Below, piece by piece: positions 1 through 64,000 of a DNA stretch of 64,000 nt; within the stretch, counting starts at the first letter, position 1, and each line of letters opens with the position of its first letter. A model generated the notes under the pieces. The model had not been told where the DNA came from and searched no databases. It worked only from the letters and a program-made list of their open reading frames with translations. Origin of the DNA: Methanoregulaceae archaeon (GTDB taxonomy: Archaea > Halobacteriota > Methanomicrobia > Methanomicrobiales > Methanospirillaceae); assembly GCA_015660965.1 (NCBI GenBank), contig JACTVG010000002.1:186001-250000 (forward strand). The letters run 5' to 3'. Both the position numbers and the translations under genes were made by a program.

Positions 1-1716
1 TAGATCGATTTTCACACCTGCTTGTGAAGCACGGTAAAGTGCAACGATACACTCTCGATCTACAAGAGCATTCATTTTGAAGGCAACATACCCGTCGCCA
101 TGAGTTCGATGCCGTTCAATTTCTCTATCAATTCGTTCAAGTATTACTTTTCGCAATGTAATCGGTGCAACAAAGAGTTTTCGATAGTTATCGATACGTG
201 CGTAACCCGTAAGAAAATTAAAGATGTCAACAACATCCAATCCAATATCGTGGTCACAAGTAAAAAGTCCAAAGTCGGTATATACCTTACTTGATGTTGC
301 ATTGTAATTTCCGGTGCCAAGATGCACATATTGCCGAATACCGTTTTTTTCACGGCGCACTATCATGCAGACCTTGGAATGAACTTTGAGTCCCCTAATA
401 CCATAAACAACATGTACTCCAGCCCGTTCAAGTTGTCTGGCCCAACCGATATTGTTTTCTTCGTCAAACCGTGCTTTAAGCTCTATTAATGCAGCAACAT
501 CCTTTCCATTTTCTCGTGCTTCCATTAATGCGGAAACAATAGGGGAGTTTGCTCCCACCCGATAAAGTGTGATTTTAATCGCGAGAACATTTGGATCATT
601 TGCAGCTTGTCTGATAAAGTTCACGACTGGTGAAAAACTATCGTAAGGATGATAGAGCAAAATATCATGTTTCCGGATTGCAGAAAAAATGTTCTTACCA
701 TCAGCAATTTCCTGCGGAACAGAAGGTACAAAGGGTTTGTCTTTGAGATCAGAGCGGTTTAATGAGAGTAATTCCATCAAATCAGCCATTCCAATTGGTT
801 GATCGACACGATAGATCATAGCAGATGAAATACCCAGATTTGTTTCCAACATGTGACATATCGCTTTGGGCATCGAAAGATCAACCTCTATTCGTACCGT
901 GGTTCCCATTCTACGCTGTTCCACCACTTCCTCAACAACTGTGAGTAGATCAGACGCTTCATCTTCTTCTATTTCAAGATCGGCATCTCGTGTAATGCGA
1001 AAGGGATATACATTAACAATCTCAAGACCTGGAAAGAGAAGATCGAGGTTTACCGCAATAATATCCTCAAGAAAGATAAAGTGAACATCTTTGTCATTCT
1101 TTTGAAGAGATTTTGATTTAGTGGGCAAACGGATTAGTCGGGGAAAAAGACTCGTGGGAACCTTGATACGTGCGAAATATTCCTTTTTTTGTGGTTCTTT
1201 GATTGTTATTGCAAGATTAAGAGAAAGGTTTGAAATAAAAGGAAATGGGTGTGAACTATCGAATGCAAGAGGCGTAAGAACAGGAAAAATCTCGTTAATA
1301 AACCGATTTCTTAAAGCTAACTTTTGTTCAACATTCAATTCTGAATATTTATGAATATGGATACCTTTGATTGCAAGTTTAGGGATAAGATCATGATGCC
1401 AGCAAGAAGATTGTTCTCTAAGAACTAGCACCAGTGCTGACCTAATTGCATCCAACTGAGCACTTGGAGTCATACCATCTGGTGGAGCTTCAAGTACACC
1501 TTGTGCCAATTGACGTTGCAGACCTGATACACGAATCATGAAAAATTCATCGAGATTATTCGCAAATATTGCAAGGAATTTTACCCGTTCAAGGAGAGGA
1601 TGCGTCTCATCTTTTGCCTCATCGAGAACATGTTGGTTGAAAGCAAGCCAGCTTAATTCTCGGTTGATAAAAAGTGAAGAATGGCTTAACTCCGTTTTCG
1701 ATGAGAGATCATTCAT
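1..1716 (-). CDS. ppk: Polyphosphate kinase 1, N-terminal 572 residues (runs off window)
   Basis: Reversible synthesis of polyphosphate from ATP. The minus-strand frame is open from the ATG at 1716 to the window edge, 572 codons. The N-terminus reads N-R-E-L-S-W-L-A-F-N, then a segment with N-L-D-E-F-F-M-I-R-V, both diagnostic of PPK1. The first catalytic histidine lies in G-L-K-V-H-S-K-V-C (His446, codon 379-381), followed by H-L-G-T-G-N-Y-N. The second conserved histidine region is beyond the window; the usual length is about 700 residues, so roughly 120 are missing. It follows the Usp-GNAT gene on the same strand after 134 bp, so the two may share stress or energy-state control, which is inference. 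Confidence 0.95.
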   Translation of the reverse strand, partial: MNDLSSKTELSHSSLFINRELSWLAFNQHVLDEAKDETHPLLERVKFLAIFANNLDEFFMIRVSGLQRQLAQGVLEAPPDGMTPSAQLDAIRSALVLVLREQSSCWHHDLIPKLAIKGIHIHKYSELNVEQKLALRNRFINEIFPVLTPLAFDSSHPFPFISNLSLNLAITIKEPQKKEYFARIKVPTSLFPRLIRLPTKSKSLQKNDKDVHFIFLEDIIAVNLDLLFPGLEIVNVYPFRITRDADLEIEEDEASDLLTVVEEVVEQRRMGTTVRIEVDLSMPKAICHMLETNLGISSAMIYRVDQPIGMADLMELLSLNRSDLKDKPFVPSVPQEIADGKNIFSAIRKHDILLYHPYDSFSPVVNFIRQAANDPNVLAIKITLYRVGANSPIVSALMEARENGKDVAALIELKARFDEENNIGWARQLERAGVHVVYGIRGLKVHSKVCMIVRREKNGIRQYVHLGTGNYNATSSKVYTDFGLFTCDHDIGLDVVDIFNFLTGYARIDNYRKLFVAPITLRKVILERIDREIERHRTHGDGYVAFKMNALVDRECIVALYRASQAGVKIDL

Positions 1717-1850
1717 TTGAACACTTCAAATTAAAGATGTGATTTTTTTCAAGAACGTGGTTTAATTGATATCAATATATCTTCATATTAAGTCTACTTT
1801 TTCACTAAATAATCCATTTAGTATTTACATTTGGGAAATTTCTGAAATAA

Positions 1851-3164
1851 TTATTGGTTTGGAATTCTTCTCATTGGACAAACATCTGAACCTTGCATAT
1901 TTCCAAGTGCAAAGTTAAATCGGTCAAGAATTGATGGAGGTAATTCGCTTTCAGGAATCGGTTTAAACCCAAAAGTACGATAGAAGGTCACTAACTCAAG
2001 AGTTGCATGCATGTACAAAACATCCTTTCCACAAGTATCAATAAGAATTTGCATCAATCTGCGTGCATATCCTCTATCTCTGAAAACAGGAAGCACAAAA
2101 ACCCCATCCACTTCATATCCATCAGGATGTCTTTTACATCGCGCCACACCTGCGATCTCGCCTTCAACAAAAATCCCAAAAATTCTGTCTTTTTCTTGGT
2201 CTGCTTTTTGTTGATGAGAATGAACCCAAACCTTTTCTGCAAGTGTAAATTCATCATCTAATAACTTGCGGACTATAACCTCAAGATCAATCCGTGGAAA
2301 TCGGATAAGTACTGGCCGGGTCGAATGTAGGGTAATTGCTTCAGCTGTAGAACCTATAGGGATGTTCTTCGCATAATTAAACCTACCAAACCGTGATAAT
2401 AAAATCAGAGATACATCCTCTTTTTCTGCAAGGGTACATGAAATTAAGACCGGATCACCCGTTTTGATTATGGTTTCAACAGTAATTCCCTTTTGTTCTA
2501 GTGTATCTTTTATTGCTGATAATCGGGTATTTGCCCGTTTAATAAGTAGATCAAGATGTCGTCTTGATTCAGATGAACGGATTACATGGAGTAGAATAAC
2601 CTTTGAACGCAAAGAAAATTCAAGAAGACTATGAACAGTTTCTTCTGATGGTTTCGAAAGATCCATTGGACAAAGAACTGATGAAAAAAGAAGTGGACAT
2701 TTAGTATTATCAATTTTTGTATTATCGATTTCGCCTTTTTTTAGGTGCATAAGAAGCACATGTTGATGTGCATTTCTAACAACATCGTGTGAAACACTAC
2801 CGAGTAAAAATTCTTTAACCCTACCTTTACCACGTGCCCCGATTACAATTAACGAAGCATTAATCCTTTTTGCAATATCCAGAACAGTCTGTGCTATTAA
2901 AAGATGGTGCGAGGGCTCTATGAGAATTTTTGCTGAAATACCTTGACCTTCAATAAATTGTTTTTTTTCTTCCAGTTTCTTTTCAAAAGAACTATTATTA
3001 ACGATATAATTATTTTTTAGATTCGCATTTATTGGCAATTCATTTGGTGTCGCGACATGGAGTATTGTAATGTGATGAACGCCAAATATTTCGACAGATC
3101 GCTGAATAGCTGTTTCTGCATAGTCTGAAAAATCGTAGGGAATTAAGACATTTTCGTATTCCAT
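1851..3164 (-). CDS. UspA-UspA-GNAT fusion protein
   Basis: A 437-residue three-domain protein. Residues about 1-145 form a universal stress domain with the ATP-binding pattern G-A-R-G-K-G-R then G-S-V-S. Residues about 160-290 form a second Usp domain with a weaker loop (S-R-F-G-R then I-G-S-T). Residues about 300-437 are a GNAT N-acetyltransferase with the acetyl-CoA motif R-D-R-G-Y-A-R-R-L and a typical end (F-Y-R-T-F-G-F). Known Usp proteins bind ATP or AMP; the fused acetyltransferase suggests nucleotide-gated acetylation, which is inference. The substrate is unknown. It precedes ppk on the same strand and is divergent from cimA. Confidence 0.88.
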   Translation of the reverse strand: MEYENVLIPYDFSDYAETAIQRSVEIFGVHHITILHVATPNELPINANLKNNYIVNNSSFEKKLEEKKQFIEGQGISAKILIEPSHHLLIAQTVLDIAKRINASLIVIGARGKGRVKEFLLGSVSHDVVRNAHQHVLLMHLKKGEIDNTKIDNTKCPLLFSSVLCPMDLSKPSEETVHSLLEFSLRSKVILLHVIRSSESRRHLDLLIKRANTRLSAIKDTLEQKGITVETIIKTGDPVLISCTLAEKEDVSLILLSRFGRFNYAKNIPIGSTAEAITLHSTRPVLIRFPRIDLEVIVRKLLDDEFTLAEKVWVHSHQQKADQEKDRIFGIFVEGEIAGVARCKRHPDGYEVDGVFVLPVFRDRGYARRLMQILIDTCGKDVLYMHATLELVTFYRTFGFKPIPESELPPSILDRFNFALGNMQGSDVCPMRRIPNQ

Positions 3165-3215
3165 ATTGTTCTAAATCCCCCACATTTTATTGTTCATCCC
3201 GGTCTCCAACTACCC

Positions 3216-3226
3216 AACTTATAAAT
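3216..3226 (+). promoter_or_regulatory. Probable TATA box for the cimA-ilvBN operon
   Basis: The sequence aacttataaat sits about 40-50 bp ahead of the GTG start at 3266, in the 101-bp divergent gap with the Usp-GNAT gene. Archaeal TATA boxes lie about 25 bp before transcription starts, giving a short leader. Judged by eye only. Confidence 0.45.
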
Positions 3227-3265
3227 ATTCTTCTTCCCAACATGAACTCATGGTGCCTACCATGA

Positions 3266-4756
3266 GTGAGTGTTTTATTCGTTAATAACATCCGCTTTTT
3301 TGATACAACCTTACGCGATGGGGAACAAACACCCGGCGTATCGTTGACACCCGACCAGAAATTTGAGATAGCTGTAAAACTTGCAGATATTGGTCTCAAT
3401 GTAATTGAAGTAGGATCTGCCGCTGCATCCGAAGGTGAGCGTGAAGCAATTCGCTTAATCTCGGATGCTCGACTTGGCGCTGAGATTTCCACATATGTCC
3501 GTGCCCTTGACCAAGATATTGATTTTGCAGCTGATTACGGAACCGATTCAGTTCATCTTGTTATTCCTGTGAGCGACCTACATATATCTAAAAAGATGCG
3601 GAAGACTCGCGAACAAGTTGCTAATATGGCCTATCATGCAGTTGAGTATGCAAAAGAAAGAGGACTACTCGTTGAGTTATCCGGTGAAGATGCATCAAGG
3701 GCCGATCAATCCTTTGTTCGTGAACTTTTTACTGAGGGTGTAAATCGCGGTGCCGAAAGACTCTGTTTTTGCGACACGGTTGGGCTGCTTACGCCAGAAA
3801 AGGTCGTACAGTTTATTCCTCCAATAGCAGAAATAGCGCCGCTGTCTATCCATTGTCACGATGATCTTGGTTTTGCACTCGCAAATACCATCGCCGCACT
3901 AAAAACAGGGGCAACTTGTGCTCATGTCACAGTGAATGGATTAGGTGAACGAGCAGGAAATACTCCATTTGAAGAACTTGTTATGTCGCTTGAAGTACTG
4001 TATGGTTACGATACAGGAATTAAAAAAGAGGAGATTTATCACCTTGCATCACTTGTGTCTCGATTAACTGGGGTCCCATTACCTGTAAACAAAGCAATTG
4101 TAGGGGAGATGGCATTCACGCATGAGAGTGGTATACATGCGCATGGTGTGATCAGAGAACCCACTACTTATGAGTCGATCAAACCAGAAATAATCGGGAG
4201 AAAACGTAGAATCGTTTTGGGAAAGCATTCTGGTTCAGCATCGGTTGAGGCTGCACTAAATGAAATGAATTATCACACGGATGAGAGTCAAGTAAAGGAA
4301 ATTATAAAACGAATCAAGGAACTTGGTGATGAAGGAAAAAGGGTAACTGATACCGATCTAATGGCGGTAGCAGATGCCGTACTGGCAATTGAATACAAAC
4401 CTGTCATTAAAATGCGTCAAATCACAGTGGTTTCCGGGAGTAATGTAATACCTACCGCGTCAGTTACACTTGTAGTGAACGGGCAGGAAATTACCGGTGC
4501 TTCAACAGGAAATGGACCCGTTGACGCGGCAATGCAAGTGCTTCGAAAATCCATAGCTGATGTTGCTGATATTCAACTCGAAGAGTATCATGTCGATGCG
4601 ATTCGAGGTGGAACTGATGCATTGGTCGAAGTAACAGTAAGATTAAGTAAAGACGGGAAGATAATTACATCTCGCGGCGCACGTACTGACATTATTATGG
4701 CTAGTGTTGAAGCGATGATCGCCGGTATGAATAGGTTATTGAGGGAAAAAGCATGA
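3266..4756 (+). CDS. cimA: (R)-citramalate / 2-isopropylmalate synthase family protein
   Basis: Condenses acetyl-CoA with a 2-oxo acid at the entry to isoleucine (citramalate, from pyruvate) or leucine (2-isopropylmalate) synthesis. 496 residues. The catalytic TIM barrel starts with [11 protein letters not shown]; the metal site H-C-H-D-D-L-G-F and G-L-G-E-R-A-G-N-T follow. The last about 130 residues are the LeuA-type regulatory dimer domain, so end-product inhibition is likely. The start is GTG at 3266; an ATG at 3262 is out of frame and ends after seven codons. It overlaps ilvB by 4 bp. Archaeal members (citramalate, isopropylmalate, homocitrate synthases) are hard to separate by eye; citramalate synthase is favoured by the ilvBN linkage but not proven. 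Confidence 0.85.
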
Positions 4757-6429
4757 AAACCGGGGCAAAAATCCTCATAGAATCACTGCAGCGTGAGGGT
4801 GTCGAAATTATTTTTGGATACCCTGGCGGCTCAGTTTTGCCAATCTATGATGAACTCTATGACTCATCATTGCGGCACATTCTTATGCGACACGAACAGG
4901 CAGCAGCGCATGCCGCAGATGGGTATGCACGAGCAAGTGGACGTGTCGGTGTATGCCTTGCCACATCAGGGCCCGGTGCATGCAATCTTGTCACCGGTAT
5001 TGCTACAGCATACATGGATTCAATTCCTATTGTTGCAATTACTGGACAAGTTCCTACGACAATGTTGGGTAATGACGCATTTCAGGAATCAGATATTACC
5101 GGAATCACATTACCGATTACCAAACATAATTATCTTGTCAAAAACACTGCAGATATTGCGCGCGTAGTAAGGGAGTCATTCTATATTGCAGGAACGGGAA
5201 GACAAGGACCAGTGTTAATTGATCTCCCTAAAGATGTAAACACAAATCAGATAGAGGAGCAGCCATTCTTAGAAAAAGTAAGTTTGAGGAGCTACAACCC
5301 CACTTACAAAGGACACAAAAGACAAATTGAAAAAGCTCTTGAGCTTATTGGTCAAGCCGAACGCCCACTTATTTATGCCGGTGGAGGAGTGATCTCATCA
5401 AATGGCTCAGCAGAACTGGTGGAATTTGCGACTCGGCTTGCTATCCCAGTAACAACGACTTTAATGGGACTTGGATGCATTACTTGTGACCATCCTTTAA
5501 ATCTCGGAATGTTAGGGATGCACGGAACCGAGTATGCAAACTTTGCTGTTACTGAATGCGATCTCATGATAGCCATTGGGGTCCGATTCGATGACCGAGT
5601 TACGGGCAAACTCAATACATTTGCTCCTCACGCCAAAATTATCCATATTGATATAGATCCCGCGGAAATCGGCAAAAATAAACGAGTCGATATTCCAATT
5701 GTCGGTGATGCAAAATCAGTTCTCAAAGACATACTTTCAATGTTGTCCCGACACGGCGCCCATGATACATGGTTGAAAAAGATCAAACATTGGAAACAAC
5801 ACCATCCTTTGCGCTATAAAAATGACGGGAAGCTCCATCCCCAGTTTATTATCCAAAAATTGAGCGAACTACTCAAAGGAAATGCAATTATTGTTTCAGA
5901 AGTCGGACAAAATCAAATGTGGACTGCACAATATTATTGCTTTACCACCCCACGCACATGGATAACTAGCGGTGGTCTTGGAACAATGGGCTATGGCTTT
6001 CCAGCTGCAATAGGAGCCCACTTTGCACGACCTGATTTACCGGTCTTTGATGTTGCAGGTGATGGTAGCATCCAAATGAATATTCAGGAAATGGGGACCG
6101 TTGCGCACAACAATATTCCTGTGAAAATCGCTATCCTAAATAATATGTATTTAGGTATGGTCAGGCAGTGGCAGGAACTTTTCTATGACAGACGCTACTC
6201 ATACACAGAATTACCATCAGTGGATTTTGTAAAGATCGCAAATGCTTACGGGATCGAAGGAGTCAAAGTTGAATCACCTGATGATGTTATGTCAGCATTA
6301 CGTGCGGCACTTGACTGTGATGGACCGTTCGTTATGGATTTCAGAGTTGAGAGAGAAGAGAATGTTTTCCCAATGGTTCCTGCAGGTGCAGCAATAAACG
6401 AGATGATAGGAGGGCACCCCATATCATGA
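4753..6429 (+). CDS. ilvB: Acetolactate synthase large (catalytic) subunit
   Basis: Thiamine-diphosphate enzyme forming acetolactate or acetohydroxybutyrate, the first common step of branched-chain amino acid synthesis. 558 residues, the normal length. The N-terminal PYR domain has G-Y-P-G-G-S-V-L-P and the catalytic glutamate in R-H-E-Q-A-A-A-H. A central FAD-type domain follows. The C-terminal PP domain carries the ThDP motif G-D-G-S-I-Q-M-N with the closing N-N. Start and stop overlap both neighbours by 4 bp (ATGA), showing translational coupling with cimA and ilvN. Reductoisomerase ilvC, often next in methanogen operons, is not in this window. Confidence 0.95.
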   Translation: MKTGAKILIESLQREGVEIIFGYPGGSVLPIYDELYDSSLRHILMRHEQAAAHAADGYARASGRVGVCLATSGPGACNLVTGIATAYMDSIPIVAITGQVPTTMLGNDAFQESDITGITLPITKHNYLVKNTADIARVVRESFYIAGTGRQGPVLIDLPKDVNTNQIEEQPFLEKVSLRSYNPTYKGHKRQIEKALELIGQAERPLIYAGGGVISSNGSAELVEFATRLAIPVTTTLMGLGCITCDHPLNLGMLGMHGTEYANFAVTECDLMIAIGVRFDDRVTGKLNTFAPHAKIIHIDIDPAEIGKNKRVDIPIVGDAKSVLKDILSMLSRHGAHDTWLKKIKHWKQHHPLRYKNDGKLHPQFIIQKLSELLKGNAIIVSEVGQNQMWTAQYYCFTTPRTWITSGGLGTMGYGFPAAIGAHFARPDLPVFDVAGDGSIQMNIQEMGTVAHNNIPVKIAILNNMYLGMVRQWQELFYDRRYSYTELPSVDFVKIANAYGIEGVKVESPDDVMSALRAALDCDGPFVMDFRVEREENVFPMVPAGAAINEMIGGHPIS

Positions 6430-6929
6430 AACCGCATACACTTTCAGTTATTGTTGAGAACAAAGCCGGGGTCCTTTCTCGGGTAACAGGACTATTTAGC
6501 AGACGTGGATTCAATATTGAGAGCCTTGCTGTAGGAACAAGTGAAGAACCCGGGATGAGTCGTATCACCATTGTGGTGATAGGAGACGATGCGCAGATAG
6601 AACAGGTTATGAAACAGCTGAACAAGCTGATTGACGTTATCAAGGTATCTGACATAACGGAAAACGAAAGAGTTGAGCGGGAACTGGCACTTATTAAAGT
6701 TAATGCAGAACCTGGTACCTCACGTGCAGAGATCATGCAGATTGCTTCGATATTCCGTGCCCAAATTGTCGATCTAGGTTCAAAATCGGTAATCCTGCAA
6801 GTAACCGGGGACACCGAAAAGATTGATGCATTAGAGAAATTGCTTCGTCAATATGGCGTTAAAGAGCTAGTGCGTACAGGGCGGATTGCTATTTTAAGAG
6901 GAGCAAAAACAGTTGCGAGCTTAAAATAA
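6426..6929 (+). CDS. ilvN: Acetolactate synthase small (regulatory) subunit
   Basis: Binds IlvB, activates it and confers valine feedback. 167 residues, close to the usual IlvH/IlvN length. The N-terminal ACT domain shows H-T-L-S-V-I-V-E-N-K-A-G-V-L-S-R-V and F-S-R-R-G-F-N-I-E-S-L; the C-terminal domain includes A-E-P-G-T-S-R-A-E-I. It is coupled to ilvB by a 4-bp overlap and is the last gene of the operon: a run of eight T begins 2 bp after the stop codon. Confidence 0.94.
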   Translation: MKPHTLSVIVENKAGVLSRVTGLFSRRGFNIESLAVGTSEEPGMSRITIVVIGDDAQIEQVMKQLNKLIDVIKVSDITENERVERELALIKVNAEPGTSRAEIMQIASIFRAQIVDLGSKSVILQVTGDTEKIDALEKLLRQYGVKELVRTGRIAILRGAKTVASLK

Positions 6930-6930
6930 C

Positions 6931-6938
6931 TTTTTTTT
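6931..6938 (+). terminator. T8 terminator after ilvN
   Basis: Eight consecutive T directly after the ilvN stop codon, the usual archaeal intrinsic termination signal. No stable hairpin is needed or seen. Confidence 0.6.
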
Positions 6939-7210
6939 AACACCCCTATTTAGGTTATAATTGCACCATTTTTAGACGAAAACTAGATTAAAACTCGTTT
7001 TCTATTTATACTATTGATTTATCAATTCTATATTGAGATACATAAAAAATCCCTACAAAACAATTTTGTATATTCTCGTTCTCCAATTAATATCATCAAT
7101 TCTACCTAACATGCTGAGCAGAAGGAATTGGTGGCTTTGATAACTGAGAAACAGACAATCATCCAAGAATTGGGAGAAGATGTGCTACTCATTCCAGTGC
7201 TTGCAAATAG

Positions 7211-7501
7211 GGCACTTTTGCTGTTCCACTTCTCGCAGGTCTTTACTGGAGAGGAGCGACACGTCAAGGTGCACTCCTAAGTATGGCCCTTGGTTTAATA
7301 TCTTCCATTATCTTCGGAACACTCAACTATCTAAAAATCTCATTATTTGGGATCAACTTTGAAATAATTCCAATGCATTTCTCATTTTATGCATTTGTTA
7401 TTGCGATGTTAGTAATGATCATCGTAAGTTACTTAACTAAAAAGACAACCGAGAAAGTACTTGATGAGACCCAAACTGGATGGTATATCCAGAAATCTTA
7501 A
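7211..7501 (+). pseudogene. C-terminal remnant of a sodium/solute symporter (SSS family)
   Basis: The frame ending at 7501 reads G-L-Y-W-R-G-A-T-R-Q-G-A-L-L-S followed by two hydrophobic segments and a charged tail with S-Y-L-T-K-K-T-T-E-K-V-L. This resembles the last about 95 residues of SSS-family Na+/solute symporters (pattern LYWKRATKQGA). The frame is closed upstream by TAG at 7208-7210, and none of the three frames before it continues the family; a full member has about 500 residues. A later ATG at 7283 could start a 72-residue peptide but would lack the transporter core. A T8 run follows at 7503. Confidence 0.7.
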
Positions 7502-7502
7502 C

Positions 7503-7510
7503 TTTTTTTT
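7503..7510 (+). terminator. T8 run after the symporter remnant
   Basis: Eight T two bases after the remnant stop codon, probably the old transporter terminator kept after the rest of the gene was lost. Confidence 0.45.
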
Positions 7511-7568
7511 GTATTAATAGTTAAAACTAAGGTCAACCATATTAATCTTTACTACAAACCTAATTGCA

Positions 7569-8897
7569 GTGACGACAGCAATCCTTGGAGGAGGGCTTTC
7601 TGGTCTTACACTTGCCAGACTGCTCCATGAGCGAGGCGACGATGTTGTTGTGCTCGAAGCAGAAAAGGATTACGGTGGCCTCTGTCGCTCATATATTGAA
7701 AATGGTTTTACATTTGATATTGGAGGTTCACATATCATTTTTTCCCGCGATACCGAAGTTCTTTCCTTTATGCGAAGTATGATTGAAGGAAATGAGAAAA
7801 GGGATACAAGAAATACAAAGATTTTTTACAAGAGCAATTATGTCAAATATCCATTTGAAAATGGTATATCTGATCTTCCTTTCAAAGACCGATTTTTCTG
7901 TTTCAACGAATTTCTAAAGACGCTAATTTCAATAAAAATAGGTAAACAGTCAGTTCCTAAAAATTTCAAGGAATGGATTTACTATACGTTTGGGAAAGGA
8001 ATTGCAGAATGTTACATGATACCTTACAATGAGAAAATTTGGAAATATCCTACGAATCGTATGTCAATGCATTGGGTAGAAGGAAGAATCCCTCGCCCAC
8101 CAGTAAAAGATGTCATTAAAGCAGCAATTGGTATTCCTACGGAAGGGTATACCCACCAAGCGGTATTCTCATATCCATTGATTGGTGGTATTAAGTCATT
8201 GATCCATGCTATTTCCTCCCCAATCAAGGACCGCATTAAGACAGGGTTTAGAATTCAATCAATCAAGAAAAAGAGCAATTGCTGGCAGATTAGTGATGGT
8301 GTAAATACTATTGAATTTGATCGATGCATCAACACAATCCCTTTGCAACACCTTCTTCCCTGTCTAGAAAATGTACCATCTGATGTGATTTCTGCTTGTA
8401 ATGCATTAGTTTACAACTCGTTAGTCTGCGTAACCATCGGCATTCAAGGTTCTGTTCCCCCATTTTCATGGCTTTATATTCCATCACCATCGTTAGGAAA
8501 GACAAATCGCATTTCATTTCCCTCAAATTATAGTCCAGAAGTCACACCCCATGGATATGGGTCAATCCTTGCTGAAATCACTCATCACCCATATGATGAA
8601 GTTGCACGTATGACAGATGAAGAATTAACTAATGAAGTGATCGCAACACTTAATGCAATGAAAATCGGTATAAAAGACCGAATTGTCTACACTCGCGTTT
8701 GGCGCCAGCCGTTTGCATATGTAGTTTATGATCTCGAATACCAGAAGAATATCAAAGTTATCAGAGATTATTGTACTCATATCAAGATACCACTTGTTGG
8801 TAGATTTGCGCAATTTGAGTACCTCAACATGGATGGTTGTATTCGTAGTGTGATGGATTTTGTAAGGACGTACCCTCCAGAACCGCACGCCTTTTAA
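7569..8897 (+). CDS. FAD-dependent amine oxidase / UDP-galactopyranose mutase-like protein
   Basis: 442 residues. The N-terminal dinucleotide fold reads I-L-G-G-G-L-S-G-L-T-L-A-R, followed by V-V-L-E-A-E and Y-G-G-L-C-R-S; later G-G-S-H-I-I-F and Y-N-E-K-I-W-K-Y-P resemble the protoporphyrinogen-oxidase/UDP-galactopyranose-mutase-like family used in archaeal surface sugar metabolism. No membrane segment. The chosen start is GTG at 7569, since the Rossmann fold begins at once. The next gene, 58 bp downstream, is a GT2 glycosyltransferase, so a glycan or glycolipid role is likely (inference); the substrate is not identifiable. Confidence 0.8.
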   Translation: MTTAILGGGLSGLTLARLLHERGDDVVVLEAEKDYGGLCRSYIENGFTFDIGGSHIIFSRDTEVLSFMRSMIEGNEKRDTRNTKIFYKSNYVKYPFENGISDLPFKDRFFCFNEFLKTLISIKIGKQSVPKNFKEWIYYTFGKGIAECYMIPYNEKIWKYPTNRMSMHWVEGRIPRPPVKDVIKAAIGIPTEGYTHQAVFSYPLIGGIKSLIHAISSPIKDRIKTGFRIQSIKKKSNCWQISDGVNTIEFDRCINTIPLQHLLPCLENVPSDVISACNALVYNSLVCVTIGIQGSVPPFSWLYIPSPSLGKTNRISFPSNYSPEVTPHGYGSILAEITHHPYDEVARMTDEELTNEVIATLNAMKIGIKDRIVYTRVWRQPFAYVVYDLEYQKNIKVIRDYCTHIKIPLVGRFAQFEYLNMDGCIRSVMDFVRTYPPEPHAF

Positions 8898-8955
8898 TCA
8901 CTCGACATCATCATTAATTACTGCAACGATCAAATCGCATAAAGGAGTAGATTAT

Positions 8956-9654
8956 ATGATTTCGGTTGTAATCCCGACATATAATGAGGAGGAAAATATT
9001 GCACAATGCCTCGTTTCGCTTATACACCAGACCGTCCCACGTAATGAGTACGAGATCATAGTAGTTGATGGGGGGTCAAATGACAAAACTCGAGAGATTG
9101 CACAAAAATATGCTGACAAAGTGTTCATTCAGACAAGCAAAAAGGTAGGTGGAGCTCGTAATGACGGGATTGTAGCTGCAAAAGGCGAAATTGTTGCTAC
9201 AACAGATGCAGATTGCATTATACCGCCGATTTGGATCAAAACAATAACAAAAGATTTTACAGATCCTAACATCGTCCAGTTATATGGCCCGGTTTATCCA
9301 ATTGAAGAGGGTCTGAAAAATTCAGTATCGCTTTTCCTTGCGAATATTTTTTCACGACTTGGATATTATACAAAAATTTTCTATTACACTTTAGGCTGCA
9401 ATACCGCATTTCGTAAGGACGTATTCATCAAAGTAGGAATGTATCATTGTATCGATGCTGGTGATGACCTTGAAATTGCTCTTCGTATGAAAAAATTTGG
9501 GACTGTGAAGTTTAATGGAACAATGAAAGTTGGGTTTTCAATGCGACGGTATAAACAATATGGGTCATTGCATTCTCTGTATGAGTGGATCTATATAGTT
9601 GCTCATGGGGGAGAAGTTCAGACATACAATTACACAAAAAAAGAATATAAGTGA
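8956..9654 (+). CDS. Family 2 glycosyltransferase
   Basis: 232 residues with GT-A fold hallmarks: S-V-V-I-P-T-Y-N-E-E-E-N-I at the N-terminus, V-V-D-G-G-S-N-D-K-T, a nucleotide-sugar/metal motif T-D-A-D-C at about residue 90, and the acceptor-side acid pair D-A-G-D-D-L-E near residue 175. A hydrophobic patch at about 115-145 may associate with the membrane, but no clear transmembrane anchor is seen. The ribosome site AAGGAG lies 8 bp ahead of the ATG. Pairs with the preceding FAD protein; the sugar and acceptor are unknown. Confidence 0.88.
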   Translation: MISVVIPTYNEEENIAQCLVSLIHQTVPRNEYEIIVVDGGSNDKTREIAQKYADKVFIQTSKKVGGARNDGIVAAKGEIVATTDADCIIPPIWIKTITKDFTDPNIVQLYGPVYPIEEGLKNSVSLFLANIFSRLGYYTKIFYYTLGCNTAFRKDVFIKVGMYHCIDAGDDLEIALRMKKFGTVKFNGTMKVGFSMRRYKQYGSLHSLYEWIYIVAHGGEVQTYNYTKKEYK

Positions 9655-9757
9655 TTTGAGAATTAGGACAGCCATATTTCATTAGCATTTACCAAGTCCA
9701 TTTACTATAACCATCAACCATTTTATGTTCAGGGATTCTAACTCCCAATAATAAATC

Positions 9758-10168
9758 ATGCAGACCATGAAGGTAGAACACTCATTTAACGAAAAAGAAA
9801 AGATTGATCTTTTTGATGGCAGCGAGTTTGCTTGCTTGATGGGTATTAAGACAATCGAGGCTAGGGAAGGATACGCCCATCTAAAGATGCATTCAAACGG
9901 AAAGAAAAACCCTCACGGGGTCGTGCACGGTGGCGCAATTTTTACCCTTGCGGATCAAGCATTTGCTGTAGCGGCAAATGCGGGAAAAGCCGATCGAGTA
10001 GCGGTTTCGGTTCACATTCAGTATATTGCACCTGCGTCAGGAGACCTTGAAGCAGTCTCAGAACTTGTGGCTGAAAATGGGAAATATTCAACTTACCGGG
10101 TTATGGTATATGAGGGCAAACGGATAATTGCAGAATTTGATGGTGTCGCGATTCAAGTTTCCACATAA
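9758..10168 (+). CDS. PaaI-type hotdog thioesterase
   Basis: 136 residues, a single hotdog domain. The active-site helix segment reads N-P-H-G-V-V-H-G-G-A-I-F-T-L-A-D, the signature of PaaI/YbgC-like acyl-CoA thioesterases; the remainder (S-V-H-I-Q-Y-I-A-P-A) fits the sheet. Probably hydrolyses an acyl- or aryl-CoA ester; the substrate is unknown. Monocistronic looking, with about 100 bp of AT-rich DNA upstream. Confidence 0.88.
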   Translation: MQTMKVEHSFNEKEKIDLFDGSEFACLMGIKTIEAREGYAHLKMHSNGKKNPHGVVHGGAIFTLADQAFAVAANAGKADRVAVSVHIQYIAPASGDLEAVSELVAENGKYSTYRVMVYEGKRIIAEFDGVAIQVST

Positions 10169-10273
10169 TTTTAGGATATACCATACATCAACTCTCCATT
10201 TTTTAAATAAGCGATTTTTTGAGGGAATAATAATACAACACATTTATCCTTGAAAAGATTCCCATACTCACCC

Positions 10274-10828
10274 ATGACCAAAGAATCAGAGGTAGTGTTA
10301 ACAGTTGCTGGCTTGATGGCACTATCCGCCCGCACTGCACCTAAAGGAAAAGGGGTGGATACCATTGATATACACCTCGTTCATGGTCGAGAAATTAACA
10401 AACTTTCTCATACGATGGCTGCTTATGGCAAACGAAATGGTATCGGATTTTTTATTAGAGATTCAAAGAATGTTTTATTGAGCACTGCATGCATCGTTAT
10501 TGGCGCTAAAGGTAACAATCCTGTTGGTGTCAACTGTGGTGCGTGTGGTTATCCAAACTGTGCAGAGTTCACAAAAGGCTGGAAAAAAAGAACAAAGAAA
10601 ACTACTGCCTATACTGGTCCAAACTGTGCGATTCGTATGACAGATTTGGGAATTGCAGTTGGTTCAGCGGCCAAAACCGCAAGTATTCATAACGTTGATA
10701 ATCGGATTATGTATTCAGCAGGTGTTGCGGCAATAGAACTCGGTCTAATGGATGTGGAGACTACAGTTGCCTATGGGATTCCTCTTTCTGCGACCGGCAA
10801 AAACATTTTCTTTGATAGATCTGCATAA
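10274..10828 (+). CDS. DUF2148 ferredoxin-domain protein
   Basis: 184 residues. The central cysteines C-G-A-C-G-Y-P-N-C plus a later G-P-N-C and an earlier T-A-C match the DUF2148 family, annotated as containing a ferredoxin-like, probably Fe-S, domain. Biochemical role unknown. The ATG at 10274 is preferred over an upstream TTG at 10250. It lies 12 bp ahead of the GHMP/beta-RFAP synthase gene, so the pair is probably an operon and a link to methanopterin chemistry is possible (inference). Confidence 0.78.
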   Translation: MTKESEVVLTVAGLMALSARTAPKGKGVDTIDIHLVHGREINKLSHTMAAYGKRNGIGFFIRDSKNVLLSTACIVIGAKGNNPVGVNCGACGYPNCAEFTKGWKKRTKKTTAYTGPNCAIRMTDLGIAVGSAAKTASIHNVDNRIMYSAGVAAIELGLMDVETTVAYGIPLSATGKNIFFDRSA

Positions 10829-10840
10829 TGTGAGGTATCT

Positions 10841-11920
10841 ATGCCAATTATGAAAATTCGTGGTGGAGACCTTGACCTCGTAGAATACGAGTTCAAGACG
10901 TTTGAACCTGGGAAGACCCTTAAGACCCTTGATTATGAGAAGAGGCGGTACATAATAAAACCATTCAAAGGAAAAGTTGCCGTAAAAGCACCAGCACGCA
11001 TTCATTTGACTGTTCTTGATATGAATCGTTTTGCCCCTGATCACCCCGGAGGAGGTGGTGTAGGGTTCGCAATTCAATGTTATTGCAGCGCTGAAGTAGA
11101 GTGCACTGACGGCAAGCTAGACATTGACTATAACCGTGAACCAATCATCCGCAATTTTGTGGAAGTCTTTAAAAAAGTCGTTGGTTATAAAGGAGGATTC
11201 CGGATCCGTGTAACTGATCACGAACATAAACATGTTGGACTTGGATCGACAAGCACGGTGATGATTGCAACAGCGACAGCAATTAATGAAGCAGTTGGTT
11301 CACCATTGACGAACGACCACCTTCGCAAGTTGATCGGTCATAATTATGTTGAAGAAACAGCCGATGGTAATGTTGCTTTCGGTTTTGAGACTGGTGTGGG
11401 CCCTGCAGTAAGCACACATGGAGGCATGGCAGTCATGGGTGACGAGCTGACACTGGTGTATCACCATCCCTTTGCTGAGGGAAAACATGTCCATATATTG
11501 ATCCCTCCAACTGACATCTCATCGGCAGGAACAAAAGAATTCGATTTACTTATGAATAAAGCCAGAACACTGGATTACCGAGACCGTGAACTGAAAGCTT
11601 ACTTAGTCCTCATGGATCTCATCCCGGCTCTTGAGAATGAGGATTTAAAAAAGATTGGAGATATCATTTGGGAGATAGAATTCCGCGGATCCAAACGTGC
11701 TGAAGTGGAGCACCATAGTTATAAGATCTATCATTACATGAGTATGCTACGAGAGGCAAACCTCGAATTTGTTGGAATGAGCTCGGTGGGACCTTCAATC
11801 GCGGTTGTAACAGAGAAGGACAAAGTGGAAATGGAAAAACTTCTCAAACCCTTGGGACTTAAAATTGCAATAAGTACAAAAGTAGATAACAAGGGGTTGA
11901 CTATTACGTCGAAAACCTGA
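10841..11920 (+). CDS. mptG: Beta-ribofuranosylaminobenzene 5'-phosphate synthase family (GHMP fold)
   Basis: Candidate for the first committed step of tetrahydromethanopterin synthesis, coupling 4-hydroxybenzoate or p-aminobenzoate with PRPP. 359 residues. After a 45-residue N-terminal extension the family pattern begins (A-R-I-H-L-T-V-L-D-M-N, then G-G-V-G-F-A-I). The GHMP loop is H-V-G-L-G-S-T-S-T and the C-terminal G-M-S-S-V-G-P-S-I closes the fold. These match beta-RFAP synthases better than sugar kinases, but a paralogue with another substrate is possible. GAGGT precedes the ATG; cotranscribed with the DUF2148 gene. Confidence 0.7.
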   Translation: MPIMKIRGGDLDLVEYEFKTFEPGKTLKTLDYEKRRYIIKPFKGKVAVKAPARIHLTVLDMNRFAPDHPGGGGVGFAIQCYCSAEVECTDGKLDIDYNREPIIRNFVEVFKKVVGYKGGFRIRVTDHEHKHVGLGSTSTVMIATATAINEAVGSPLTNDHLRKLIGHNYVEETADGNVAFGFETGVGPAVSTHGGMAVMGDELTLVYHHPFAEGKHVHILIPPTDISSAGTKEFDLLMNKARTLDYRDRELKAYLVLMDLIPALENEDLKKIGDIIWEIEFRGSKRAEVEHHSYKIYHYMSMLREANLEFVGMSSVGPSIAVVTEKDKVEMEKLLKPLGLKIAISTKVDNKGLTITSKT

Positions 11921-11995
11921 TGAAACAATTTTAACAAATTTATCTTCCTTTTTAAAAACAAAAACCGTTAAAAAAATCTTATTATCTGGAACTTT

Positions 11996-12649
11996 TCAGC
12001 ATTTTGGAGGGCGATTACGGTACGCGGAAATAAGTCCAGCAATTATGACGAGGATAGTTGCTACAGTGACCAGAACTACTAAGTAAATCAGAAGATTTAA
12101 GTTCTGTTTAACAATTGGAAGTGTACCAAAGAAGTATCCTACAAGTACAATTCCAATAGACCAAATAACACCCCCAAGGACATTGTAAGTAAGAAATCTT
12201 CGGTAATCCATCGAACCGACACCAGCAAGGAAAGGAGCAAACGTTCGGACTATAGGCACAAATCGAGCAACAAAAATAGTCATCCCACCGTATTGCTCAT
12301 AAAATCCATAAGTTCGATCAATATATTCTTGTTTGAGAAGATTTGGGAACCTACACTGTAGCACCCGCAACCCAATATAATTACCAATCCAGTAGTTCAT
12401 TGTATCCCCGAGCACAGCACCCAAAATAAACACAATAAACAACCAATGGAGCTCAAGAAGACCACTGGCAGCAACAGCGCCAGAAACAAAAAGCAGAGAA
12501 TCGCCCGGAAGGAAAGGTGTCACCACGAAACCCGTCTCGAAAAAGATGATGATAAAAAAGATAAGGTAGGTCAAAATCCCGTACTGTTGAATGATCAGTG
12601 GTAGATGCTTGTCAATATTGATAAAAATGTCAATGAGTTCTAATAGCAT
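11996..12649 (-). CDS. DedA-family membrane protein
   Basis: 217 residues with about five hydrophobic segments. DedA (VTT fold) landmarks: P-F-L-P-G-D-S-L-L-F-V-S-G near residue 47, G-D-T-M-N-Y-W-I-G, and the conserved arginine stretch A-R-F-V-P-I-V-R-T-F-A-P near 125 with G-V-G-S-M-D-Y-R-R-F after it. The family is known for proton-motive-force-related functions and lipid scrambling. Single gene, with a GC-rich hairpin (ccctc ... gaggg, about 12655-12671) in its leader. Confidence 0.9.
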   Translation of the reverse strand: MLLELIDIFINIDKHLPLIIQQYGILTYLIFFIIIFFETGFVVTPFLPGDSLLFVSGAVAASGLLELHWLFIVFILGAVLGDTMNYWIGNYIGLRVLQCRFPNLLKQEYIDRTYGFYEQYGGMTIFVARFVPIVRTFAPFLAGVGSMDYRRFLTYNVLGGVIWSIGIVLVGYFFGTLPIVKQNLNLLIYLVVLVTVATILVIIAGLISAYRNRPPKC

Positions 12650-12830
12650 ACCTGCCCTCTAGGTTGGAGGGGGTTGTATATGAACCTGAGTACTGTGTGC
12701 GTTTTTTTTCTAAAGAGGCTAGATAATAGGTTTTTATAAATTCCGAATTGAACTTCCAACCTCAAAATATATTGAGTCTGAAATCTGACCTTAATCGCTG
12801 AGATTAAGATAATAATTTGTGGACTAGATT

Positions 12831-13721
12831 ATGTTAAACACTGCAATATCTCGATTATCAATTATTTTTCTCTTATTCGCCATCACGGTTCTTATATGCC
12901 CATAGGTGCTAGCATTTAAAGCTCATTTAATTAACATTACAGTGAGCGCAAATGGAGATGCAACTGCAACTCTCAGCTATTCACTTGAAGGTATTATTGA
13001 AAACTCAATCCCGGATTCTATGCTTCAAACAGAATTGAGCAAGGGGCTTGCAACCAGTTCAGACCCTCCAACAGTTGTGTCATTTGACCATAATGGTGCG
13101 ACGCTAATCCTACACAAATTTGCCCAAGTAAATGATGTCAAATCAGGAACGGAATATATGACTGTACCTATGGACTTTAAGAAGGCAGATGTTGCACTGA
13201 AAAACTCTGATCTTAGTTATGTTATTTCTGCTGATTTTACTCCTCAAATATCAACAGTAACATTCCCTGATGGATTTACAGTTGATTTTACATATATTTC
13301 TACACTGCCATCAATCCAACATGTGATTTTAAATCAACCAAGTCAAATTAAAAATTTATCTGCTTTACCACAGAAAGGATCAATTACAATTACATCATCA
13401 CCAGTTAACGCTCAAGTTTTTATTGATGACCAGTATGTAGGTAATTCGCCAGCTGTTTTCGCAGGGATTACTCCTGGTAATCACACAGTGAGGCTCGAAT
13501 GTGATTTGTGTGAACCCTCAATAAATCAAGTGATGGTGAGTGGTGGTAGTAATGAATCTAGATCAATCATTCTTATCTATAAAACCCCAACATCTTTTAT
13601 AACAACATCAACTCCTAAAAGGAGTATTTTTTCACTCGCAATTCCTGGTTTCGAAGCGGTATACGCATTTCTTGCTTTAACCGGTTTCTGTATCGTCTTA
13701 CAGATACGTAGACGATTATAA
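12831..13721 (+). pseudogene. PEGA-domain surface protein with PGF-CTERM; signal peptide interrupted by in-frame TAG
   Basis: From ATG at 12831 the frame encodes a typical hydrophobic signal peptide (24 residues), then TAG at 12903-12905, then continues without another stop to 13721. After the TAG come about 150 residues of secreted-type sequence, a PEGA domain (G-S-I-T-I-T-S-S-P-V-N-A-Q-V-F-I-D), a threonine-rich stalk and a C-terminal I-P-G-F-E, hydrophobic segment and R-R-R: the PGF-CTERM sorting signal handled by archaeosortase A. A GTG at 12906 could start translation but would leave the product without a signal peptide. Nonsense mutation, readthrough or sequencing error cannot be told apart here. 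Confidence 0.65.
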
Positions 13722-14004
13722 TCTAAATACAAGATGAGGATTCACTAAAAGAAAATGTCGATTTTGGTATTAATTTTTTTATTTGATATGCCGATACAAT
13801 CTTTCACAATTAATTTCAAAAAGAGACTATTTTAAAGACTATTTTTTATACCAATTATCAATATAGCTATAACGATAACTAAAATTGTTTTCTCAAAAAA
13901 ATCTACATTAAACAATGCGTGTTATGTAAAATATATATAGAATATTAATTTGGATTGGAAAAATTTTTAAAAATTTTTTCGAGCAAATATTGAATTTAGT
14001 ATTG

Positions 14005-14625
14005 TTATTTTGAGAAGAACGCTACTATCTCAGCTCGCACGACATTTTTTCCATGAATTCGCATCGTCCATCTATTAGATGTAAGCGATTGCACATTTAG
14101 TTGTGCAAATAAAGAGAGCACCTCATTTTCATCAAAATAATGTGTAAAAATACCTAAACCACGGCAATAAGTATCTGGTTCAACTCTCACTCCGCTTCCT
14201 GCTCTCATATCATTTACAGAAAAATCTCGGAAAAAGAGTTGCCCCCCCTTCCGCAATACACGGATTGAGTCACGAATCACTAATTCCCGGCAATCTTTGA
14301 GCATATGACCAACGATATGAAAAGCAATAATTGCATCAAAGCTTCGCGTTGCAAAGGGAAGTTGTCGTGCATCAGCGACAATGACATCAGTACATGGATT
14401 TTTATCAACAATTTTTTTACTTATTTGTGTAGCTTCATCTGAAAAATCGATAGCGACAAGTTCGTAACGATGCTTGAGCAATCCACTCAAAGTTGTTCCA
14501 TTACCACAACCTAATTCAAGAATGCGACAACCCTTGGGTAAATCTGGAATTGAGTGACGAGTTCCCCCCCAAAGCCTCCCCCTTTTTATATAGTCTTCAT
14601 TCCATGCATCTTTGACGTGTTTCAT
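14005..14625 (-). CDS. Class I SAM-dependent methyltransferase
   Basis: 206 residues. Motif I is R-I-L-E-L-G-C-G-N-G-T-T near residue 35, motif II V-A-I-D-F-S, then V-I-V-A-D-A-R-Q-L-P-F and a post-motif I-R-V-L-R-K-G-G. This is the ubiquinone/menaquinone-methyltransferase-like Methyltransf_11 type; the substrate is not predictable. It is flanked by long AT-rich spacers (280 bp of low-complexity DNA at 13722-14004 with no gene seen) and convergent with the preceding surface protein gene. Confidence 0.85.
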   Translation of the reverse strand: MKHVKDAWNEDYIKRGRLWGGTRHSIPDLPKGCRILELGCGNGTTLSGLLKHRYELVAIDFSDEATQISKKIVDKNPCTDVIVADARQLPFATRSFDAIIAFHIVGHMLKDCRELVIRDSIRVLRKGGQLFFRDFSVNDMRAGSGVRVEPDTYCRGLGIFTHYFDENEVLSLFAQLNVQSLTSNRWTMRIHGKNVVRAEIVAFFSK

Positions 14626-14765
14626 TATTTATCTGCATAACAATTGTAAGATGTTGATTCATTCTAATTTTAAAAATCACATATTTTCTCAATATCTTCG
14701 TTTTATATTGCCCTAATGAATTAAAATCCATTTTACAAGTTAATACGAAGAAAAAACACATAATA

Positions 14766-14840
14766 TGCTGCTATCGGGATTTGAACCCGAGTCGCGGGCG
14801 TGAAAGGCCCGCATGATTGGCCGGTCTACACTATAGCAGC
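14766..14840 (-). tRNA. tRNA-Glu (UUC)
   Basis: The reverse strand folds into a full cloverleaf: 7-bp acceptor GCTGCTA/TAGCAGC, anticodon stem CGGGC/GCCCG with loop CTTTCAC giving anticodon TTC, and T-arm CGGGTTCAAATCCCG. Discriminator A; CCA is not encoded; no intron. Confidence 0.95.
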
Positions 14841-14903
14841 AAGCGTTTTTACTAATTGAATTGCGTCTGATAAAAAGATTTGGGAATAGTCAGAGAAAAA
14901 AGG

Positions 14904-15773
14904 TTATTTATATACAAGAATTCCTTCCCTTTCAGTCACGGTTTTAAATGCAGCCATAAGCTGTCGTGTTATAGGCCCTGGTTTTCCGTTGCCTATCGTT
15001 CGCCCATCGATCCATGTGACTGGAGCTACTTCTGCAGCGGTACCGGTTACGATTACTTCATCAGCAGAATAAAGATCGTAATATCCAAGGTTTTGCTCAT
15101 TTAATGGAATGCCCAAAGATTTGACAGTTTCAAGTAGAACTATTCGTGTTACACCCCTAAGATTGTTTAAGGTAGGTGGTGTGACAATCTCCCCGTTCTT
15201 GACGACATAGATATTGTCACCAGATCCCTCTGAAAGGTAGCCATTTGTGTCAAAGAAGATCGCTTCATCTCCTCCCTTGTAATTTGCCTCTATCTTCGCT
15301 AGTATGTTATTGAGATAGTTCAGACTCTTCACGTTCGGAGGAAGTGCTTCAGCTGGATTTCTCCTGATCGAGACCGTAACGGCTCGGAGACCCTTCTCAT
15401 AAAGATCCCCATACATCGCACCCCATTCGACCGCTATCACAATCACCGAAGGTTTAGGACATTTCTTTGGGTCAAGGCCCAGATCTCCCACACCTCGAGT
15501 CACAATTGGTCGGACATAGCAATCCTTGAGCTTATTTTTTCTGATTGTCTCAAGTATCACTTTCTGAAATTCGTCTTTCGAGATAGGAACTGTAAGATCT
15601 ATTGTTTTTGCAGAATCATACAACCTATCAAGGTGTTCTTTGAGCCGGAACACTCTTCCATTGTAAGCTCGAATTCCCTCGAAAACGCCATCCCCATATA
15701 ATAATCCATGATCAAAGACTGAGATTTTCGCTTTTTCTTTAGGAACGAACTCCCCATCAATATAGATGATCAT
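14904..15773 (-). CDS. ilvE: Branched-chain amino acid aminotransferase
   Basis: PLP-dependent last step of isoleucine, leucine and valine synthesis. 289 residues, fold type [18 protein letters not shown] is the N-terminal signature; the PLP lysine is in [10 protein letters not shown] (Lys149); S-E-G-S-G-D-N-I binds the cofactor phosphate region; V-T-G-T-A-A-E-V ends the site. It lies 56 bp downstream of cfbB on the same strand and may be read with the F430 genes, though the functions are unrelated. ilvBN are 9 kb away on the other strand. Confidence 0.94.
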
Positions 15774-15829
15774 ACTTTTAGGTAGGGTTTATCGGGTTTT
15801 GTAGCTTTTCTTTAATTAAGATCTAAAAG

Positions 15830-17206
15830 TCAATCCTTTTTCCGACACCGATCTATGAAATGTTGGAACATATTTATACTAGCGACTGGATGAAGATGAG
15901 TGTAGCTACCAAGTGTATTATAAACAACAGCGCCATCAAGAGCCTCGTGGATCCCGATACCCCGCGAGAGATGATACGCATACTTAGTTGTCAAATCTAA
16001 CGTCACTTTAGAATAGTGGAACTCATGTCCACGGAACCGTGCTTTCCCAAAGAGAGAGTTTTTCCCACTAGTCCCTTCAACGTAACTTACTACCCTTCTA
16101 GCAGGCATCTGTGTTGTTCCAGAAAATACCCCGCACATTGAAAAAGACTGACCTTTCTCAGAACCTTGCCAACCAGCTTTAAGTTTTATTTGATCCGTCA
16201 GATACATCAACCCTCCACATTCTGCATAAAATGGAATATTATTAGAGGACATTTCTTTTACGGCGTTTCTCATTTTCTCGTTCACTTCAAGATCGGCGGC
16301 ATATAATTCCGGATAACCACCACCGATAATATATCCGTCAGCGTTTGGTAGACGATCATGAATTGGACTGAACATTATTGCTTCTGCACCAGACGAACTG
16401 AGAACATCAAACAGATCTGCATAATAAAAATTGAAGGCTTCATCTAATGCAACACCTATACGAACATCGGGTTCATAATTTGAATCGAATAGAGCGGAGC
16501 TTGTATTTTTTATTGGGATATTAACCATAAGATGTTGTAATTGATCCAGATCCACATATTTCCCAATAATTTTAGTTATTATCCTAATTCGATTGTCGAA
16601 ATCTCCTCTCCCAGATCCCTCACGATACGGGACGAGTCCGAGATGTCGCATGGTAAGGTGCATTTCCTCCATTCGGGGGATTGAACCGATAACAGGTATT
16701 TTACAATAGTGTTCGATCGCGGTAACCGCTTTGTCTTTGTGTGTGGTTCCCTTCACATTATTGAGAATTACCCCAGCAATATTAATTTCAGGATCAAAAT
16801 CACAAAAACCTTTGACGATAGCAGCAGCGCTCCTTGTAATGCTCTGGGCAGATACCACAAGTATGACAGGAAGTTTTAGCGTTTTGGCTATAGATGCAGT
16901 AGTACCTATATCGTTAAGAGCTTCTGAACCTTCATAAAGTCCCCGCACTCCTTCGACAAGTGCAATATCTGCTCCTTTACATCCATGAGCGAAAATTCTG
17001 CGGATTAATTTTTTATCCATCGTAAAGCTGTCAAGGTTTCGGCATGGACGACTCGTGACAGCAGTTAGATAGGATGGATCTATGTAATCCATCCCGACTT
17101 TAAAAGTTTGAACGACATTTTTTTTTGATAGAAGGGATGAAAGTGCTAGAGTAATGCTTGTCTTACCGCTACCAGAACGATCACCGGTAATGAGAAGAGC
17201 CTTCAT
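15830..17206 (-). CDS. cfbB: Ni-sirohydrochlorin a,c-diamide synthase
   Basis: ATP- and glutamine-dependent amidation of Ni-sirohydrochlorin in coenzyme F430 synthesis. 458 residues of the CobB/CbiA family: N-terminal P-loop G-D-R-S-G-S-G-K-T-S and a C-terminal class I glutamine amidotransferase domain whose nucleophile is Cys330 in Y-A-E-C-G-G-L. The family alone does not separate cobalamin from F430 enzymes; linkage to cfbA, cfbD and cfbE makes CfbB the better call. The start overlaps the cfbD stop by 4 bp. Confidence 0.9.
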   Translation of the reverse strand: MKALLITGDRSGSGKTSITLALSSLLSKKNVVQTFKVGMDYIDPSYLTAVTSRPCRNLDSFTMDKKLIRRIFAHGCKGADIALVEGVRGLYEGSEALNDIGTTASIAKTLKLPVILVVSAQSITRSAAAIVKGFCDFDPEINIAGVILNNVKGTTHKDKAVTAIEHYCKIPVIGSIPRMEEMHLTMRHLGLVPYREGSGRGDFDNRIRIITKIIGKYVDLDQLQHLMVNIPIKNTSSALFDSNYEPDVRIGVALDEAFNFYYADLFDVLSSSGAEAIMFSPIHDRLPNADGYIIGGGYPELYAADLEVNEKMRNAVKEMSSNNIPFYAECGGLMYLTDQIKLKAGWQGSEKGQSFSMCGVFSGTTQMPARRVVSYVEGTSGKNSLFGKARFRGHEFHYSKVTLDLTTKYAYHLSRGIGIHEALDGAVVYNTLGSYTHLHPVASINMFQHFIDRCRKKD

Positions 17207-18267
17207 GCAAGACTCCGGAGAACAGACCCAAACTCGCTCTCAACAATTTCCCTCACACCAAGAGTCTTGGGGTGAAGATCAACTTCAACTATGACATGTT
17301 GGTGACCAATAGCACGAAGAGGTTCAACCTGTCTTGGTCCATTGGTAATAGAAAAACATTCGATCCCTAAGGTGTATTCAGGAGGGATTGCATGCGGTAC
17401 TCCAACAAGAAGAGCGAATGAGGGTGAGATTGATTTTAGCCGCTGTCCAATCGCTTCTCCGTTAGCTCCATACTCATCGAGAGCTCCTATTAGGTCGCAT
17501 GTTAACCCACGGTCATCCATTCCTTTGATGATCCGTTTTGCGTCCTCCCTCACTTTAGGAAGTCCTCGGTCATCGAGATTCGCGATATAAGTAATATTTG
17601 CGTCAGGACAAGCATCATGGAGGGCGATAAGTTCATCTGCAAACATATAAGCAGTTTCTTTCTTTGCATTAAGTACCGCTACACCTTTTTTGCCGCTTCG
17701 TGCAAATTTGATAAGTTGCTGTGCTACAATGTGTTTTAAATCTCCCCGAGAAGGTGCAATGTAGGCAATACTCGCTGCCCCGCGTATCCGTTCAACTTCG
17801 TTTGCTTTCTCCATAAGAATTCGCTGTCGTTCAAGCTCATCATCACTAATCCATCCTGCCTTTTGAGCCGCTTCTAATGTTGCCAAAACACCCGCAATAT
17901 TCTCTGAATAACCTGCATGAATATCGACAGCAATTGTTGGTGTCTTTATATTGGCATTTTCAACAGCAGAGATCAGGTCCTCACCGATTATCATCGCTAC
18001 ACATGTACCAATCACTGCCATACGAGTGGGTGCAAATCGTTCTTCAGCATATTTTAGCACATTTTCTAAGGGTTTCTGACCACCAAAAATAAACTCGTTA
18101 TCGGCAAGAGATGTTGTAAGGACATGCATTCCATCTTCTTCAAGTAGTCGAGCATGCTTAAACGAACATCCTGACGGTCCATGAAGTATAGCAACATCAA
18201 CCTCAAGATCACGTGCTGTGTATAATGCAGCGACAATCGAGCTAGGACGGGGATGCATGTATTTCAT
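17203..18267 (-). CDS. cfbD: Ni-sirohydrochlorin a,c-diamide reductive cyclase, NifD-like subunit
   Basis: With the NifH-like CfbC it carries out the six-electron reduction and lactam ring closure to 15,17(3)-seco-F430-17(3)-acid. Nitrogenase component 1-like fold: H-G-P-S-G-C-S-F-K at about residue 30 and V-I-G-T-C-V-A-M near 128 carry conserved cysteines. The ATG at 18267 (M-K-Y-M-H-P-R-P) is chosen because GGAGATGA lies just upstream; an in-frame GTG at 18291 would extend it by eight residues into cfbE. No cfbC lies in this window. Confidence 0.9.
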   Translation of the reverse strand: MKYMHPRPSSIVAALYTARDLEVDVAILHGPSGCSFKHARLLEEDGMHVLTTSLADNEFIFGGQKPLENVLKYAEERFAPTRMAVIGTCVAMIIGEDLISAVENANIKTPTIAVDIHAGYSENIAGVLATLEAAQKAGWISDDELERQRILMEKANEVERIRGAASIAYIAPSRGDLKHIVAQQLIKFARSGKKGVAVLNAKKETAYMFADELIALHDACPDANITYIANLDDRGLPKVREDAKRIIKGMDDRGLTCDLIGALDEYGANGEAIGQRLKSISPSFALLVGVPHAIPPEYTLGIECFSITNGPRQVEPLRAIGHQHVIVEVDLHPKTLGVREIVESEFGSVLRSLA

Positions 18268-18271
18268 CAGT

Positions 18272-19486
18272 TCATCTCCAAGTTTTAACACCTAGTACAA
18301 TGCTACCGTTTTTGGTTATTGAAAGAGCAACATCTCTTGCTTCCGTTAAAGTGGGAATACGAACTATGTTATTTTCATTGAATATATGTAAAACCTGCTT
18401 GTCAAGAAGTGAATGTCCAACAAGGATAACATGATTTGGTTTTATCGCTCGTATCGCCTCAATTATCTGATTATCTGGAAAACCTTCACAAACCGCACCA
18501 TTCGCCGTCTCTTTTCCTATAACAAGGGTGAGGTTGTGAGAACCTGCAATCATTCGAGCATATTTCGCAGCTTCAATCGTTGTCATCGAGTTTGTCCCAC
18601 TATTAGCATTATCGACAATGACAACATTGTGGATTTGGTGGATTGAAAGCCGCCCACCTATTGCTTGAAAATTGGATAATAATGACGGTTTTATTCCCAT
18701 CAAACAAGCAGCAGTCCCAGCTAACATGAGTGGTATTCTATATCCTTCGAGTTTAAGAAGAGGGTTATAAAATATCTCTGACATTTTGTTGGATTCAATA
18801 TGACAAACAGTTCCTGAACAGTGGGTAATATCTTCAAGTTGGATCATTTTTGATGACGTTGGTTCTATACCTGGAGCCAGGAGAACCTTATCACAATTTT
18901 TAGCAGATTTCAGTTTCTCTTCAAGAGCCCTTTTTTTTCCTGCGGCGAATACGTAGTCATCCGATGAAGTAATTATTGCAAGCGAACCTGCACCTGTAAC
19001 TCCGAGTGATTCCTCTGCTATGAGCCACCCACTGATTTTTGTCGCTTCTTTCACAGCACCGAGTACCGATGCAGGAGTAATACTTTTTTTCCAGAGTTGT
19101 TGTCGATCGGGGTAAAGAAACGTTCCTGCGGATGTATGCAGAATACCAGTACTTTTCATTATATGGGCAAGTGCAAATGCAGTTGTAGTTTTACCTTTAG
19201 AACCGGTGATTTCTATCATTGGTTTTGGGATAAACTTACCAATAAGCCGTCGAACAGCATCATGGTGTGAGATTACATTAGCTTTTGGCGATCTTAGCAA
19301 AACATGGTCTGGATCTAAATGTACTGGTGCAACTATTAGATCATATGAGCGTTGAAGTGCCGTTGAGACATCAATAGTACTTTCATTTCGGTACACATCA
19401 ACCGTATCCACCTGATGACCCGCAACAGCAAACTCTTTTCCGATTACGTCTCCGCCGTGGATAGTGTCAAGTACCAGTATATTCAT
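18272..19486 (-). CDS. cfbE: Coenzyme F430 synthetase (Mur ligase-like)
   Basis: ATP-dependent closing of the last ring of F430. 404 residues related to MurD/MurC ligases: P-loop E-I-T-G-S-K-G-K-T-T-T at about residue 92, a central ligase domain with V-D-N-A-N-S-G-T, and a C-terminal domain with G-K-E and I-K-P-N-H-V. It follows cfbA by 10 bp and precedes cfbD by 4 bp, a tight operon. The unusual short N-terminal domain agrees with CfbE rather than peptidoglycan Mur enzymes, which this organism would not need. Confidence 0.92.
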   Translation of the reverse strand: MNILVLDTIHGGDVIGKEFAVAGHQVDTVDVYRNESTIDVSTALQRSYDLIVAPVHLDPDHVLLRSPKANVISHHDAVRRLIGKFIPKPMIEITGSKGKTTTAFALAHIMKSTGILHTSAGTFLYPDRQQLWKKSITPASVLGAVKEATKISGWLIAEESLGVTGAGSLAIITSSDDYVFAAGKKRALEEKLKSAKNCDKVLLAPGIEPTSSKMIQLEDITHCSGTVCHIESNKMSEIFYNPLLKLEGYRIPLMLAGTAACLMGIKPSLLSNFQAIGGRLSIHQIHNVVIVDNANSGTNSMTTIEAAKYARMIAGSHNLTLVIGKETANGAVCEGFPDNQIIEAIRAIKPNHVILVGHSLLDKQVLHIFNENNIVRIPTLTEARDVALSITKNGSIVLGVKTWR

Positions 19487-19496
19487 AAAAAAAGTG

Positions 19497-19898
19497 TTAA
19501 AGGTATTCTAGAGCCTTCTGAACATTTTTTACCATTAGGCTCGCAAGCAGTGGATCGCTGCCGATTGGATCAGCGTAAAGAAGTGGTATAGTTGTTCCAT
19601 TAAGGGCAAACGTTCCTTTTTTCTGCCCAGTTTCAAGCCCGATTTGTGATGGTATATCCTTTTCAATATGGACACCCTTTGCAAGAAAGAGTGGGACAAC
19701 AACAAGTGCATCGATTTTTTCATTATGAAATGAATTGAGGGCCTCTTTAATAGAGGGGCTATTAATATTCATAAAACCGCACTTGACTACAAAATTCTTC
19801 GTTTGTGCGGCAATCAATTTCGCTGTTGTCTCAACAAGTTCTTTGTTGTAGGGCATTGAGCTTCCATGTCCTACAAGTAAGATTCCTTTCATACTCAT
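19497..19898 (-). CDS. cfbA: Sirohydrochlorin nickelchelatase / cobaltochelatase
   Basis: Small CbiX-type chelatase inserting Ni2+ (F430) or Co2+ (B12) into sirohydrochlorin. The catalytic histidine is in L-V-G-H-G-S-S-M-P close to the N-terminus; V-V-P-L-F-L-A-K-G-V-H holds a second conserved histidine. About 133 residues from the M-S-M-K-G start at 19898; a longer in-frame start at 19940 would add 14 atypical residues. First gene of the cfbA-cfbE-cfbD-cfbB operon, so probably the operon promoter lies in the 78-bp gap with the divergent nuclease gene. Confidence 0.92.
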   Translation of the reverse strand: MSMKGILLVGHGSSMPYNKELVETTAKLIAAQTKNFVVKCGFMNINSPSIKEALNSFHNEKIDALVVVPLFLAKGVHIEKDIPSQIGLETGQKKGTFALNGTTIPLLYADPIGSDPLLASLMVKNVQKALEYL

Positions 19899-19976
19899 AT
19901 AGCAAAGAGTATTACTGCAAACCTTAAAAATTCTTACCAAATTGTTTTTTGCGAGGAGAGGTTAATATAAAAGATA

Positions 19977-20438
19977 ATGAGCGACTTTGAACGCGAGATC
20001 GTCCACTGTTTGAACCGATTTTTCAAAATCCATCACATCCAAGGTTTTGCATACAGACTTAAGCAGCATAAATTTTCTTCCCAGTACGTTGATGTCCTTG
20101 TCGATTCACTTAATCCCTCCTACTACATGGCTATTGAATGTAAATCGATTTTAGATAAAAAACTCTATTTTACGCAACATTTTCATACTGACAGAAAGAG
20201 TGTTCACCAAGTGGATGCAATATCTGATTTTTTAAAAAAAACAGGACGTACGGGTTTTCTCGCGATTGAGTTTCGTTTTGGTGCCGGAAAAGCAAATGAG
20301 GCATATTTAATCCCATGGACAAGAGTTATTGAACATTTCGAACTTAACCGCGGAATTAGTATTGATGATGCAAGGAACTGCATTAGGCTTGCAAGATCTC
20401 GTGAGGGATATCTGCTAGAAACTCTCTATGCAAAGTAA
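19977..20438 (+). CDS. PD-(D/E)XK nuclease-like protein, Hjc-related
   Basis: 153 residues. The arrangement of an N-terminal glutamate (F-E-R-E-I-V), V-D-V-L-V-D-S and then M-A-I-E-C-K-S matches the E-D-ExK active site of archaeal Holliday-junction resolvase-like nucleases. The middle region differs from canonical Hjc, and the protein is somewhat longer than the usual about 125-140. Could resolve branched DNA or be a divergent restriction-type nuclease. Divergent from cfbA; 32 bp ahead of mmp9 on the same strand. Confidence 0.65.
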   Translation: MSDFEREIVHCLNRFFKIHHIQGFAYRLKQHKFSSQYVDVLVDSLNPSYYMAIECKSILDKKLYFTQHFHTDRKSVHQVDAISDFLKKTGRTGFLAIEFRFGAGKANEAYLIPWTRVIEHFELNRGISIDDARNCIRLARSREGYLLETLYAK

Positions 20439-20470
20439 TTTCTTTGTTGTGAGTCAAATGATATGAATCC

Positions 20471-21610
20471 ATGATGGAATCCTTCGAGCGATTTGGGCTT
20501 GTCATTAATGACAAAATTGTAAAGACCCCCATAGCAATCGCTGCGATGGCAGGCATTGTGGACGCCGAATACGTACTGGCACGAGCACCGCATATTGGCG
20601 CAGCTTTCATCGGAGGATATTCTATTGATGAAAAAACAATGGCAGCTGCAAAAACAATTGCTACTACTGGTGATAGAAAAGAATTTTTATATGATGACCC
20701 AGTAACAGAACTCAAATCCCAAATTAAAAAAATGGAAAAAAGTCATGTCGTTCTTGGATTGAATTTACGAGGTAGCACACCAGAATCTTATAGTTCAATT
20801 GCAGAATCTCTTGGTGATTCGGTTGTTTATGAGATAGATGCGCACTGCCGGCAGATTCCGATGATTGAAGCGAATTGCGGGGAGCATTACCTACATCATC
20901 CAAATGATCTTGTAACAGTTGTTAAATCCTTAAAGGCTCAGGATGTAACAGTATCTGTCAAAATTCGTGCTGGTATTGCTCCAAATGACATTGTATTAGC
21001 TCGGAAACTCTGGAAGGCGGGTGCCGATATTCTTCATATTGATCTGATGGATTTTGGTTATACCAAAATCCGCCAAATCCGTAACAGTTGCCCTCTCATG
21101 TTAATTGCAAATAATTCAATTAATTCATTTGATGGGATGAAGGAAATGTTCTCGCACGGAGCAGACCTGGTATCTTTAGCTAGGAAATCCGATGAAAGAA
21201 CACTTGCAGGACTTGATGCTGCCATCACACGCTATACTGATGAAAATGGGTGGTACAACTCTCCAAAACAGCTATGTCGTGGTGGCGATGTTCGTGCACT
21301 TACATTCTGCTGCATGCCAGTGAAAGATTGTCCACTTATTCCAACCCTCAAACGTCATGGAATTTCTAAGGAAGATTTTCTTAAAATTAAGATGGATGCT
21401 GTTCGGGATTCACCGCTTCAAAATGGGCAACACACCTGTTTTGGAAGTCTTGTCTGGTGTTGCAAGTTATCATCACCGTGTATGTTTCGGGATGTAACGA
21501 TTCGAGATGAGGGACTCACTGGCAAAGAATATATGCGTCTAAAACGCGAGCTTTCTGATGTTATAATGAGCCAGGTATTCCATGACATGCCGCATGATGA
21601 CGCGGGCTGA
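20471..21610 (+). CDS. Methanogenesis marker protein 9
   Basis: 379 residues. The N-terminal two thirds are a dihydrouridine-synthase-like TIM barrel (I-A-A-M-A-G-I-V near residue 22; V-S-V-K-I-R-A-G-I-A near 165). The C-terminal third has many cysteines (T-F-C-C-M-P-V-K-D-C-P; C-F-G-S-L-V-W-C-C; S-P-C-M-F-R), probably metal or Fe-S ligands. Conserved in methanogens as marker protein 9; function unknown. It overlaps the CitG-like gene, starting a three-gene operon. Confidence 0.88.
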   Translation: MMESFERFGLVINDKIVKTPIAIAAMAGIVDAEYVLARAPHIGAAFIGGYSIDEKTMAAAKTIATTGDRKEFLYDDPVTELKSQIKKMEKSHVVLGLNLRGSTPESYSSIAESLGDSVVYEIDAHCRQIPMIEANCGEHYLHHPNDLVTVVKSLKAQDVTVSVKIRAGIAPNDIVLARKLWKAGADILHIDLMDFGYTKIRQIRNSCPLMLIANNSINSFDGMKEMFSHGADLVSLARKSDERTLAGLDAAITRYTDENGWYNSPKQLCRGGDVRALTFCCMPVKDCPLIPTLKRHGISKEDFLKIKMDAVRDSPLQNGQHTCFGSLVWCCKLSSPCMFRDVTIRDEGLTGKEYMRLKRELSDVIMSQVFHDMPHDDAG

Positions 21611-22403
21611 ACGCGCTCAGCTCGCGATGATGCTAGAAGTTTGTGCATATCCCAAACCTGGAAACGTCGATCGCTGTCATGATTTTGAAGAGACTCGACT
21701 CGAACATTTCCTTGCTTCTATGATCTATGCTCGTTCGTCACTTGAAGAAGCAGAACGTGGAGAAGGAAGAATTGGTGAAATAATCAAACATGCTGTTTCC
21801 GCAACCGGATGCCATGAAGGGGGTAATACTCATTTCGGAGCTTTTATCTTACTTATACCTCTTGTTTATGGAAACGATATATCAGGTGCGTTAAAAGCAA
21901 TCGAAAAAACCGATGTTTCTGACGCTGTGGCGTTTTATAAAGCCTTTGGGATGACTAAAGTACGGATGCATCCAACAGATAATCTGGATGTCAACGATCC
22001 TCGATCACTCCAAATCATTAGAGATCAGGAAATTACACTCTTAGATGTTATGCAACATTCCGCTCCAAATGATATGATCGCTAGAGAGTGGGTAACAGGA
22101 TTTCCACTCACTCGTCGGGGGGCAGATCTTATAAAATCGTTTGGTCATGGACATCAAGCGATTTCACAGGCATTTCTTACTTTACTAGCTACCGAACCAG
22201 ACACATTTATCATAAAGGAACATGGGATTACCGTAGCGCAGAATACCATGTCACGTGCCCAGATGGTGCTTGATAGGAAATTACGAATCGAAGATTTTGA
22301 TGCTGAATGTATTTCGAAGGGCATTAATCCGGGCTCTATTGCCGACATTATTATTGCGGCCATCTATATCGCGTTAGGAGAAGGGTGGGAATGGGACTTC
22401 TAA
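21582..22403 (+). CDS. Triphosphoribosyl-dephospho-CoA synthase-like protein (CitG/MdcB family)
   Basis: 273 residues. Characteristic segments are E-V-C-A-Y-P-K-P-G-N-V-D-R near the N-terminus, G-C-H-E-G-G-N-T-H-F-G at about residue 80 and L-T-R-R-G-A-D-L-I. Bacterial homologues make the citrate-lyase prosthetic group; no such lyase appears here, so the methanogen version must act in another ATP-dependent ribosyl or nucleotide reaction. Starts at 21582 or 21594 are both possible and both overlap mmp9. Overlaps the DUF447 gene too, giving strong coupling. Confidence 0.85.
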   Translation: MTCRMMTRAERAQLAMMLEVCAYPKPGNVDRCHDFEETRLEHFLASMIYARSSLEEAERGEGRIGEIIKHAVSATGCHEGGNTHFGAFILLIPLVYGNDISGALKAIEKTDVSDAVAFYKAFGMTKVRMHPTDNLDVNDPRSLQIIRDQEITLLDVMQHSAPNDMIAREWVTGFPLTRRGADLIKSFGHGHQAISQAFLTLLATEPDTFIIKEHGITVAQNTMSRAQMVLDRKLRIEDFDAECISKGINPGSIADIIIAAIYIALGEGWEWDF

Positions 22404-22945
22404 AAGAAGGGATTAATGAGGTAATTGCCACTACGCGTTTTAACGCTGCACCAATGGGAATTATTTATAGGAATGGACAAATGCGAATGGCACTATATAT
22501 TGGCAGTCATACAGCTCAAAATATTGAAAAAGAGCGGTGGATTGTTGCGAATATTATTCATGACCCAGTTATGTATGTGACTACCGCGTTCTCAGATTTA
22601 TCACAGGATACATTTGTTTCAATCGATGTAAATGACCGGAAAATGTATTACCTTGCCAATAGTGAAGCATGGATTGCATTTGATACAGTAATTGAACAAC
22701 GTGGTGTAGAATCGATGACCGTAAGACTCGCATCCTTGCATGAAGAAGTTTTATCTGCCAATGTTTGTCCAGTTAACAGAGGATTTAACAGCATCATAGA
22801 CGCGACAGTGCATTCCACAAGATACGTGATTTCCCGAGATCCAGCCTTAAAAAAAATAATTGATTATCATATCGGAATTGTGAAAAGGTGTGGGGGGACA
22901 AGAGAATTAGAAGCACTTGAATTGCTACAACAATATATAAAATGA
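22391..22945 (+). CDS. DUF447 protein (flavin reductase-like split barrel)
   Basis: 184 residues. The N-terminal G-L-L-K-E-G-I-N-E-V-I-A-T-T and A-P-M-G-I-I match DUF447, whose fold resembles FMN-binding split barrels. The exact role is unknown. ATG at 22391 is preferred over GTG at 22385 because GGAG sits 10 bp upstream. It overlaps the CitG-like gene by 13 bp and ends the mmp9 operon; the next gene (hypE) converges from the other side across 148 bp of T-rich DNA on both strands. Confidence 0.85.
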   Translation: MGLLKEGINEVIATTRFNAAPMGIIYRNGQMRMALYIGSHTAQNIEKERWIVANIIHDPVMYVTTAFSDLSQDTFVSIDVNDRKMYYLANSEAWIAFDTVIEQRGVESMTVRLASLHEEVLSANVCPVNRGFNSIIDATVHSTRYVISRDPALKKIIDYHIGIVKRCGGTRELEALELLQQYIK

Positions 22946-23093
22946 AACTGAAAATTTATCTATAATCTCGTTTTTTATTCAATTTTTTTATTCAATAATA
23001 ATAAAGGGATAAGATTAGAGCTTCTCATTAATTAATCACTAAGAAAAAATTAACGACGAAATTCCTTTATCAAACAGAATAAAAATTATCCAA

Positions 23094-24089
23094 TTAGCAC
23101 ACCCTGGGGACGGGATCGCCCATTGGTGGCTCAATAAAACGTTCACCGCCGATAGTAGTTTCCATAATCACACGAGCGCTTTTTGTAACAGAACCGATTA
23201 TTGCAGCATCTTTACCATATTTATGCGAACGTAGGGCTGCTAGAATAGCATCTGCATCCGAAGCAGGAACACCAAAGACAACCTTTCCTTCATTTGCAAC
23301 TTCGAGCGGATCAATACCAAGCATACCAGCAGCACTCTTCACACTTTTTCGGATGGGGATCTTTTCTTCATGCACTCGAACGCCCACACCGCTCTTTCTT
23401 GCCATGTCATTGATGGCACTTGCAAACCCGCCACGAGTCGGGTCCTTCATTGCGTGAATAGTCCCTGTAGCGAGCGCTTTTTCCACCAAACCCCAAAGTG
23501 GTGCAACATCGGATTTGATTTGTTCACCAAGATCAAAACCTTCTCTGTAAGCCATAATTGCTAGTCCATGATCTCCTAATGTACCCGAAACAATAATGGC
23601 ATCACCAGGGATTAGCCCGTTATCTCTAACGACCTTTTCCGCTATACCGATACCTGCCGTATTAATTGTAATACCATCAAGCGCCCCTTTTTCCATTACT
23701 TTTGTGTCACCCGTCACAAGATTAGCTCCGGCTTCACCTAGTGCGGTATCCATGGACGCAACGATCCTCTCGAGATCTTCAACATCAAAACCTTCCTCAA
23801 TTATCATACCGCAGGAAAGGGCTATTGGGCGTCCACCCATCATAGCAAGATCATTAATAGTACCGCAGACAGCTATCCTGCCAATGTCTCCTCCTGGAAA
23901 AAAGATTGGACGAACAACGTGTGAATCAGTTGTGAAAACAAGATTGTGTCCATGGAAAGGGATCACTGCGCCATCATCAAGTGCTTCGAGACCGATTCCA
24001 CCGGCATTGTTATGTGTGAAGTTAGTGAGAGTTTGTAAAAGTTCACCCATCACTTCCCCACCGGCCCCATGCATCATCGTGACTTTCAT
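23094..24089 (-). CDS. hypE: Hydrogenase maturation protein HypE
   Basis: Dehydrates the carbamoyl group on its C-terminal cysteine to the thiocyanate that supplies CN- for the NiFe site. 331 residues, PurM-like ATP fold: G-A-G-G-E-V-M near the N-terminus, T-D-S-H-V, G-D-T-K-V-M, D-P-T-R-G-G-F-A-S-A. The protein ends P-R-V-C, so the essential terminal cysteine is present. Start and hypA stop share one base (TAATG). Confidence 0.96.
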   Translation of the reverse strand: MKVTMMHGAGGEVMGELLQTLTNFTHNNAGGIGLEALDDGAVIPFHGHNLVFTTDSHVVRPIFFPGGDIGRIAVCGTINDLAMMGGRPIALSCGMIIEEGFDVEDLERIVASMDTALGEAGANLVTGDTKVMEKGALDGITINTAGIGIAEKVVRDNGLIPGDAIIVSGTLGDHGLAIMAYREGFDLGEQIKSDVAPLWGLVEKALATGTIHAMKDPTRGGFASAINDMARKSGVGVRVHEEKIPIRKSVKSAAGMLGIDPLEVANEGKVVFGVPASDADAILAALRSHKYGKDAAIIGSVTKSARVIMETTIGGERFIEPPMGDPVPRVC

Positions 24090-24427
24090 TAGTCATCCAC
24101 CTCGATTGCTATATTGGTAACAACAATTTCTCTGCCCTTCAATAATTCAGGAAGAGCACCGCATTTGGGACATACGAAAACGTCCTCACCTTTCCATCCA
24201 CAAGAACATCGTGCTAGTGGGAGTACTTCTTGATAATCAATTGTTGTTTTGGTGAAGAGAGGATCATTCTCTTTTATTGTGTTGAATAGAAAAACAACCT
24301 GCTCCGGATTCACCATTGCCATCTTTCCGAATTCCACACAAACTCTATTTACGCTGTTTGCATGGTTTTCCATCGCTGCTTTTCGTGCGGTTGCATATAG
24401 GTCATAAGCGATGCTGTACTCGTGCAT
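24089..24427 (-). CDS. hypA: Hydrogenase nickel insertion protein HypA
   Basis: Nickel chaperone for [NiFe]-hydrogenase. 112 residues. Begins M-H-E-Y-S, where His2 binds nickel; the zinc site is C-S-C-G-W then C-P-K-C. The ATG at 24427 overlaps the hypC stop; a GTG at 24430 is less likely since it would displace His2. Middle gene of hypC-hypA-hypE. Confidence 0.95.
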   Translation of the reverse strand: MHEYSIAYDLYATARKAAMENHANSVNRVCVEFGKMAMVNPEQVVFLFNTIKENDPLFTKTTIDYQEVLPLARCSCGWKGEDVFVCPKCGALPELLKGREIVVTNIAIEVDD

Positions 24428-24651
24428 CACTCCTCCATCGCAGCGTATACCTGTTTAAACAATTCGCGTGTCTCTAGGCCCTCTTCTCGGGAGAGTTTCT
24501 GGATTGCAAAACCAACATGCACCAACACAAACTCGCCGACTTTTGCATCAACAAGATCAAGCCGAACTTCTTGTTTTAGATCGCCATAATCCACGATACC
24601 TATATTCCCCTCTTTAATCTCCAGTACTTCCGCGGGGACTGCAACACACAT
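24427..24651 (-). CDS. hypC: Hydrogenase maturation chaperone HypC/HupF
   Basis: Small OB-fold chaperone carrying the Fe(CN)2CO group with HypD. 74 residues starting M-C-V-A-V-P-A-E-V, where Cys2 is the iron ligand; G-D-L-K-Q-E-V-R-L and V-L-V-H-V-G-F-A-I-Q-K are family features. ATG at 24651 is chosen over an upstream TTG so that Cys2 is in place. First of three coupled genes; hypB, hypD and hypF are not in the window. Confidence 0.95.
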   Translation of the reverse strand: MCVAVPAEVLEIKEGNIGIVDYGDLKQEVRLDLVDAKVGEFVLVHVGFAIQKLSREEGLETRELFKQVYAAMEE

Positions 24652-24745
24652 CGACAATTCACGCTCTTATTTGACTATTATTGTAGGTATTCTGAACACA
24701 TAAAAACAGTGATAGACACGAATCATGTGACAGCTCTTGCATCTT

Positions 24746-24766
24746 AATTCAAAAATTGTTTGAATT
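24746..24766. repeat. Inverted repeat in the hypC / surface-protein divergent gap
   Basis: Eight-base arms AATTCAAA and TTTGAATT around AATTG. It lies 95 bp ahead of hypC and 110 bp ahead of the secreted protein gene, so could be an operator for either; AT-rich chance repeat also possible. A second repeat (AATAAAT ... ATTTATT) lies just before 24849. Confidence 0.35.
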
Positions 24767-24875
24767 TCCATACCACCGACAAAAATTATAGATAATCAAT
24801 AAGAAGGTTTGCACGATTAAAAAATTATTTAATAAATCGTTATATTTATTGCTTCGACATACATTAAAAATTTTT

Positions 24876-25586
24876 ATGAGTTCTTTTAAAATTTTATTTC
24901 AGTCATATCTTGTGATTTTATTGTTTCTAGTTTCAGTTCAGGTTGTATCAGGATGGAGCGTTCAAAATATGTCAATAAACCCAAGTCAAGGACCAATATC
25001 ACCTCAAACACCGGTCACTGTTACTTATACCGTCCATTTTGATCCTTGGCTCAGTACTGACGGATTGACATTTCCAAGTTTAAATACATTAGATATGTAT
25101 ACTGAACTTGAAAACGCGAAATGGGTTGTCAGTAAAACCGAAATTGTTGAAGACATACCTCCCATGACCTCTCAATTATTAGTCAACCAAGGAATAAGAG
25201 CGAGGATAGATGGATGGGGCATTAGTTACTCGGATCGACAAATTGATCTAAATGTTCAACTACTGGGTGTTGCTCCAAATGTAAATCAATCACAGGATAA
25301 AACTATAATTCGAATTCAGGAAATAGACCCTTCTGCTCAACCTATACAAACATCTGTTTTCAGTAAAAAATATCAAATATACGTTCCTACACCAACACCA
25401 GTTACTTCTGAACCAACTATAACTCAAACAATTCTAGAAACTACTCAAACTCAAAATATACCCACAACCATTGAAACTCCAACCCGAAAACAGACCTATT
25501 CACCCGAACCTCAGCCATTATTGGTTATTGGCTTGCTTTCAGCATCTGCCATTATCATAGCAATGAAAAGGAATAAACAAGAATAG
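24876..25586 (+). CDS. Secreted, C-terminally anchored protein of unknown function
   Basis: 236 residues. A signal peptide of about 27 residues ends V-V-S-G before the mature part; a single extracellular domain follows (P-Q-T-P-V-T-V-T-Y-T near residue 50), then a Thr/Pro-rich stalk, T-Y-S-P-E-P, one hydrophobic segment and M-K-R-N-K. The ATG at 24876 is preferred to an in-frame TTG at 24849. No domain recognised; homology-free surface protein of a methanogen. The C-terminal design is shared with two other proteins in the window. Confidence 0.7.
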   Translation: MSSFKILFQSYLVILLFLVSVQVVSGWSVQNMSINPSQGPISPQTPVTVTYTVHFDPWLSTDGLTFPSLNTLDMYTELENAKWVVSKTEIVEDIPPMTSQLLVNQGIRARIDGWGISYSDRQIDLNVQLLGVAPNVNQSQDKTIIRIQEIDPSAQPIQTSVFSKKYQIYVPTPTPVTSEPTITQTILETTQTQNIPTTIETPTRKQTYSPEPQPLLVIGLLSASAIIIAMKRNKQE

Positions 25587-25594
25587 TTTTTTTT
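25587..25594 (+). terminator. T8 terminator
   Basis: Eight T directly after the stop codon of the secreted protein gene. Confidence 0.55.
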
Positions 25595-25719
25595 ACAAAT
25601 TTCATTGGATTATGAGTGCCCTATCTTTACCACACGACCGGTTATTATACCTCGAGAGAATGAAATGACAATTTTATTAAATTTATTCAAGTTGTTCTTA
25701 TGATTAATTATATAAATGA

Positions 25720-25804
25720 CGCCGGGGAAGAGATTTGAACTCTTGAGGTGCAAAGCACCATTGGTTTTCAAGACCAACGCCTTCCCGGACTAGACTACCC
25801 CGGC
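25720..25804 (-). tRNA. tRNA-Ser (UGA)
   Basis: Reverse strand: acceptor GCCGGGG/CCCCGGC, anticodon stem TTGGT/ACCAA with loop CTTGAAA giving anticodon TGA, a long class II variable arm (GGTGCTTTGCACC) and T-arm AGAGTTCAAATCTCT. Discriminator G, typical of serine. No CCA encoded. Confidence 0.95.
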
Positions 25805-25909
25805 ATGTGACATACCCATTTAGTATTTGAAAGTAAAAATGCTTCTTAACAAATAATGATATTGTTTACTATATCTGATATTTTGCAATTCTATTAAAAT
25901 GAATTTTAA

Positions 25910-26989
25910 TTATTTTAATTTGAAAAAGATCAATGATAAAAGTGAAACAATCAAAATTGTTATCGGCAGAGGGGACTTTTGAGTCTCAACAGTTGTTGGT
26001 TGCCCGACAGCAAAAGGTGCAGGTATTGTGGGGCTTACATTTACTGACTGGGCATTTTCCGCATAAAGAAATACGATGCCGTTATCCGAATACTTGAATG
26101 GATAGATTTTGAAGTAGAGCGTCTTTCCCTGACTTTTAACTTTAATTTCTTCAGGTTTTTGCTGATTCCTATCTAATACCGTGTGCAAAATCCCTTTATC
26201 ATCATAATATTCCATTACCCAATCAATATTGGATGAAGTGTATACATTCACTTTATCGGAACCTGATTTAACCACAAAATACGCGGGATTGTCTCGTGAT
26301 GCCTTTTCATGGGCTGAAATTAATTCAACCTGTGTCGGTATTGCAGCAGATATAGTAGGCGAAGTTGTCACATTACTTCCCAATACAGTGAAACTTTTAG
26401 TTCCCACGAACCCCTTTGCATCTGTGAAACTAACAATATAGTCACCGGTTTCATCAATAGGTACTGCCACAGAGAAATAACCTTGGAAATTTGTACTAAT
26501 GTATTGCGGACCAAATATTCGTTGGTCATCGGGTCCTGTTACCTCGATCTGAACACCGGAATTCTGACTCGCCTCTAGAGTACCTGCAACATTCAATTTA
26601 CCATTAAATATTTGTTCTAAAGGAGAACTAATCTGGATCTCATCTGTACGATCAACAAGCTGTATAATATGTGTTATAGAATTTCCCTGTCCATCTCCTG
26701 GCACCTCAACTTTATAAGTACCTTTCCGCAAATTCGTGGTATCAAAAACGACCCGAAAAGTTTTATCTGACTGAACATACGTCATGGTGCGGTCTACAAC
26801 AGTGGCAGTTGTAAGTTGATAATAGAGCACAACCTCGATAGGTGTACCTATCCCAACGGAACTCGTCCCATTAACAATGAGTGGTTTTCCTACAGAGAGA
26901 ATATCAGGTGCGGTTAACGTAACTTGATAGGCAGAAACAATTCCTGATAGAAAGAGGAGTCCCAACAATGGTAGGACGAGCTTTTTCAT
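25910..26989 (-). CDS. Secreted/membrane-anchored beta-sandwich protein
   Basis: 359 residues from the M-K-K-L start at 26989 (nine more bases give M-I-I-M at 26998). Signal peptide ends G-I-V-S-A. The mature part looks like tandem Ig-like domains: T-L-T-A-P-D-I-L-S-V-G-K-P, I-S-S-P-L-E-Q-I-F-N-G-K and a repeat of V-x-G-T phrases. It ends with a Thr-rich linker, Q-K-S-P-L-P, a hydrophobic helix and F-F-K-L-K. S-layer-associated surface protein is the likely class. Start codons of this gene and RaSEA are only about 28 bp apart. Confidence 0.72.
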   Translation of the reverse strand: MKKLVLPLLGLLFLSGIVSAYQVTLTAPDILSVGKPLIVNGTSSVGIGTPIEVVLYYQLTTATVVDRTMTYVQSDKTFRVVFDTTNLRKGTYKVEVPGDGQGNSITHIIQLVDRTDEIQISSPLEQIFNGKLNVAGTLEASQNSGVQIEVTGPDDQRIFGPQYISTNFQGYFSVAVPIDETGDYIVSFTDAKGFVGTKSFTVLGSNVTTSPTISAAIPTQVELISAHEKASRDNPAYFVVKSGSDKVNVYTSSNIDWVMEYYDDKGILHTVLDRNQQKPEEIKVKSQGKTLYFKIYPFKYSDNGIVFLYAENAQSVNVSPTIPAPFAVGQPTTVETQKSPLPITILIVSLLSLIFFKLK

Positions 26990-27008
26990 TATGATCAAGT
27001 TAACTACT

Positions 27009-28007
27009 ATGGTGTTAATGATTTCTGAGCTGCACGAAAAACCGATTGCTTATTGGCGTGGAAAAGAACGTTTTGAAGATAGTATTATCGAATGTTTAAC
27101 TATCATTTTCAGGACTTCAGGATGTTCATGGAACAGATGCTTAATGTGTGGCTATCGACATGAACGTTCTCCTTTTGGTGAATCTAAAGATAGCAAAGAA
27201 AGACACCTATTATCTCAGCTGGCCTGGGTGTTGGATCGGTATAAAAATGATAATTATCAAATGGTTAAAATTTTTACTTCTGGAAGCTTTTTTGATCCCG
27301 AGGAAATTCCTCCATCCGTTTTGGAGAAGGTAGCATTAGAATTTCAAGGCAAGCTAATTATTGCTGAAACTCGACCAGAATTCATTATTGAAGATACAAT
27401 CACATATTTTGTTAAAACAATTGATAATGGAACTTGGAAAACTCCTTTGTATTGCGCGATAGGACTAGAAACATCGGATGATAAGATCCGTGATAAAAGT
27501 ATCAAAAAGGGGTTTTTATTCTCAGATTTTGTTGATGCATGTGCACGAACTCGATCCTGTGGTGCTGGCATAAAAGCGTATCTTTTAATGAAACCCCTAT
27601 TTCTCACAGAACGTGAGGCTATCAATGATATGAAATCATCAATTAAAGATGTTTTATCGTATACCGATCTAATCTCAATGAATCCTTGCACAGTGCAGAG
27701 CAAAACAGATCTTGAATATTACTGGAAACAAGGGGCTTACCGCCCCCCCTATCTCTGGAGCATACTTGAAGTGTTACGTAAGATCCCGGTCCCTATAACT
27801 TGTGATTCAATTGGTGGAGGGAAAAAACGAGGGGCACACAATTGTGGGAAATGCGATCCTGTTATTGTGTCAGGTATCCATGATTATTCCCTTAGTGCAG
27901 ATCGTGAATTAATTGCATCTCTCTTTGAAATGGAGTGTTCCTGCAAAGAAGAATGGAACTATGTTATCGATCAGGAAATGCCATTTTGTATGCCACTTAC
28001 GCGCTAA
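27009..28007 (+). CDS. Archaeosine biosynthesis radical SAM protein RaSEA
   Basis: Works with ArcS to convert the preQ0-lysine adduct in tRNA position 15 to archaeosine. About 332 residues. The radical SAM cluster reads C-S-W-N-R-C-L-M-C-G-Y, a CxxxxCxxC variant typical of this TIGR01210-type family; then S-G-S-F-F-D-P-E-E and E-T-R-P-E-F, as in oxygen-independent coproporphyrinogen-like radical enzymes. Alternative in-frame starts are 26991, 27009 and 27018; the first overlaps the divergent surface gene. Confidence 0.88.
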   Translation: MVLMISELHEKPIAYWRGKERFEDSIIECLTIIFRTSGCSWNRCLMCGYRHERSPFGESKDSKERHLLSQLAWVLDRYKNDNYQMVKIFTSGSFFDPEEIPPSVLEKVALEFQGKLIIAETRPEFIIEDTITYFVKTIDNGTWKTPLYCAIGLETSDDKIRDKSIKKGFLFSDFVDACARTRSCGAGIKAYLLMKPLFLTEREAINDMKSSIKDVLSYTDLISMNPCTVQSKTDLEYYWKQGAYRPPYLWSILEVLRKIPVPITCDSIGGGKKRGAHNCGKCDPVIVSGIHDYSLSADRELIASLFEMECSCKEEWNYVIDQEMPFCMPLTR

Positions 28008-29248
28008 TTATTATTTTTTTTAGTAGTTTCTTGAATTTCGAGCTGTTTTGCAAGCAATGGGAAAAATGTTCCTGCATCACTTACCACTCCTATCGCCTGC
28101 ATTGTCCCTCTATCCATAAGCTTGGTGAGTGATGCTGGATTAATATCAACACAAATTGTTTTAACACTTGAGGGGAGGCAATTTCCGACTGCTACTGAGT
28201 GCAGAAGTGTTGCTACCATTAGTACCATATTACACCCTTTAAGTTGTTCACGCATCGCTTCTTGCGCTTCCATTACATCGGTAATAACATCGGGAAGTGG
28301 TCCATCATCACGAATAGATCCAGCAAGCACATAAGGAACATTATTCTTCACGCACTCGTACATAATCCCTCCCGTGATCACTCCTTTATTTACCGCTTCT
28401 TTAATGGAACCGGCCCTCATGATCTCACTAATCGCATACAGATGGTGCTTATGCCCACCCATGACTGGTTTTCCTGTTGAAATGTCCATTCCTAACGATG
28501 TTCCAAGCAAATTATATTCAATATCATGAGCCGCAAGTGCATTTCCTGCGAGAAGAACGTTGATATAACCTTTGCGAACCATATCGGCAACAACATTCGT
28601 TGCCCCAGTGTGGATTATAGCAGGACCCCCAACTAGTGCAATTTTTCCGTTTTGCCTGTGAACATCAAGAATCTCCCTCGCAATCTTTGCAATAATCGTA
28701 ACACTAGGACGCTCGGAAGATATCGTACCATGCATAAATTCGAAGTTGCTCTGCTCGCGAGGACGCTCTGGATAATGAACCATGACGCCCTGTTCACCAA
28801 CAACGACATTATCGCCTTTTTTAAGTTTTGAGAGAGGCGTACAAATCGCTCGTTTGGCCAATTTGTCTAAAACGATTAAACAGTCCATTTTGATGAAGTC
28901 AACAGGTATCCATTCGCCAAAATATTTGATCTCGGTAGAGTGGTTAGTGGTCGAATAAAACCCCTTAGGAACAATACGATCGCCCTCTGTAACAACCAAA
29001 TGGACATCTTTTACTTCAAGAGGATGAGCACCAAGGCGGTGAAGTTCTGAGAGGATAGATCGCAATTTGTCTCGATTTGCTGCACCAATACGAAGTCGTG
29101 CATAGCTCGGGTCTGTCTTTTTTTTCCCAATATCGAATACGAGAATCTCGAAGTTGCCACCCATATCCATGACTTTATCAAAGAGTTGCGTCATGATTCC
29201 AGAATCGATAATATGACCAGACAACTCGATTTCCTGCGAAACGACCAT
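28004..29248 (-). CDS. TIGR00300-family protein, archaeal ornithine cyclodeaminase type
   Basis: 414 residues. The N-terminal half has the LOR/SDH-related domain (E-L-S-G-H-I-I-D-S-G, H-L-V-V-T-E-G-D-R); the C-terminal half has an NAD-binding deoxyhypusine-synthase-like region (V-G-G-P-A-I-I-H-T-G, G-N-A-L-A-A-H-D-I-E). A methanococcal homologue is reported as an ornithine cyclodeaminase making proline, so this may fill the proline pathway. It converges with RaSEA, the stop codons overlapping by 4 bp. Confidence 0.8.
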   Translation of the reverse strand: MVVSQEIELSGHIIDSGIMTQLFDKVMDMGGNFEILVFDIGKKKTDPSYARLRIGAANRDKLRSILSELHRLGAHPLEVKDVHLVVTEGDRIVPKGFYSTTNHSTEIKYFGEWIPVDFIKMDCLIVLDKLAKRAICTPLSKLKKGDNVVVGEQGVMVHYPERPREQSNFEFMHGTISSERPSVTIIAKIAREILDVHRQNGKIALVGGPAIIHTGATNVVADMVRKGYINVLLAGNALAAHDIEYNLLGTSLGMDISTGKPVMGGHKHHLYAISEIMRAGSIKEAVNKGVITGGIMYECVKNNVPYVLAGSIRDDGPLPDVITDVMEAQEAMREQLKGCNMVLMVATLLHSVAVGNCLPSSVKTICVDINPASLTKLMDRGTMQAIGVVSDAGTFFPLLAKQLEIQETTKKNNN

Positions 29249-29384
29249 ATATGATGATATAGGGGATGCAGGTTAATATGCGTTCTGTTAAATCTTGATA
29301 AATTGGGGGTATTTTGGAATCTGGGGCACGCAGAGGGGTTCTTGAACACTATCTCCTATATAATAGAGTCACTACTAATTCCAG

Positions 29385-29981
29385 TTATTTTGATCGATTT
29401 CGAAGGAATGTATTAGCATACTGCAAATCAGTTCTTGTGTTAACATTATGAGCGAGTCGAGCTTCTTTTAAGAGAAGACGAAATTCATCTTGCGGTTCAG
29501 AAATCAAATCCCCTCGAAGAATATTTACACCACATGGGCACGCATCAATCTTATTTACCTTCTCAATATACTGAGCATCACGATAATTTTTAACAAGAGA
29601 AAGGGGTATCCAAGTTGAACACGCATCCCTTCGAGATTTGTAGTATTTTGTATTAATAGTCTCAAGAATATTTGCTTGAAGACAAGGGAGGTCAGAAACC
29701 GAAATAAAAAGCGGGTTCAGTTCATCTAATGCTACTACTGCATCAACCATGTCTTTGATATATCCCTTACCAGAAGCTGAGAAAAGATCAATACCATTTG
29801 TTCGGCACCAATTCTGAGTCATTGGTGTTTTCCCTGATGCTACTACAACCACATCGCAACCATATACCTCGAATGCACGAATTACATGAGCAATCATCGG
29901 TTGCCCGGCAATGGATACAAGAGGTTTTTCACCAAGATTGAGTCTATGTCCTTCACCTCCCGCCATTATTAACGCAAGCAT
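29385..29981 (-). CDS. cobY: Adenosylcobinamide-phosphate guanylyltransferase
   Basis: Archaeal replacement for CobU: transfers GMP to adenosylcobinamide phosphate in the B12 nucleotide loop. 198 residues, nucleotidyltransferase fold starting L-I-M-A-G-G-E-G-H-R-L and continuing E-K-P-L-V-S-I-A-G-Q-P-M; D-L-P-C-L carries the metal aspartate. Overlaps the end of cobD by 13 bp. Confidence 0.92.
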   Translation of the reverse strand: MLALIMAGGEGHRLNLGEKPLVSIAGQPMIAHVIRAFEVYGCDVVVVASGKTPMTQNWCRTNGIDLFSASGKGYIKDMVDAVVALDELNPLFISVSDLPCLQANILETINTKYYKSRRDACSTWIPLSLVKNYRDAQYIEKVNKIDACPCGVNILRGDLISEPQDEFRLLLKEARLAHNVNTRTDLQYANTFLRNRSK

Positions 29982-30967
29982 GCTGAAAGTGCCTCTAATA
30001 GTATCCGATTCTCATCCCTTGTTCTGACAGCTATCCGTATTGATGATGGCAATCCAAATGAACTACAATCTCGTACGAGTATGTCAATTTTTTCCAACTT
30101 TTTACAAAGTTGATCTACTTTTTGCTTAGTTTGCACAAGTAGGAAATTAGCTGATGACGGGTCGACGTAAAGATCGAGTGCTTTAAGGTGATCTGTTAAC
30201 CAGACTCGTTCCCGGTCAATTAATTCTCGGGATTGTTCAAGATCTTGATAACGATGGAATGCTTGTAGCGCAAATGCTTCAGCATAAGCATTTACACTCC
30301 ATGGCGGACGCATGGCCTCCATTTTTTCGATAAAATTCGGCTCCCCAAACCCATAACCAAACCTGATACCTGGGACTGAGAAACTTTTTGTTAGAGATCG
30401 AAGAACAAGAACAGAATCAATTGGTAGATTAACAAGACTCTGAATAGGATCCGCAAGTTCAATAAATGCTTCATCAGCACAAAAAATTCCCTTGTGAGAA
30501 TCTATAATTTCAATAAGATTGAGCATTTCGTGTCTGCTACGTAAGATTCCAGTGGGATTGTTTGGATTGCAAATAAAACAAACATCAGCTTCATCGATTT
30601 TCCCAACTTTTTTTGCTCCATTTAGGTTGGCGGAATATTCATATTCCCCGAAAGTTGGAGATTCTACATAAAAAGTCTCTAATTCTTGGAAAACGATATC
30701 ACAAAATACACGTATTAATTCTATTGATCCGTTTCCTACACAGATTTCCTCGGATTTTCTATGGAAAGTATTTGCTATAGTTTCTTTTAATTGAGTGTAA
30801 TTATCATCAGGATAATGTTCAAGAAAAAATTGATCACAGTTCCATGATACTTGTGGGGGGAGGGGGTTTAAGCTCGCGCTGAAATCCAACACTTTTTTTT
30901 TGGTTTTTTCACGTTGCTGCTTTCCGCCACCACCATGAACTACTTTTTTTTTAGACCAGTCTGTCAT
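29969..30967 (-). CDS. cobD: Threonine-phosphate decarboxylase / aminotransferase (CobD)
   Basis: PLP enzyme giving (R)-1-amino-2-propanol phosphate for the B12 linker; the fold is shared with histidinol-phosphate aminotransferase. 332 residues. G-N-G-S-I-E-L-I at about 79, I-C-N-P-N-N-P-T-G near 132, and the PLP lysine in S-L-T-K-S-F-S-V-P-G-I-R-F-G-Y. Cotranscribed with cobY, which supports CobD over HisC. Confidence 0.9.
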   Translation of the reverse strand: MTDWSKKKVVHGGGGKQQREKTKKKVLDFSASLNPLPPQVSWNCDQFFLEHYPDDNYTQLKETIANTFHRKSEEICVGNGSIELIRVFCDIVFQELETFYVESPTFGEYEYSANLNGAKKVGKIDEADVCFICNPNNPTGILRSRHEMLNLIEIIDSHKGIFCADEAFIELADPIQSLVNLPIDSVLVLRSLTKSFSVPGIRFGYGFGEPNFIEKMEAMRPPWSVNAYAEAFALQAFHRYQDLEQSRELIDRERVWLTDHLKALDLYVDPSSANFLLVQTKQKVDQLCKKLEKIDILVRDCSSFGLPSSIRIAVRTRDENRILLEALSACLR

Positions 30968-31056
30968 GAATAAAACTCAATAATTACCCAATTTGTTGCA
31001 TGGGAACCCATAAATGCGTTTTGAGGGGGGCAATATTTGCTCAGAAGAAAGTTTTT

Positions 31057-31070
31057 ATACATTAATGTAT
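31057..31070 (+). promoter_or_regulatory. TATA region with a 14-bp perfect palindrome ahead of cdrS-ftsZ
   Basis: A TATA-like box (tttttata, 31052-31059) runs into ATACATTAATGTAT, a perfect 14-base palindrome. A repressor bound here would block TBP. About 96 bp lie between the palindrome and the cdrS ATG, so a leader of about 80 nt is expected. Confidence 0.5.
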
Positions 31071-31091
31071 CACTTTGATTCATCTGGTTCA

Positions 31092-31151
31092 GTCAGACAT
31101 GAGCATTCTCCTTGTCTGACATATGGATGACAGATAACTGACATATGTCAG
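31092..31151 (+). promoter_or_regulatory. Compound inverted-repeat operator before cdrS-ftsZ
   Basis: Three linked elements: GTCAGACA (31092-31099) and TGTCTGAC (31113-31120) form an 8-bp inverted repeat with a 13-bp spacer; CTGACATATG occurs at 31116-31125 and again at 31138-31147, 22 bp apart, about two helical turns; and CTGACATATGTCAG (31138-31151) is a perfect 14-bp palindrome. The array ends 14 bp before the cdrS start codon. Ribbon-helix-helix proteins often bind such repeats, so autoregulation by CdrS is plausible. Confidence 0.6.
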
Positions 31152-31165
31152 AAATGTGAGATACG

Positions 31166-31345
31166 ATGATGCAACGAATTACACTACGGCTCCCAGAACC
31201 ACAGATTAAAATCCTCCAACAGATGGTGGAGGTAGGGGAGTTCCCCAATGTTTCTGAAGCTGTACGAGCGGCCGTTCGTGAACTCGTTGATAGACGTGCC
31301 AGCCGTGTCTTAAAGGACAGTGACCAGGTTTCATTCAAGGTATGA
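31166..31345 (+). CDS. cdrS: Ribbon-helix-helix cell-division regulator (CdrS-like)
   Basis: 59 residues. [10 protein letters not shown] forms the DNA-contacting strand, followed by two helices ([12 protein letters not shown], then [11 protein letters not shown]). This is a MetJ/Arc/CopG fold and closely resembles CdrS, the short regulator cotranscribed with ftsZ2 in haloarchaea. The stop codon is 10 bp before the ftsZ ATG, so the two genes are one operon. The likely role is transcriptional control of division genes, including its own. Confidence 0.85.
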
Positions 31346-31355
31346 GAGGGTAGAT

Positions 31356-32516
31356 ATGCAGAGCATAATTAACGATGCACTGAAAAACGCAGAAATTGAA
31401 AAAGAAATCAACAAACCCGGCGCCAATGCCATGGAGGACGACTTTGTCGGACAACCGAGAATCGTAATTGTCGGTTGTGGTGGCGCTGGAAACAACACCG
31501 TAAACCGGGTTCACCATATGGGAGTATCCGGTGCAGAAACAATTGCGATCAATACCGACAAGCAACACCTTGACATGGTCCAGGCAGACAAGCGTGTTCT
31601 GATTGGTAAATCCCTTACCAAAGGTCTCGGTGCTGGTGGGTATCCGGATATCGGTAAACGCGCTGCAGAGATGGCACGTCCAACTCTAGAGGCACTTCTT
31701 GAATCTGCCGATCTCTGTTTCATCACCGCAGGTATGGGTGGTGGAACGGGTACTGGTGCTGCACCAGTCGTCGCACAGGTTGCCAAAGAACAAGGTGCGA
31801 TTGTGGTTGGTATGGTCAGTTATCCATTCCAAGTCGAAAAGGCACGTCTAATTCGTGCTGAGGAAGGGTTGGAGGCGCTGGCCGCTGCTGCAGATTCAGT
31901 CATAGTCCTGGATAACAACCGTCTTAAGAACTTTGTTCCGAATCTCCCACTTGGTCAGGCTTTCTCGGTGATGGACCAGTTGATTGGTGAGACAGTAAAA
32001 GGGATATCAGAAACAATCACAGAACCATCCCTCATCAACATTGATTATGCAGATGTTCGTGCAATTATGTCAAAGGGTGGCGTTGCTGTTATGCTCGTAG
32101 GTGAGAGCAAGCAGCAGAACAAAGCAGAAAGTGTTGTTCGCGAGTGCCTTAGCAACCCAATGCTAGACATCGATTATCGCGGTGCAACAGGGAGCCTGAT
32201 ACACATTACTGGAGGTACAGATCTCACTCTGCAAGATGCCGAAGAAATAGCTACTTCACTTACTTACGAGCTCGATCCACATGCTGATGTCATCTGGGGA
32301 GCTCGTGTTCGAAATGATATGGAAGGTAAAGTTCGCGTTCTTGCTATCATGACAGGTGTCAAGAGTGCGCAAATCCTTGGAACTCGTCAGTCATACAAAA
32401 CTGTAATTCAGGAACTAGAGAACAAGAGAGCAAATCCAAAAGCCGTTGAAATGCCTCAAACCCGCAAAGTCCGTGACCAAGCAAGTGGTGGCGGACTGTT
32501 GGAATGGGTTGGTTAA
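31356..32516 (+). CDS. ftsZ: Cell division GTPase FtsZ
   Basis: 386 residues. GTP-binding phrases: [10 protein letters not shown], tubulin signature [10 protein letters not shown], and synergy-loop region [10 protein letters not shown]. The ATG at 31356 has GAGGG just upstream; a TTG-type upstream start at 31320 would overlap cdrS. The end is short (G-G-G-L-L-E-W-V-G), possibly the site for SepF or another partner. Which of FtsZ1/FtsZ2 it matches needs phylogeny; linkage to cdrS suggests FtsZ2. Confidence 0.95.
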
Positions 32517-32632
32517 AACAAACTTAAAAGTATAACCACGCACACCCCTAAGAATGTTCCAAAAATGCATTCTCCATTACAGATATGTGAGAAATGCAGA
32601 TTGCAGTATAAAAATCTATCAAAAGTAATACT

Positions 32633-32671
32633 AAAAGAGATACCTGATTCAATCAGGTCAAACTCTCTTTT
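32633..32671 (+). terminator. Nested inverted repeat, possible ftsZ 3' end or small RNA
   Basis: Outer arms AAAAGAGA (32633-32640) and TCTCTTTT (32664-32671) enclose the inner arms ACCTGATT and AATCAGGT separated by one base. It lies 117 bp after ftsZ and about 25 bp after a TATA-like box (gtataaaaat), so it is either a processing/termination structure or the first part of a short transcript. Confidence 0.4.
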
Positions 32672-33014
32672 CTTATCCATTTATCAATCGTAAGAAACTA
32701 CCCTATATTACTTGAGGCACAAGAAAACGGACTTTGCATAAATTCGAACATCGTGAGTTCTGATGGTTTCGTTATCTGAAAAATTCATATAATCAGATGA
32801 TTGAAGGCGGAGCGTTATATAATGCCAAAATGGATGTAGTTTATTTATTTAATTTTAAAAGATATTTAATGAACCACGAAATTATTTACATCTTAATTTA
32901 ATAATGTAATAATTATTTAATATAAGCCATTAATAAAAAAGGTCCTAATTATTTAAACCCCTCGTCTGCGAAATGCTTAATAGTATTCCAATCATTTAAT
33001 ATTCGTACATTTGA

Positions 33015-33150
33015 CCAATCCTTCGATTGGAAGATGGGGATTGCACAATTAAGTTTGCGCGATCTGGTATCGGGAGTTGAACATCATGAACAGAGTGTTG
33101 AACAAAGACTTCAAATTGAAGTCTTCCAAGAAGCCAAAGGTAAGACCTTT
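33015..33150 (+). ncRNA. Candidate structured small RNA
   Basis: Three hairpins in a row: CCAATC-CTTC-GATTGG (33015-33030), AGACTTCAA-A-TTGAAGTCT (33106-33124) and AAAGGT-AAG-ACCTTT followed by two more T (33136-33152), the last resembling a terminator. No similarity to RNase P RNA, SRP RNA or C/D box RNAs is visible. It could instead be the 5' leader of the coiled-coil gene. Boundaries are guesses. Confidence 0.3.
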
Positions 33151-33204
33151 TTCTGATGTTTTTCATCTTGCTCTATGCAGGTTGGGTTGTAAAAACAATA
33201 AATA

Positions 33205-33227
33205 TCAGACCCCTATTTTTTGTCTGA
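33205..33227 (+). promoter_or_regulatory. Inverted repeat related to the cdrS operator, ahead of the coiled-coil gene
   Basis: TCAGAC and GTCTGA with an 11-bp spacer, 58 bp before the start codon at 33286. The arms are the core of the GTCAGACA/TGTCTGAC pair in front of cdrS, suggesting a shared regulator. Confidence 0.4.
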
Positions 33228-33285
33228 GTTACCTCGTCTGCATTATTAGCGCCCATCCTTTTCAGGGATTTCGGAGAACTGACGT

Positions 33286-34146
33286 ATGATTAACGACCTT
33301 ATCGAAAAACGCAAGAAGATCCTTACAGAATCTGAACAGCATAAAAACAGCAGAAATGAGCTCAATACCTCGGCAAGCAAATATGCACGGGAGCGTAATA
33401 CACTCAACAATCAGACTCGCGAATTTGTAGAAGAAGCACAGAAAAATAAAGATCTGCGTGATAAATACAACCAAGAAGTCATTGAGCTTAAAGTAAAACG
33501 CAATGACCTTAATGATCAAGCAAATACTCTTTTTGAAGAAATCGAAGCGTTTAAAAAAGAACACGGAAGTCCTAAGAGCCGTGGAATCAAAGAGATCCAA
33601 AAGCAAATTGAACATCTCGAGATGATGCAACAGACGCAAGTTTTCTCTACCGAAAAAGAGCGTGAGCTCATAGAAAAAATCAAACAAATGAGAGGTCAGG
33701 TTAAGGAACAAGAATCTGAGCTCGAGCAGAATAAAGAGATGCGGAGTAAGGTAAATGCTGCACGCGAACTACGTAAACAGGCATCAGAGCTTCATGCAAA
33801 TGTTACAGAAATAGCTGAACTTGCCCAAAAACATCATGACACAATGGTAGAATCTTACCGTAAAGCTGACAAATCTCGTGAAATGGCAGACGCTTCTCAT
33901 AAGAGTTTTGTAGAATCTCAAGAATCCGCAGATTCTGAGCACAAATTTTTTATTTCTTGTCAAAAAGAGCTGCGGGATTACGATAAGGTTATTAGTGGAC
34001 TGCGAAAGAAGACGAAGAAGGTAAAAGTATCAAAAGAGCAAAAAGCTGTCAGGAAAGAGGCGGAACATCTATTTAAAAACTTCAGGGCAGGAGAGAAACT
34101 TACTACTGATGATATTCTTCTTCTACAACGCTCAAAACTAATATAA
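33286..34146 (+). CDS. Conserved archaeal coiled-coil protein
   Basis: 286 residues, almost entirely heptad coiled coil, rich in E, K, Q and N (R-K-K-I-L-T-E-S-E-Q-H-K at the start; K-E-I-Q-K-Q-I-E-H-L-E-M-M in the middle). The C-terminal 40 residues (R-A-G-E-K-L-T-T-D-D-I-L-L-L-Q) are a short globular tail also seen in related archaeal proteins often misnamed phosphoserine phosphatase. No enzymatic motif. Probably structural or scaffolding. The ATG follows G-G-A-G-type bases at 33273. A DUF373 gene follows after 52 bp. Confidence 0.75.
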   Translation: MINDLIEKRKKILTESEQHKNSRNELNTSASKYARERNTLNNQTREFVEEAQKNKDLRDKYNQEVIELKVKRNDLNDQANTLFEEIEAFKKEHGSPKSRGIKEIQKQIEHLEMMQQTQVFSTEKERELIEKIKQMRGQVKEQESELEQNKEMRSKVNAARELRKQASELHANVTEIAELAQKHHDTMVESYRKADKSREMADASHKSFVESQESADSEHKFFISCQKELRDYDKVISGLRKKTKKVKVSKEQKAVRKEAEHLFKNFRAGEKLTTDDILLLQRSKLI

Positions 34147-34198
34147 TCTTTTTCCGTCAGGAATTATTTAATAGATTTACGGCAATTTTATAATAACC

Positions 34199-35332
34199 AT
34201 GACACAGGAACGTACTTTAGTTCTCAGTGTCGATCGTGACGACGATATTGGATACAAAGCACAGGTTGAAAGTCCTTGCATCGGACGGGTAGCTTGCTTG
34301 AAAGCAGCAAATACCCTTGCACTTGCCGATCCTGAAGATTCCGACCTAAACGCGATTTTTCAGGCCGTAAAAATATTTGACGATCTCGTTTCAAAAGGAG
34401 AAGATGCAGAAATCGCTGTTATATCTGGCGATCATATGCATATGATTGAAGGTGATCGTAAGATCGCTGCAACACTCGACCAAGTCATTAAAGAAACACA
34501 GGTAACCAACTGCATTCTAGTTTCAGATGGTGCAGAAGATGAATATGTGATTCCAATTATACAATCTAAAATTCCTGTGAGCAGTATACGTCGAGTAATT
34601 GTGAACCAGATGCCAAACCTTGAGGGAACATACTATATCTTAAGAAAATTGCTTGATGATCCCAAGGTTTCGAGAGTAGTGCTTATTCCACTAGGTTTAG
34701 CTATGTTGCTTTATGCATTAGCATATTTGCTGGGTTACCCCGGTACAGCAACAATTATTGTGGTTGGCGTTATCGGAAGTTATCTTCTTTATAAAGGATT
34801 TGGGATTGATGAGATTGTTCATGCCATTCTAAATGCTTTAAAAGCATCACTTTCTCGAGGAAGATTTTCCTTCATCACATACATAACAACTATCTTACTA
34901 GTCATTATTGGATTTGTTGTGGGTTTTATCAACCTTCTAAAATTTTATTCGGTTGATCAAAGTCTGGGAATCTTGCTTTACTTTATGACATTTATTTACG
35001 GTTCCATCGAATGGTTAATTGTTGCTGGACTGATAGTCTCAATAGGCATTATTATTGATGTGTATTTTAATGAACGAGAACAGCTAGGTAAAGTTATTGT
35101 TTTCCCTTTTTTTGTAATGGCTTTGGGATTTATACTCTATGGTGCAAGTGTGTATCTTATAATCGTAAGTGGTATACCTGATTTTCCCATTAAAATGATT
35201 GATGCTAGTAATTACATCCTTTACTCAACACTTATTGGATTACTGTCAGGAGTTATGGGGGGCATAGTTCAGTTTTTCGTTAACAAAAAAATTGCCGAAC
35301 AACGCCGTCAAGCAATCATCGAAGTTCTTTGA
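34199..35332 (+). CDS. DUF373 membrane protein
   Basis: 377 residues. A cytosolic N-terminal domain of about 145 residues (L-V-L-S-V-D-R-D-D-D-I-G, V-I-S-G-D-H, V-S-D-G-A-E-D-E) is followed by about seven transmembrane segments. Matches DUF373, a widely conserved archaeal family of unknown function; the Asp-rich loops suggest nucleotide or metal binding. Possibly cotranscribed with the coiled-coil gene. A T-run follows the stop. Confidence 0.82.
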   Translation: MTQERTLVLSVDRDDDIGYKAQVESPCIGRVACLKAANTLALADPEDSDLNAIFQAVKIFDDLVSKGEDAEIAVISGDHMHMIEGDRKIAATLDQVIKETQVTNCILVSDGAEDEYVIPIIQSKIPVSSIRRVIVNQMPNLEGTYYILRKLLDDPKVSRVVLIPLGLAMLLYALAYLLGYPGTATIIVVGVIGSYLLYKGFGIDEIVHAILNALKASLSRGRFSFITYITTILLVIIGFVVGFINLLKFYSVDQSLGILLYFMTFIYGSIEWLIVAGLIVSIGIIIDVYFNEREQLGKVIVFPFFVMALGFILYGASVYLIIVSGIPDFPIKMIDASNYILYSTLIGLLSGVMGGIVQFFVNKKIAEQRRQAIIEVL

Positions 35333-35417
35333 TTTTTTAAAAACACAAAAGTCGTGGGTTAAATATCGGATAGAATGTGATGTATTTGAACATCGTCATT
35401 TTCTGATTTAAAGAAAC

Positions 35418-35888
35418 TTATGATGCAAAATTTCCTGTATCAATATCAAAATAACCTATACCATTTGGAAAGGTATTCGTCATAGAAAATTTTCTAGTAA
35501 CTTGCGGGGACTGAACTGTGAGAGAGGGGATAACTACATTAAAAGTATGAGAAGGGTACCAAAAGATTCCCTTTCCATAAGAATAAGCTGCATTGTCAAC
35601 AGAAAACTCTGCATGACTTAAATCAATACGGTGCGGTTGCGCTCCGTCGTAATTCAAAACATATTGGAGTTTGTTCTTGAGATCTTGTTTTCCGAGCAAA
35701 AAGAATATGATGCGGGTGCCTTCATCAACAGAATAATTCACGTTAATAGTTGCGGTGTCATTATTGAGTTGTACAGTGATGTCCTGGATTTGGATATACC
35801 CATACCGCTCCTCACTTGCTGCCATCACAGGTATTGCAATCGCCAGCAGTAGAATTATGCCAAGCAATGTGATAGCCAATACCCTCAT
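35418..35888 (-). CDS. Secreted protein of unknown function
   Basis: 156 residues. Signal peptide with a long hydrophobic stretch (I-T-L-L-G-I-I-L-L-L-A-I-A-I-P) ends V-M-A-A. The mature domain of about 130 residues is predicted beta rich (I-T-V-Q-L-N-N-D-T-A-T-I-N-V). No anchor at the C-terminus, so probably released or bound to the cell surface. No family recognised. Convergent with the DUF373 gene. Confidence 0.65.
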   Translation of the reverse strand: MRVLAITLLGIILLLAIAIPVMAASEERYGYIQIQDITVQLNNDTATINVNYSVDEGTRIIFFLLGKQDLKNKLQYVLNYDGAQPHRIDLSHAEFSVDNAAYSYGKGIFWYPSHTFNVVIPSLTVQSPQVTRKFSMTNTFPNGIGYFDIDTGNFAS

Positions 35889-36002
35889 GCTTTAATGCAT
35901 CTGTATTATTAGATTTAAACTCTTTTTGTCATAAGTAAAATTCTGCTTAAATAAAATCCAAAAATCAAATTAAAGGAATAAACAAAGAGAAAAAGGAAAT
36001 GA

Positions 36003-36281
36003 CTATTTGTTGTTTGTTAGTATGATTTCGATACTAGAGACATTGGTTTTACCAGAATCGGTATCGATAATCTCTGTCGATGTCAGAATCTCCTTTTTCA
36101 CAACCCCATCAAGGAAACGGTTCAAAGCAATCTCTGCCGTGTCTACAGCTCGAGAAATTGCTTTACCCCTTGCCTTGATTGCGACCTGGTTTGCTCCATT
36201 GTTGAATTGTGTCACTACTGCAAGTACATAGTTCATGACTGGTTTGTTTCCAACGAACACTGTATTTTCTCTCAGTTCCAT
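36003..36281 (-). CDS. albA: Chromatin protein Alba
   Basis: 92 residues. [12 protein letters not shown] and [18 protein letters not shown] are the DNA/RNA-binding loop and helix of Alba; the lysine of K-P is the known acetylation/deacetylation-sensitive position in Sulfolobus Alba. GAGGTGA precedes the ATG; it lies 23 bp after asd and can be read from the same message. Confidence 0.95.
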
Positions 36282-36304
36282 AGGTTCACCTCGTTCGAGT
36301 TGGT

Positions 36305-37321
36305 TTAAAGATATTTCTTTTTGTGGATAAGTTCAGCATTCAATACACTAGCGCCGGCTGCTCCGCGGATTGTGTTATGCCCCATTGCAACAAACCGGAC
36401 ACCTTCACGCAACCTTCCAACGGAGACTGTCATACCCTTCCCTCGCATCCGGTCAAGACGAGGTTGTGGACGATCATTTTCCTCCATTAGGAGAACCGAT
36501 TTCTCTGGTTGTGTTGGAAGACCTTTAATAGGAGGTTTGTAGTTTTGATATGCTTTTACAAGATCCTTCACAGGATTTTTAATATTAACCCAAACTGCTA
36601 GGGTATGACCGTCAATTACTGGGACACGATGACAACTAGCACTAACCGAGAATGGTGCGTTGATGACTTTCTTCTCTTTAAGAGTACCCATAATTTTAAG
36701 AGATTCAGTCTCCATTTTTTGCTCTTCTTGACCGATATAGGGGATCACATTATCATAGATCGCCATTGCAGCGACACCAGCAAATCCTGCACCAGATATC
36801 GCTTGCATCGTTGCTACCTTAACATTGGAAAACTTGAACGACCGAATGGGGGCTAACGCCATAACCATCATTATTGTTGAACAATTTGGATTCGTTACTA
36901 TGAATCCATCTCGCCCTTCATCACGCTGAACATCGATCAATCCAAGATGATCCGGGTTCACTTCCGGAACGACAAGAGGGATATCCGGTTCCATTCTATG
37001 AGAACTAGCATTGCTGCAAACTCCAATTCCGGCATCTGCGAATTCAACTTCTACATCCGATGCTATCTCTGCTGGAAGGGCAGAGAAGACCAGATCAACG
37101 TCTTTCATGCTCTTAGGCGATGTAGGACTGACCTTGACTTTTGAGATATTTTCTGGAAATGGCGTATCAAGACGCCAATTCACGACTTTTCCATAAGGTT
37201 TTCCCGCGCTACGGTCTGAAGCAGCTAACGTCACAAGATCGAACCACGGATGGTTTGCTAAGATCTCGACAAAACGCTGTCCGACCGCACCAGTCGCACC
37301 GAGCACCCCTACATTAATCAT
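36305..37321 (-). CDS. asd: Aspartate-semialdehyde dehydrogenase
   Basis: NADP-dependent reduction of aspartyl phosphate, feeding lysine, threonine and methionine synthesis. 338 residues. [10 protein letters not shown] is the nucleotide loop; the catalytic cysteine lies in [20 protein letters not shown] carries the catalytic histidine. This is the archaeal/fungal type. Downstream of dapA-dapB-ferredoxin on the same strand but after a 254-bp gap, so it may have its own promoter. Confidence 0.95.
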
Positions 37322-37511
37322 AGATAATCCAAGTCCTTTTGTGTGTTGCTGTTGTTCATTGATAAATATGTTAATAAGTTGTGTTGAAATGCAAATTTTC
37401 CATTACTTCCTAACATAATAAATAGATTGTTTTTTGATTACAGGGTTCAAGTCGTCTTTTCGATTTTTAATAAAATAAACAGTAATTCTTTTCAATTATC
37501 TTTATGATTAT

Positions 37512-37523
37512 ACGGTATACCGT
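37512..37523. promoter_or_regulatory. 12-bp perfect palindrome between ferredoxin and asd
   Basis: ACGGTATACCGT lies about 190 bp ahead of asd and 53 bp after the ferredoxin stop codon. With no loop it is unlikely to be an RNA hairpin; a protein-binding site is more likely. An AT-rich tract follows. Confidence 0.35.
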
Positions 37524-37575
37524 TAGAAAAAAATTAAAAAATAAGAAAATTGAAATATTATTAAAATTTTTTATT

Positions 37576-37764
37576 TTATTCCATATGGATAGCTTCTGAT
37601 GGGCAGACATCAACACAAGTCTGGCAGTCAACACACATATCCTTGTCAACTTTCGCTTTTTCGTTTTCCATTGAAATCGCAGACGCCGGGCATTCATTCA
37701 CACAAGTTTCACAACCAGTACATTTTTCTTTGTCAATAATTGCTACCAAAAGTGGCCACTCCAT
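37576..37764 (-). CDS. 2[4Fe-4S] ferredoxin
   Basis: 62 residues from the ATG at 37764 (a longer frame starts at 37809). Two perfect cluster motifs: C-T-G-C-E-T-C-V-N-E-C-P and C-V-D-C-Q-T-C-V-D-V-C-P. It lies 51 bp after dapB. It might donate electrons to a reductase of the lysine or methionine branch; this is inference from position only. Confidence 0.9.
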   Translation of the reverse strand: MEWPLLVAIIDKEKCTGCETCVNECPASAISMENEKAKVDKDMCVDCQTCVDVCPSEAIHME

Positions 37765-37815
37765 CTTATATGTTTTATGAATAACAAAAAAAGTGTTTCG
37801 AAATGACAACAGAGT

Positions 37816-38583
37816 CTATTTTTTCACTAGATTCAAGACATCGTTCATTCCGTAAACACCTGGCTTTTTGCCAATCACCCACCGCGTTGCACGCAAGGCG
37901 CCACTTGCAAAAACAGAACGATCGTAAGCTCGGTGTGATAGTTCAATGGTCTCGAAATTCTTCGAAAACATTATTTTATGATCCCCAACAATGTCGCCCC
38001 CACGAATTACGTGGATGCCAATTTCATTTCCACGCTCCATCATCCCCTCTCGTCCATATAATTTCTTGCGAGCTCCGATTTCTTCATCAAGAATAGTAAG
38101 GATTGTTTTAGCAGTACCACTCGGGGCATCTTTTTTGTTCCGATGATGTGCCTCAATTACTTCAACATCATAATCTTTGAGCAGTTTTGCAGATTCACGT
38201 ACAAGCTGCCAGAATATATTCACCCCAACTGAGAAATTGCTAGAAATTACAGCGGGAACATTTCCTTCAATCGCCTTGGTCATATCAGCTCTTTGTTCAG
38301 GAGTAAATCCAGTTGTACCAACTACAAGTGCTACCTTGTTCCGTGCTGCAATCTTGACATTCTCTGTAGCCGCCTGAGCGATAGTAAAGTCTATCAGGAC
38401 ATCCGGTTTTTTTGATTTCAGTAGGGTTTCGATTTTCTGTGACGCAACAATGTCAATCCCATAAAATGTACCGGGTTTAAGATCCACTCCACCAACTAGT
38501 TCTAGGTCAGATGATTCTTTCACCATCCTCCCGATTGTTTGCCCCATGCGACCTGAAGCACCGCATACTACAACTTTAATCAT
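37816..38583 (-). CDS. dapB: 4-hydroxy-tetrahydrodipicolinate reductase
   Basis: NAD(P)H-dependent step of lysine/diaminopimelate synthesis. 255 residues. Nucleotide loop V-C-G-A-S-G-R-M-G-Q-T; V-V-G-T-T-G-F-T; catalytic E-A-H-H-R-N-K-K-D-A-P-S-G-T. Normal length. It follows dapA by 53 bp. Confidence 0.96.
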   Translation of the reverse strand: MIKVVVCGASGRMGQTIGRMVKESSDLELVGGVDLKPGTFYGIDIVASQKIETLLKSKKPDVLIDFTIAQAATENVKIAARNKVALVVGTTGFTPEQRADMTKAIEGNVPAVISSNFSVGVNIFWQLVRESAKLLKDYDVEVIEAHHRNKKDAPSGTAKTILTILDEEIGARKKLYGREGMMERGNEIGIHVIRGGDIVGDHKIMFSKNFETIELSHRAYDRSVFASGALRATRWVIGKKPGVYGMNDVLNLVKK

Positions 38584-38636
38584 AATTTACCATACCTGCC
38601 GATGTAAAGTTGAAACCTGTCATGACTTTTTTAGCA

Positions 38637-39563
38637 CTACTTTCTTTGATCCCTTATTTTCGTGGATTTTTTTGAATTATCAGTTGATTTTGGGATTGTA
38701 GAAAGAACCTTCTTCAACTGTTCTGTTTTTTTCTCATCGAGATCATCTAAGGGGAGACGAACAGGACCGCCCGCCATACCAATCAGTTCAACTGCCTTTT
38801 TCACCGGAATTGGGTTAGTATCAATAAACATAGCTCTTAACAGAGGTGAAAGAGCGTAATGAATTTTTAAAGCCTTGTTAAGATCCCCTTTCTGCATCGC
38901 TTCACACATAACAACCATACGTTTGGGATCAACATTCGCAGCAACTGATATTACGCCGACTCCACCAAGTGCCATGATAGGGAGAGTCATATTGTCGTCA
39001 CCAGAAATGACAACAAAATCCTCATCTTGTGTTTCTTCAATTATCCTTGAGATCTGGCTTATGTTTCCGCTTGCTTCTTTAATTCCTACGATGTTAGGAT
39101 GTTTTGCCAGTTCTGCGACAAGGTCGGGTTCAAGGTTTTGCCCTGTCCTGCCGGGAACATTATACATAATAACGGGTATGTCAAGATCGGCAAGTTTGGT
39201 GTAATGTTTGATCAGTCCAGAACGGTTTGGCTTATTATAATACGGACTGATAACGAGAACTCCATCTACACCGGTGTCCTTAGCTGCCTTCGTTAACCGT
39301 ATTGCTTCAGTGGTATTATTTGAACCGGTTCCTGCAAGCACTGGAACCTTACCATTTATTTTGTCGACCGTAATTTCAATGACCTTCTCGTGCTCATCGA
39401 AGGTAAGCGTTGCAGATTCACCGGTCGAACCGCAGGGCACAACCCCATGAATGCCCTGAGAAAGAAGAAACTCAAGGTTACTTACAAGACCTCGTGTGTC
39501 AAGGTCCATTGATGAGTTTCTTTTAAAAGGGGTAATGATTGCTGGAAGGACACCTTCAAACAT
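38637..39563 (-). CDS. dapA: 4-hydroxy-tetrahydrodipicolinate synthase
   Basis: Condenses pyruvate with aspartate semialdehyde. 308 residues, TIM barrel. G-S-T-G-E-S-A-T-L, the tyrosine in Y-N-V-P-G-R-T-G and the Schiff-base lysine in G-I-K-E-A-S-G-N are present. The 14-residue basic Ser/Lys-rich tail is unusual. It starts 7 bp after the S17e stop codon, so ribosome protein and lysine genes share a message. Confidence 0.96.
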   Translation of the reverse strand: MFEGVLPAIITPFKRNSSMDLDTRGLVSNLEFLLSQGIHGVVPCGSTGESATLTFDEHEKVIEITVDKINGKVPVLAGTGSNNTTEAIRLTKAAKDTGVDGVLVISPYYNKPNRSGLIKHYTKLADLDIPVIMYNVPGRTGQNLEPDLVAELAKHPNIVGIKEASGNISQISRIIEETQDEDFVVISGDDNMTLPIMALGGVGVISVAANVDPKRMVVMCEAMQKGDLNKALKIHYALSPLLRAMFIDTNPIPVKKAVELIGMAGGPVRLPLDDLDEKKTEQLKKVLSTIPKSTDNSKKSTKIRDQRK

Positions 39564-39570
39564 AATGCGT

Positions 39571-39762
39571 TTATTGGTGTCTCTTGGTATTTATTTTTCT
39601 TGTGATAAAACCCGCAACGCGGTTCCTTACGCGCTTGCTTTCAATAATAGCAATTCCAGTAAGCGCCTGCTTATCCTCATCATAATTGCTGGTAAATTTT
39701 TCGCGATTTTTTGCAAGTAATTCCAGCCCTAGTGTTTTAATATATGACGGCTTAATGCCCAT
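39571..39762 (-). CDS. rps17e: 30S ribosomal protein S17e
   Basis: 63 residues, the archaeal length. M-G-I-K-P-S-Y-I-K-T-L-G, T-S-N-Y-D-E-D-K and R-V-R-N-R-V-A-G-F-I match S17e. It leads directly into dapA. Confidence 0.95.
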   Translation of the reverse strand: MGIKPSYIKTLGLELLAKNREKFTSNYDEDKQALTGIAIIESKRVRNRVAGFITRKINTKRHQ

Positions 39763-39783
39763 GCATGTTCCTCAAATTTCTTT

Positions 39784-40329
39784 TTATTGTATGCGATTTG
39801 ATAAGATAATAATATTGTTGGCAACTTCAACTGGATCTTGACCGATCACGCGAATTAACGACTCTTTTGGCGTAATACCAACATCATAGATTATTTCGGG
39901 CACTCCGTCTTTACAGCAAGATGCAATTCCCCAATCTATATTATTAGAATTAGGTGGAATTTTTACATGATCAATCGTTCGACATTCAATAAACATGTCT
40001 TTAACGATTTCCAGTATTTTCTTATTACACTTGATAATAAATGCACTTCGCATAAGAGGATCAAATTTCATCGTTGTCAAAACGATTCGTGAAATCTCAC
40101 CTCCTACATTAAAAGCACAGGATCCATACAAATGTACTTTCCCTCCCTTGGAGCCAATTCCTCCTTTTACCGCGGCAACATCACGGCTATCTCGAGCCCC
40201 ACTAATTGCAAAGACGATATTTGTTCCATTTGGTGGAATCAGTCGGGCATCAAATGAATTTCGCAGAAGACCTACAGCCTCAGTTAACCTTAAAATTATT
40301 TCCTCGCGTTCTTTTTCAGGAGATTTCAT
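39784..40329 (-). CDS. Stand-alone ThiN-domain protein
   Basis: 181 residues from ATG at 40329 (an open frame extends to 40383). Resembles the ThiN half of archaeal ThiDN: I-S-G-A-R-D-S-R-D-V-A-A-V-K-G, G-G-K-V-H-L-Y-G, M-K-F-D-P-L-M-R-S-A. ThiN domains condense HMP-PP with thiazole phosphate or, in ThiR regulators, sense thiamine phosphate. Here the site usually read as S-S-H-x-A-R is G-G-E-I-S-R, so the conserved histidine is a glutamate. No ThiD or HTH domain is attached. A regulatory or divergent role is therefore likely. It sits 21 bp ahead of rps17e. Confidence 0.72.
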   Translation of the reverse strand: MKSPEKEREEIILRLTEAVGLLRNSFDARLIPPNGTNIVFAISGARDSRDVAAVKGGIGSKGGKVHLYGSCAFNVGGEISRIVLTTMKFDPLMRSAFIIKCNKKILEIVKDMFIECRTIDHVKIPPNSNNIDWGIASCCKDGVPEIIYDVGITPKESLIRVIGQDPVEVANNIIILSNRIQ

Positions 40330-40446
40330 ATTAAGAAGCTGTGGCTTATACCGCGTGATAAACATGTGGTTTTTAATTCGCAATTAAGAAGAATATGTAA
40401 GATCGATGTGAATACTGATTTAATGTTTCATGATGAAATAAATTAC

Positions 40447-40623
40447 ATGGACGCGCGACTCCTAGACGTAATTATTAGTGTACTCAATTTTTGTATTTTA
40501 GTTGTCCTACTAGTTCTACTCCCATTAGTTATGGAACCCGGTGTTGCTTATTTAACTGCAATAACCATTTTTATTGTCGGCCTCTCAGGAGCGGGGTATC
40601 TAGTTAACAAACAGATTGCGTAA
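40447..40623 (+). CDS. Small two-helix membrane protein
   Basis: 58 residues starting M-D-A-R-L-L-D-V-I-I. Two hydrophobic helices (I-S-V-L-N-F-C-I-L-V-V-L-L and A-Y-L-T-A-I-T-I-F-I-V-G-L) with a short loop. Upstream in-frame methionines exist at 40366 and after, but the hydrophilic lead is atypical. Nothing identifies a function. Convergent with priL by 4 bp. Confidence 0.55.
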   Translation: MDARLLDVIISVLNFCILVVLLVLLPLVMEPGVAYLTAITIFIVGLSGAGYLVNKQIA

Positions 40624-40626
40624 TAA

Positions 40627-41682
40627 TTATTCAACTTTCTTTTCTTTTATTGAGCGTTGCATTCTCTTCTTTTTAATTTTGTAATAACTGAGTGGGTGAT
40701 TTATCTGTTCACATAAATTGTCAGGTCTGATACATAATCCCGTTGTCCGCATTGCAGCACACCCAGGTGCACTATATTCTGTACCACCGCCACCTATGAT
40801 ATGCCCCACTTGATACATTGTTTTTTCACGATCAAAATCTGGGGCTCGGGCAAATAATTCAGTGATCTGTAATTTTTCCATACCAATGTTATGAAGGAAA
40901 GATGTCAAGGAAAAACGACCAGGATGTGTAAGATTAGCACCTGATGTAATTGCATTGATTAGAGCCTGTATGCATGGAGGAAATGCACTTTCTTCAATTT
41001 TTCCGAATTGTTGAAGCATTTTTTCTTGATAGACCTTTTGAAGTTCTGCAAGATGTGGGGCAATTTTCTCACAAAATACTGAAGGTACTTTTATTGGAAG
41101 ATCCCTTTGTGTTATCACACGGATCCGTTCACGAAGAAGATCATACATTTCGAACTCATTAATCTGTACCTGGCCTTTTGTAACAATTCGATTTACAAGA
41201 CGAAACCGGTCTTCGTGGATTGTAGAAACGAGTTCAATATAGTCTACAAGTGGCATTTGATTTTGTTTGATGGAAATTCCTAGCTCTGATGCAACCATCG
41301 TGCAGAGTCGACTAAATCCTGAATCTTCTAATTGGAAATTTTCATTCCACTGTTCTTCGTTTACGATTGCTTGATACGCTTGCTCCGCTTCATACCTTGT
41401 TAATCGTTCGATCAACTGTCGGTCATTAAGGCATGAAATAATAACACGGGCTAGTGCATATGATGCAATATTATCTTCTGGATTGGAAGAACCCCCTTCA
41501 CCATACTTGCGTTTTGCGAATAATGCATCTCTGATTCTATTAAGTGATTGTTTAATTAGTATTTCGCCACGATCTCCTGAAAACAGATTGTCAAGCGAGG
41601 GATACTTTTGTCTAATATACTCCTTTGAATTTTTTAAAAAAGGAAAATTGGAGAGTTCCTTAGCTGATGGAGTGTACTCCAT
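40627..41682 (-). CDS. priL: DNA primase large subunit
   Basis: 351 residues. Noncatalytic primase subunit with a C-terminal Fe-S domain: the cysteines appear in A-P-G-C-A-A-M, T-G-L-C-I-R, N-L-C-E-Q-I-N-H-P-L and an upstream P-P-C near residue 235. H-P-G-R-F-S-L-T-S-F-L is the typical start of that domain. Its ATG overlaps the pcn stop (TGATG), so clamp and primase are coupled. The catalytic PriS is not in the window. Confidence 0.94.
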   Translation of the reverse strand: MEYTPSAKELSNFPFLKNSKEYIRQKYPSLDNLFSGDRGEILIKQSLNRIRDALFAKRKYGEGGSSNPEDNIASYALARVIISCLNDRQLIERLTRYEAEQAYQAIVNEEQWNENFQLEDSGFSRLCTMVASELGISIKQNQMPLVDYIELVSTIHEDRFRLVNRIVTKGQVQINEFEMYDLLRERIRVITQRDLPIKVPSVFCEKIAPHLAELQKVYQEKMLQQFGKIEESAFPPCIQALINAITSGANLTHPGRFSLTSFLHNIGMEKLQITELFARAPDFDREKTMYQVGHIIGGGGTEYSAPGCAAMRTTGLCIRPDNLCEQINHPLSYYKIKKKRMQRSIKEKKVE

Positions 41683-42425
41683 CAGTCAGCCTCAATACGA
41701 GGAGCAAGTAGGTATTCAACATGCCCATTACCATTTGCTATATCAAAGGAAAACCGAATAGGATGATCGATACCAAGGAATACTTCAACTTCAGCAGCAC
41801 GGCTCATCACTTTTCCCATGTCTTTTAAATAATCAAGTGAGAAAAGCGAACGTGCCTCATTCGGCGAGAGTGATTTCAATTCGTCCTTTCCGAATTCACG
41901 TCGAATGTGATCGGTATCCCCTTCAGCAACCATGAAGAATGTCTGCTCATTCGGATTAATTCCCATTGTAATCTTGTCTGAAATAACAGCTGCTGCCTTG
42001 ATTGCATTATTCAAATCCTCTCCAGAAATTGTAAGTTTGCCCGGTAAACTAATTGTCGGGGGGTTGGGATCTTTGCGAATCGTATTGGTATCGAGCAGTG
42101 TGATTGAATAACGATATCCGTGAACACTGACTTGTATCTTTTGGGCATTATCTGCCAGATCGAGACTTATTAAATCACCTTTGTTCATCATATTGAAGAT
42201 ATTCTTCATCTTGGAGATATCAACACCTAGTTGGCTTTTTGTTGCTTTGAAAGAGTCAAATGCCTCTTTTTTCAGCTCAAGAGAAACCATCGCCACATTC
42301 GCTGTATCTACAGCTCTTGTGGAGATTCCGCCCTCCGCCGTATGCAAACGGCACTCAGGTACAAGTGCGGATATAACATCAATGACTTCCCTGAAAATGT
42401 CTGCATCAATCGTTGCTTTTAACAT
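41682..42425 (-). CDS. pcn: DNA polymerase sliding clamp PCNA
   Basis: 247 residues. M-L-K-A-T-I-D-A-D-I-F opens the first clamp domain; T-R-A-V-D-T-A-N-V-A-M-V and L-D-T-N-T-I-R-K-D-P in the interdomain region; the C-terminus V-E-Y-L-L-A-P-R-I-E is the usual PCNA ending. A strong GGGGG leader lies 8 bp ahead of the ATG. Confidence 0.95.
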   Translation of the reverse strand: MLKATIDADIFREVIDVISALVPECRLHTAEGGISTRAVDTANVAMVSLELKKEAFDSFKATKSQLGVDISKMKNIFNMMNKGDLISLDLADNAQKIQVSVHGYRYSITLLDTNTIRKDPNPPTISLPGKLTISGEDLNNAIKAAAVISDKITMGINPNEQTFFMVAEGDTDHIRREFGKDELKSLSPNEARSLFSLDYLKDMGKVMSRAAEVEVFLGIDHPIRFSFDIANGNGHVEYLLAPRIEAD

Positions 42426-42441
42426 CGCTTTCCCCCTTTAC

Positions 42442-42460
42442 ATACTGTCTTATACAGTAT
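42442..42460 (-). promoter_or_regulatory. Inverted repeat in the pcn leader/promoter
   Basis: ATACTGT-CTTAT-ACAGTAT: seven-base arms, five-base spacer, 17 bp ahead of the pcn start and 63 bp ahead of the divergent rlmE start. Could be an operator or a leader hairpin affecting clamp-primase expression. Confidence 0.45.
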
Positions 42461-42522
42461 ATCGTTATACTTTAATTATAGTGTTTTGGGTTTGAATCCC
42501 GCAATTTTGCGAGGTTAACTGG

Positions 42523-43104
42523 ATGGGATCACAATGGGGACGCGACAAGGTGCATATTAAAGCAAAAAGCGAAGGTTACCGTTCGCGTGCTTCTTACAAA
42601 TTAATTGAGATCCAAAGACGGTTTGGTATTATTCGGCGATCAGACAATGTAATCGATTTAGGTGCCGCACCGGGAAGTTGGCTCCAAGTCATAAGGACAC
42701 TTACTGATGGACGAGTGCTCGGAGTTGATCTATCAATTATCCCACCAATTGATGGAGTCGAGACAATCGAAGGTGATCTTACAGATCCTCAAATTCATAC
42801 CCGGGTAAAAGAAATGCTAAGAATTGTGAATGTTGTCGTTAGTGACGCGTCTCCAAAACTCTCTGGTCAACGGAGTTATGATCAAGCCAGAGCAATCGCG
42901 CTTGGAGAAGAAGCTCTAACGTTTGCTTGTAATGTTTTAAAACCTGGCGGTAACTTTGTTGTTAAATCCTTCCAAGGCACCGATTTTTCCAAGCTATTTA
43001 ATGAAACAAAGCAACATTTTTTCTCAGTTAAAACATATGTTACGAAAGCAACTCGAAAAGGCAGTACCGAACTTTATATAATCGCGAAAAACTTTGTGGC
43101 TTGA
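42523..43104 (+). CDS. rlmE: 23S rRNA (uridine-2'-O-)methyltransferase RlmE
   Basis: 193 residues, FtsJ family. K-A-K-S-E-G-Y-R-S-R-A-S-Y-K-L gives the catalytic lysine; D-L-G-A-A-P-G-S-W-L-Q-V is the SAM loop; V-V-S-D-A-S-P-K and V-K-S-F-Q-G complete the K-D-K-E set. No TRAM extension. It overlaps none of its neighbours; moaA follows 4 bp later. Confidence 0.94.
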   Translation: MGSQWGRDKVHIKAKSEGYRSRASYKLIEIQRRFGIIRRSDNVIDLGAAPGSWLQVIRTLTDGRVLGVDLSIIPPIDGVETIEGDLTDPQIHTRVKEMLRIVNVVVSDASPKLSGQRSYDQARAIALGEEALTFACNVLKPGGNFVVKSFQGTDFSKLFNETKQHFFSVKTYVTKATRKGSTELYIIAKNFVA

Positions 43105-43108
43105 ACTC

Positions 43109-43987
43109 ATGACCTTAAGGGATTCATACAACCGGCCTGTAAGTAATTTACGTATCAGCCTCACACCGAAGTGTAATCTTGCCTGTATTTATTGTCACGC
43201 AGAAGGTGAACAATCCCCTACAAATCCGATTAGCGCGGATGAGATTGCCGAGATCCTTCGAGTGGCCGCCAAAATGGATATTAAACATGTAAAGTTTACC
43301 GGAGGTGAACCTCTTCTTAGAGATGACCTATTAGAAATCATCGCATCTGTACCGGAAAGCATGGAATCCTCACTCACAACTAATGGCATTCTGTTAGCTA
43401 ATCTAGCGTATGATTTAAAAGAAGCAAGTCTATCGAGAGTTAACGTAAGCCTAGACAGTCTCAATCCTCAAACTTACAAACGGATCTCTGGAAGGGACTG
43501 TCTCAAAGAAGTTCTTTCTGGAATTTCCACTGCACTCGATGCTGGACTTTCACCAATAAAACTGAATATGGTTTTACTAAAAGGTATCAATGAATCTGAA
43601 GTGGATGATTTTCTCGCTTTTATACGTGGGAATCGCAATCTAATCCTTCAATTAATCGAATTGATGCAGTTCAATAATTGCAACTATCATTGGGATCTAG
43701 CAGGAATTGAACAGAATCTTGCGGAACGTTCAAAAACAATTTTCACGCGAAGAATGCATCATAGGAAAAAATATTGTCTTGACGGTGCAGAAGTAGAGAT
43801 TGTTCGCCCACTTCACAATACTGAATTCTGCGCCTTTTGCAATCGTTTAAGGGTGACATCAGATGGAAAACTCAAACCTTGCCTATTACGATCTGATAAC
43901 CATATCGATATAAGAGGAAAAAAAGGTTCAGAACTCGAAGCATTGTTTTGTGAAGCTGTGAAAAGACGCGAACCGTTTTATCATTAA
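43109..43987 (+). CDS. moaA: GTP 3',8-cyclase MoaA
   Basis: First step of molybdopterin (tungstopterin in methanogens) synthesis. 292 residues. N-terminal radical SAM cluster C-N-L-A-C-I-Y-C; G-G-E-P-L-L-R; C-terminal second cluster C-A-F-C-N-R-L-R-V then K-P-C-L. The ATG at 43109 (M-T-L-R-D) is preferred over a TTG at 43094 that would lie inside rlmE. Required for formylmethanofuran or formate dehydrogenase cofactors. Confidence 0.94.
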   Translation: MTLRDSYNRPVSNLRISLTPKCNLACIYCHAEGEQSPTNPISADEIAEILRVAAKMDIKHVKFTGGEPLLRDDLLEIIASVPESMESSLTTNGILLANLAYDLKEASLSRVNVSLDSLNPQTYKRISGRDCLKEVLSGISTALDAGLSPIKLNMVLLKGINESEVDDFLAFIRGNRNLILQLIELMQFNNCNYHWDLAGIEQNLAERSKTIFTRRMHHRKKYCLDGAEVEIVRPLHNTEFCAFCNRLRVTSDGKLKPCLLRSDNHIDIRGKKGSELEALFCEAVKRREPFYH

Positions 43988-44059
43988 AGGATTATTGTGT
44001 TGTTTTCATAGAGTGATAACACGACAATGTTTTTACAATGTTCTGTCCTATAGAGAGGC

Positions 44060-44572
44060 ATGCACGCTGATAACGAATATACCGCTGTTCTTAGATTCCT
44101 TTACGAAAAATCTATGATTTTACATGATATGTCCCAGTTTCACAAAGTGCTATCTTTTTATTTTATCGATTCTCTAGCTCATATCGATTATACTGCAAGT
44201 ATTTACGCCTATAATTATCAGTCTCCAAAGAATATCATGGGTGCTGAATATTTACGATGGCGTGTTGATGGAGAGAGAAAAGGTGACCGTTCAAAGTTTC
44301 CTGCATTTATTAACTGGCTTAAAAAGGATCACCCGGAAAAGTTTTCCAAGTTGCCCTCTCTTTGGCAAATGATCTATGATACAGATGATCCGGCAAGCTA
44401 TAGGAGTTTTAGGATTGTACTCGATCCAGATAGCAAAAATGAGATTCCCTCGAATATGCTTTTCATCATGATTGATGAATTCTTTGAATCGGAATTCTTA
44501 AAGAGCCTTTATTCAGATGCATCGCTGGCTACGTTATTTGATACATATATAGGGCGCAATTCCTCCGAATAG
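44060..44572 (+). CDS. Protein of unknown function
   Basis: 170 residues, soluble. Rich in F, Y, D and K; phrases such as D-M-S-Q-F-H-K-V-L and F-F-E-S-E-F-L-K-S-L suggest a helical bundle. No recognised motif and no similarity recalled. It is 13 bp upstream of the M20 peptidase gene, so the two are probably one operon. Confidence 0.6.
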   Translation: MHADNEYTAVLRFLYEKSMILHDMSQFHKVLSFYFIDSLAHIDYTASIYAYNYQSPKNIMGAEYLRWRVDGERKGDRSKFPAFINWLKKDHPEKFSKLPSLWQMIYDTDDPASYRSFRIVLDPDSKNEIPSNMLFIMIDEFFESEFLKSLYSDASLATLFDTYIGRNSSE

Positions 44573-44585
44573 GAGTGTTTTTCTA

Positions 44586-45758
44586 ATGGATGTTGCCGAT
44601 ATTTGTTCTAATCTAATAAAGATCCGCAGTGAGAACCCCCCAGGAAAAACGCACGATATAATCGAATACATTTGCTCAATGCTTGAAAATTGGGGCGTTC
44701 GATCTATTATCACGGAAAAAGAACCTGGCAAGTGTAACCTAGTAACTGAACAGACACAGAATAAGATCCTTTTTTGCGGTCATGTAGATGTTGTGCCTGC
44801 AATGGATGAGGGATGGACTGTAACACCATTTTCTGGTACCGTAAAAGACGGTTCGGTATTTGGTAGAGGAGCAACTGATATGAAAGGTGGTTGTGCCGCT
44901 ATTCTTGCTGCCTGCAATGCTTTCATTCAAGCTAATCATGAACTACCAGTTCAGCTGGCCTTTGTTTGCGATGAAGAGACTGGCGGGGATGCAGGTATAC
45001 AACATCTCATAGAGAAGCATCTAATCGATCCCTGTGACTGTCTGATCGCAGAACCGACACCAATACACCATCCCAATATTGGACAAAAAGGTCTTATCCG
45101 GCTAGAACTTGAATTCAATGGAACGCCGGGTCACGGATCACTGTATCCCGCTGTAGGTATTAATGCAATAATGGAGGCATTATCACTAATCGAATATGTG
45201 AAAGAATTGAACCTACAAAACTACCCAGTTACCGAAGATCTTCAACAGATTATTTCTGTATCCTCTCAAGTTTTAGAAAAGGAATTTAATGTCGATAAAG
45301 TGTCTGATGTCTTGACGAAATTGATGTTTAATCCTGGTGTTATAAGAGGGGGAGAGAAATCCAATATTGTCGCTCAACGCTGTGAACTTGAACTTGAGCT
45401 TCGTATTCCATGGGGATGCAATATTCCCACCTTGCTGGAAGGGATTAGATCGCATTCGCCTCATGGGAGAATCATTGAACAAACCATCCACGAACCATCA
45501 ATTACAGATCCCAGATGCCGGCTTGTTATGATGACATGCCAAGCTGTAGAACAGGTTTATGGAGGCGACGTTTCCCCAATAGTGCAATGGGCTGCGAGTG
45601 ATGCACGTCATCTTAGAGCAGCTGGATTCAATGTTATTGAGTATGGACCCGGTGAGATGCGGTATCTACATGCATTAAACGAACATGTGAAGATAGAGTC
45701 GTTGAAAAAGGCATCACTGATTTATTATAATATTATGCAAGCGAGTCGGGACAATTAA
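44586..45758 (+). CDS. M20 family peptidase (ArgE/DapE type)
   Basis: 390 residues, dinuclear zinc deacylase. G-H-V-D-V-V-P, G-R-G-A-T-D-M-K-G-G, C-D-E-E-T-G-G and the lid domain G-T-P-G-H-G-S are all present. Metal ligands also include E-Y-G-P-G and H-A-L-N-E. Substrate could be N-succinyl-diaminopimelate (linking to dapA/dapB), acetylornithine or another N-acyl amino acid. The family alone does not decide. Confidence 0.85.
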   Translation: MDVADICSNLIKIRSENPPGKTHDIIEYICSMLENWGVRSIITEKEPGKCNLVTEQTQNKILFCGHVDVVPAMDEGWTVTPFSGTVKDGSVFGRGATDMKGGCAAILAACNAFIQANHELPVQLAFVCDEETGGDAGIQHLIEKHLIDPCDCLIAEPTPIHHPNIGQKGLIRLELEFNGTPGHGSLYPAVGINAIMEALSLIEYVKELNLQNYPVTEDLQQIISVSSQVLEKEFNVDKVSDVLTKLMFNPGVIRGGEKSNIVAQRCELELELRIPWGCNIPTLLEGIRSHSPHGRIIEQTIHEPSITDPRCRLVMMTCQAVEQVYGGDVSPIVQWAASDARHLRAAGFNVIEYGPGEMRYLHALNEHVKIESLKKASLIYYNIMQASRDN

Positions 45759-45788
45759 TAATTAATTCTAGTAATTAAAAATTTTAGA

Positions 45789-46787
45789 TTATTGTCTCCG
45801 CATTCGAAGAACAATAAAAGCTACACAAAACAGACACACAATCGTTATCCATGCCGGAAGCGGAGAATATGTGGTTTTGATTGGAATTGAAGTTTCAGTT
45901 TGTATAGGAATTGTAACAATTTCTGTAGTTTGTGCAGGTTGAATCGTTGTTATTGTTATTGTGGTTTCTGTTGTTACAGGAACTAACGTAGGTGGTGTTA
46001 TTGCAGACACTGGTCTTAACGTTGGTGTAGGTGTGCCTATTAGGTACACTTGTCCATGATTGATCGCAAGATCGATATTCTTCTTGGCATCTGTATAATT
46101 AGGATCAAGACTTGTTGCAGTTTTGAAGCAATCGAGTGCGTCCTGATATTGTCCAAGCTGGAGTAGTGCCTCTCCTTTGTAGTTCCAAACTGTTGCATTT
46201 TTTATGGTGATTTGAGTGCAACGGTTAAATGCATCAAGTGCCTCTTGTGGTTTACCAATCTCTAGCAGTACCCGCCCTTTCTCATACCAAGGTATTAAGT
46301 TGAAGGGATCGAGCTGTCCGCATTTATCAAAATCGACAATTGCTTGATCGGTTTTGTTCAGATTCTCGTATGCGATGCCCTGATTACAATATGCATCTGG
46401 AAGGTTTGACTGAACCGTAAATAATTCATTATAGGCTGTAACCGTTTCATTATATCTCTGAAGATTGAATAATGCGAAGGCTTTCGCATTCAAGGCACGA
46501 CCATCCTGTTTAATTGCAAGTGCTAATTCAGAAACATTTAGCGCACCTGAAAAATTCCCCATCTGATTGAGGGCATATGCTTTTCCTGAAAATGCTGGTT
46601 CAAACTGTGGGTTAATTGAGATCGCAATATTGTAATAACTGATTGCATCGCTGTATTGCCCAATTTTTACCGCATTCTCCCCTCTCATATACCAATCATT
46701 TTCATCATCCGCTTTCACGAGAGGGGCAATCAAAATAATAGTAAATCCAATTATGAGAAGAAATTTTACAACGATCCACTTATCCAT
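45789..46787 (-). CDS. TPR-repeat surface protein
   Basis: 332 residues. Signal peptide (I-G-F-T-I-I-L-I-A-P-L-V-K-A), then about six TPR units recognisable from A-I-S-Y-Y-N-I-A-I-S-I-N-P, A-I-V-D-F-D-K-C and A-L-D-C-F-K-T-A, a Thr/Pro-rich stalk, T-T-Y-S-P-L-P, a transmembrane helix and R-M-R-R. A protein-binding scaffold outside the membrane; partner unknown. Confidence 0.85.
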   Translation of the reverse strand: MDKWIVVKFLLIIGFTIILIAPLVKADDENDWYMRGENAVKIGQYSDAISYYNIAISINPQFEPAFSGKAYALNQMGNFSGALNVSELALAIKQDGRALNAKAFALFNLQRYNETVTAYNELFTVQSNLPDAYCNQGIAYENLNKTDQAIVDFDKCGQLDPFNLIPWYEKGRVLLEIGKPQEALDAFNRCTQITIKNATVWNYKGEALLQLGQYQDALDCFKTATSLDPNYTDAKKNIDLAINHGQVYLIGTPTPTLRPVSAITPPTLVPVTTETTITITTIQPAQTTEIVTIPIQTETSIPIKTTYSPLPAWITIVCLFCVAFIVLRMRRQ

Positions 46788-46852
46788 GCACGAATTTTAC
46801 CGTTATTAGACATCAATCTATTGATATTCCGTCATACACAATTTGGGAATCA

Positions 46853-47920
46853 TTAATTCGGACAGTTGTATCTACTTATCGTAAAAGTGACGGTTAACGC
46901 CATACAAGCAGTTACGCAGAATGCGATAAAAAAGGTCATTGAATCCGCAATTACACCTGCAAGGAAAGGAAGCAAGCTCATTCCAAGATAACTTGTGGTA
47001 GAGAAGAGACCCATTGTAATCCCTTGATTATCCTTAACTTTTGAAAGAAATGCCATTTGGGCGATCATAACAAATCCTGAAAGAGTTCCAATAAAGAAAA
47101 ACCCAATCGGAGAAATGAATGTGAGCATAACACTTCCTGCCATAATTGCAGCTGCAATTTGAATGGTTATTATTGGATCTGGATTGATTCGTGAAATAGT
47201 GATTACCCCCATAATTGTTGCAATACTCATACCCGCGATCAAATTTCCGACAATATCTGGAGATGCACCAGAAAACTTAGGGTAAAGTGACGTTACAACC
47301 CCTGTTATCCCAATAAGGACCAAAGAGGAGTACCAAAGCCAGCGGTAGTCATATATCAGTGATTTTACTATGGCGAGAGTATTCGGTTCTGGAGTTGCGG
47401 GTGAACTCATCATAAAAATACTTAGCAAAATCGAAAGAAGTGTCATAATCGTAAAAAGAAGAATCCCTCCTGTAGAGGTATGGAACTGGACTGCAAGGTT
47501 ACCTCCTAAAATAAGTCCTAATACAAGCCCAAGATTGAGAGCTGCCATAAAATATCCGCTCATTTTTGCATGATCAGGAAGTGAATTGACATGAGCCATC
47601 GCTGCTGCCACAAAGAGCCCAGCACCGATGCCTTCTAAGCAGCGAGCACCAATCACAATTATAGCTGGAGAGAGAACTGTGAGAAGTAAACCGCTAATAA
47701 TGGTGATTCCCAATCCAAATCGAATTACGGGTAATCTCCCATATTTATCCGAAAGCAACCCACCTAGTAGAGTCGTTAGAAAAGCTCCAAGAAAATAGGC
47801 TGAGTAAATCGCACTTTGTAAAGTAGAACTTGTCGCATAAACCGGGAGTATAGGGACAATGGCATTTGAGAGAGCCATTATAGAAAATATACTTAAACAA
47901 ATCGATAGACGATCCCACAT
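46853..47920 (-). CDS. Major facilitator superfamily transporter
   Basis: 355 residues, about ten to twelve hydrophobic segments. The MFS loop motif reads G-G-L-L-S-D-K-Y-G-R-L-P between helices 2 and 3. No clue to substrate. The ATG at 47920 is chosen over a TTG at 47929 that would nearly touch the aCPSF1 stop codon. Somewhat short for the family (about 400). Confidence 0.85.
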   Translation of the reverse strand: MWDRLSICLSIFSIMALSNAIVPILPVYATSSTLQSAIYSAYFLGAFLTTLLGGLLSDKYGRLPVIRFGLGITIISGLLLTVLSPAIIVIGARCLEGIGAGLFVAAAMAHVNSLPDHAKMSGYFMAALNLGLVLGLILGGNLAVQFHTSTGGILLFTIMTLLSILLSIFMMSSPATPEPNTLAIVKSLIYDYRWLWYSSLVLIGITGVVTSLYPKFSGASPDIVGNLIAGMSIATIMGVITISRINPDPIITIQIAAAIMAGSVMLTFISPIGFFFIGTLSGFVMIAQMAFLSKVKDNQGITMGLFSTTSYLGMSLLPFLAGVIADSMTFFIAFCVTACMALTVTFTISRYNCPN

Positions 47921-47930
47921 GGTAACCAAT

Positions 47931-49850
47931 TCAAACCATACGGTATGTCTCTAGATTCATTGGAGAGTGAGTTTCAATATGATAACGTTTGTAGATTGAG
48001 CTTGCAAGATCAATTGTGTTGTTTTCATCGCCATGAATGCAAAAAATTTTTTCTGGTTTTGGTTGAATCTGTCCAACAAAATTCATCAACTGTCGGCGAT
48101 CTGAATGCCCGGAAAAGCCATCGACAGTAACAATTTCAAGATTGATCATAATAGTACCTTTTCTACCCATAGGCACTTCACGCCAACCCTTTTGGATTCG
48201 ACGTCCCTGTGTCCCTTCTGCTTGGTATCCTACAAAGACAAGTGCATTCTTTGAATCCTGTGCAAGATTGTTAAGATAATCCATTACCGGACCGCCATTG
48301 AGCATTCCACTTGTTGTAATGATAACGCAGGGATCACCCCCAATTACTTTCTCCCGTAGCTCAGCAGAATCAACCTGCTGGAAACATTCTGCAAGGAAGG
48401 GGTTCATGGATTCACGGAATATCTGATTCCTGAGGTCGTTGTTAAGGTATTCCGGATAAGTTGTATGGATTGCAGTAGCCTCACGGATCATGCCGTCCAA
48501 ATAAATCTTCACCTTAGGTATCTTTTCAAGTCTCATTCCTTCTTCTAAAGCAAGCATAACTTCCTGTGAACGCCCAACAGCAAATGCAGGAATAATAACT
48601 TTACCACCGCGGGAAAGAACAGTGTTTATAGTCTCGTAAAGCTTGGTTTCGGCATCCGATCGTTGAGGTTGAAAATCGTTTGATCCACCATATGTACTTT
48701 CCATGAATAAAGCTTCAAGTCGAGGGAATTGGCTGATAGCGGGGTTGAAAAGTCGACTTTTACTGTAGTTGAAGTCCCCAGTAAATGCAATATTGTACAA
48801 ACCGTCACCAATGTGGAAATGAACGATTGCTGAACCTAAAATGTGACCTGCATTATGGAAAGTAACCTTTATATCCGGCGCTATATCAGTAACGCTACCA
48901 TAATTGAGTGTAATAGAGTGTTTAATATACTCCTTCACCTCGTTTGAACTATACGGGATCTTGCGATCTTCCTTGTTGATAATATCGAGATAATCTAGCT
49001 GTAGCATTGCAGAGAGATCACGAGTCGGTGATGTCGAATAAACAGGACCTTCATATCCATATTTATAGAGAAGCGGTATAAGGGCACAATGATCAAGGTG
49101 TGCATGAGTGAGAACTACAGCATCAAGGGAAGAAAGCGGGTGAATTTCAGGGAGGTAAAGATATGGGGTCCCATTGGTGTTATCTGGTTTTTCACCACAG
49201 TCAATCAGTATACGACTATCAGGAGTTGTAAGTAGAAATGCCGCCCGTCCAACCTCGCGACAACAGCCAAGCATGGTAACTCGAGCCCATTGATCTTTTT
49301 TCTGAGTATCCTTTCCATTCTCGTCTTTTATCGCAATATCCCGGTGGATACGCCGCCCAATTGTACGTAAGAATTGTTTTCGATCTTCATTCACTAATCG
49401 CAGATATTGTCTGATCTGTTTAACGGTAGTGCTTTCAATTGGAGGTGTCCGAACCACTTTTGGCGTCCATCCGATATGCTTGGTGATTTCCCGAAGTGTT
49501 GCACCGTTTTTACCGATTACAACTCCAGGTTTCTCGGCTTCAATTAACACTTCACCGGTGTCTGCATCAAAAAAAATATCAGTTATACCGGCTGTTTCGG
49601 GGACAACAGTTCTTATTTCTAAGATTGCTTTTTCAGGATCTTCAAGTATTGTTGGTCGCACAACAATGCGTTTACGAAGATCACGGGCAAGAACTCTAAT
49701 TAGATCAGCTTCGTCGGCAAAGCGTTTCGGGTCATCCGTATAGATAACAAGTTCCGGACCCTCAAACTCTACCTGTGAAATCGTGATACCGCGAGGGATC
49801 TTTTCGTTGATCTTATCTTTAAGCTCTTTTAACCGTTCTTCAATAAGCAT
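47931..49850 (-). CDS. Beta-CASP ribonuclease aCPSF1
   Basis: 639 residues. The archaeal homologue of CPSF73: N-terminal KH domains (I-V-I-G-K-N-G-A-T-L-R-E near 130), metallo-beta-lactamase motif T-H-A-H-L-D-H-C, beta-CASP region with F-M-E-S-T-Y-G-G and G-Y-Q-A-E-G-T, and a final H-S-D-R-R-Q. Known as the general 3'-end processing and termination factor for U-rich terminators in methanogens. Length and order are normal. Confidence 0.94.
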   Translation of the reverse strand: MLIEERLKELKDKINEKIPRGITISQVEFEGPELVIYTDDPKRFADEADLIRVLARDLRKRIVVRPTILEDPEKAILEIRTVVPETAGITDIFFDADTGEVLIEAEKPGVVIGKNGATLREITKHIGWTPKVVRTPPIESTTVKQIRQYLRLVNEDRKQFLRTIGRRIHRDIAIKDENGKDTQKKDQWARVTMLGCCREVGRAAFLLTTPDSRILIDCGEKPDNTNGTPYLYLPEIHPLSSLDAVVLTHAHLDHCALIPLLYKYGYEGPVYSTSPTRDLSAMLQLDYLDIINKEDRKIPYSSNEVKEYIKHSITLNYGSVTDIAPDIKVTFHNAGHILGSAIVHFHIGDGLYNIAFTGDFNYSKSRLFNPAISQFPRLEALFMESTYGGSNDFQPQRSDAETKLYETINTVLSRGGKVIIPAFAVGRSQEVMLALEEGMRLEKIPKVKIYLDGMIREATAIHTTYPEYLNNDLRNQIFRESMNPFLAECFQQVDSAELREKVIGGDPCVIITTSGMLNGGPVMDYLNNLAQDSKNALVFVGYQAEGTQGRRIQKGWREVPMGRKGTIMINLEIVTVDGFSGHSDRRQLMNFVGQIQPKPEKIFCIHGDENNTIDLASSIYKRYHIETHSPMNLETYRMV

Positions 49851-49873
49851 AGAGTAAACGTCCTAAAAAAAAG

Positions 49874-50515
49874 TTATATGTGAGTCTTGGCGAGGTATTG
49901 TTTGAGTTTGTCCTCCCCTAATTCTTGATATTTATCTTTTGTGATCACTACAACATGGATCCCTTCACCAGATCCAGCATCACGTTTCATCGCGGCTATT
50001 AATCCTCGGATTGTAAGATCAATCGCTTCATCTTCTTTCAAACCTGTTTTGAATCTATCTTCAAGCACACCGTATGCCATTGGGGATCCAGAACCAGTTG
50101 AAACTATTTCCTCTTCCTTCGTTGATCCACCGAGTGCATCAACAGAATAAACGCTCGGTCCGTGTTCGTCCACACCGCCAACTAGTAACTGGACATAATA
50201 TGGGAAATAACGATTCTGGTTTAGGTAATTAGAGAGTAACGTTGCAGCAGCACCGACGGTGATTGGACGCCCTCTTCGGATTTGGTACAGACTACATTCC
50301 ACAGTAAGAATTCTGGCAATTTGTTGGGCATCGCCAACGCCACCCGCTGTTGTCATACCAATCCGATCAGCGACTTGGTAAACTTTCTTTGCTTTTTTAC
50401 TTGCAATCATGAAACCCATTGTTGCCCGCTTCTCAGTAGCGAGGATAACGCCATCTAAGAAGACTAGCCCAATGGTTGTCGTTCCCTTCATAGAATCCTG
50501 GTACTGTTCAGGCAT
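49874..50515 (-). CDS. psmB: Proteasome beta subunit
   Basis: 213 residues. After a short propeptide, G-T-T-T-I-G puts the mature catalytic threonine at residue 12; K-R-A-T-M-G and G-S-G-S-P-M-A-Y-G complete the active site. It assembles with PsmA into the 20S core; psmA is not in the window. Its downstream neighbour on the same strand is aCPSF1. Confidence 0.95.
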   Translation of the reverse strand: MPEQYQDSMKGTTTIGLVFLDGVILATEKRATMGFMIASKKAKKVYQVADRIGMTTAGGVGDAQQIARILTVECSLYQIRRGRPITVGAAATLLSNYLNQNRYFPYYVQLLVGGVDEHGPSVYSVDALGGSTKEEEIVSTGSGSPMAYGVLEDRFKTGLKEDEAIDLTIRGLIAAMKRDAGSGEGIHVVVITKDKYQELGEDKLKQYLAKTHI

Positions 50516-50600
50516 GTTGATTCCTCAAAAAATTAATAAACGCTGAAAATTATCTAAAAGCGCTTTATTAATAACACGACATTAAGAAATTTAAAGGTTT

Positions 50601-51446
50601 TTATTCTGCCGATTCGCAGAGCACTCGTAAAAGTTCACGATCATAGAGCATAGCAACTAATCGCTTGTCCCCATTTATAACGGGTAATTGATCGACACGA
50701 GCTCTACGCATTTTTAATGCACACTCACTCACTTCTGCATTTTGTGGTACTGCAATCACATTTTTTACCATTGCAGTTTTAACGGGTCGGTCTGGTAACT
50801 GCACTTTTGAAATGCTATAACTTAATGTATGCATATCACGGATACTTTCCCAAGTCCATTCATCATCATCCGTGCCATTAGAAAAATCGCTTACGCCAAC
50901 AGAATCCTCAATAATGGAATTACGGATCAGGTCTCGCTCCGAAATAATCCCTTGAAGTCGACTTTCAGAATCCAGAATAGGAATTGCATCTACACCTGAA
51001 ATTTGCATCACACGCCCTACGAGCGGCAATGGTGTTTCTTCCCAAAGTGCAAATGTTTGACTGACGTATTTATCTTTAATTTCTTCTTTGATCTTTATTT
51101 GCGCAATCGCATGGATGAGATCCGCAACTGAAAGCAATCCTACTAATTTATTTTTCTCAACAACAGGAAGACGCCTTATCTTTTTGGAGATCATTAAACG
51201 GGCAGCTTCACGTATTTCGGCATCAGGTTCGATTGTAAAAGGTTTCGTTGTCATTAAGAGTCCGAGCTGTGTTTCTTCAGGTTTTCGAAGCAAGTCCTTT
51301 CGCGTAATAATTCCAATAAGTTTCTTACTCTTAATTACTGGAACACCGGATATTCCTGTCCGTTTCAAAATTTTTAAAACATCGTCACGATTTCCGGGAA
51401 TATCGACGTGAACGACATCGGATGTCATATAGTCTTTTACTAACAT
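50601..51446 (-). CDS. Four-CBS-domain protein
   Basis: 281 residues made of four CBS motifs (start D-Y-M-T-S-D-V-V-H-V; T-K-P-F-T-I-E-P; S-G-V-D-A-I-P-I-L; V-K-T-A-M-V-K-N-V), with the typical G-I-I-T-R-K-D-L ends. CBS pairs bind AMP, ATP, SAM or related ligands. No catalytic domain. It starts 5 bp after a Usp gene, so the operon carries two adenine-nucleotide sensors. Ligand and target are unknown. Confidence 0.88.
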   Translation of the reverse strand: MLVKDYMTSDVVHVDIPGNRDDVLKILKRTGISGVPVIKSKKLIGIITRKDLLRKPEETQLGLLMTTKPFTIEPDAEIREAARLMISKKIRRLPVVEKNKLVGLLSVADLIHAIAQIKIKEEIKDKYVSQTFALWEETPLPLVGRVMQISGVDAIPILDSESRLQGIISERDLIRNSIIEDSVGVSDFSNGTDDDEWTWESIRDMHTLSYSISKVQLPDRPVKTAMVKNVIAVPQNAEVSECALKMRRARVDQLPVINGDKRLVAMLYDRELLRVLCESAE

Positions 51447-51451
51447 ATCGG

Positions 51452-51886
51452 TTATAATCTCACCACCATAGTTGTGATCTTGCCATGTGTGACGACATAA
51501 TTACTGACACTCCCCAAAAGGAGACGATCGGTTTTGCTTTTTCCATGCGAGCCAACAACGATCAAATCTACCTTCTGACGTTCAGCAAGTGAAATTATCT
51601 CATTACCAGCATGTCCCTGTTTGATGTGCGTTGTAAGTTGGATCCCCTTGTCTGTGGCAACCCTTTTTGCCTTTGCGAGTACCTCATTACCCTCCTTTTC
51701 GAGAGCACGATACATAATCTCAACTGTATTATCGGAAGGAAGGGACGAAAAAAGACCAGTTTCAACGACATAAATGGCAACTAGTTTGGCTTTATGAAGC
51801 CCAGCCTCTTCGATAGCACACCCAAACGCGTGCTCACTAGCGTTCGAGCCGTCAATCGCGACAAGTATATTAGAGAACACAGGCAT
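51452..51886 (-). CDS. Universal stress protein UspA
   Basis: 144 residues. I-L-V-A-I-D-G-S-N-A-S-E at the N-terminus and G-S-H-G-K-S-K-T-D-R-L-L-L-G-S-V-S-N-Y at the end give the complete ATP-binding pattern (GxxG-9x-GS). ATG at 51886 (M-P-V-F) preferred over an in-frame TTG. Cotranscribed with the CBS protein. Confidence 0.92.
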   Translation of the reverse strand: MPVFSNILVAIDGSNASEHAFGCAIEEAGLHKAKLVAIYVVETGLFSSLPSDNTVEIMYRALEKEGNEVLAKAKRVATDKGIQLTTHIKQGHAGNEIISLAERQKVDLIVVGSHGKSKTDRLLLGSVSNYVVTHGKITTMVVRL

Positions 51887-51918
51887 CACCCAGAACAAAC
51901 ATGCCTGTTTTGTTGGAT

Positions 51919-52956
51919 TTATGAATTAAAAACGTTTGTCCCGATAATATTGGAATTTGCCCGTTTTACAATGCTTGCAACAGGATGTTGACTGAAGCGC
52001 AGATTTGAGAAACGAGGATTTATTAAAAAAAGGTTCGCGCGCGTACCTGTTTTAATAAAAAACGGTTCGCCCTTAATTGAAGATCCAGAGATTGCCATCT
52101 GTAACGTGATAATTGGATCGAGTCGATATATTGTGTGAACAAATGCCATTTCCGTAAACATGTCAGGTTCGACAAACATCACATTGTCAGTGCCTAAATA
52201 TACCGTGCAACCTAAATTGAGCATTCTTTCTATAGGTGGATGAGCTTTTGATGAGGTTGCATCAAGAGTCCAATTTGATCGCGGACAAACAACTATTGGT
52301 ATCGAACGGTCTGCGCATTGCTTGAGTTGTTTATTAGTTGCATGTGTGGCATGGATAATAAAATTAGGATCATAAGCAAGCGCAGCATCAACATCCTTAC
52401 TATCCATCTCACCAGCATGGAAAGCCACTTGTTTGCCATTTCGTTTTGCTTTAGCAACAATTCGATCGAGATCAGGAATATCTCGAACACTGCTCACACC
52501 TAAGCCGTCGCTATCAATTTCACCACCGTCTCTTCCAAAAATTACACAACGAAAAGGTTGATTCGCAGCTGCTTCCCGTAACGCAATAACACCATCAGAT
52601 CCACCCTCACGAAAATCAACACACCCTGCCGTCCCATGATTTACCATATTCCCGATGCTTGTTTTCATACCTGTAACAATGTCCTTACGTGAGGCAGTAG
52701 CAAGAAGTCGATGTTTTAACCCATTTGGAGGTGTGACGAGTTCGACAAGATCGCCTTTGGTAGTATAATCCATTGCAATTGTATCCCCCAAATGCGTGTG
52801 AGCATTAAATAAAGCCGGGCAGATCCAAATATCAGGAGATTTATCAGTTTCTTCGATAGCGATTATGATGCCACGTTCGATTATAATATCGACCGATCGT
52901 AGTGTAAGATCTTCCTCAATTAGAGCGTGCCCAGAAATCACCATTGGGCGTTCCAT
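51919..52956 (-). CDS. Amidohydrolase-family deaminase-like protein
   Basis: 345 residues. H-T-H near residue 54 (F-N-A-H-T-H-L-G), H-A-G-E near 200, H-A-T-H and the aspartate in G-T-D-N-V show the metal-dependent amidohydrolase barrel of the cytosine deaminase/chlorohydrolase group. Substrate unknown; in methanogens such enzymes deaminate adenosine-related compounds or guanine. The start at 52956 is divergent from sec61 beta. Confidence 0.82.
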   Translation of the reverse strand: MERPMVISGHALIEEDLTLRSVDIIIERGIIIAIEETDKSPDIWICPALFNAHTHLGDTIAMDYTTKGDLVELVTPPNGLKHRLLATASRKDIVTGMKTSIGNMVNHGTAGCVDFREGGSDGVIALREAAANQPFRCVIFGRDGGEIDSDGLGVSSVRDIPDLDRIVAKAKRNGKQVAFHAGEMDSKDVDAALAYDPNFIIHATHATNKQLKQCADRSIPIVVCPRSNWTLDATSSKAHPPIERMLNLGCTVYLGTDNVMFVEPDMFTEMAFVHTIYRLDPIITLQMAISGSSIKGEPFFIKTGTRANLFLINPRFSNLRFSQHPVASIVKRANSNIIGTNVFNS

Positions 52957-53004
52957 GTGAACTCCTGACTCTCTTTTATATATCGAAAAATGAAATAGAT
53001 ATGC

Positions 53005-53172
53005 ATGGCAAAGAAACAGGGAGGCCGGCTAATGTCATCTGCTGGTCTCGTGAACTATTATGATAGTGAAGACCGCCGTGCAGTCCATATCAATCCTATC
53101 GTTGTAATGGTGGTTGCAGCAGTGATTGGTATCATCATACTCATTCTAAATACAATTTATGCGCATTCATGA
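53005..53172 (+). CDS. secG: Protein translocase subunit Sec61 beta (SecG)
   Basis: 55 residues. Short basic N-terminus (A-K-K-Q-G-G-R-L), the conserved S-S-A-G-L-V-N-Y-Y, and a single C-terminal membrane helix (V-V-M-V-V-A-A-V-I-G-I-I-I-L) ending A-H-S. This is the archaeal Sec61 beta pattern. An ATG at 53001 is out of frame. It overlaps the cofE 3' end by 16 bp. Confidence 0.93.
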   Translation: MAKKQGGRLMSSAGLVNYYDSEDRRAVHINPIVVMVVAAVIGIIILILNTIYAHS

Positions 53173-53918
53173 TCCAATTCTTTTTTCAATAATTTTCTGG
53201 TAATGTCTTCATCTTTTGTAAAGTATAGATTATCATGCCCAGTCCAAACCGGACAATTTCGGAAAATAGCTGCAGGTACACCGTTATTACTCTCTCCCAT
53301 CACAAAGTTTGCAAACCCAGCAATCTCATCGACGACAGCTTCCTCAGTGATCTTGAGGACATGACCAAATAGATCTACGTCACCTCTAAAATCTCGAATT
53401 GCCTTCATCCCACTCCATCCAATTGCATTTCCAGTTTGCCCGCGCCGGAATGATCTCCCGCATGTGTCAGTAATAATCACACCAACATTTTTTCCAGAAA
53501 TTTTTTTGATTTCTGATCGCAATCCATCTGCAGCCTTCATTGGATCTGGCGGGAGAAAGATTACCATACCATCTTCAATATTGCTCTGATCGACCCCAGC
53601 TCGAACTCCAATATGGCCAAATTGTAGTTCAGAAAGAATGAAAGGATGTTCCATGATGATGTCAGCCGAAGCATCAAGTATCACCTGAACAAAGCGCGGA
53701 TCTTCACCATTAAGACGCGCAAGGCGCTCTGCCCGATCACTGGGAGAGATTGATTTAAGAGACTTTGTATAACCCTTTGATTTAGAGTAAATGGTTGACG
53801 CAATGCAGAGAATATCGCCATTTTGAAATATCTGATTTTTACAGATAAGTGATGCGATATTGTCACCCTTTTGAATGAGAGGGAGTCCGTGGATTCCGAT
53901 TACGGTGATATGGTCCAT
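53157..53918 (-). CDS. cofE: Coenzyme F420-0:L-glutamate ligase
   Basis: GTP-dependent addition of glutamate to F420-0. 253 residues from M-D-H-I-T-V; G-D-I-L-C-I-A-S-T-I, V-I-I-T-D-T-C-G-R-S-F-R-R-G-Q and G-A-K-like G-I-G-W-S-G-M-K are diagnostic. The open frame extends to 54260 but that part lies over the opposite zinc-ribbon gene and shows no family sequence, so 53918 is the right start. Confidence 0.94.
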   Translation of the reverse strand: MDHITVIGIHGLPLIQKGDNIASLICKNQIFQNGDILCIASTIYSKSKGYTKSLKSISPSDRAERLARLNGEDPRFVQVILDASADIIMEHPFILSELQFGHIGVRAGVDQSNIEDGMVIFLPPDPMKAADGLRSEIKKISGKNVGVIITDTCGRSFRRGQTGNAIGWSGMKAIRDFRGDVDLFGHVLKITEEAVVDEIAGFANFVMGESNNGVPAAIFRNCPVWTGHDNLYFTKDEDITRKLLKKELDHECA

Positions 53919-54077
53919 AGCATCATGATATTCAGATATATATCTGATAAAGGTGTTTCGTTGTGAATCTGGAACATAGATATAAACACTTTTCAAAACA
54001 ATTTTTTTAAAATTCTCATCGCAATCTATTGACCAGCGATATATTTTTATAATGAAGTTACTGAATACCCTTTGACC

Positions 54078-54344
54078 ATGTACGTTATTGTCCGGTGCCC
54101 TGGATGCCGGACGTTCACTTATGTAGACCGGTACCAGCGCTGGAAACTCTGTCCTGTTTGCGGACAAGCTTACGAAGTGAATCGAGTACCCGCATATCTT
54201 GAGGTAGAAGATTATATCGAAGCCGAGCATATTGTGCGTCAGCTTGAGCAGTATCTTCACACAATGAAACGAAAAGATCTAACTCCTGAGGAAATGGAAG
54301 ACCTTCGCCGGCAGTACGCGATGTGGGTGCGAAAAAAGATATAA
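54078..54344 (+). CDS. DUF1922 zinc-ribbon protein
   Basis: 88 residues. Two CxxC knuckles near the N-terminus (R-C-P-G-C-R-T and L-C-P-V-C-G-Q) make a zinc ribbon; the rest is helical (V-E-D-Y-I-E-A-E-H-I-V-R-Q). Matches DUF1922. Nucleic-acid binding is likely. The ATG at 54078 is preferred over an in-frame TTG at 54072. Confidence 0.82.
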   Translation: MYVIVRCPGCRTFTYVDRYQRWKLCPVCGQAYEVNRVPAYLEVEDYIEAEHIVRQLEQYLHTMKRKDLTPEEMEDLRRQYAMWVRKKI

Positions 54345-54365
54345 TCAAAAAACCTTTTTCAAAGT

Positions 54366-54515
54366 TTACCATCGCTGACCGCATCTGGGACAAATCATGG
54401 TGATGGGGCGACGGCATTTTGGGCAATAGAGACCACGATAATTAGTATATTCAACAGGAATCTTACAATGCCTGCAGAAAATATGTTCTTCAAAACCGCA
54501 GGTATGCCTTTGCAT
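54366..54515 (-). CDS. 49-residue multi-zinc-knuckle protein
   Basis: Starts M-Q-R-H-T-C-G-F and ends M-I-C-P-R-C-G-Q-R-W. Cysteines pair as C-x7-C-R-H-C, C-P-K-C and C-P-R-C, a compact one- or two-zinc protein. The last ten residues have the classical zinc-ribbon end. The frame is clean and the gene lies convergent to DUF1922, divergent from the AIM24 gene. Too short for most gene callers; no start alternative beyond the ATG. Confidence 0.6.
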   Translation of the reverse strand: MQRHTCGFEEHIFCRHCKIPVEYTNYRGLYCPKCRRPITMICPRCGQRW

Positions 54516-54640
54516 ATGGTGTTGTAGCGAATCCAGAGAAATAAGTGTTTTGGCAAAAGATAAAACGAATCTGCAATTCGGATTCTATTTTCACACAATA
54601 CATTTGTATTTATATGCTTCACCTTTGATCTGGAGTTACG

Positions 54641-55339
54641 ATGAAATACAAGATTATTGGAGACAACCTTCAAATGTTACGGGTTGAACTTGCCGCTGGA
54701 GAAGGGCTCTTTGCTGAAGCGGGTTCGATGGTGAATATGAGTGGGCATATACAAATGGAGTCCCAGATGGCAGGGGGTATTTTTGCCGGTACCAAACGCA
54801 TACTTATTGGAGAAAGTTTCTTTCTCACAAAATTTGTCCCTATAGAAAAACATGGATTTGTGGCATTTGCAGGTAATGTGCTTGGAAAAATTTTTCCGGT
54901 TCATCTATCGAATGGGTCAGAGTTTGTAGGCCGGCGCGAATCATTCTTATGCTGCGAAGAAGGTATTGTGCTTGACATTACATTTGCAAAAAAAGTTCAG
55001 AGCGGACTCTTTGGCGGTGCGGGGTTCATTCTCCAGAACATGTCAGGTAACGGAACCGTTTTTCTCCACTGTTGTGGCGACATCGTTGAGATTAATTTAA
55101 AAGACAATGAGATGATCAAAGTGCAAACAGGACTTGTTGTGGGTTTCGACAGCACAGTTTCCTATGACATTGCTCTCGCTGGTGGTATCACTTCGATAAT
55201 CTTCGGCGGTGAAGGGCTTTTTGTAACTACTCTCACCGGACCTGGCAAGGTGATACTCCAATCAATGGACATTGCAAAAATTGCAGCTTCAATTATTCCT
55301 TATCTACCTAAGCCAAAAGAAATTACAGGGAAAAAATAG
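54641..55339 (+). CDS. AIM24/TIGR00266 family protein
   Basis: 232 residues. The start M-K-Y-K-I-I-G-D-N-L-Q-M-L-R-V-E and the phrase A-E-A-G-S-M-V-N-M-S are typical, with G-G-A-G-F-I-L-Q-N-M and G-E-G-L-F-V-T-T-L-T-G-P-G in the second half. A beta-solenoid-like family (TIGR00266) present in all domains; role unknown. A hairpin plus T-run follows the stop. Confidence 0.88.
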   Translation: MKYKIIGDNLQMLRVELAAGEGLFAEAGSMVNMSGHIQMESQMAGGIFAGTKRILIGESFFLTKFVPIEKHGFVAFAGNVLGKIFPVHLSNGSEFVGRRESFLCCEEGIVLDITFAKKVQSGLFGGAGFILQNMSGNGTVFLHCCGDIVEINLKDNEMIKVQTGLVVGFDSTVSYDIALAGGITSIIFGGEGLFVTTLTGPGKVILQSMDIAKIAASIIPYLPKPKEITGKK

Positions 55340-55397
55340 TTTCTAATCATGAAAAGTCAACTTGTATAAGGTAAATATTTTTTTATTAAAAAATTAA

Positions 55398-55422
55398 AAA
55401 TCTCTTCAATCCTTTGAGATTT
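55398..55422 (+). terminator. Hairpin after the AIM24 gene
   Basis: AAATCTC and GAGATTT around an 11-base loop, then five T at 55428-55432. A possible terminator, 58 bp after the stop codon. Confidence 0.4.
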
Positions 55423-55528
55423 GATAGTTTTTCTTAGGTTAATACACTCATATTTTTAGGAGAAACGTATTATTGTTTTTATTTTAGATATATATCAAGG
55501 AGTTATTAACAATCGACATTACTTTGCT

Positions 55529-56707
55529 ATGATTTCTGTTATGTATGTGGATGATGAGGTAGAACTCCTTGATTTAGGCAAAATATTCCTTGAGGGAACA
55601 GGGAATTTCAAAGTAGATACTATACCTTCCGCTCAACAAGCACTCCAGAAACTAAAAACAACCACCTGTGATGCAGTTGTTTCAGATTATCAGATGCCAA
55701 AAATGGACGGTATTCAATTTCTCACGGCACTTCGTAAGGTATATCCAAAACTACCTTTTATTATTTTCACCGGCAAAGGACGGGAAGACGTTGTTATCGA
55801 AGCATTTGATAAGGGTGCCGATTTTTATCTTCAAAAGGGGGGGGCACCCAAACCACAATTTACTGAGCTAGCCCGCAAGATCGAAATAGCGGTGGAACGT
55901 AAACGGAAGGACGAAACAATACGACAGAATGAAACGTTCTTAGAAAACCTGTTTTCAAGTATCCAAGACGGCATTTCAATTTTAGACAAAAATATGAACA
56001 TCATCCGTATTAATCCTGTAATACAGCGCTGGTATGCCCATGCAATGCCGATCGTTGGCAAGAAGTGCTGGGAAGTTTATCACGGTAAAAAAGAACGATG
56101 CGAGTTCTGTCCCTCAATAAAAAGCCTTACCACAGGAGAAACTGCATTTGCTCATGTACCTATGACAAATACTGAAGGCAAAATTGTGGGATGGATCGAT
56201 CTCTACACTTTCCCACTCACGGACTCTGTTTCAGGAGAGATTACTGGAGTTATTGAATATAAACGAGACGCAACTAGACGTTGGAAGGTAGAGAATGCAC
56301 TTCGTCAAAGTGAACAGCAACTAAAACAATCAGAAGCCCTTCATCGGTCGCTTTTAGAAATTTCACCGGATGGGATTGTATTATTTGACACAAATGCTGT
56401 GATTACCTTTGCTTCCTCATTATTGCTAAAGATGTTCGGTCTCACATATCAAAATGAAGTTATTGGCACTAGTATCTTTGATTGGATTGCACCTGAACAT
56501 CACAAAGAAATTATTGAAAAACAAAAAAAAATTTTCGATGGTTTGACAGGATCCAGCCTTATCTACCGGATCATAAGAAGGGACAAATCTTCTTTTATTG
56601 TCGAAGTTAATGAATCCACCATCTATGATCTTTCCGGAAAACCAATCGGTGTAATGGCAAATATACGAGATATTAACGATCAACAAAAAGGTGAGAAGAA
56701 TAATTAA
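55529..56707 (+). CDS. Response regulator with two PAS domains
   Basis: 392 residues. Receiver domain 1-120: acidic pair D-D near residue 9, phosphoacceptor Asp53 in V-S-D-Y-Q-M-P-K-M-D, lysine in F-T-G-K-G. A PAS at about 140-255 includes the C-E-F-C-P motif often seen in archaeal PAS (cysteines may bind a metal). A third segment 265-390 is another PAS. No kinase or DNA-binding domain, so it probably relays or integrates signals with the kinase next to it. The ribosome site AAGGAG lies far upstream. Confidence 0.9.
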   Translation: MISVMYVDDEVELLDLGKIFLEGTGNFKVDTIPSAQQALQKLKTTTCDAVVSDYQMPKMDGIQFLTALRKVYPKLPFIIFTGKGREDVVIEAFDKGADFYLQKGGAPKPQFTELARKIEIAVERKRKDETIRQNETFLENLFSSIQDGISILDKNMNIIRINPVIQRWYAHAMPIVGKKCWEVYHGKKERCEFCPSIKSLTTGETAFAHVPMTNTEGKIVGWIDLYTFPLTDSVSGEITGVIEYKRDATRRWKVENALRQSEQQLKQSEALHRSLLEISPDGIVLFDTNAVITFASSLLLKMFGLTYQNEVIGTSIFDWIAPEHHKEIIEKQKKIFDGLTGSSLIYRIIRRDKSSFIVEVNESTIYDLSGKPIGVMANIRDINDQQKGEKNN

Positions 56708-56724
56708 AACGAGATGTAAATTTT

Positions 56725-58458
56725 ATGTCCTTCAAAATTATTGAAAATATTAAAAAAGATCCCTATTTTCTCCCTGTTTTTGTTATACTTATAACGGTAG
56801 TAACCATTGTTCTAAATTTTTACTTACTTCTTTACAATAATACTCTCATCTTTGACCCTCTTTTATTTATTCCAATCATTCTTGTGGCTTATTGTTATCC
56901 TAAACGTGGCGTGACCGCTACAACATGGATTGCGTTTTTGTATTTTGTGACGGTTGCGTTGGTACCTTACAGATCCCAAAACATTTTGCTATCAGGTATC
57001 GCTCATACCGCAATTTTTATTATAGTTGGATTTACAGTTTCATATTTTAAAATCAAATCTTCAGAGGATCTGAACATCTATAAACAACTTGCAGAGATAG
57101 TTGGACCCTCAAAAATAAAAAACCTAATTTTTCCATCTTTCATCGTTATTCTATTAGCAATAATCATCTTTCTGAATTATTTTGTTCTCCAAATAAGTCA
57201 CTCGGTCATGTTTGATTCTCTATTATTTATTCCAATTATTTTTGTGGTATATTTTTATCCCAAGCGAGGTGTGACTGCTACTACATGGATTTCAATTTTG
57301 TATCTTTTAACAGTTATATTGGTACCCAATAATTCCCAAGAAATTTTATTAACAAGTATAACTCATGCCGCTATTTTTATTATTGCTGGATTTGTGATAT
57401 CGTATCTGAGTATTTCCTTTTCTAATGAAAAAGCAATATATAAACGTCTTGCAGAAATCGTCGTGAACTCAACCGTTGCTATTACTGGAGAGACGCTTGA
57501 TGGGACTATCACCGATTGGAATAAAGGCGCTGAAAACCTTTATGGGTATACTTCAGAAGAAGCCGTTGGTAAATCGATCTTACGGTTGCTTCCTCTCGAT
57601 CGATTTGATGAAATTAATCCCCTCAGAGATAAAATTCAACGAGGAGAACATATTGAACGATATGAAACTGAACGTATAACGAAACAGGGAAGAAGAATTC
57701 ATGTTTCTCTCTCTATTTCTCCAATAAAAAATGATCGTGGTAACATTCTTGGAACATCGGTTATTGCTCATGATATTACAGAACGTAAACAGTTGGAGGA
57801 TGCCCTCCGACAGACAAATCGGCAGCATAATTTGATGACAAGCATCACCCGTCATGATATCCTCAATAAAATATTCATCATGCTTGGATACTTTGATATC
57901 CTCAAGAGTAAACAAATAGACCCCGAAATCACTCCATTTCACACGAAACTGGAATCTGCAACAAAAGCGATTCAGTGGCAGATTGAGTTCACGAGAGTTT
58001 ATGAAGACCTCGGCACTCATGAACCACAGTGGCAAGAACTGAACAAAGTCATACCTCGGTCGGAGATTCCTTCATCTATAACACTTGTGACAGATTTACA
58101 GGGTGTTGAGGTCTATGCAGACCCGATGTTAAAAATAGTTTTTTATAACCTTCTCGAAAACACCATCAAACATGGACAAAAGGTTACTGCAATACGGATT
58201 TTTTATAATCATTCAACAGAAGGTCTAACCGTCATTTATGAGGATAACGGAATCGGGATCCCGACTGATGAAAAGGAGCAGATCTTCGATCGGGGGTTCG
58301 GAAAGAATACCGGGCTCGGACTGTTTTTAGTTAGAGAAATTCTCGCAATCACCGGTATTAATATCAGGGAAACAGGGGAGCCCGGAAAAGGGGTACGATT
58401 TGAGATAATGATAACGAAAGAAAAATACCGTTTTATTAATATCTCCAAAGAAAAGTGA
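56725..58458 (+). CDS. Membrane PAS histidine kinase with duplicated sensor module
   Basis: 577 residues. Two near-identical membrane modules of about 120 residues (one near 10-115, one near 128-238) each carry P-K-R-G-V-T-A-T-T-W-I. A PAS domain follows (about 245-360), then a phosphoacceptor His377 in T-R-H-D-I-L-N-K, N box N-L-L-E-N-T-I-K-H, G1 E-D-N-G-I-G-I-P and G2 G-L-G-L-F-L-V. A complete kinase, 17 bp after the receiver gene. Confidence 0.92.
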   Translation: MSFKIIENIKKDPYFLPVFVILITVVTIVLNFYLLLYNNTLIFDPLLFIPIILVAYCYPKRGVTATTWIAFLYFVTVALVPYRSQNILLSGIAHTAIFIIVGFTVSYFKIKSSEDLNIYKQLAEIVGPSKIKNLIFPSFIVILLAIIIFLNYFVLQISHSVMFDSLLFIPIIFVVYFYPKRGVTATTWISILYLLTVILVPNNSQEILLTSITHAAIFIIAGFVISYLSISFSNEKAIYKRLAEIVVNSTVAITGETLDGTITDWNKGAENLYGYTSEEAVGKSILRLLPLDRFDEINPLRDKIQRGEHIERYETERITKQGRRIHVSLSISPIKNDRGNILGTSVIAHDITERKQLEDALRQTNRQHNLMTSITRHDILNKIFIMLGYFDILKSKQIDPEITPFHTKLESATKAIQWQIEFTRVYEDLGTHEPQWQELNKVIPRSEIPSSITLVTDLQGVEVYADPMLKIVFYNLLENTIKHGQKVTAIRIFYNHSTEGLTVIYEDNGIGIPTDEKEQIFDRGFGKNTGLGLFLVREILAITGINIRETGEPGKGVRFEIMITKEKYRFINISKEK

Positions 58459-58615
58459 AAAGGTAACCATTTAAAAAGTTGGGATCTCGATCGTCGTTCA
58501 GATCGTATTGGATTAAATTTTATTGTGCACACGAATAAGCCTCTTATCATACCTATAACTGTTAATCTTACACGGTCACATCTGTTTTTCTATTGAAGTA
58601 TTGCGAAAAAACGTT

Positions 58616-58990
58616 CTATGAGGCAGAATAATTCAGAGTTTTTTGAACTATTTCACATAATTCTTTGCGACGAATTGGTTTCAGAATATAATCTTTAAAC
58701 AAATTTCCATATATTTGACGTTCCTGATTCGTTAAAAATTTTGCAGTCAGCATAATCACAGGAATCGATGCGGTTTTTGGGTTATTTTTTATATTAGTAA
58801 GTGTGGTCCAACCATCCATGGGTTCCATCATAATATCCAAAAGAATAAGATCTGGACTGAAATCTTCTAACTTCTTAAGACACGTTATTCCATCTAAGGC
58901 AGCAATTGTGTCAAACCCCTCCAGATTAAGTATTTGTCTAAAAACATCAACGACATCTAAATTATCGTCAACAATGAATATGGTGGACAT
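58616..58990 (-). CDS. Single-domain response regulator
   Basis: 124 residues. I-V-D-D-N-L-D holds the acidic pair, Asp52 in I-L-L-D-I-M-M-E-P-M-D is the phosphorylation site, and the lysine of I-L-K-P-I is near the end. No output domain, so it acts through protein contact or in a phosphorelay. Convergent with the preceding kinase, which may be its partner. Confidence 0.93.
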   Translation of the reverse strand: MSTIFIVDDNLDVVDVFRQILNLEGFDTIAALDGITCLKKLEDFSPDLILLDIMMEPMDGWTTLTNIKNNPKTASIPVIMLTAKFLTNQERQIYGNLFKDYILKPIRRKELCEIVQKTLNYSAS

Positions 58991-59016
58991 ACAAACAGAA
59001 TACTTTACAGAATTAA

Positions 59017-59033
59017 ATGAATTGTCAATTCAT
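59017..59033 (-). promoter_or_regulatory. Inverted repeat upstream of the response regulator
   Basis: ATGAATTG-T-CAATTCAT, 8-bp arms and one central base, 27 bp ahead of the response regulator start at 58990. Position and perfect symmetry suggest an operator. Confidence 0.45.
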
Positions 59034-59257
59034 CATTAAAATTATTCACATTTAAATATTCCATATTGATTTATTAATATTTGAAAAACACAGTATACTT
59101 CCCTATTGTGTGGTATAACTGAAAAGGAAAAACCGTATAGAAGTGTCATCATGTTGGCAACCAGTCGGTTACTGATACCATAACTGAAGATCTATTAATA
59201 AAAAATATTAAAATATTCTGAAGATTGTAAGACAAATAATAATAGGACATTGAGGCA

Positions 59258-59602
59258 ATGCCGATTCAAAACAATAACTCAGATGACATTAATCCTTCTT
59301 CCGATGACGAATGCTTTTCCAGTACACCACAAGGAATGACACTTGAAGCAGTTATTGATACAATAGGGGAATTTGAGCATCTCAATGAACTCGTCACGCT
59401 GTATATCGAAAAATCGGGTGGTTTGAAAAGTATAGACCAATATTTTAAAATTGTTACACCCATTCTCGATTTACTCGAAGTAGAGATTAGGGTTAGATAT
59501 GTCCCTCGCATCACGAAAAAAGAGATGAAATTGATTATCCAAGATTGGATCGATAAGGAAATTGCAGATCTGAAAAAAACTGAATTTAAATCCAAAGAAT
59601 AA
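59258..59602 (+). CDS. Small acidic protein of unknown function
   Basis: 114 residues. The first 25 residues are Ser/Asp/Asn-rich and probably disordered; residues 28-114 (M-T-L-E-A-V-I-D-T-I-G-E-F onwards) are helical with mixed charge. No motif. Convergent with the TraB gene. The start codon follows GGCA without a strong ribosome site. Confidence 0.5.
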   Translation: MPIQNNNSDDINPSSDDECFSSTPQGMTLEAVIDTIGEFEHLNELVTLYIEKSGGLKSIDQYFKIVTPILDLLEVEIRVRYVPRITKKEMKLIIQDWIDKEIADLKKTEFKSKE

Positions 59603-59649
59603 AAATTTAATTTTGGACTCGCATATTCTTCCCAATTTTTTACTAGTAA

Positions 59650-60855
59650 TTATACTAATCCGGATATCACCACCCACATATTATGAACACCATTCAAGAT
59701 CACAACACTTGGATCTATACTGAGAACTGGAAATACAAATATGAAGTACAAGATAGTCCCTAAAAAACTCCCGAGATTAGCGAGTGCTGCGACAAGAACA
59801 ACTCGGAAGAGTGGAATCTTTGACATCTCAGTAAGAGTCTCAGCTTCGTAAATTTTCCGGAAATCCGAGATAGGAGGCTTTCTCACTTTTGCCTCGGTGT
59901 AAGCGCCAAACCACCCGGCATGTAGCAATGGATTGAGAGATGTCATCCACGCAACGCCGAAACAAGTAAGTGCAGAATAGGGGTGTCCACCGGCTGCAAG
60001 AGTAAAGATTGCAGCAAGAACACCGTGGATTATGACCCAAAAGAGAAATGCGTAGAGAAGAATATTTAATCCAACTCCAGAAAAGGCGATAGCCGTTAAT
60101 AAGAATATAAAGAGGCCAGTTACAACGAATCCAAATATCTTGGCCCAAGGAAATGATTTAGGTTCATCGTTAAGTGATTCAAATAAAGGAAGTGTCTCTG
60201 GCTTATCGAGATAATTTTTAATGCCTATAATATGTCCAGCACCAACAATTGCGAGAACACGACCTTCAACCTTTTGTTGCTTTAATTGGATGAGTTGATG
60301 TGCAATGAATGCATCACGTTCATCAATTAGTGCCCGGGCACCATTGGGTGAGAAGTTTCGGAATTCCTCCATAACCATATCGATCACGTCCTGCTCTTTA
60401 AGCACCTCAACATCTTCTGCATCAATACTATTTACTTCAGCGATTGAAACGATCAGTGCATACAACATCTTGATCTTTTCACCAATTCCAAGCGAACTCC
60501 AAAATCGCAAGAGTGTTGTACGAATGTCGCGATCGACAAGTGCGAGTGTAATATTTCGCGATTCTGCCTCCGCAATTGCAGCTTTCATTTCAGCTCCTGG
60601 CTCCACACCAATATCCATCCCAATTCTGCGTTGTATATAAGCAAGCAGCCATTGAACAAGGAGCTGGTTGAAATTCTTTACTTCTAACACATCAGAAATA
60701 GTAGGATCAAGACCTTTTCTCTTTAATGCTGAATATCGAGCCGGATCAAGTTCGATGGCGATAGTATCTGGGTGAAATTCTTCGATTGCCGCCCGAACTT
60801 CATCAATACTTTTCTGCGAAACGTGTGCAGTCCCAACAAGCCGGATTTCAGCCAT
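59650..60855 (-). CDS. TraB/PrgY-family membrane protein
   Basis: 401 residues. The cytosolic half has the TraB signature V-G-T-A-H-V-S-Q-K-S at the N-terminus, and E-L-D-P-A-R, V-D-R-D-I-R-T-T and V-G-A-G-H-I-I-G-I; the C-terminal 170 residues have about five transmembrane helices. TraB proteins resemble GumN/Tiki-type metallopeptidases; bacterial relatives inactivate peptide pheromones. Substrate in archaea unknown. Confidence 0.9.
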   Translation of the reverse strand: MAEIRLVGTAHVSQKSIDEVRAAIEEFHPDTIAIELDPARYSALKRKGLDPTISDVLEVKNFNQLLVQWLLAYIQRRIGMDIGVEPGAEMKAAIAEAESRNITLALVDRDIRTTLLRFWSSLGIGEKIKMLYALIVSIAEVNSIDAEDVEVLKEQDVIDMVMEEFRNFSPNGARALIDERDAFIAHQLIQLKQQKVEGRVLAIVGAGHIIGIKNYLDKPETLPLFESLNDEPKSFPWAKIFGFVVTGLFIFLLTAIAFSGVGLNILLYAFLFWVIIHGVLAAIFTLAAGGHPYSALTCFGVAWMTSLNPLLHAGWFGAYTEAKVRKPPISDFRKIYEAETLTEMSKIPLFRVVLVAALANLGSFLGTILYFIFVFPVLSIDPSVVILNGVHNMWVVISGLV

Positions 60856-61065
60856 TACTCACCATTATTCCCATATCGTTGGCGCTCAATCTAAATTAAA
60901 ACAGATAGTTGCAAGCATTTTCCGGGCACTCAGTTTTAAGGTATCAATATTGTTTTTGTGAATCAAGGTAAACCGTTCAATCCATCTTTACCCAAATAAT
61001 TTTTTCCCATCAACAATTGTGTCAAACTGATCTATTAAATACAGTTAAATTTACATTTCATTGAT

Positions 61066-61074
61066 AAAGGAGGG
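61066..61074 (+). promoter_or_regulatory. Strong ribosome-binding site of the cdh operon
   Basis: AAAGGAGGG, nine bases ahead of the cooC start, one of the best matches to the 16S tail in the window. A TATA-like tattaaata at 61033-61041 suggests a short leader. Confidence 0.6.
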
Positions 61075-61083
61075 AAAGAATCG

Positions 61084-61887
61084 ATGAAGATCGCAATCAC
61101 CGGTAAAGGAGGTGTTGGTAAGACTTTAGTGGCAGCGGGCCTTGTTTTATCACTTACTAAAAACGGTTATAGTACAATCGCTATCGATGCGGATCCTACT
61201 CCAAACCTTGCACTCTCTCTTGGGATTCCATTGAAGGAAGCAAATGAGATTATCCCCATCTCTGAAAATAATATATTGATCGATTCGAAGACTGATACCG
61301 GTTATCCTGGTATCTATGCTCTGAACTTCTCTGTTAATGATATTATCAATAATTACTCTATCCCCACCCCAGGAGGTGTAAGTCTTCTTGTCATGGGAAC
61401 AGTTAAATCAATGGGATCGGGTTGCACCTGTGCAGCAAACAGCGTGATCCGAAGTTTACTTCGACACCTTGTTGTCGAACGAGATGAGGCAGTCGTGCTT
61501 GATATGGAGGCCGGTCTTGAACACCTTGGTCGAGGAACTGCCGAAAGTGTTGATTATATGCTCATAGTAAGTGATGCAAACGCTAAATCTCTCAATACAG
61601 CCCGAATGATTTCAATTATGGCTCATAATTTTGGGATTCCACAAATAATGCTGATCGGAAATAGAATAGAAACGAATCTCCAGAAAAATACAATTAAAAA
61701 ATACGCCAAAGATCACGGTCTTATCGTTGCGGGGTATATACCATTTGACTCGGTTGTCGCAAAGGCTGGAATCAATGGTGATTCTCTTCTACCAATGCAA
61801 AATTCAACAGCACTTAGAGCGATTGATAGAATTAGAAGATTGATTGTGAAACAAAGAACTATCAATAGATCTCAAGGTAAGCATTGA
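61084..61887 (+). CDS. cooC: CO dehydrogenase maturation ATPase CooC (first copy)
   Basis: Nickel-insertion ATPase for the carbonyl-cluster enzyme. 267 residues, MinD/ParA type. Deviant Walker A in G-K-G-G-V-G-K-T; Walker B-like V-V-L-D-M-E-A-G; the nickel-binding CxC is in G-S-G-C-T-C-A-A. Normal length. First gene of the operon leading into cdhA. Confidence 0.92.
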   Translation: MKIAITGKGGVGKTLVAAGLVLSLTKNGYSTIAIDADPTPNLALSLGIPLKEANEIIPISENNILIDSKTDTGYPGIYALNFSVNDIINNYSIPTPGGVSLLVMGTVKSMGSGCTCAANSVIRSLLRHLVVERDEAVVLDMEAGLEHLGRGTAESVDYMLIVSDANAKSLNTARMISIMAHNFGIPQIMLIGNRIETNLQKNTIKKYAKDHGLIVAGYIPFDSVVAKAGINGDSLLPMQNSTALRAIDRIRRLIVKQRTINRSQGKH

Positions 61888-61904
61888 AAACGGAGACCAA
61901 GTGA

Positions 61905-62669
61905 ATGAAAACTCTCGTGACAATGGGACGAGGCGGTACAGGAAAAACAAGTTTCGTCGCTCTGATGACCAAATGTTTTATAGAGAATAATAAAGTTCCA
62001 CTCCTTCTTGTTGATCTTGACCCAGACCAGAATCTCGCAGAAATGGTAGGAGTTGATCTCGAACGTGCAGGGATTAGAACAATCTCTGAACTCATAATGG
62101 AGACGTTTCTAAAAAAGGGGGGCACAACTATCGGTGTTTCACCTACAGAACGAATTGAGACAACCATTTGGGAACGCGGTTTGTATGAAGGCGATTTATT
62201 TGATCTGATTGCAGTGGGAACAAAATGGATTGAAGGATGCTATTGTCTTCCCGATGCTGCTCTTAAAGGGGCGCTTAGCTCAATGGTTAAGAAGTATGAG
62301 TTTATTCTTATTGATTCTCCAGCAGGTTTGGAACATTTAAACAGGAAAATTACTACAAGAGTTGACGATATCTTTGATGTAATCGGTCCTTCAAACAAAT
62401 CATTCGAACATGTGAAACGAGCGGCCCGAATTGTTAGTGAAGTCGGAATTGAGTTTAATCACTTTTTTATTGTCGGAGGATATCAATTACCGAATGATCT
62501 CGAGCCAACGGTGCAGAAATCAACAGGACAGGAATATTTGGGTAAAATCGCACTCGACGTACAAGTTCAGGATGCTGTTATGGCAGGAAAGTCATTACTT
62601 AACCTCTCGAAAGAATCAGTTGCATACCAATCAGTAAAAAAACTCATGGAAAATGCAGGATATTTGTGA
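61905..62669 (+). CDS. cooC: CO dehydrogenase maturation ATPase CooC (second copy)
   Basis: 254 residues. Walker A is G-R-G-G-T-G-K-T-S, the CxC is G-C-Y-C-L-P near residue 107, and L-I-D-S-P-A-G-L-E-H contains the Walker B aspartate. It differs clearly from the first copy, so not a recent duplication. Begins 17 bp after it. Perhaps one acts on CdhA and one on the ACS subunit CdhC (inference). Confidence 0.9.
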   Translation: MKTLVTMGRGGTGKTSFVALMTKCFIENNKVPLLLVDLDPDQNLAEMVGVDLERAGIRTISELIMETFLKKGGTTIGVSPTERIETTIWERGLYEGDLFDLIAVGTKWIEGCYCLPDAALKGALSSMVKKYEFILIDSPAGLEHLNRKITTRVDDIFDVIGPSNKSFEHVKRAARIVSEVGIEFNHFFIVGGYQLPNDLEPTVQKSTGQEYLGKIALDVQVQDAVMAGKSLLNLSKESVAYQSVKKLMENAGYL

Positions 62670-62738
62670 AAATAAAATTTATGTGAGACTTTTGGAACTT
62701 TTCCTATGGATTGCCGTGAAGATAAATGAGTTAACCTT

Positions 62739-62792
62739 ATGAGTGCTATTCGTTATAGTATTCTTTTAACGCTTCGGTCGTGGAGATATTGA
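62739..62792 (+). other. 17-codon upstream frame overlapping the cdhA start
   Basis: ATG at 62739 opens a 17-residue basic/hydrophobic peptide ending in TGA at 62790-62792, overlapping the TTG start of cdhA. It could couple translation by reinitiation or be chance; nothing else supports it. Confidence 0.25.
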
Positions 62793-64000
62793 GTAGAAAA
62801 AGTATCAATATTAAAATAAAGGAACTGAAGTCAGATATCGGAAATATAAAAGATCTCGAACTTTCAATCGGGAAATTTTCTGAGGAAAAATGGACAGAAG
62901 CAGAGGGACCGACTCCATTCCCTTCCATCACAGCACTTCGCGAATGGGATAAAAAGCTACTTGACCGCTACAAACCTTTTTATTTGCCTTTTTGCGACCT
63001 CTGTTGCCTTTGCACCTATGGAAAGTGTGACCTCACTGGCAATAAACGGGGGGCATGCGGAATCCACATGTCTGCACAACAATCCCGCACTGTTCTTTTG
63101 GCCAGTTGCATTGGAGCTGCCACTCATATTAGTCATGCACGAGAACTTGTCACATATGCTATCAAAAAATTTGGAACTGATTATCCCCTCGACCCCGGCG
63201 GTCTTGCTGTAGAAGTTGAAGCACCTATTATCCGGCTTGTATGTGGTGTTAAGCCTGAGAAGCTTGGTGATCTTGAGACTGTTCTAGATTATCTAGAGAA
63301 TCAACTCACACAACTCCTTTCTGTCACTCACACTGGACAGGAAGGAAATAATCTTGATTTTGAATCCAAGGTGTTTCATGCAGGAATGATCGACCAAGTT
63401 GGAATGGAAGTGGCCGATATCGCCCAAATATCTGTATTTGGATTTCCAAAAGCAGACCCAGATGCTCCATTAGTTGATCTTGGAATGAGTGTTGTGGATA
63501 CAAAAAAACCCGTTATTCTTGTTATCGGACACAACGTTCCCCCAGCAATCCAAATTATCGATTACCTCAAGGACAAACGTCTCTCAGAAGAGGTGGAGGT
63601 TACCGGAATTTGTTGTACTGCTATTGATGCAACACGATATTCATCGAAAGTTAAGATTATCGGACCTATGTCATGGCAACTTCGGTATATCCGGAGTGGT
63701 ATTCCAGATGTTATTGTAGTTGATGAGCAATGCATCCGTACCGATAATCTTATAGAAGCCGAAAAGATCCGGGCTCCATTTATCGCAACGTCGGAAAAGA
63801 ATTGTCTTGGTCTTCCTGACCGTACGAGAGATTCCGCTGATGATATTGTTGCAGATCTTGTTAGTCGGAAGAATCTTGGCGTCCTTATTCTTGATCCCGA
63901 AAAAGTAGGAGAAGTCGCAGTCAAAACAGCTCGTGCAGTAGCGCCAAAACGAAAAAAATCGCGAACTTCTTTAAGTACAGAAGAGATAATCGAACAAGCA
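62789..64000 (+). CDS. cdhA: CO dehydrogenase/acetyl-CoA synthase alpha subunit (partial)
   Basis: First 404 residues, open at the window edge (full length about 770-800). CO dehydrogenase component of ACDS. An Fe-S segment with C-D-L-C-C-L-C-T-Y-G-K-C-D-L and A-C-G-I-H-M-S-A-Q-Q, H-T-G-Q-E-G, G-M-E-V-A-D-I-A-Q-I-S and V-V-D-E-Q-C-I-R match CdhA closely. TTG at 62789 has GGAG four bases upstream; GTG at 62780 is the alternative. An unusual start codon for a highly expressed gene. Confidence 0.92.
   Translation, partial: MSRKSINIKIKELKSDIGNIKDLELSIGKFSEEKWTEAEGPTPFPSITALREWDKKLLDRYKPFYLPFCDLCCLCTYGKCDLTGNKRGACGIHMSAQQSRTVLLASCIGAATHISHARELVTYAIKKFGTDYPLDPGGLAVEVEAPIIRLVCGVKPEKLGDLETVLDYLENQLTQLLSVTHTGQEGNNLDFESKVFHAGMIDQVGMEVADIAQISVFGFPKADPDAPLVDLGMSVVDTKKPVILVIGHNVPPAIQIIDYLKDKRLSEEVEVTGICCTAIDATRYSSKVKIIGPMSWQLRYIRSGIPDVIVVDEQCIRTDNLIEAEKIRAPFIATSEKNCLGLPDRTRDSADDIVADLVSRKNLGVLILDPEKVGEVAVKTARAVAPKRKKSRTSLSTEEIIEQA

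Follow-up and report, generated by a model that had tools for sequence, protein, structure and literature searches.

A CitG-like and DUF447 gene pair beside Mmp9 in a methanogenic archaeon is a candidate for missing steps of tetrahydromethanopterin assembly

Methanogens and many methanol-eating bacteria carry one-carbon units on tetrahydromethanopterin (H4MPT). During its synthesis a ribofuranosyl group is reduced to deoxyribitol in an FMN-dependent reaction, and we know of no enzymes assigned to the steps from the RFAP-derived intermediate to the ribitol-ribose side chain. CitG forms an alpha-glycosidic bond between a phosphoribosyl donor and a ribose hydroxyl; its donor is ATP, whereas PRPP is reported for the methanopterin step, a discrepancy that speaks against the reading favoured here. 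Among the genes of the bacterial H4MPT islands, those assigned to H4MPT are mptG, the dihydropteroate-synthase-like (DHPS-like) orf20 and afpA/DmrX, and Chistoserdova and colleagues reportedly described mutants of island genes. According to PMC8141765, mutants place orf5, orfY and orf17 in methylofuran synthesis, and orf9, orf21 and orf22 are homologues of MfnF, MfnE and MfnB. With roles now known for most of the remaining island genes, orf7 and orf19 are left for the missing shared steps of H4MPT assembly, and an old gap can be tested through two genes. We assigned these two names by matching gene order to PMC3615186; the Orf7 of PMC7391723 and that of PMC5244752 are other genes.

We analysed a stretch of 64 kb (the window) that holds archaeal counterparts of both genes directly after a gene for Mmp9, with the following features:

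15830..19940, minus strand: cfbB, cfbD, cfbE and cfbA, coenzyme F430 genes (NF033195, TIGR03282, NF033197 and NF033198, all over cut-off)
19977..20438, plus strand: Hjc-like nuclease (PF01870 22.7 bits, cut-off 21.1)
20471..21610, plus strand: Mmp9, a Dus-like TIM barrel (approximately residues 26-240) with a marker-9 tail (residues 260-367, 8 cysteines)
21582..22403, plus strand: CitG-like protein (PF01874), predicted counterpart in archaea of the Orf7 encoded by bacterial H4MPT islands
22385..22945, plus strand: DUF447 protein (PF04289 and PF20766), predicted archaeal counterpart of Orf19

The last three reading frames overlap, as a first-pass annotation of this DNA had stated. From the first possible starts, Mmp9 and the CitG-like gene share 29 bases and the CitG-like and DUF447 genes 19; the overlaps are 14 and 13 bases if the CitG-like protein starts at ATG 21597 and DUF447 at ATG 22391, which for DUF447 is likelier than its first start, GTG 22385. 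The three-gene arrangement is not chance. In a phylum sample of 196 Halobacteriota genomes, Mmp9, CitG-like and DUF447 genes were consecutive on one strand in 77 of the 79 genomes with an over-cut-off Mmp9; of the other two, one has Mmp9 on a separate contig (G191) and in one the DUF447 position was unscored (G091). Because the trio travels together within methanogens, the first-pass annotation is not refuted by the condition it had named, which was that the three genes be distributed independently among methanogens. The divergent F430 genes keep their adjacency to Mmp9 in all seven other genomes examined (families f1-f6), and are a neighbour rather than part of the module. The Hjc-like nuclease lies upstream of Mmp9, 32 bases away and in the same orientation, and, as it adjoins Mmp9 in some relatives only (G101, G121 and G062), is likewise a neighbour.

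The CitG-like and DUF447 genes form a widespread pair, a unit separate from Mmp9. They were found in 187 and 185 of the 196 genomes, respectively, methanogen or not, compared with 89 for Mmp9 matches. Among the matches listed, the pair was adjacent in 27 of 51 scored genomes without a full Mmp9, and all non-adjacent pairs in such genomes fell in families f10, f18 and f24 (organism names attached to families f1-f30 are inferred). Mmp9 is indeed a TIM barrel with a cysteine-rich tail, as first described: it matches the Dus family PF01207 (23.7 bits, cut-off 20.4) and exceeds the cut-off of TIGR03277 (152.2 bits, cut-off 96.2), and stays below that of TIGR00736 (114 bits, cut-off 218.7). A tRNA role was rejected, with the DusB equivalog TIGR00737 at 19.7 bits far under its cut-off of 293.3 and E. 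coli DusB giving no tblastn match in the window (E 1e-3). In alignments, haloarchaeal and Archaeoglobaceae-like proteins consist of the barrel only, loci L046 and L048 have the tail only, and the barrel of the Methanothrix-like L037 is degenerate. The 8-cysteine tail also stands alone at the end of the MCR marker-gene cluster in one archaeon, and the weak tail-type Mmp9 matches of ten genomes never adjoin a CitG-like gene. Single-sequence structure prediction of Mmp9 gave an unusable model (mean pLDDT 35.3), and a phmmer search of the PDB returned designed TIM barrels and weak matches only.

These observations bear on the original proposal that Mmp9, the CitG-like protein and DUF447 work together, in a single pathway or as a complex, on a cofactor specific to methanogens. 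The fixed order, the overlapping frames and a tail-less barrel that often precedes the CitG-like gene in haloarchaea speak for it, but we consider it unlikely. The trio is not one unit, because three haloarchaea keep CofD and the barrel where the pair is lost, G038 and G180 carry the CofD-barrel genes and the pair at different places, and the tail occurs alone elsewhere. Nor is the cofactor methanogen-specific, since the CitG-like and DUF447 genes also occur in non-methanogen archaea and in bacteria with H4MPT islands, where tblastn found no Mmp9 in the pair loci. Within methanogens the trio stays together; outside them a single three-gene complex is not supported. Mmp9 is separable from the pair and may be a separate, methanogen-restricted add-on that joins a Dus-like barrel (beside cofD in haloarchaea) to an MCR-associated cysteine tail.

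Evidence for a role of the pair in H4MPT synthesis comes from its relatives and companions. We built a tree from 46 rows (20 archaeal, two of them identical, 19 Orf7 and 7 CitG/MdcB; midpoint root for drawing only), in which archaeal CitG-like and Orf7 proteins fell together, apart from CitG/MdcB across a branch of 2.12 with support of 100/100. By sequence, then, the CitG-like protein is grouped with Orf7 rather than CitG/MdcB, and N28, N249, P93 and D114 unite the archaeal proteins with Orf7, while CitG/MdcB have other or variable residues at these positions. Five annotated bacterial plasmid matches of the window protein are located in mch-mptG islands, of which four also contain fae, and mptG and DUF447 are also present (tblastn) at the unannotated bacterial loci L028, L029, L032 and L034. 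Across Alphaproteobacteria (n = 189, seed excluded), Orf7 and MptG occurred together in 5 genomes, singly in 1 and 1, and neither in 182 (P = 1.9e-8); for DUF447 and MptG the counts were 5, 2 and 1, and 181 (P = 6.6e-8). With MptG at its curated cut-off, the values were 1.4e-6 (Orf7) and 3.4e-6 (DUF447). The misfits were G263, with Orf7 and DUF447 and no MptG, and G212, with DUF447 only.

The window's own genome encodes the RFAP synthase MptG (G000:C170; NF040726 413 bits, cut-off 328). A weak MptG paralogue lies 9 kb from the pair, whose direct neighbours in the window include no H4MPT gene. In Halobacteriota the association with MptG was modest because the genes are nearly universal there (P = 6.5e-4 for any MptG match and 0.019 at MptG E 1e-30, the genomes not being independent). 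The pair occurs with a weak or no MptG match in G056, G091, G096, G101, G121, G145 and G163, which are 98-99% complete and belong to families of the window's taxonomic order, and also in G010, G031 and G071. Conversely, MptG occurs without the pair in G178 (95% complete), G155 and G103, and the CitG-like gene alone is missing in G082, G093 and G123. We also inspected fetched neighbourhoods of ∼7 kb in 47 archaeal genomes, comprising 48 loci (G149 twice): 40 stretches spread over the families in a non-random choice, and 8 earlier loci. Dihydromethanopterin reductase (DmrX) was near the pair in 11 of these genomes and a DHPS-like gene in five, and G001 has the full order CofD-Mmp9-CitG-DUF447-DmrX-DHPS. 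The identity of three such neighbours was checked, and all were over cut-off (TIGR02700 414 and 323 bits; TIGR00284 393 bits). Taken as comparative genomics, the shared subfamily, the co-occurrence with MptG and the adjacency to DmrX or DHPS-like genes in part of the archaea argue strongly that the CitG-like and DUF447 pair very probably acts in the H4MPT biosynthesis pathway. Our literature search found no paper joining CitG, DUF447 or triphosphoribosyl-dephospho-CoA synthase to methanopterin, or the last of these to methanogens and archaea.

The bacterial pair also sits among genes for MfnB, MfnE, an MfnF-like protein, Orf17 and ATP-grasp proteins, and it could instead make part of methanofuran/methylofuran, the other C1 cofactor with genes in the island. 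A methylofuran role has been shown for genes of this kind (PMC8141765), but orf7 and orf19 do not appear in the text of that paper. Moreover, 44 of the 196 Halobacteriota genomes have no MfnB match and 40 of these 44, haloarchaeal families included, keep MptG, CitG-like and DUF447, which makes a methanofuran role distinctly unlikely. In agreement, the controls Haloferax volcanii and Sulfolobus acidocaldarius were positive for MptG, CitG and DUF447 and not for MfnB.

Maturation of coenzyme F420 is a very unlikely role for the pair. CofD is near it in 12 of the 47 archaeal genomes, including seven of eight haloarchaea, but CofD and the barrel are retained at loci that lack the pair (L159-L161), the two groups are located separately in G038 and G180, and the bacterial pair lies in formaldehyde-oxidation islands.

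We therefore favour, as the probable best explanation overall, that the CitG-like and DUF447 pair performs steps of H4MPT assembly and that Mmp9 is a separate add-on. By analogy with the chemistry of its superfamily, the CitG-like protein would use the CitG catalytic scaffold that it keeps to attach an alpha-linked ribose (phosphate), from PRPP or ATP, to the 5-hydroxyl of the deoxyribitol in an H4MPT precursor; we rate this ribose-to-ribitol step slightly better than an even chance. DUF447 might make the ribitol from the RFAP-derived intermediate, whose ribofuranosyl group it would reduce to deoxyribitol in a flavin-dependent step; this assignment is more tentative than the CitG-like one. The DUF447 protein exceeds the cut-offs of both its domains (PF04289 97.5 bits, cut-off 24; PF20766 68.8 bits, cut-off 24.8) and is presumably a flavin split-barrel protein. 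The analysis also corrects a widespread misannotation as triphosphoribosyl-dephospho-CoA synthase, and the pair offers possible methane-inhibitor targets.

In haloarchaea the picture is more speculative. MptG, CitG-like and DUF447 are all missing from G008, G060 and G119, which keep the CofD-barrel genes. Haloarchaea are described as users of tetrahydrofolate that lack methanopterin-specific enzymes, and according to PMC8305020 RFAP is probably not the product of their MptG homologue, which counts against the H4MPT reading. One reading of the three genes being kept or lost as a set is that haloarchaea make an RFAP-derived, ribosylated methanopterin-type pterin whose job is unknown, and that the CitG-like protein, by transferring an alpha-ribosyl group onto a sugar alcohol, represents a new activity class of its superfamily. 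We regard this as doubtful, and whether haloarchaea have an unsuspected pterin is a question posed by the gene set.

We rejected as extremely improbable, on score, tree, residues and absent partner genes, the reading that the CitG-like protein truly synthesises triphosphoribosyl-dephospho-CoA for some lyase or acyl carrier protein yet to be recognised: its full-length PF01874 match (229 bits, cut-off 27, E 8.7e-68) and conserved scaffold would fit, but it reaches 35.2 of the 272.3 bits required by the equivalog TIGR03125, is set apart from CitG/MdcB in the tree, carries KPGN and NPG in place of the KPGL and SPGG of the seven CitG/MdcB rows, and has no citX, citDEF or mdc genes in its window. 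Queries with E. coli CitC/D/E/F/X and Azospirillum MdcC/D/E/G gave no tblastn match in the 64 kb (E 1e-3). Both the reported absence of citrate or malonate lyase genes and the suggestion that the enzyme serves a different cofactor from theirs are thus borne out.

Compared with CitG/MdcB, the window protein belongs to the same superfamily and keeps its scaffold residues (K25, G27, V29, G65, N82, T83, G86, D207, P250, G251, A254 and D255 are common to archaeal, Orf7 and CitG/MdcB proteins), but differs in tree position, signature residues, equivalog scores and lyase company. Its identity to the 24 bacterial rows is ∼25-33%. The structure model (pLDDT 91.5) matches 3h9p (Z 26.4), a putative CitG of Archaeoglobus fulgidus with the same fold over 219 residues at 2.1 A and 31% identity, whose entry title does not indicate a function. 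Many matches to the ADP-ribosylhydrolase/DraG fold had Z of only 2.2-3.2, too weak to use, and a scan of viral contigs with the protein found no relative. The DUF447 protein matched 2nr4, 2iml, 2ptf and 3b5m over nearly its full length (phmmer against the PDB, E 1.1e-32 to 1.3e-3); these entries are titled hypothetical or uncharacterised and their listing shows no ligand, and we take 2nr4 to contain FMN. For Mmp9, the likeness is divided: its barrel half resembles the TIGR00736/Dus TIM-barrel proteins, with the cut-offs of TIGR00736 and TIGR00737 not reached, and its tail half the TIGR03277 Mmp9 family. The closest comparison is with the Orf7/Orf19 islands of methylotrophs. These differ in that bacterial loci have no Mmp9 match and the window's neighbours are F430 genes, but Orf19 has both Pfam domains in common with the window DUF447, and the pair keeps the same kinds of companions, namely MptG, DHPS-like Orf20 (TIGR00284) and an AfpA/DmrX-type flavoprotein.

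The Mmp9, CitG-like and DUF447 genes of the window overlap on one strand, as the first-pass annotation had read from the sequence, in the following setting.

20471-22945, one strand: Mmp9, CitG-like and DUF447 genes, overlapping (gene frames and profile matches)
Upstream of Mmp9, opposite strand: cfbB-cfbD-cfbE-cfbA (coenzyme F430), all above NCBIfam cut-offs
Ending 32 bases before Mmp9, same strand as Mmp9: Hjc-like nuclease
Downstream of the three genes: hypE, hypA and hypC homologues

The F430 genes are likewise the divergent neighbour of Mmp9 in 7/7 other genomes examined from families f1-f6. Spread was measured in 196 genomes sampled evenly from the phylum. Mmp9 (TIGR03277) was matched in 89/196 genomes and exceeded the cut-off in 79, of which 77 kept the order Mmp9-CitG-like-DUF447 on one strand; the exceptions were G191 (Mmp9 on a different contig) and G091 (unscored for DUF447 position). 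CitG was matched in 187/196 genomes and DUF447 in 185/196, and the pair is therefore far wider than Mmp9. The Mmp9-type barrel (TIGR00736) was matched in 127/196 genomes, and the gene order in most haloarchaeal loci is CofD, barrel, CitG-like, DUF447. These halves are separable: three genomes of haloarchaeal type that lack CitG-like and DUF447 have CofD next to the barrel (stretches free of N), and the two halves lie at separate places in G038 and G180. The proposal of one pathway or complex for all three genes was thus not upheld outside methanogens; they are two units, not one.

Eight cysteines are present in 7/7 aligned Mmp9 tails, and both weak-match proteins examined (L046, L048) are the tail alone. 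None of the 10 genomes with weak Mmp9 matches had an adjoining CitG-like gene. In L048, from an f12 genome with McrA, the tail (4592-5080) ends the row Mmp3, Mmp6, Mmp5, Mmp15, Mmp17, Mmp7, and the NCBIfam name of this Mmp3 associates it with methyl-coenzyme M reductase (MCR); the position of this stand-alone tail ties it to MCR and not to the CitG-like and DUF447 genes. A strong McrA match was found in 105 genomes (Mmp9 matched in 83, none in 22), and six genomes had Mmp9 without one. Five f9 (Archaeoglobaceae-like) genomes (G063, G092, G127, G173 and G183) have strong McrA and no Mmp9, so Mmp9 is not in every MCR-bearing lineage. G149 (100% complete) has Mmp9 and no McrA match, and G148 has McrA, no Mmp9 and a weak CitG match, patterns possibly due to contig breaks. 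In the Mmp9 of one f22 (Methanothrix-like) genome (L037 4427-5380), the barrel is degenerate, having lost the AHC and KxR motifs conserved elsewhere, and the cysteine tail is intact. A tail-less Dus-like barrel directly adjoins cofD in 13/13 haloarchaeal genomes examined (Natrinema, G190, G089, G129, G109, G028, G046, G156, G008, G060, G119, G038 and G180; stretches L024, L140-L142, L155-L163). That a flavin TIM barrel beside CofD might be a reductase of F420 assembly is speculative, because f16 and f19 genomes have cofD without the barrel.

In an author-chosen sample of 47 archaeal genomes (48 loci), dihydromethanopterin reductase lay near the pair in 11/47 and a dihydropteroate-synthase-like (DHPS-like) gene in 5/47; their identities were above curated cut-offs at the loci tested (L036, L053, L038). 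A single row in G001 runs CofD, Mmp9, CitG-like, DUF447, DmrX, DHPS-like. The Phyllobacterium island has one row of mch, RimK-like, CitG-like and fae, and another of DUF447, DUF6513, flavoprotein, MfnE-like and MfnB. This order fits mch-orf5-orf7-fae and orf19-orf20-afpA-orf21-orf22 in PMC3615186, making CitG-like orf7 and DUF447 orf19. At scores below cut-off, the orf20 product is DHPS-like and the flavoprotein is similar to dihydromethanopterin reductase; PMC6193120 counts DmrX and AfpA among the FMN-type dihydromethanopterin reductases. Methylofuran requires orf5, orfY and orf17, and orf9, orf21 and orf22 are Mfn homologues (PMC8141765). With most of the other island genes given to methylofuran or tetrahydromethanopterin (H4MPT) roles, orf7 and orf19 are left over. 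A tblastn search of 72,556 plasmids with the CitG-like protein matched 30 records. Of those fetched (one haloarchaeal, nine others), 5/5 annotated records placed the match within an mch-mptG island, four also with fae, and 4/4 unannotated records contained mptG and DUF447 (tblastn).

RFAP synthase (MptG) is the first committed step, and the only one confirmed in the available part of PMC6787355. Counting only strong matches in 190 Alphaproteobacteria, the class to which the seed genome G196 belongs, DUF447 was found in 8, MptG in 7 and Orf7 in 7; weaker matches in further genomes (DUF447 1, MptG 4, Orf7 2) were set aside. With the seed left out, Orf7 and MptG occurred together in 5 genomes, Orf7 alone in 1, MptG alone in 1 and neither in 182 (P = 1.9e-8); for DUF447 the counts were 5, 2, 1 and 181 (P = 6.6e-8). 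With MptG at its curated cut-off, these became 4, 2, 1 and 182 (P = 1.4e-6) and 4, 3, 1 and 181 (P = 3.4e-6). The association was weaker in Halobacteriota, where MptG was matched in 191/196; the most telling genomes there, G008, G060 and G119, are 99% complete and lack MptG, CitG-like and DUF447 alike. MfnB was unmatched in 44/196 genomes, 40 of which had MptG, CitG-like and DUF447, as did the controls Haloferax volcanii and Sulfolobus acidocaldarius, also without an MfnB match. Some genomes do not fit. Seven members of the window's order, all near-complete, and likewise G010, G031 and G071, have the pair and a weak or no MptG match; three others have MptG and lack the pair; and a further three miss CitG-like alone. 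Assembly or masking gaps may lie behind some.

The window also encodes a divergent second RFAP-synthase-family protein (10841-11920, +; NF040726 88.6 bits, cut-off 328; TIGR00144 77.8 bits, cut-off 113.5). The genome's own MptG, outside the window (L116 3616-5151, G000:C170), has a chorismate-pyruvate-lyase-like domain (PF01947, 94.7 bits) fused in front of it, a possible source of hydroxybenzoate for MptG; open frames of ~510-600 aa at MptG suggest the same fusion in other f1-f5 genomes.

Haloarchaea are described as folate users whose MptG homologue HVO_2628 probably catalyses another reaction (PMC8305020). The haloarchaeal MptG, CitG-like and DUF447 set is a reason to re-examine this published view, short of settling it.

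CitG joins a phosphoribosyl group to a ribose hydroxyl through an alpha bond, and in H4MPT a ribose phosphate is alpha-linked to the end hydroxyl of the deoxyribitol. A CitG scaffold with a different acceptor site would suit alpha-ribose attachment to this deoxyribitol. The ribofuranose is opened to deoxyribitol in an FMN-dependent reaction, and DUF447, which we take to be an FMN-binding split barrel, might perform that step, a weaker guess than the CitG-like one.

The CitG-like protein is a full PF01874 member, and its structure model (window protein plus 24 relatives; mean pLDDT 91.5) has one clear structural match, A. fulgidus 3h9p (Z 26.4). K25, G27, V29, G65, N82, T83, G86, D207, P250, G251, A254 and D255 (window numbering) are among the residues common to archaeal, Orf7 and CitG/MdcB groups. 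In a 46-row tree, 7 CitG/MdcB rows split from 20 archaeal and 19 Orf7 rows (support 100/100, branch 2.12), with the archaeal (98/96) and Orf7 (95/98) rows each forming one side. Against true CitG, the window protein scores 35 bits where 272 are required and, unlike CitG/MdcB, the archaeal/Orf7 type is marked by N28, N249, P93 and D114.
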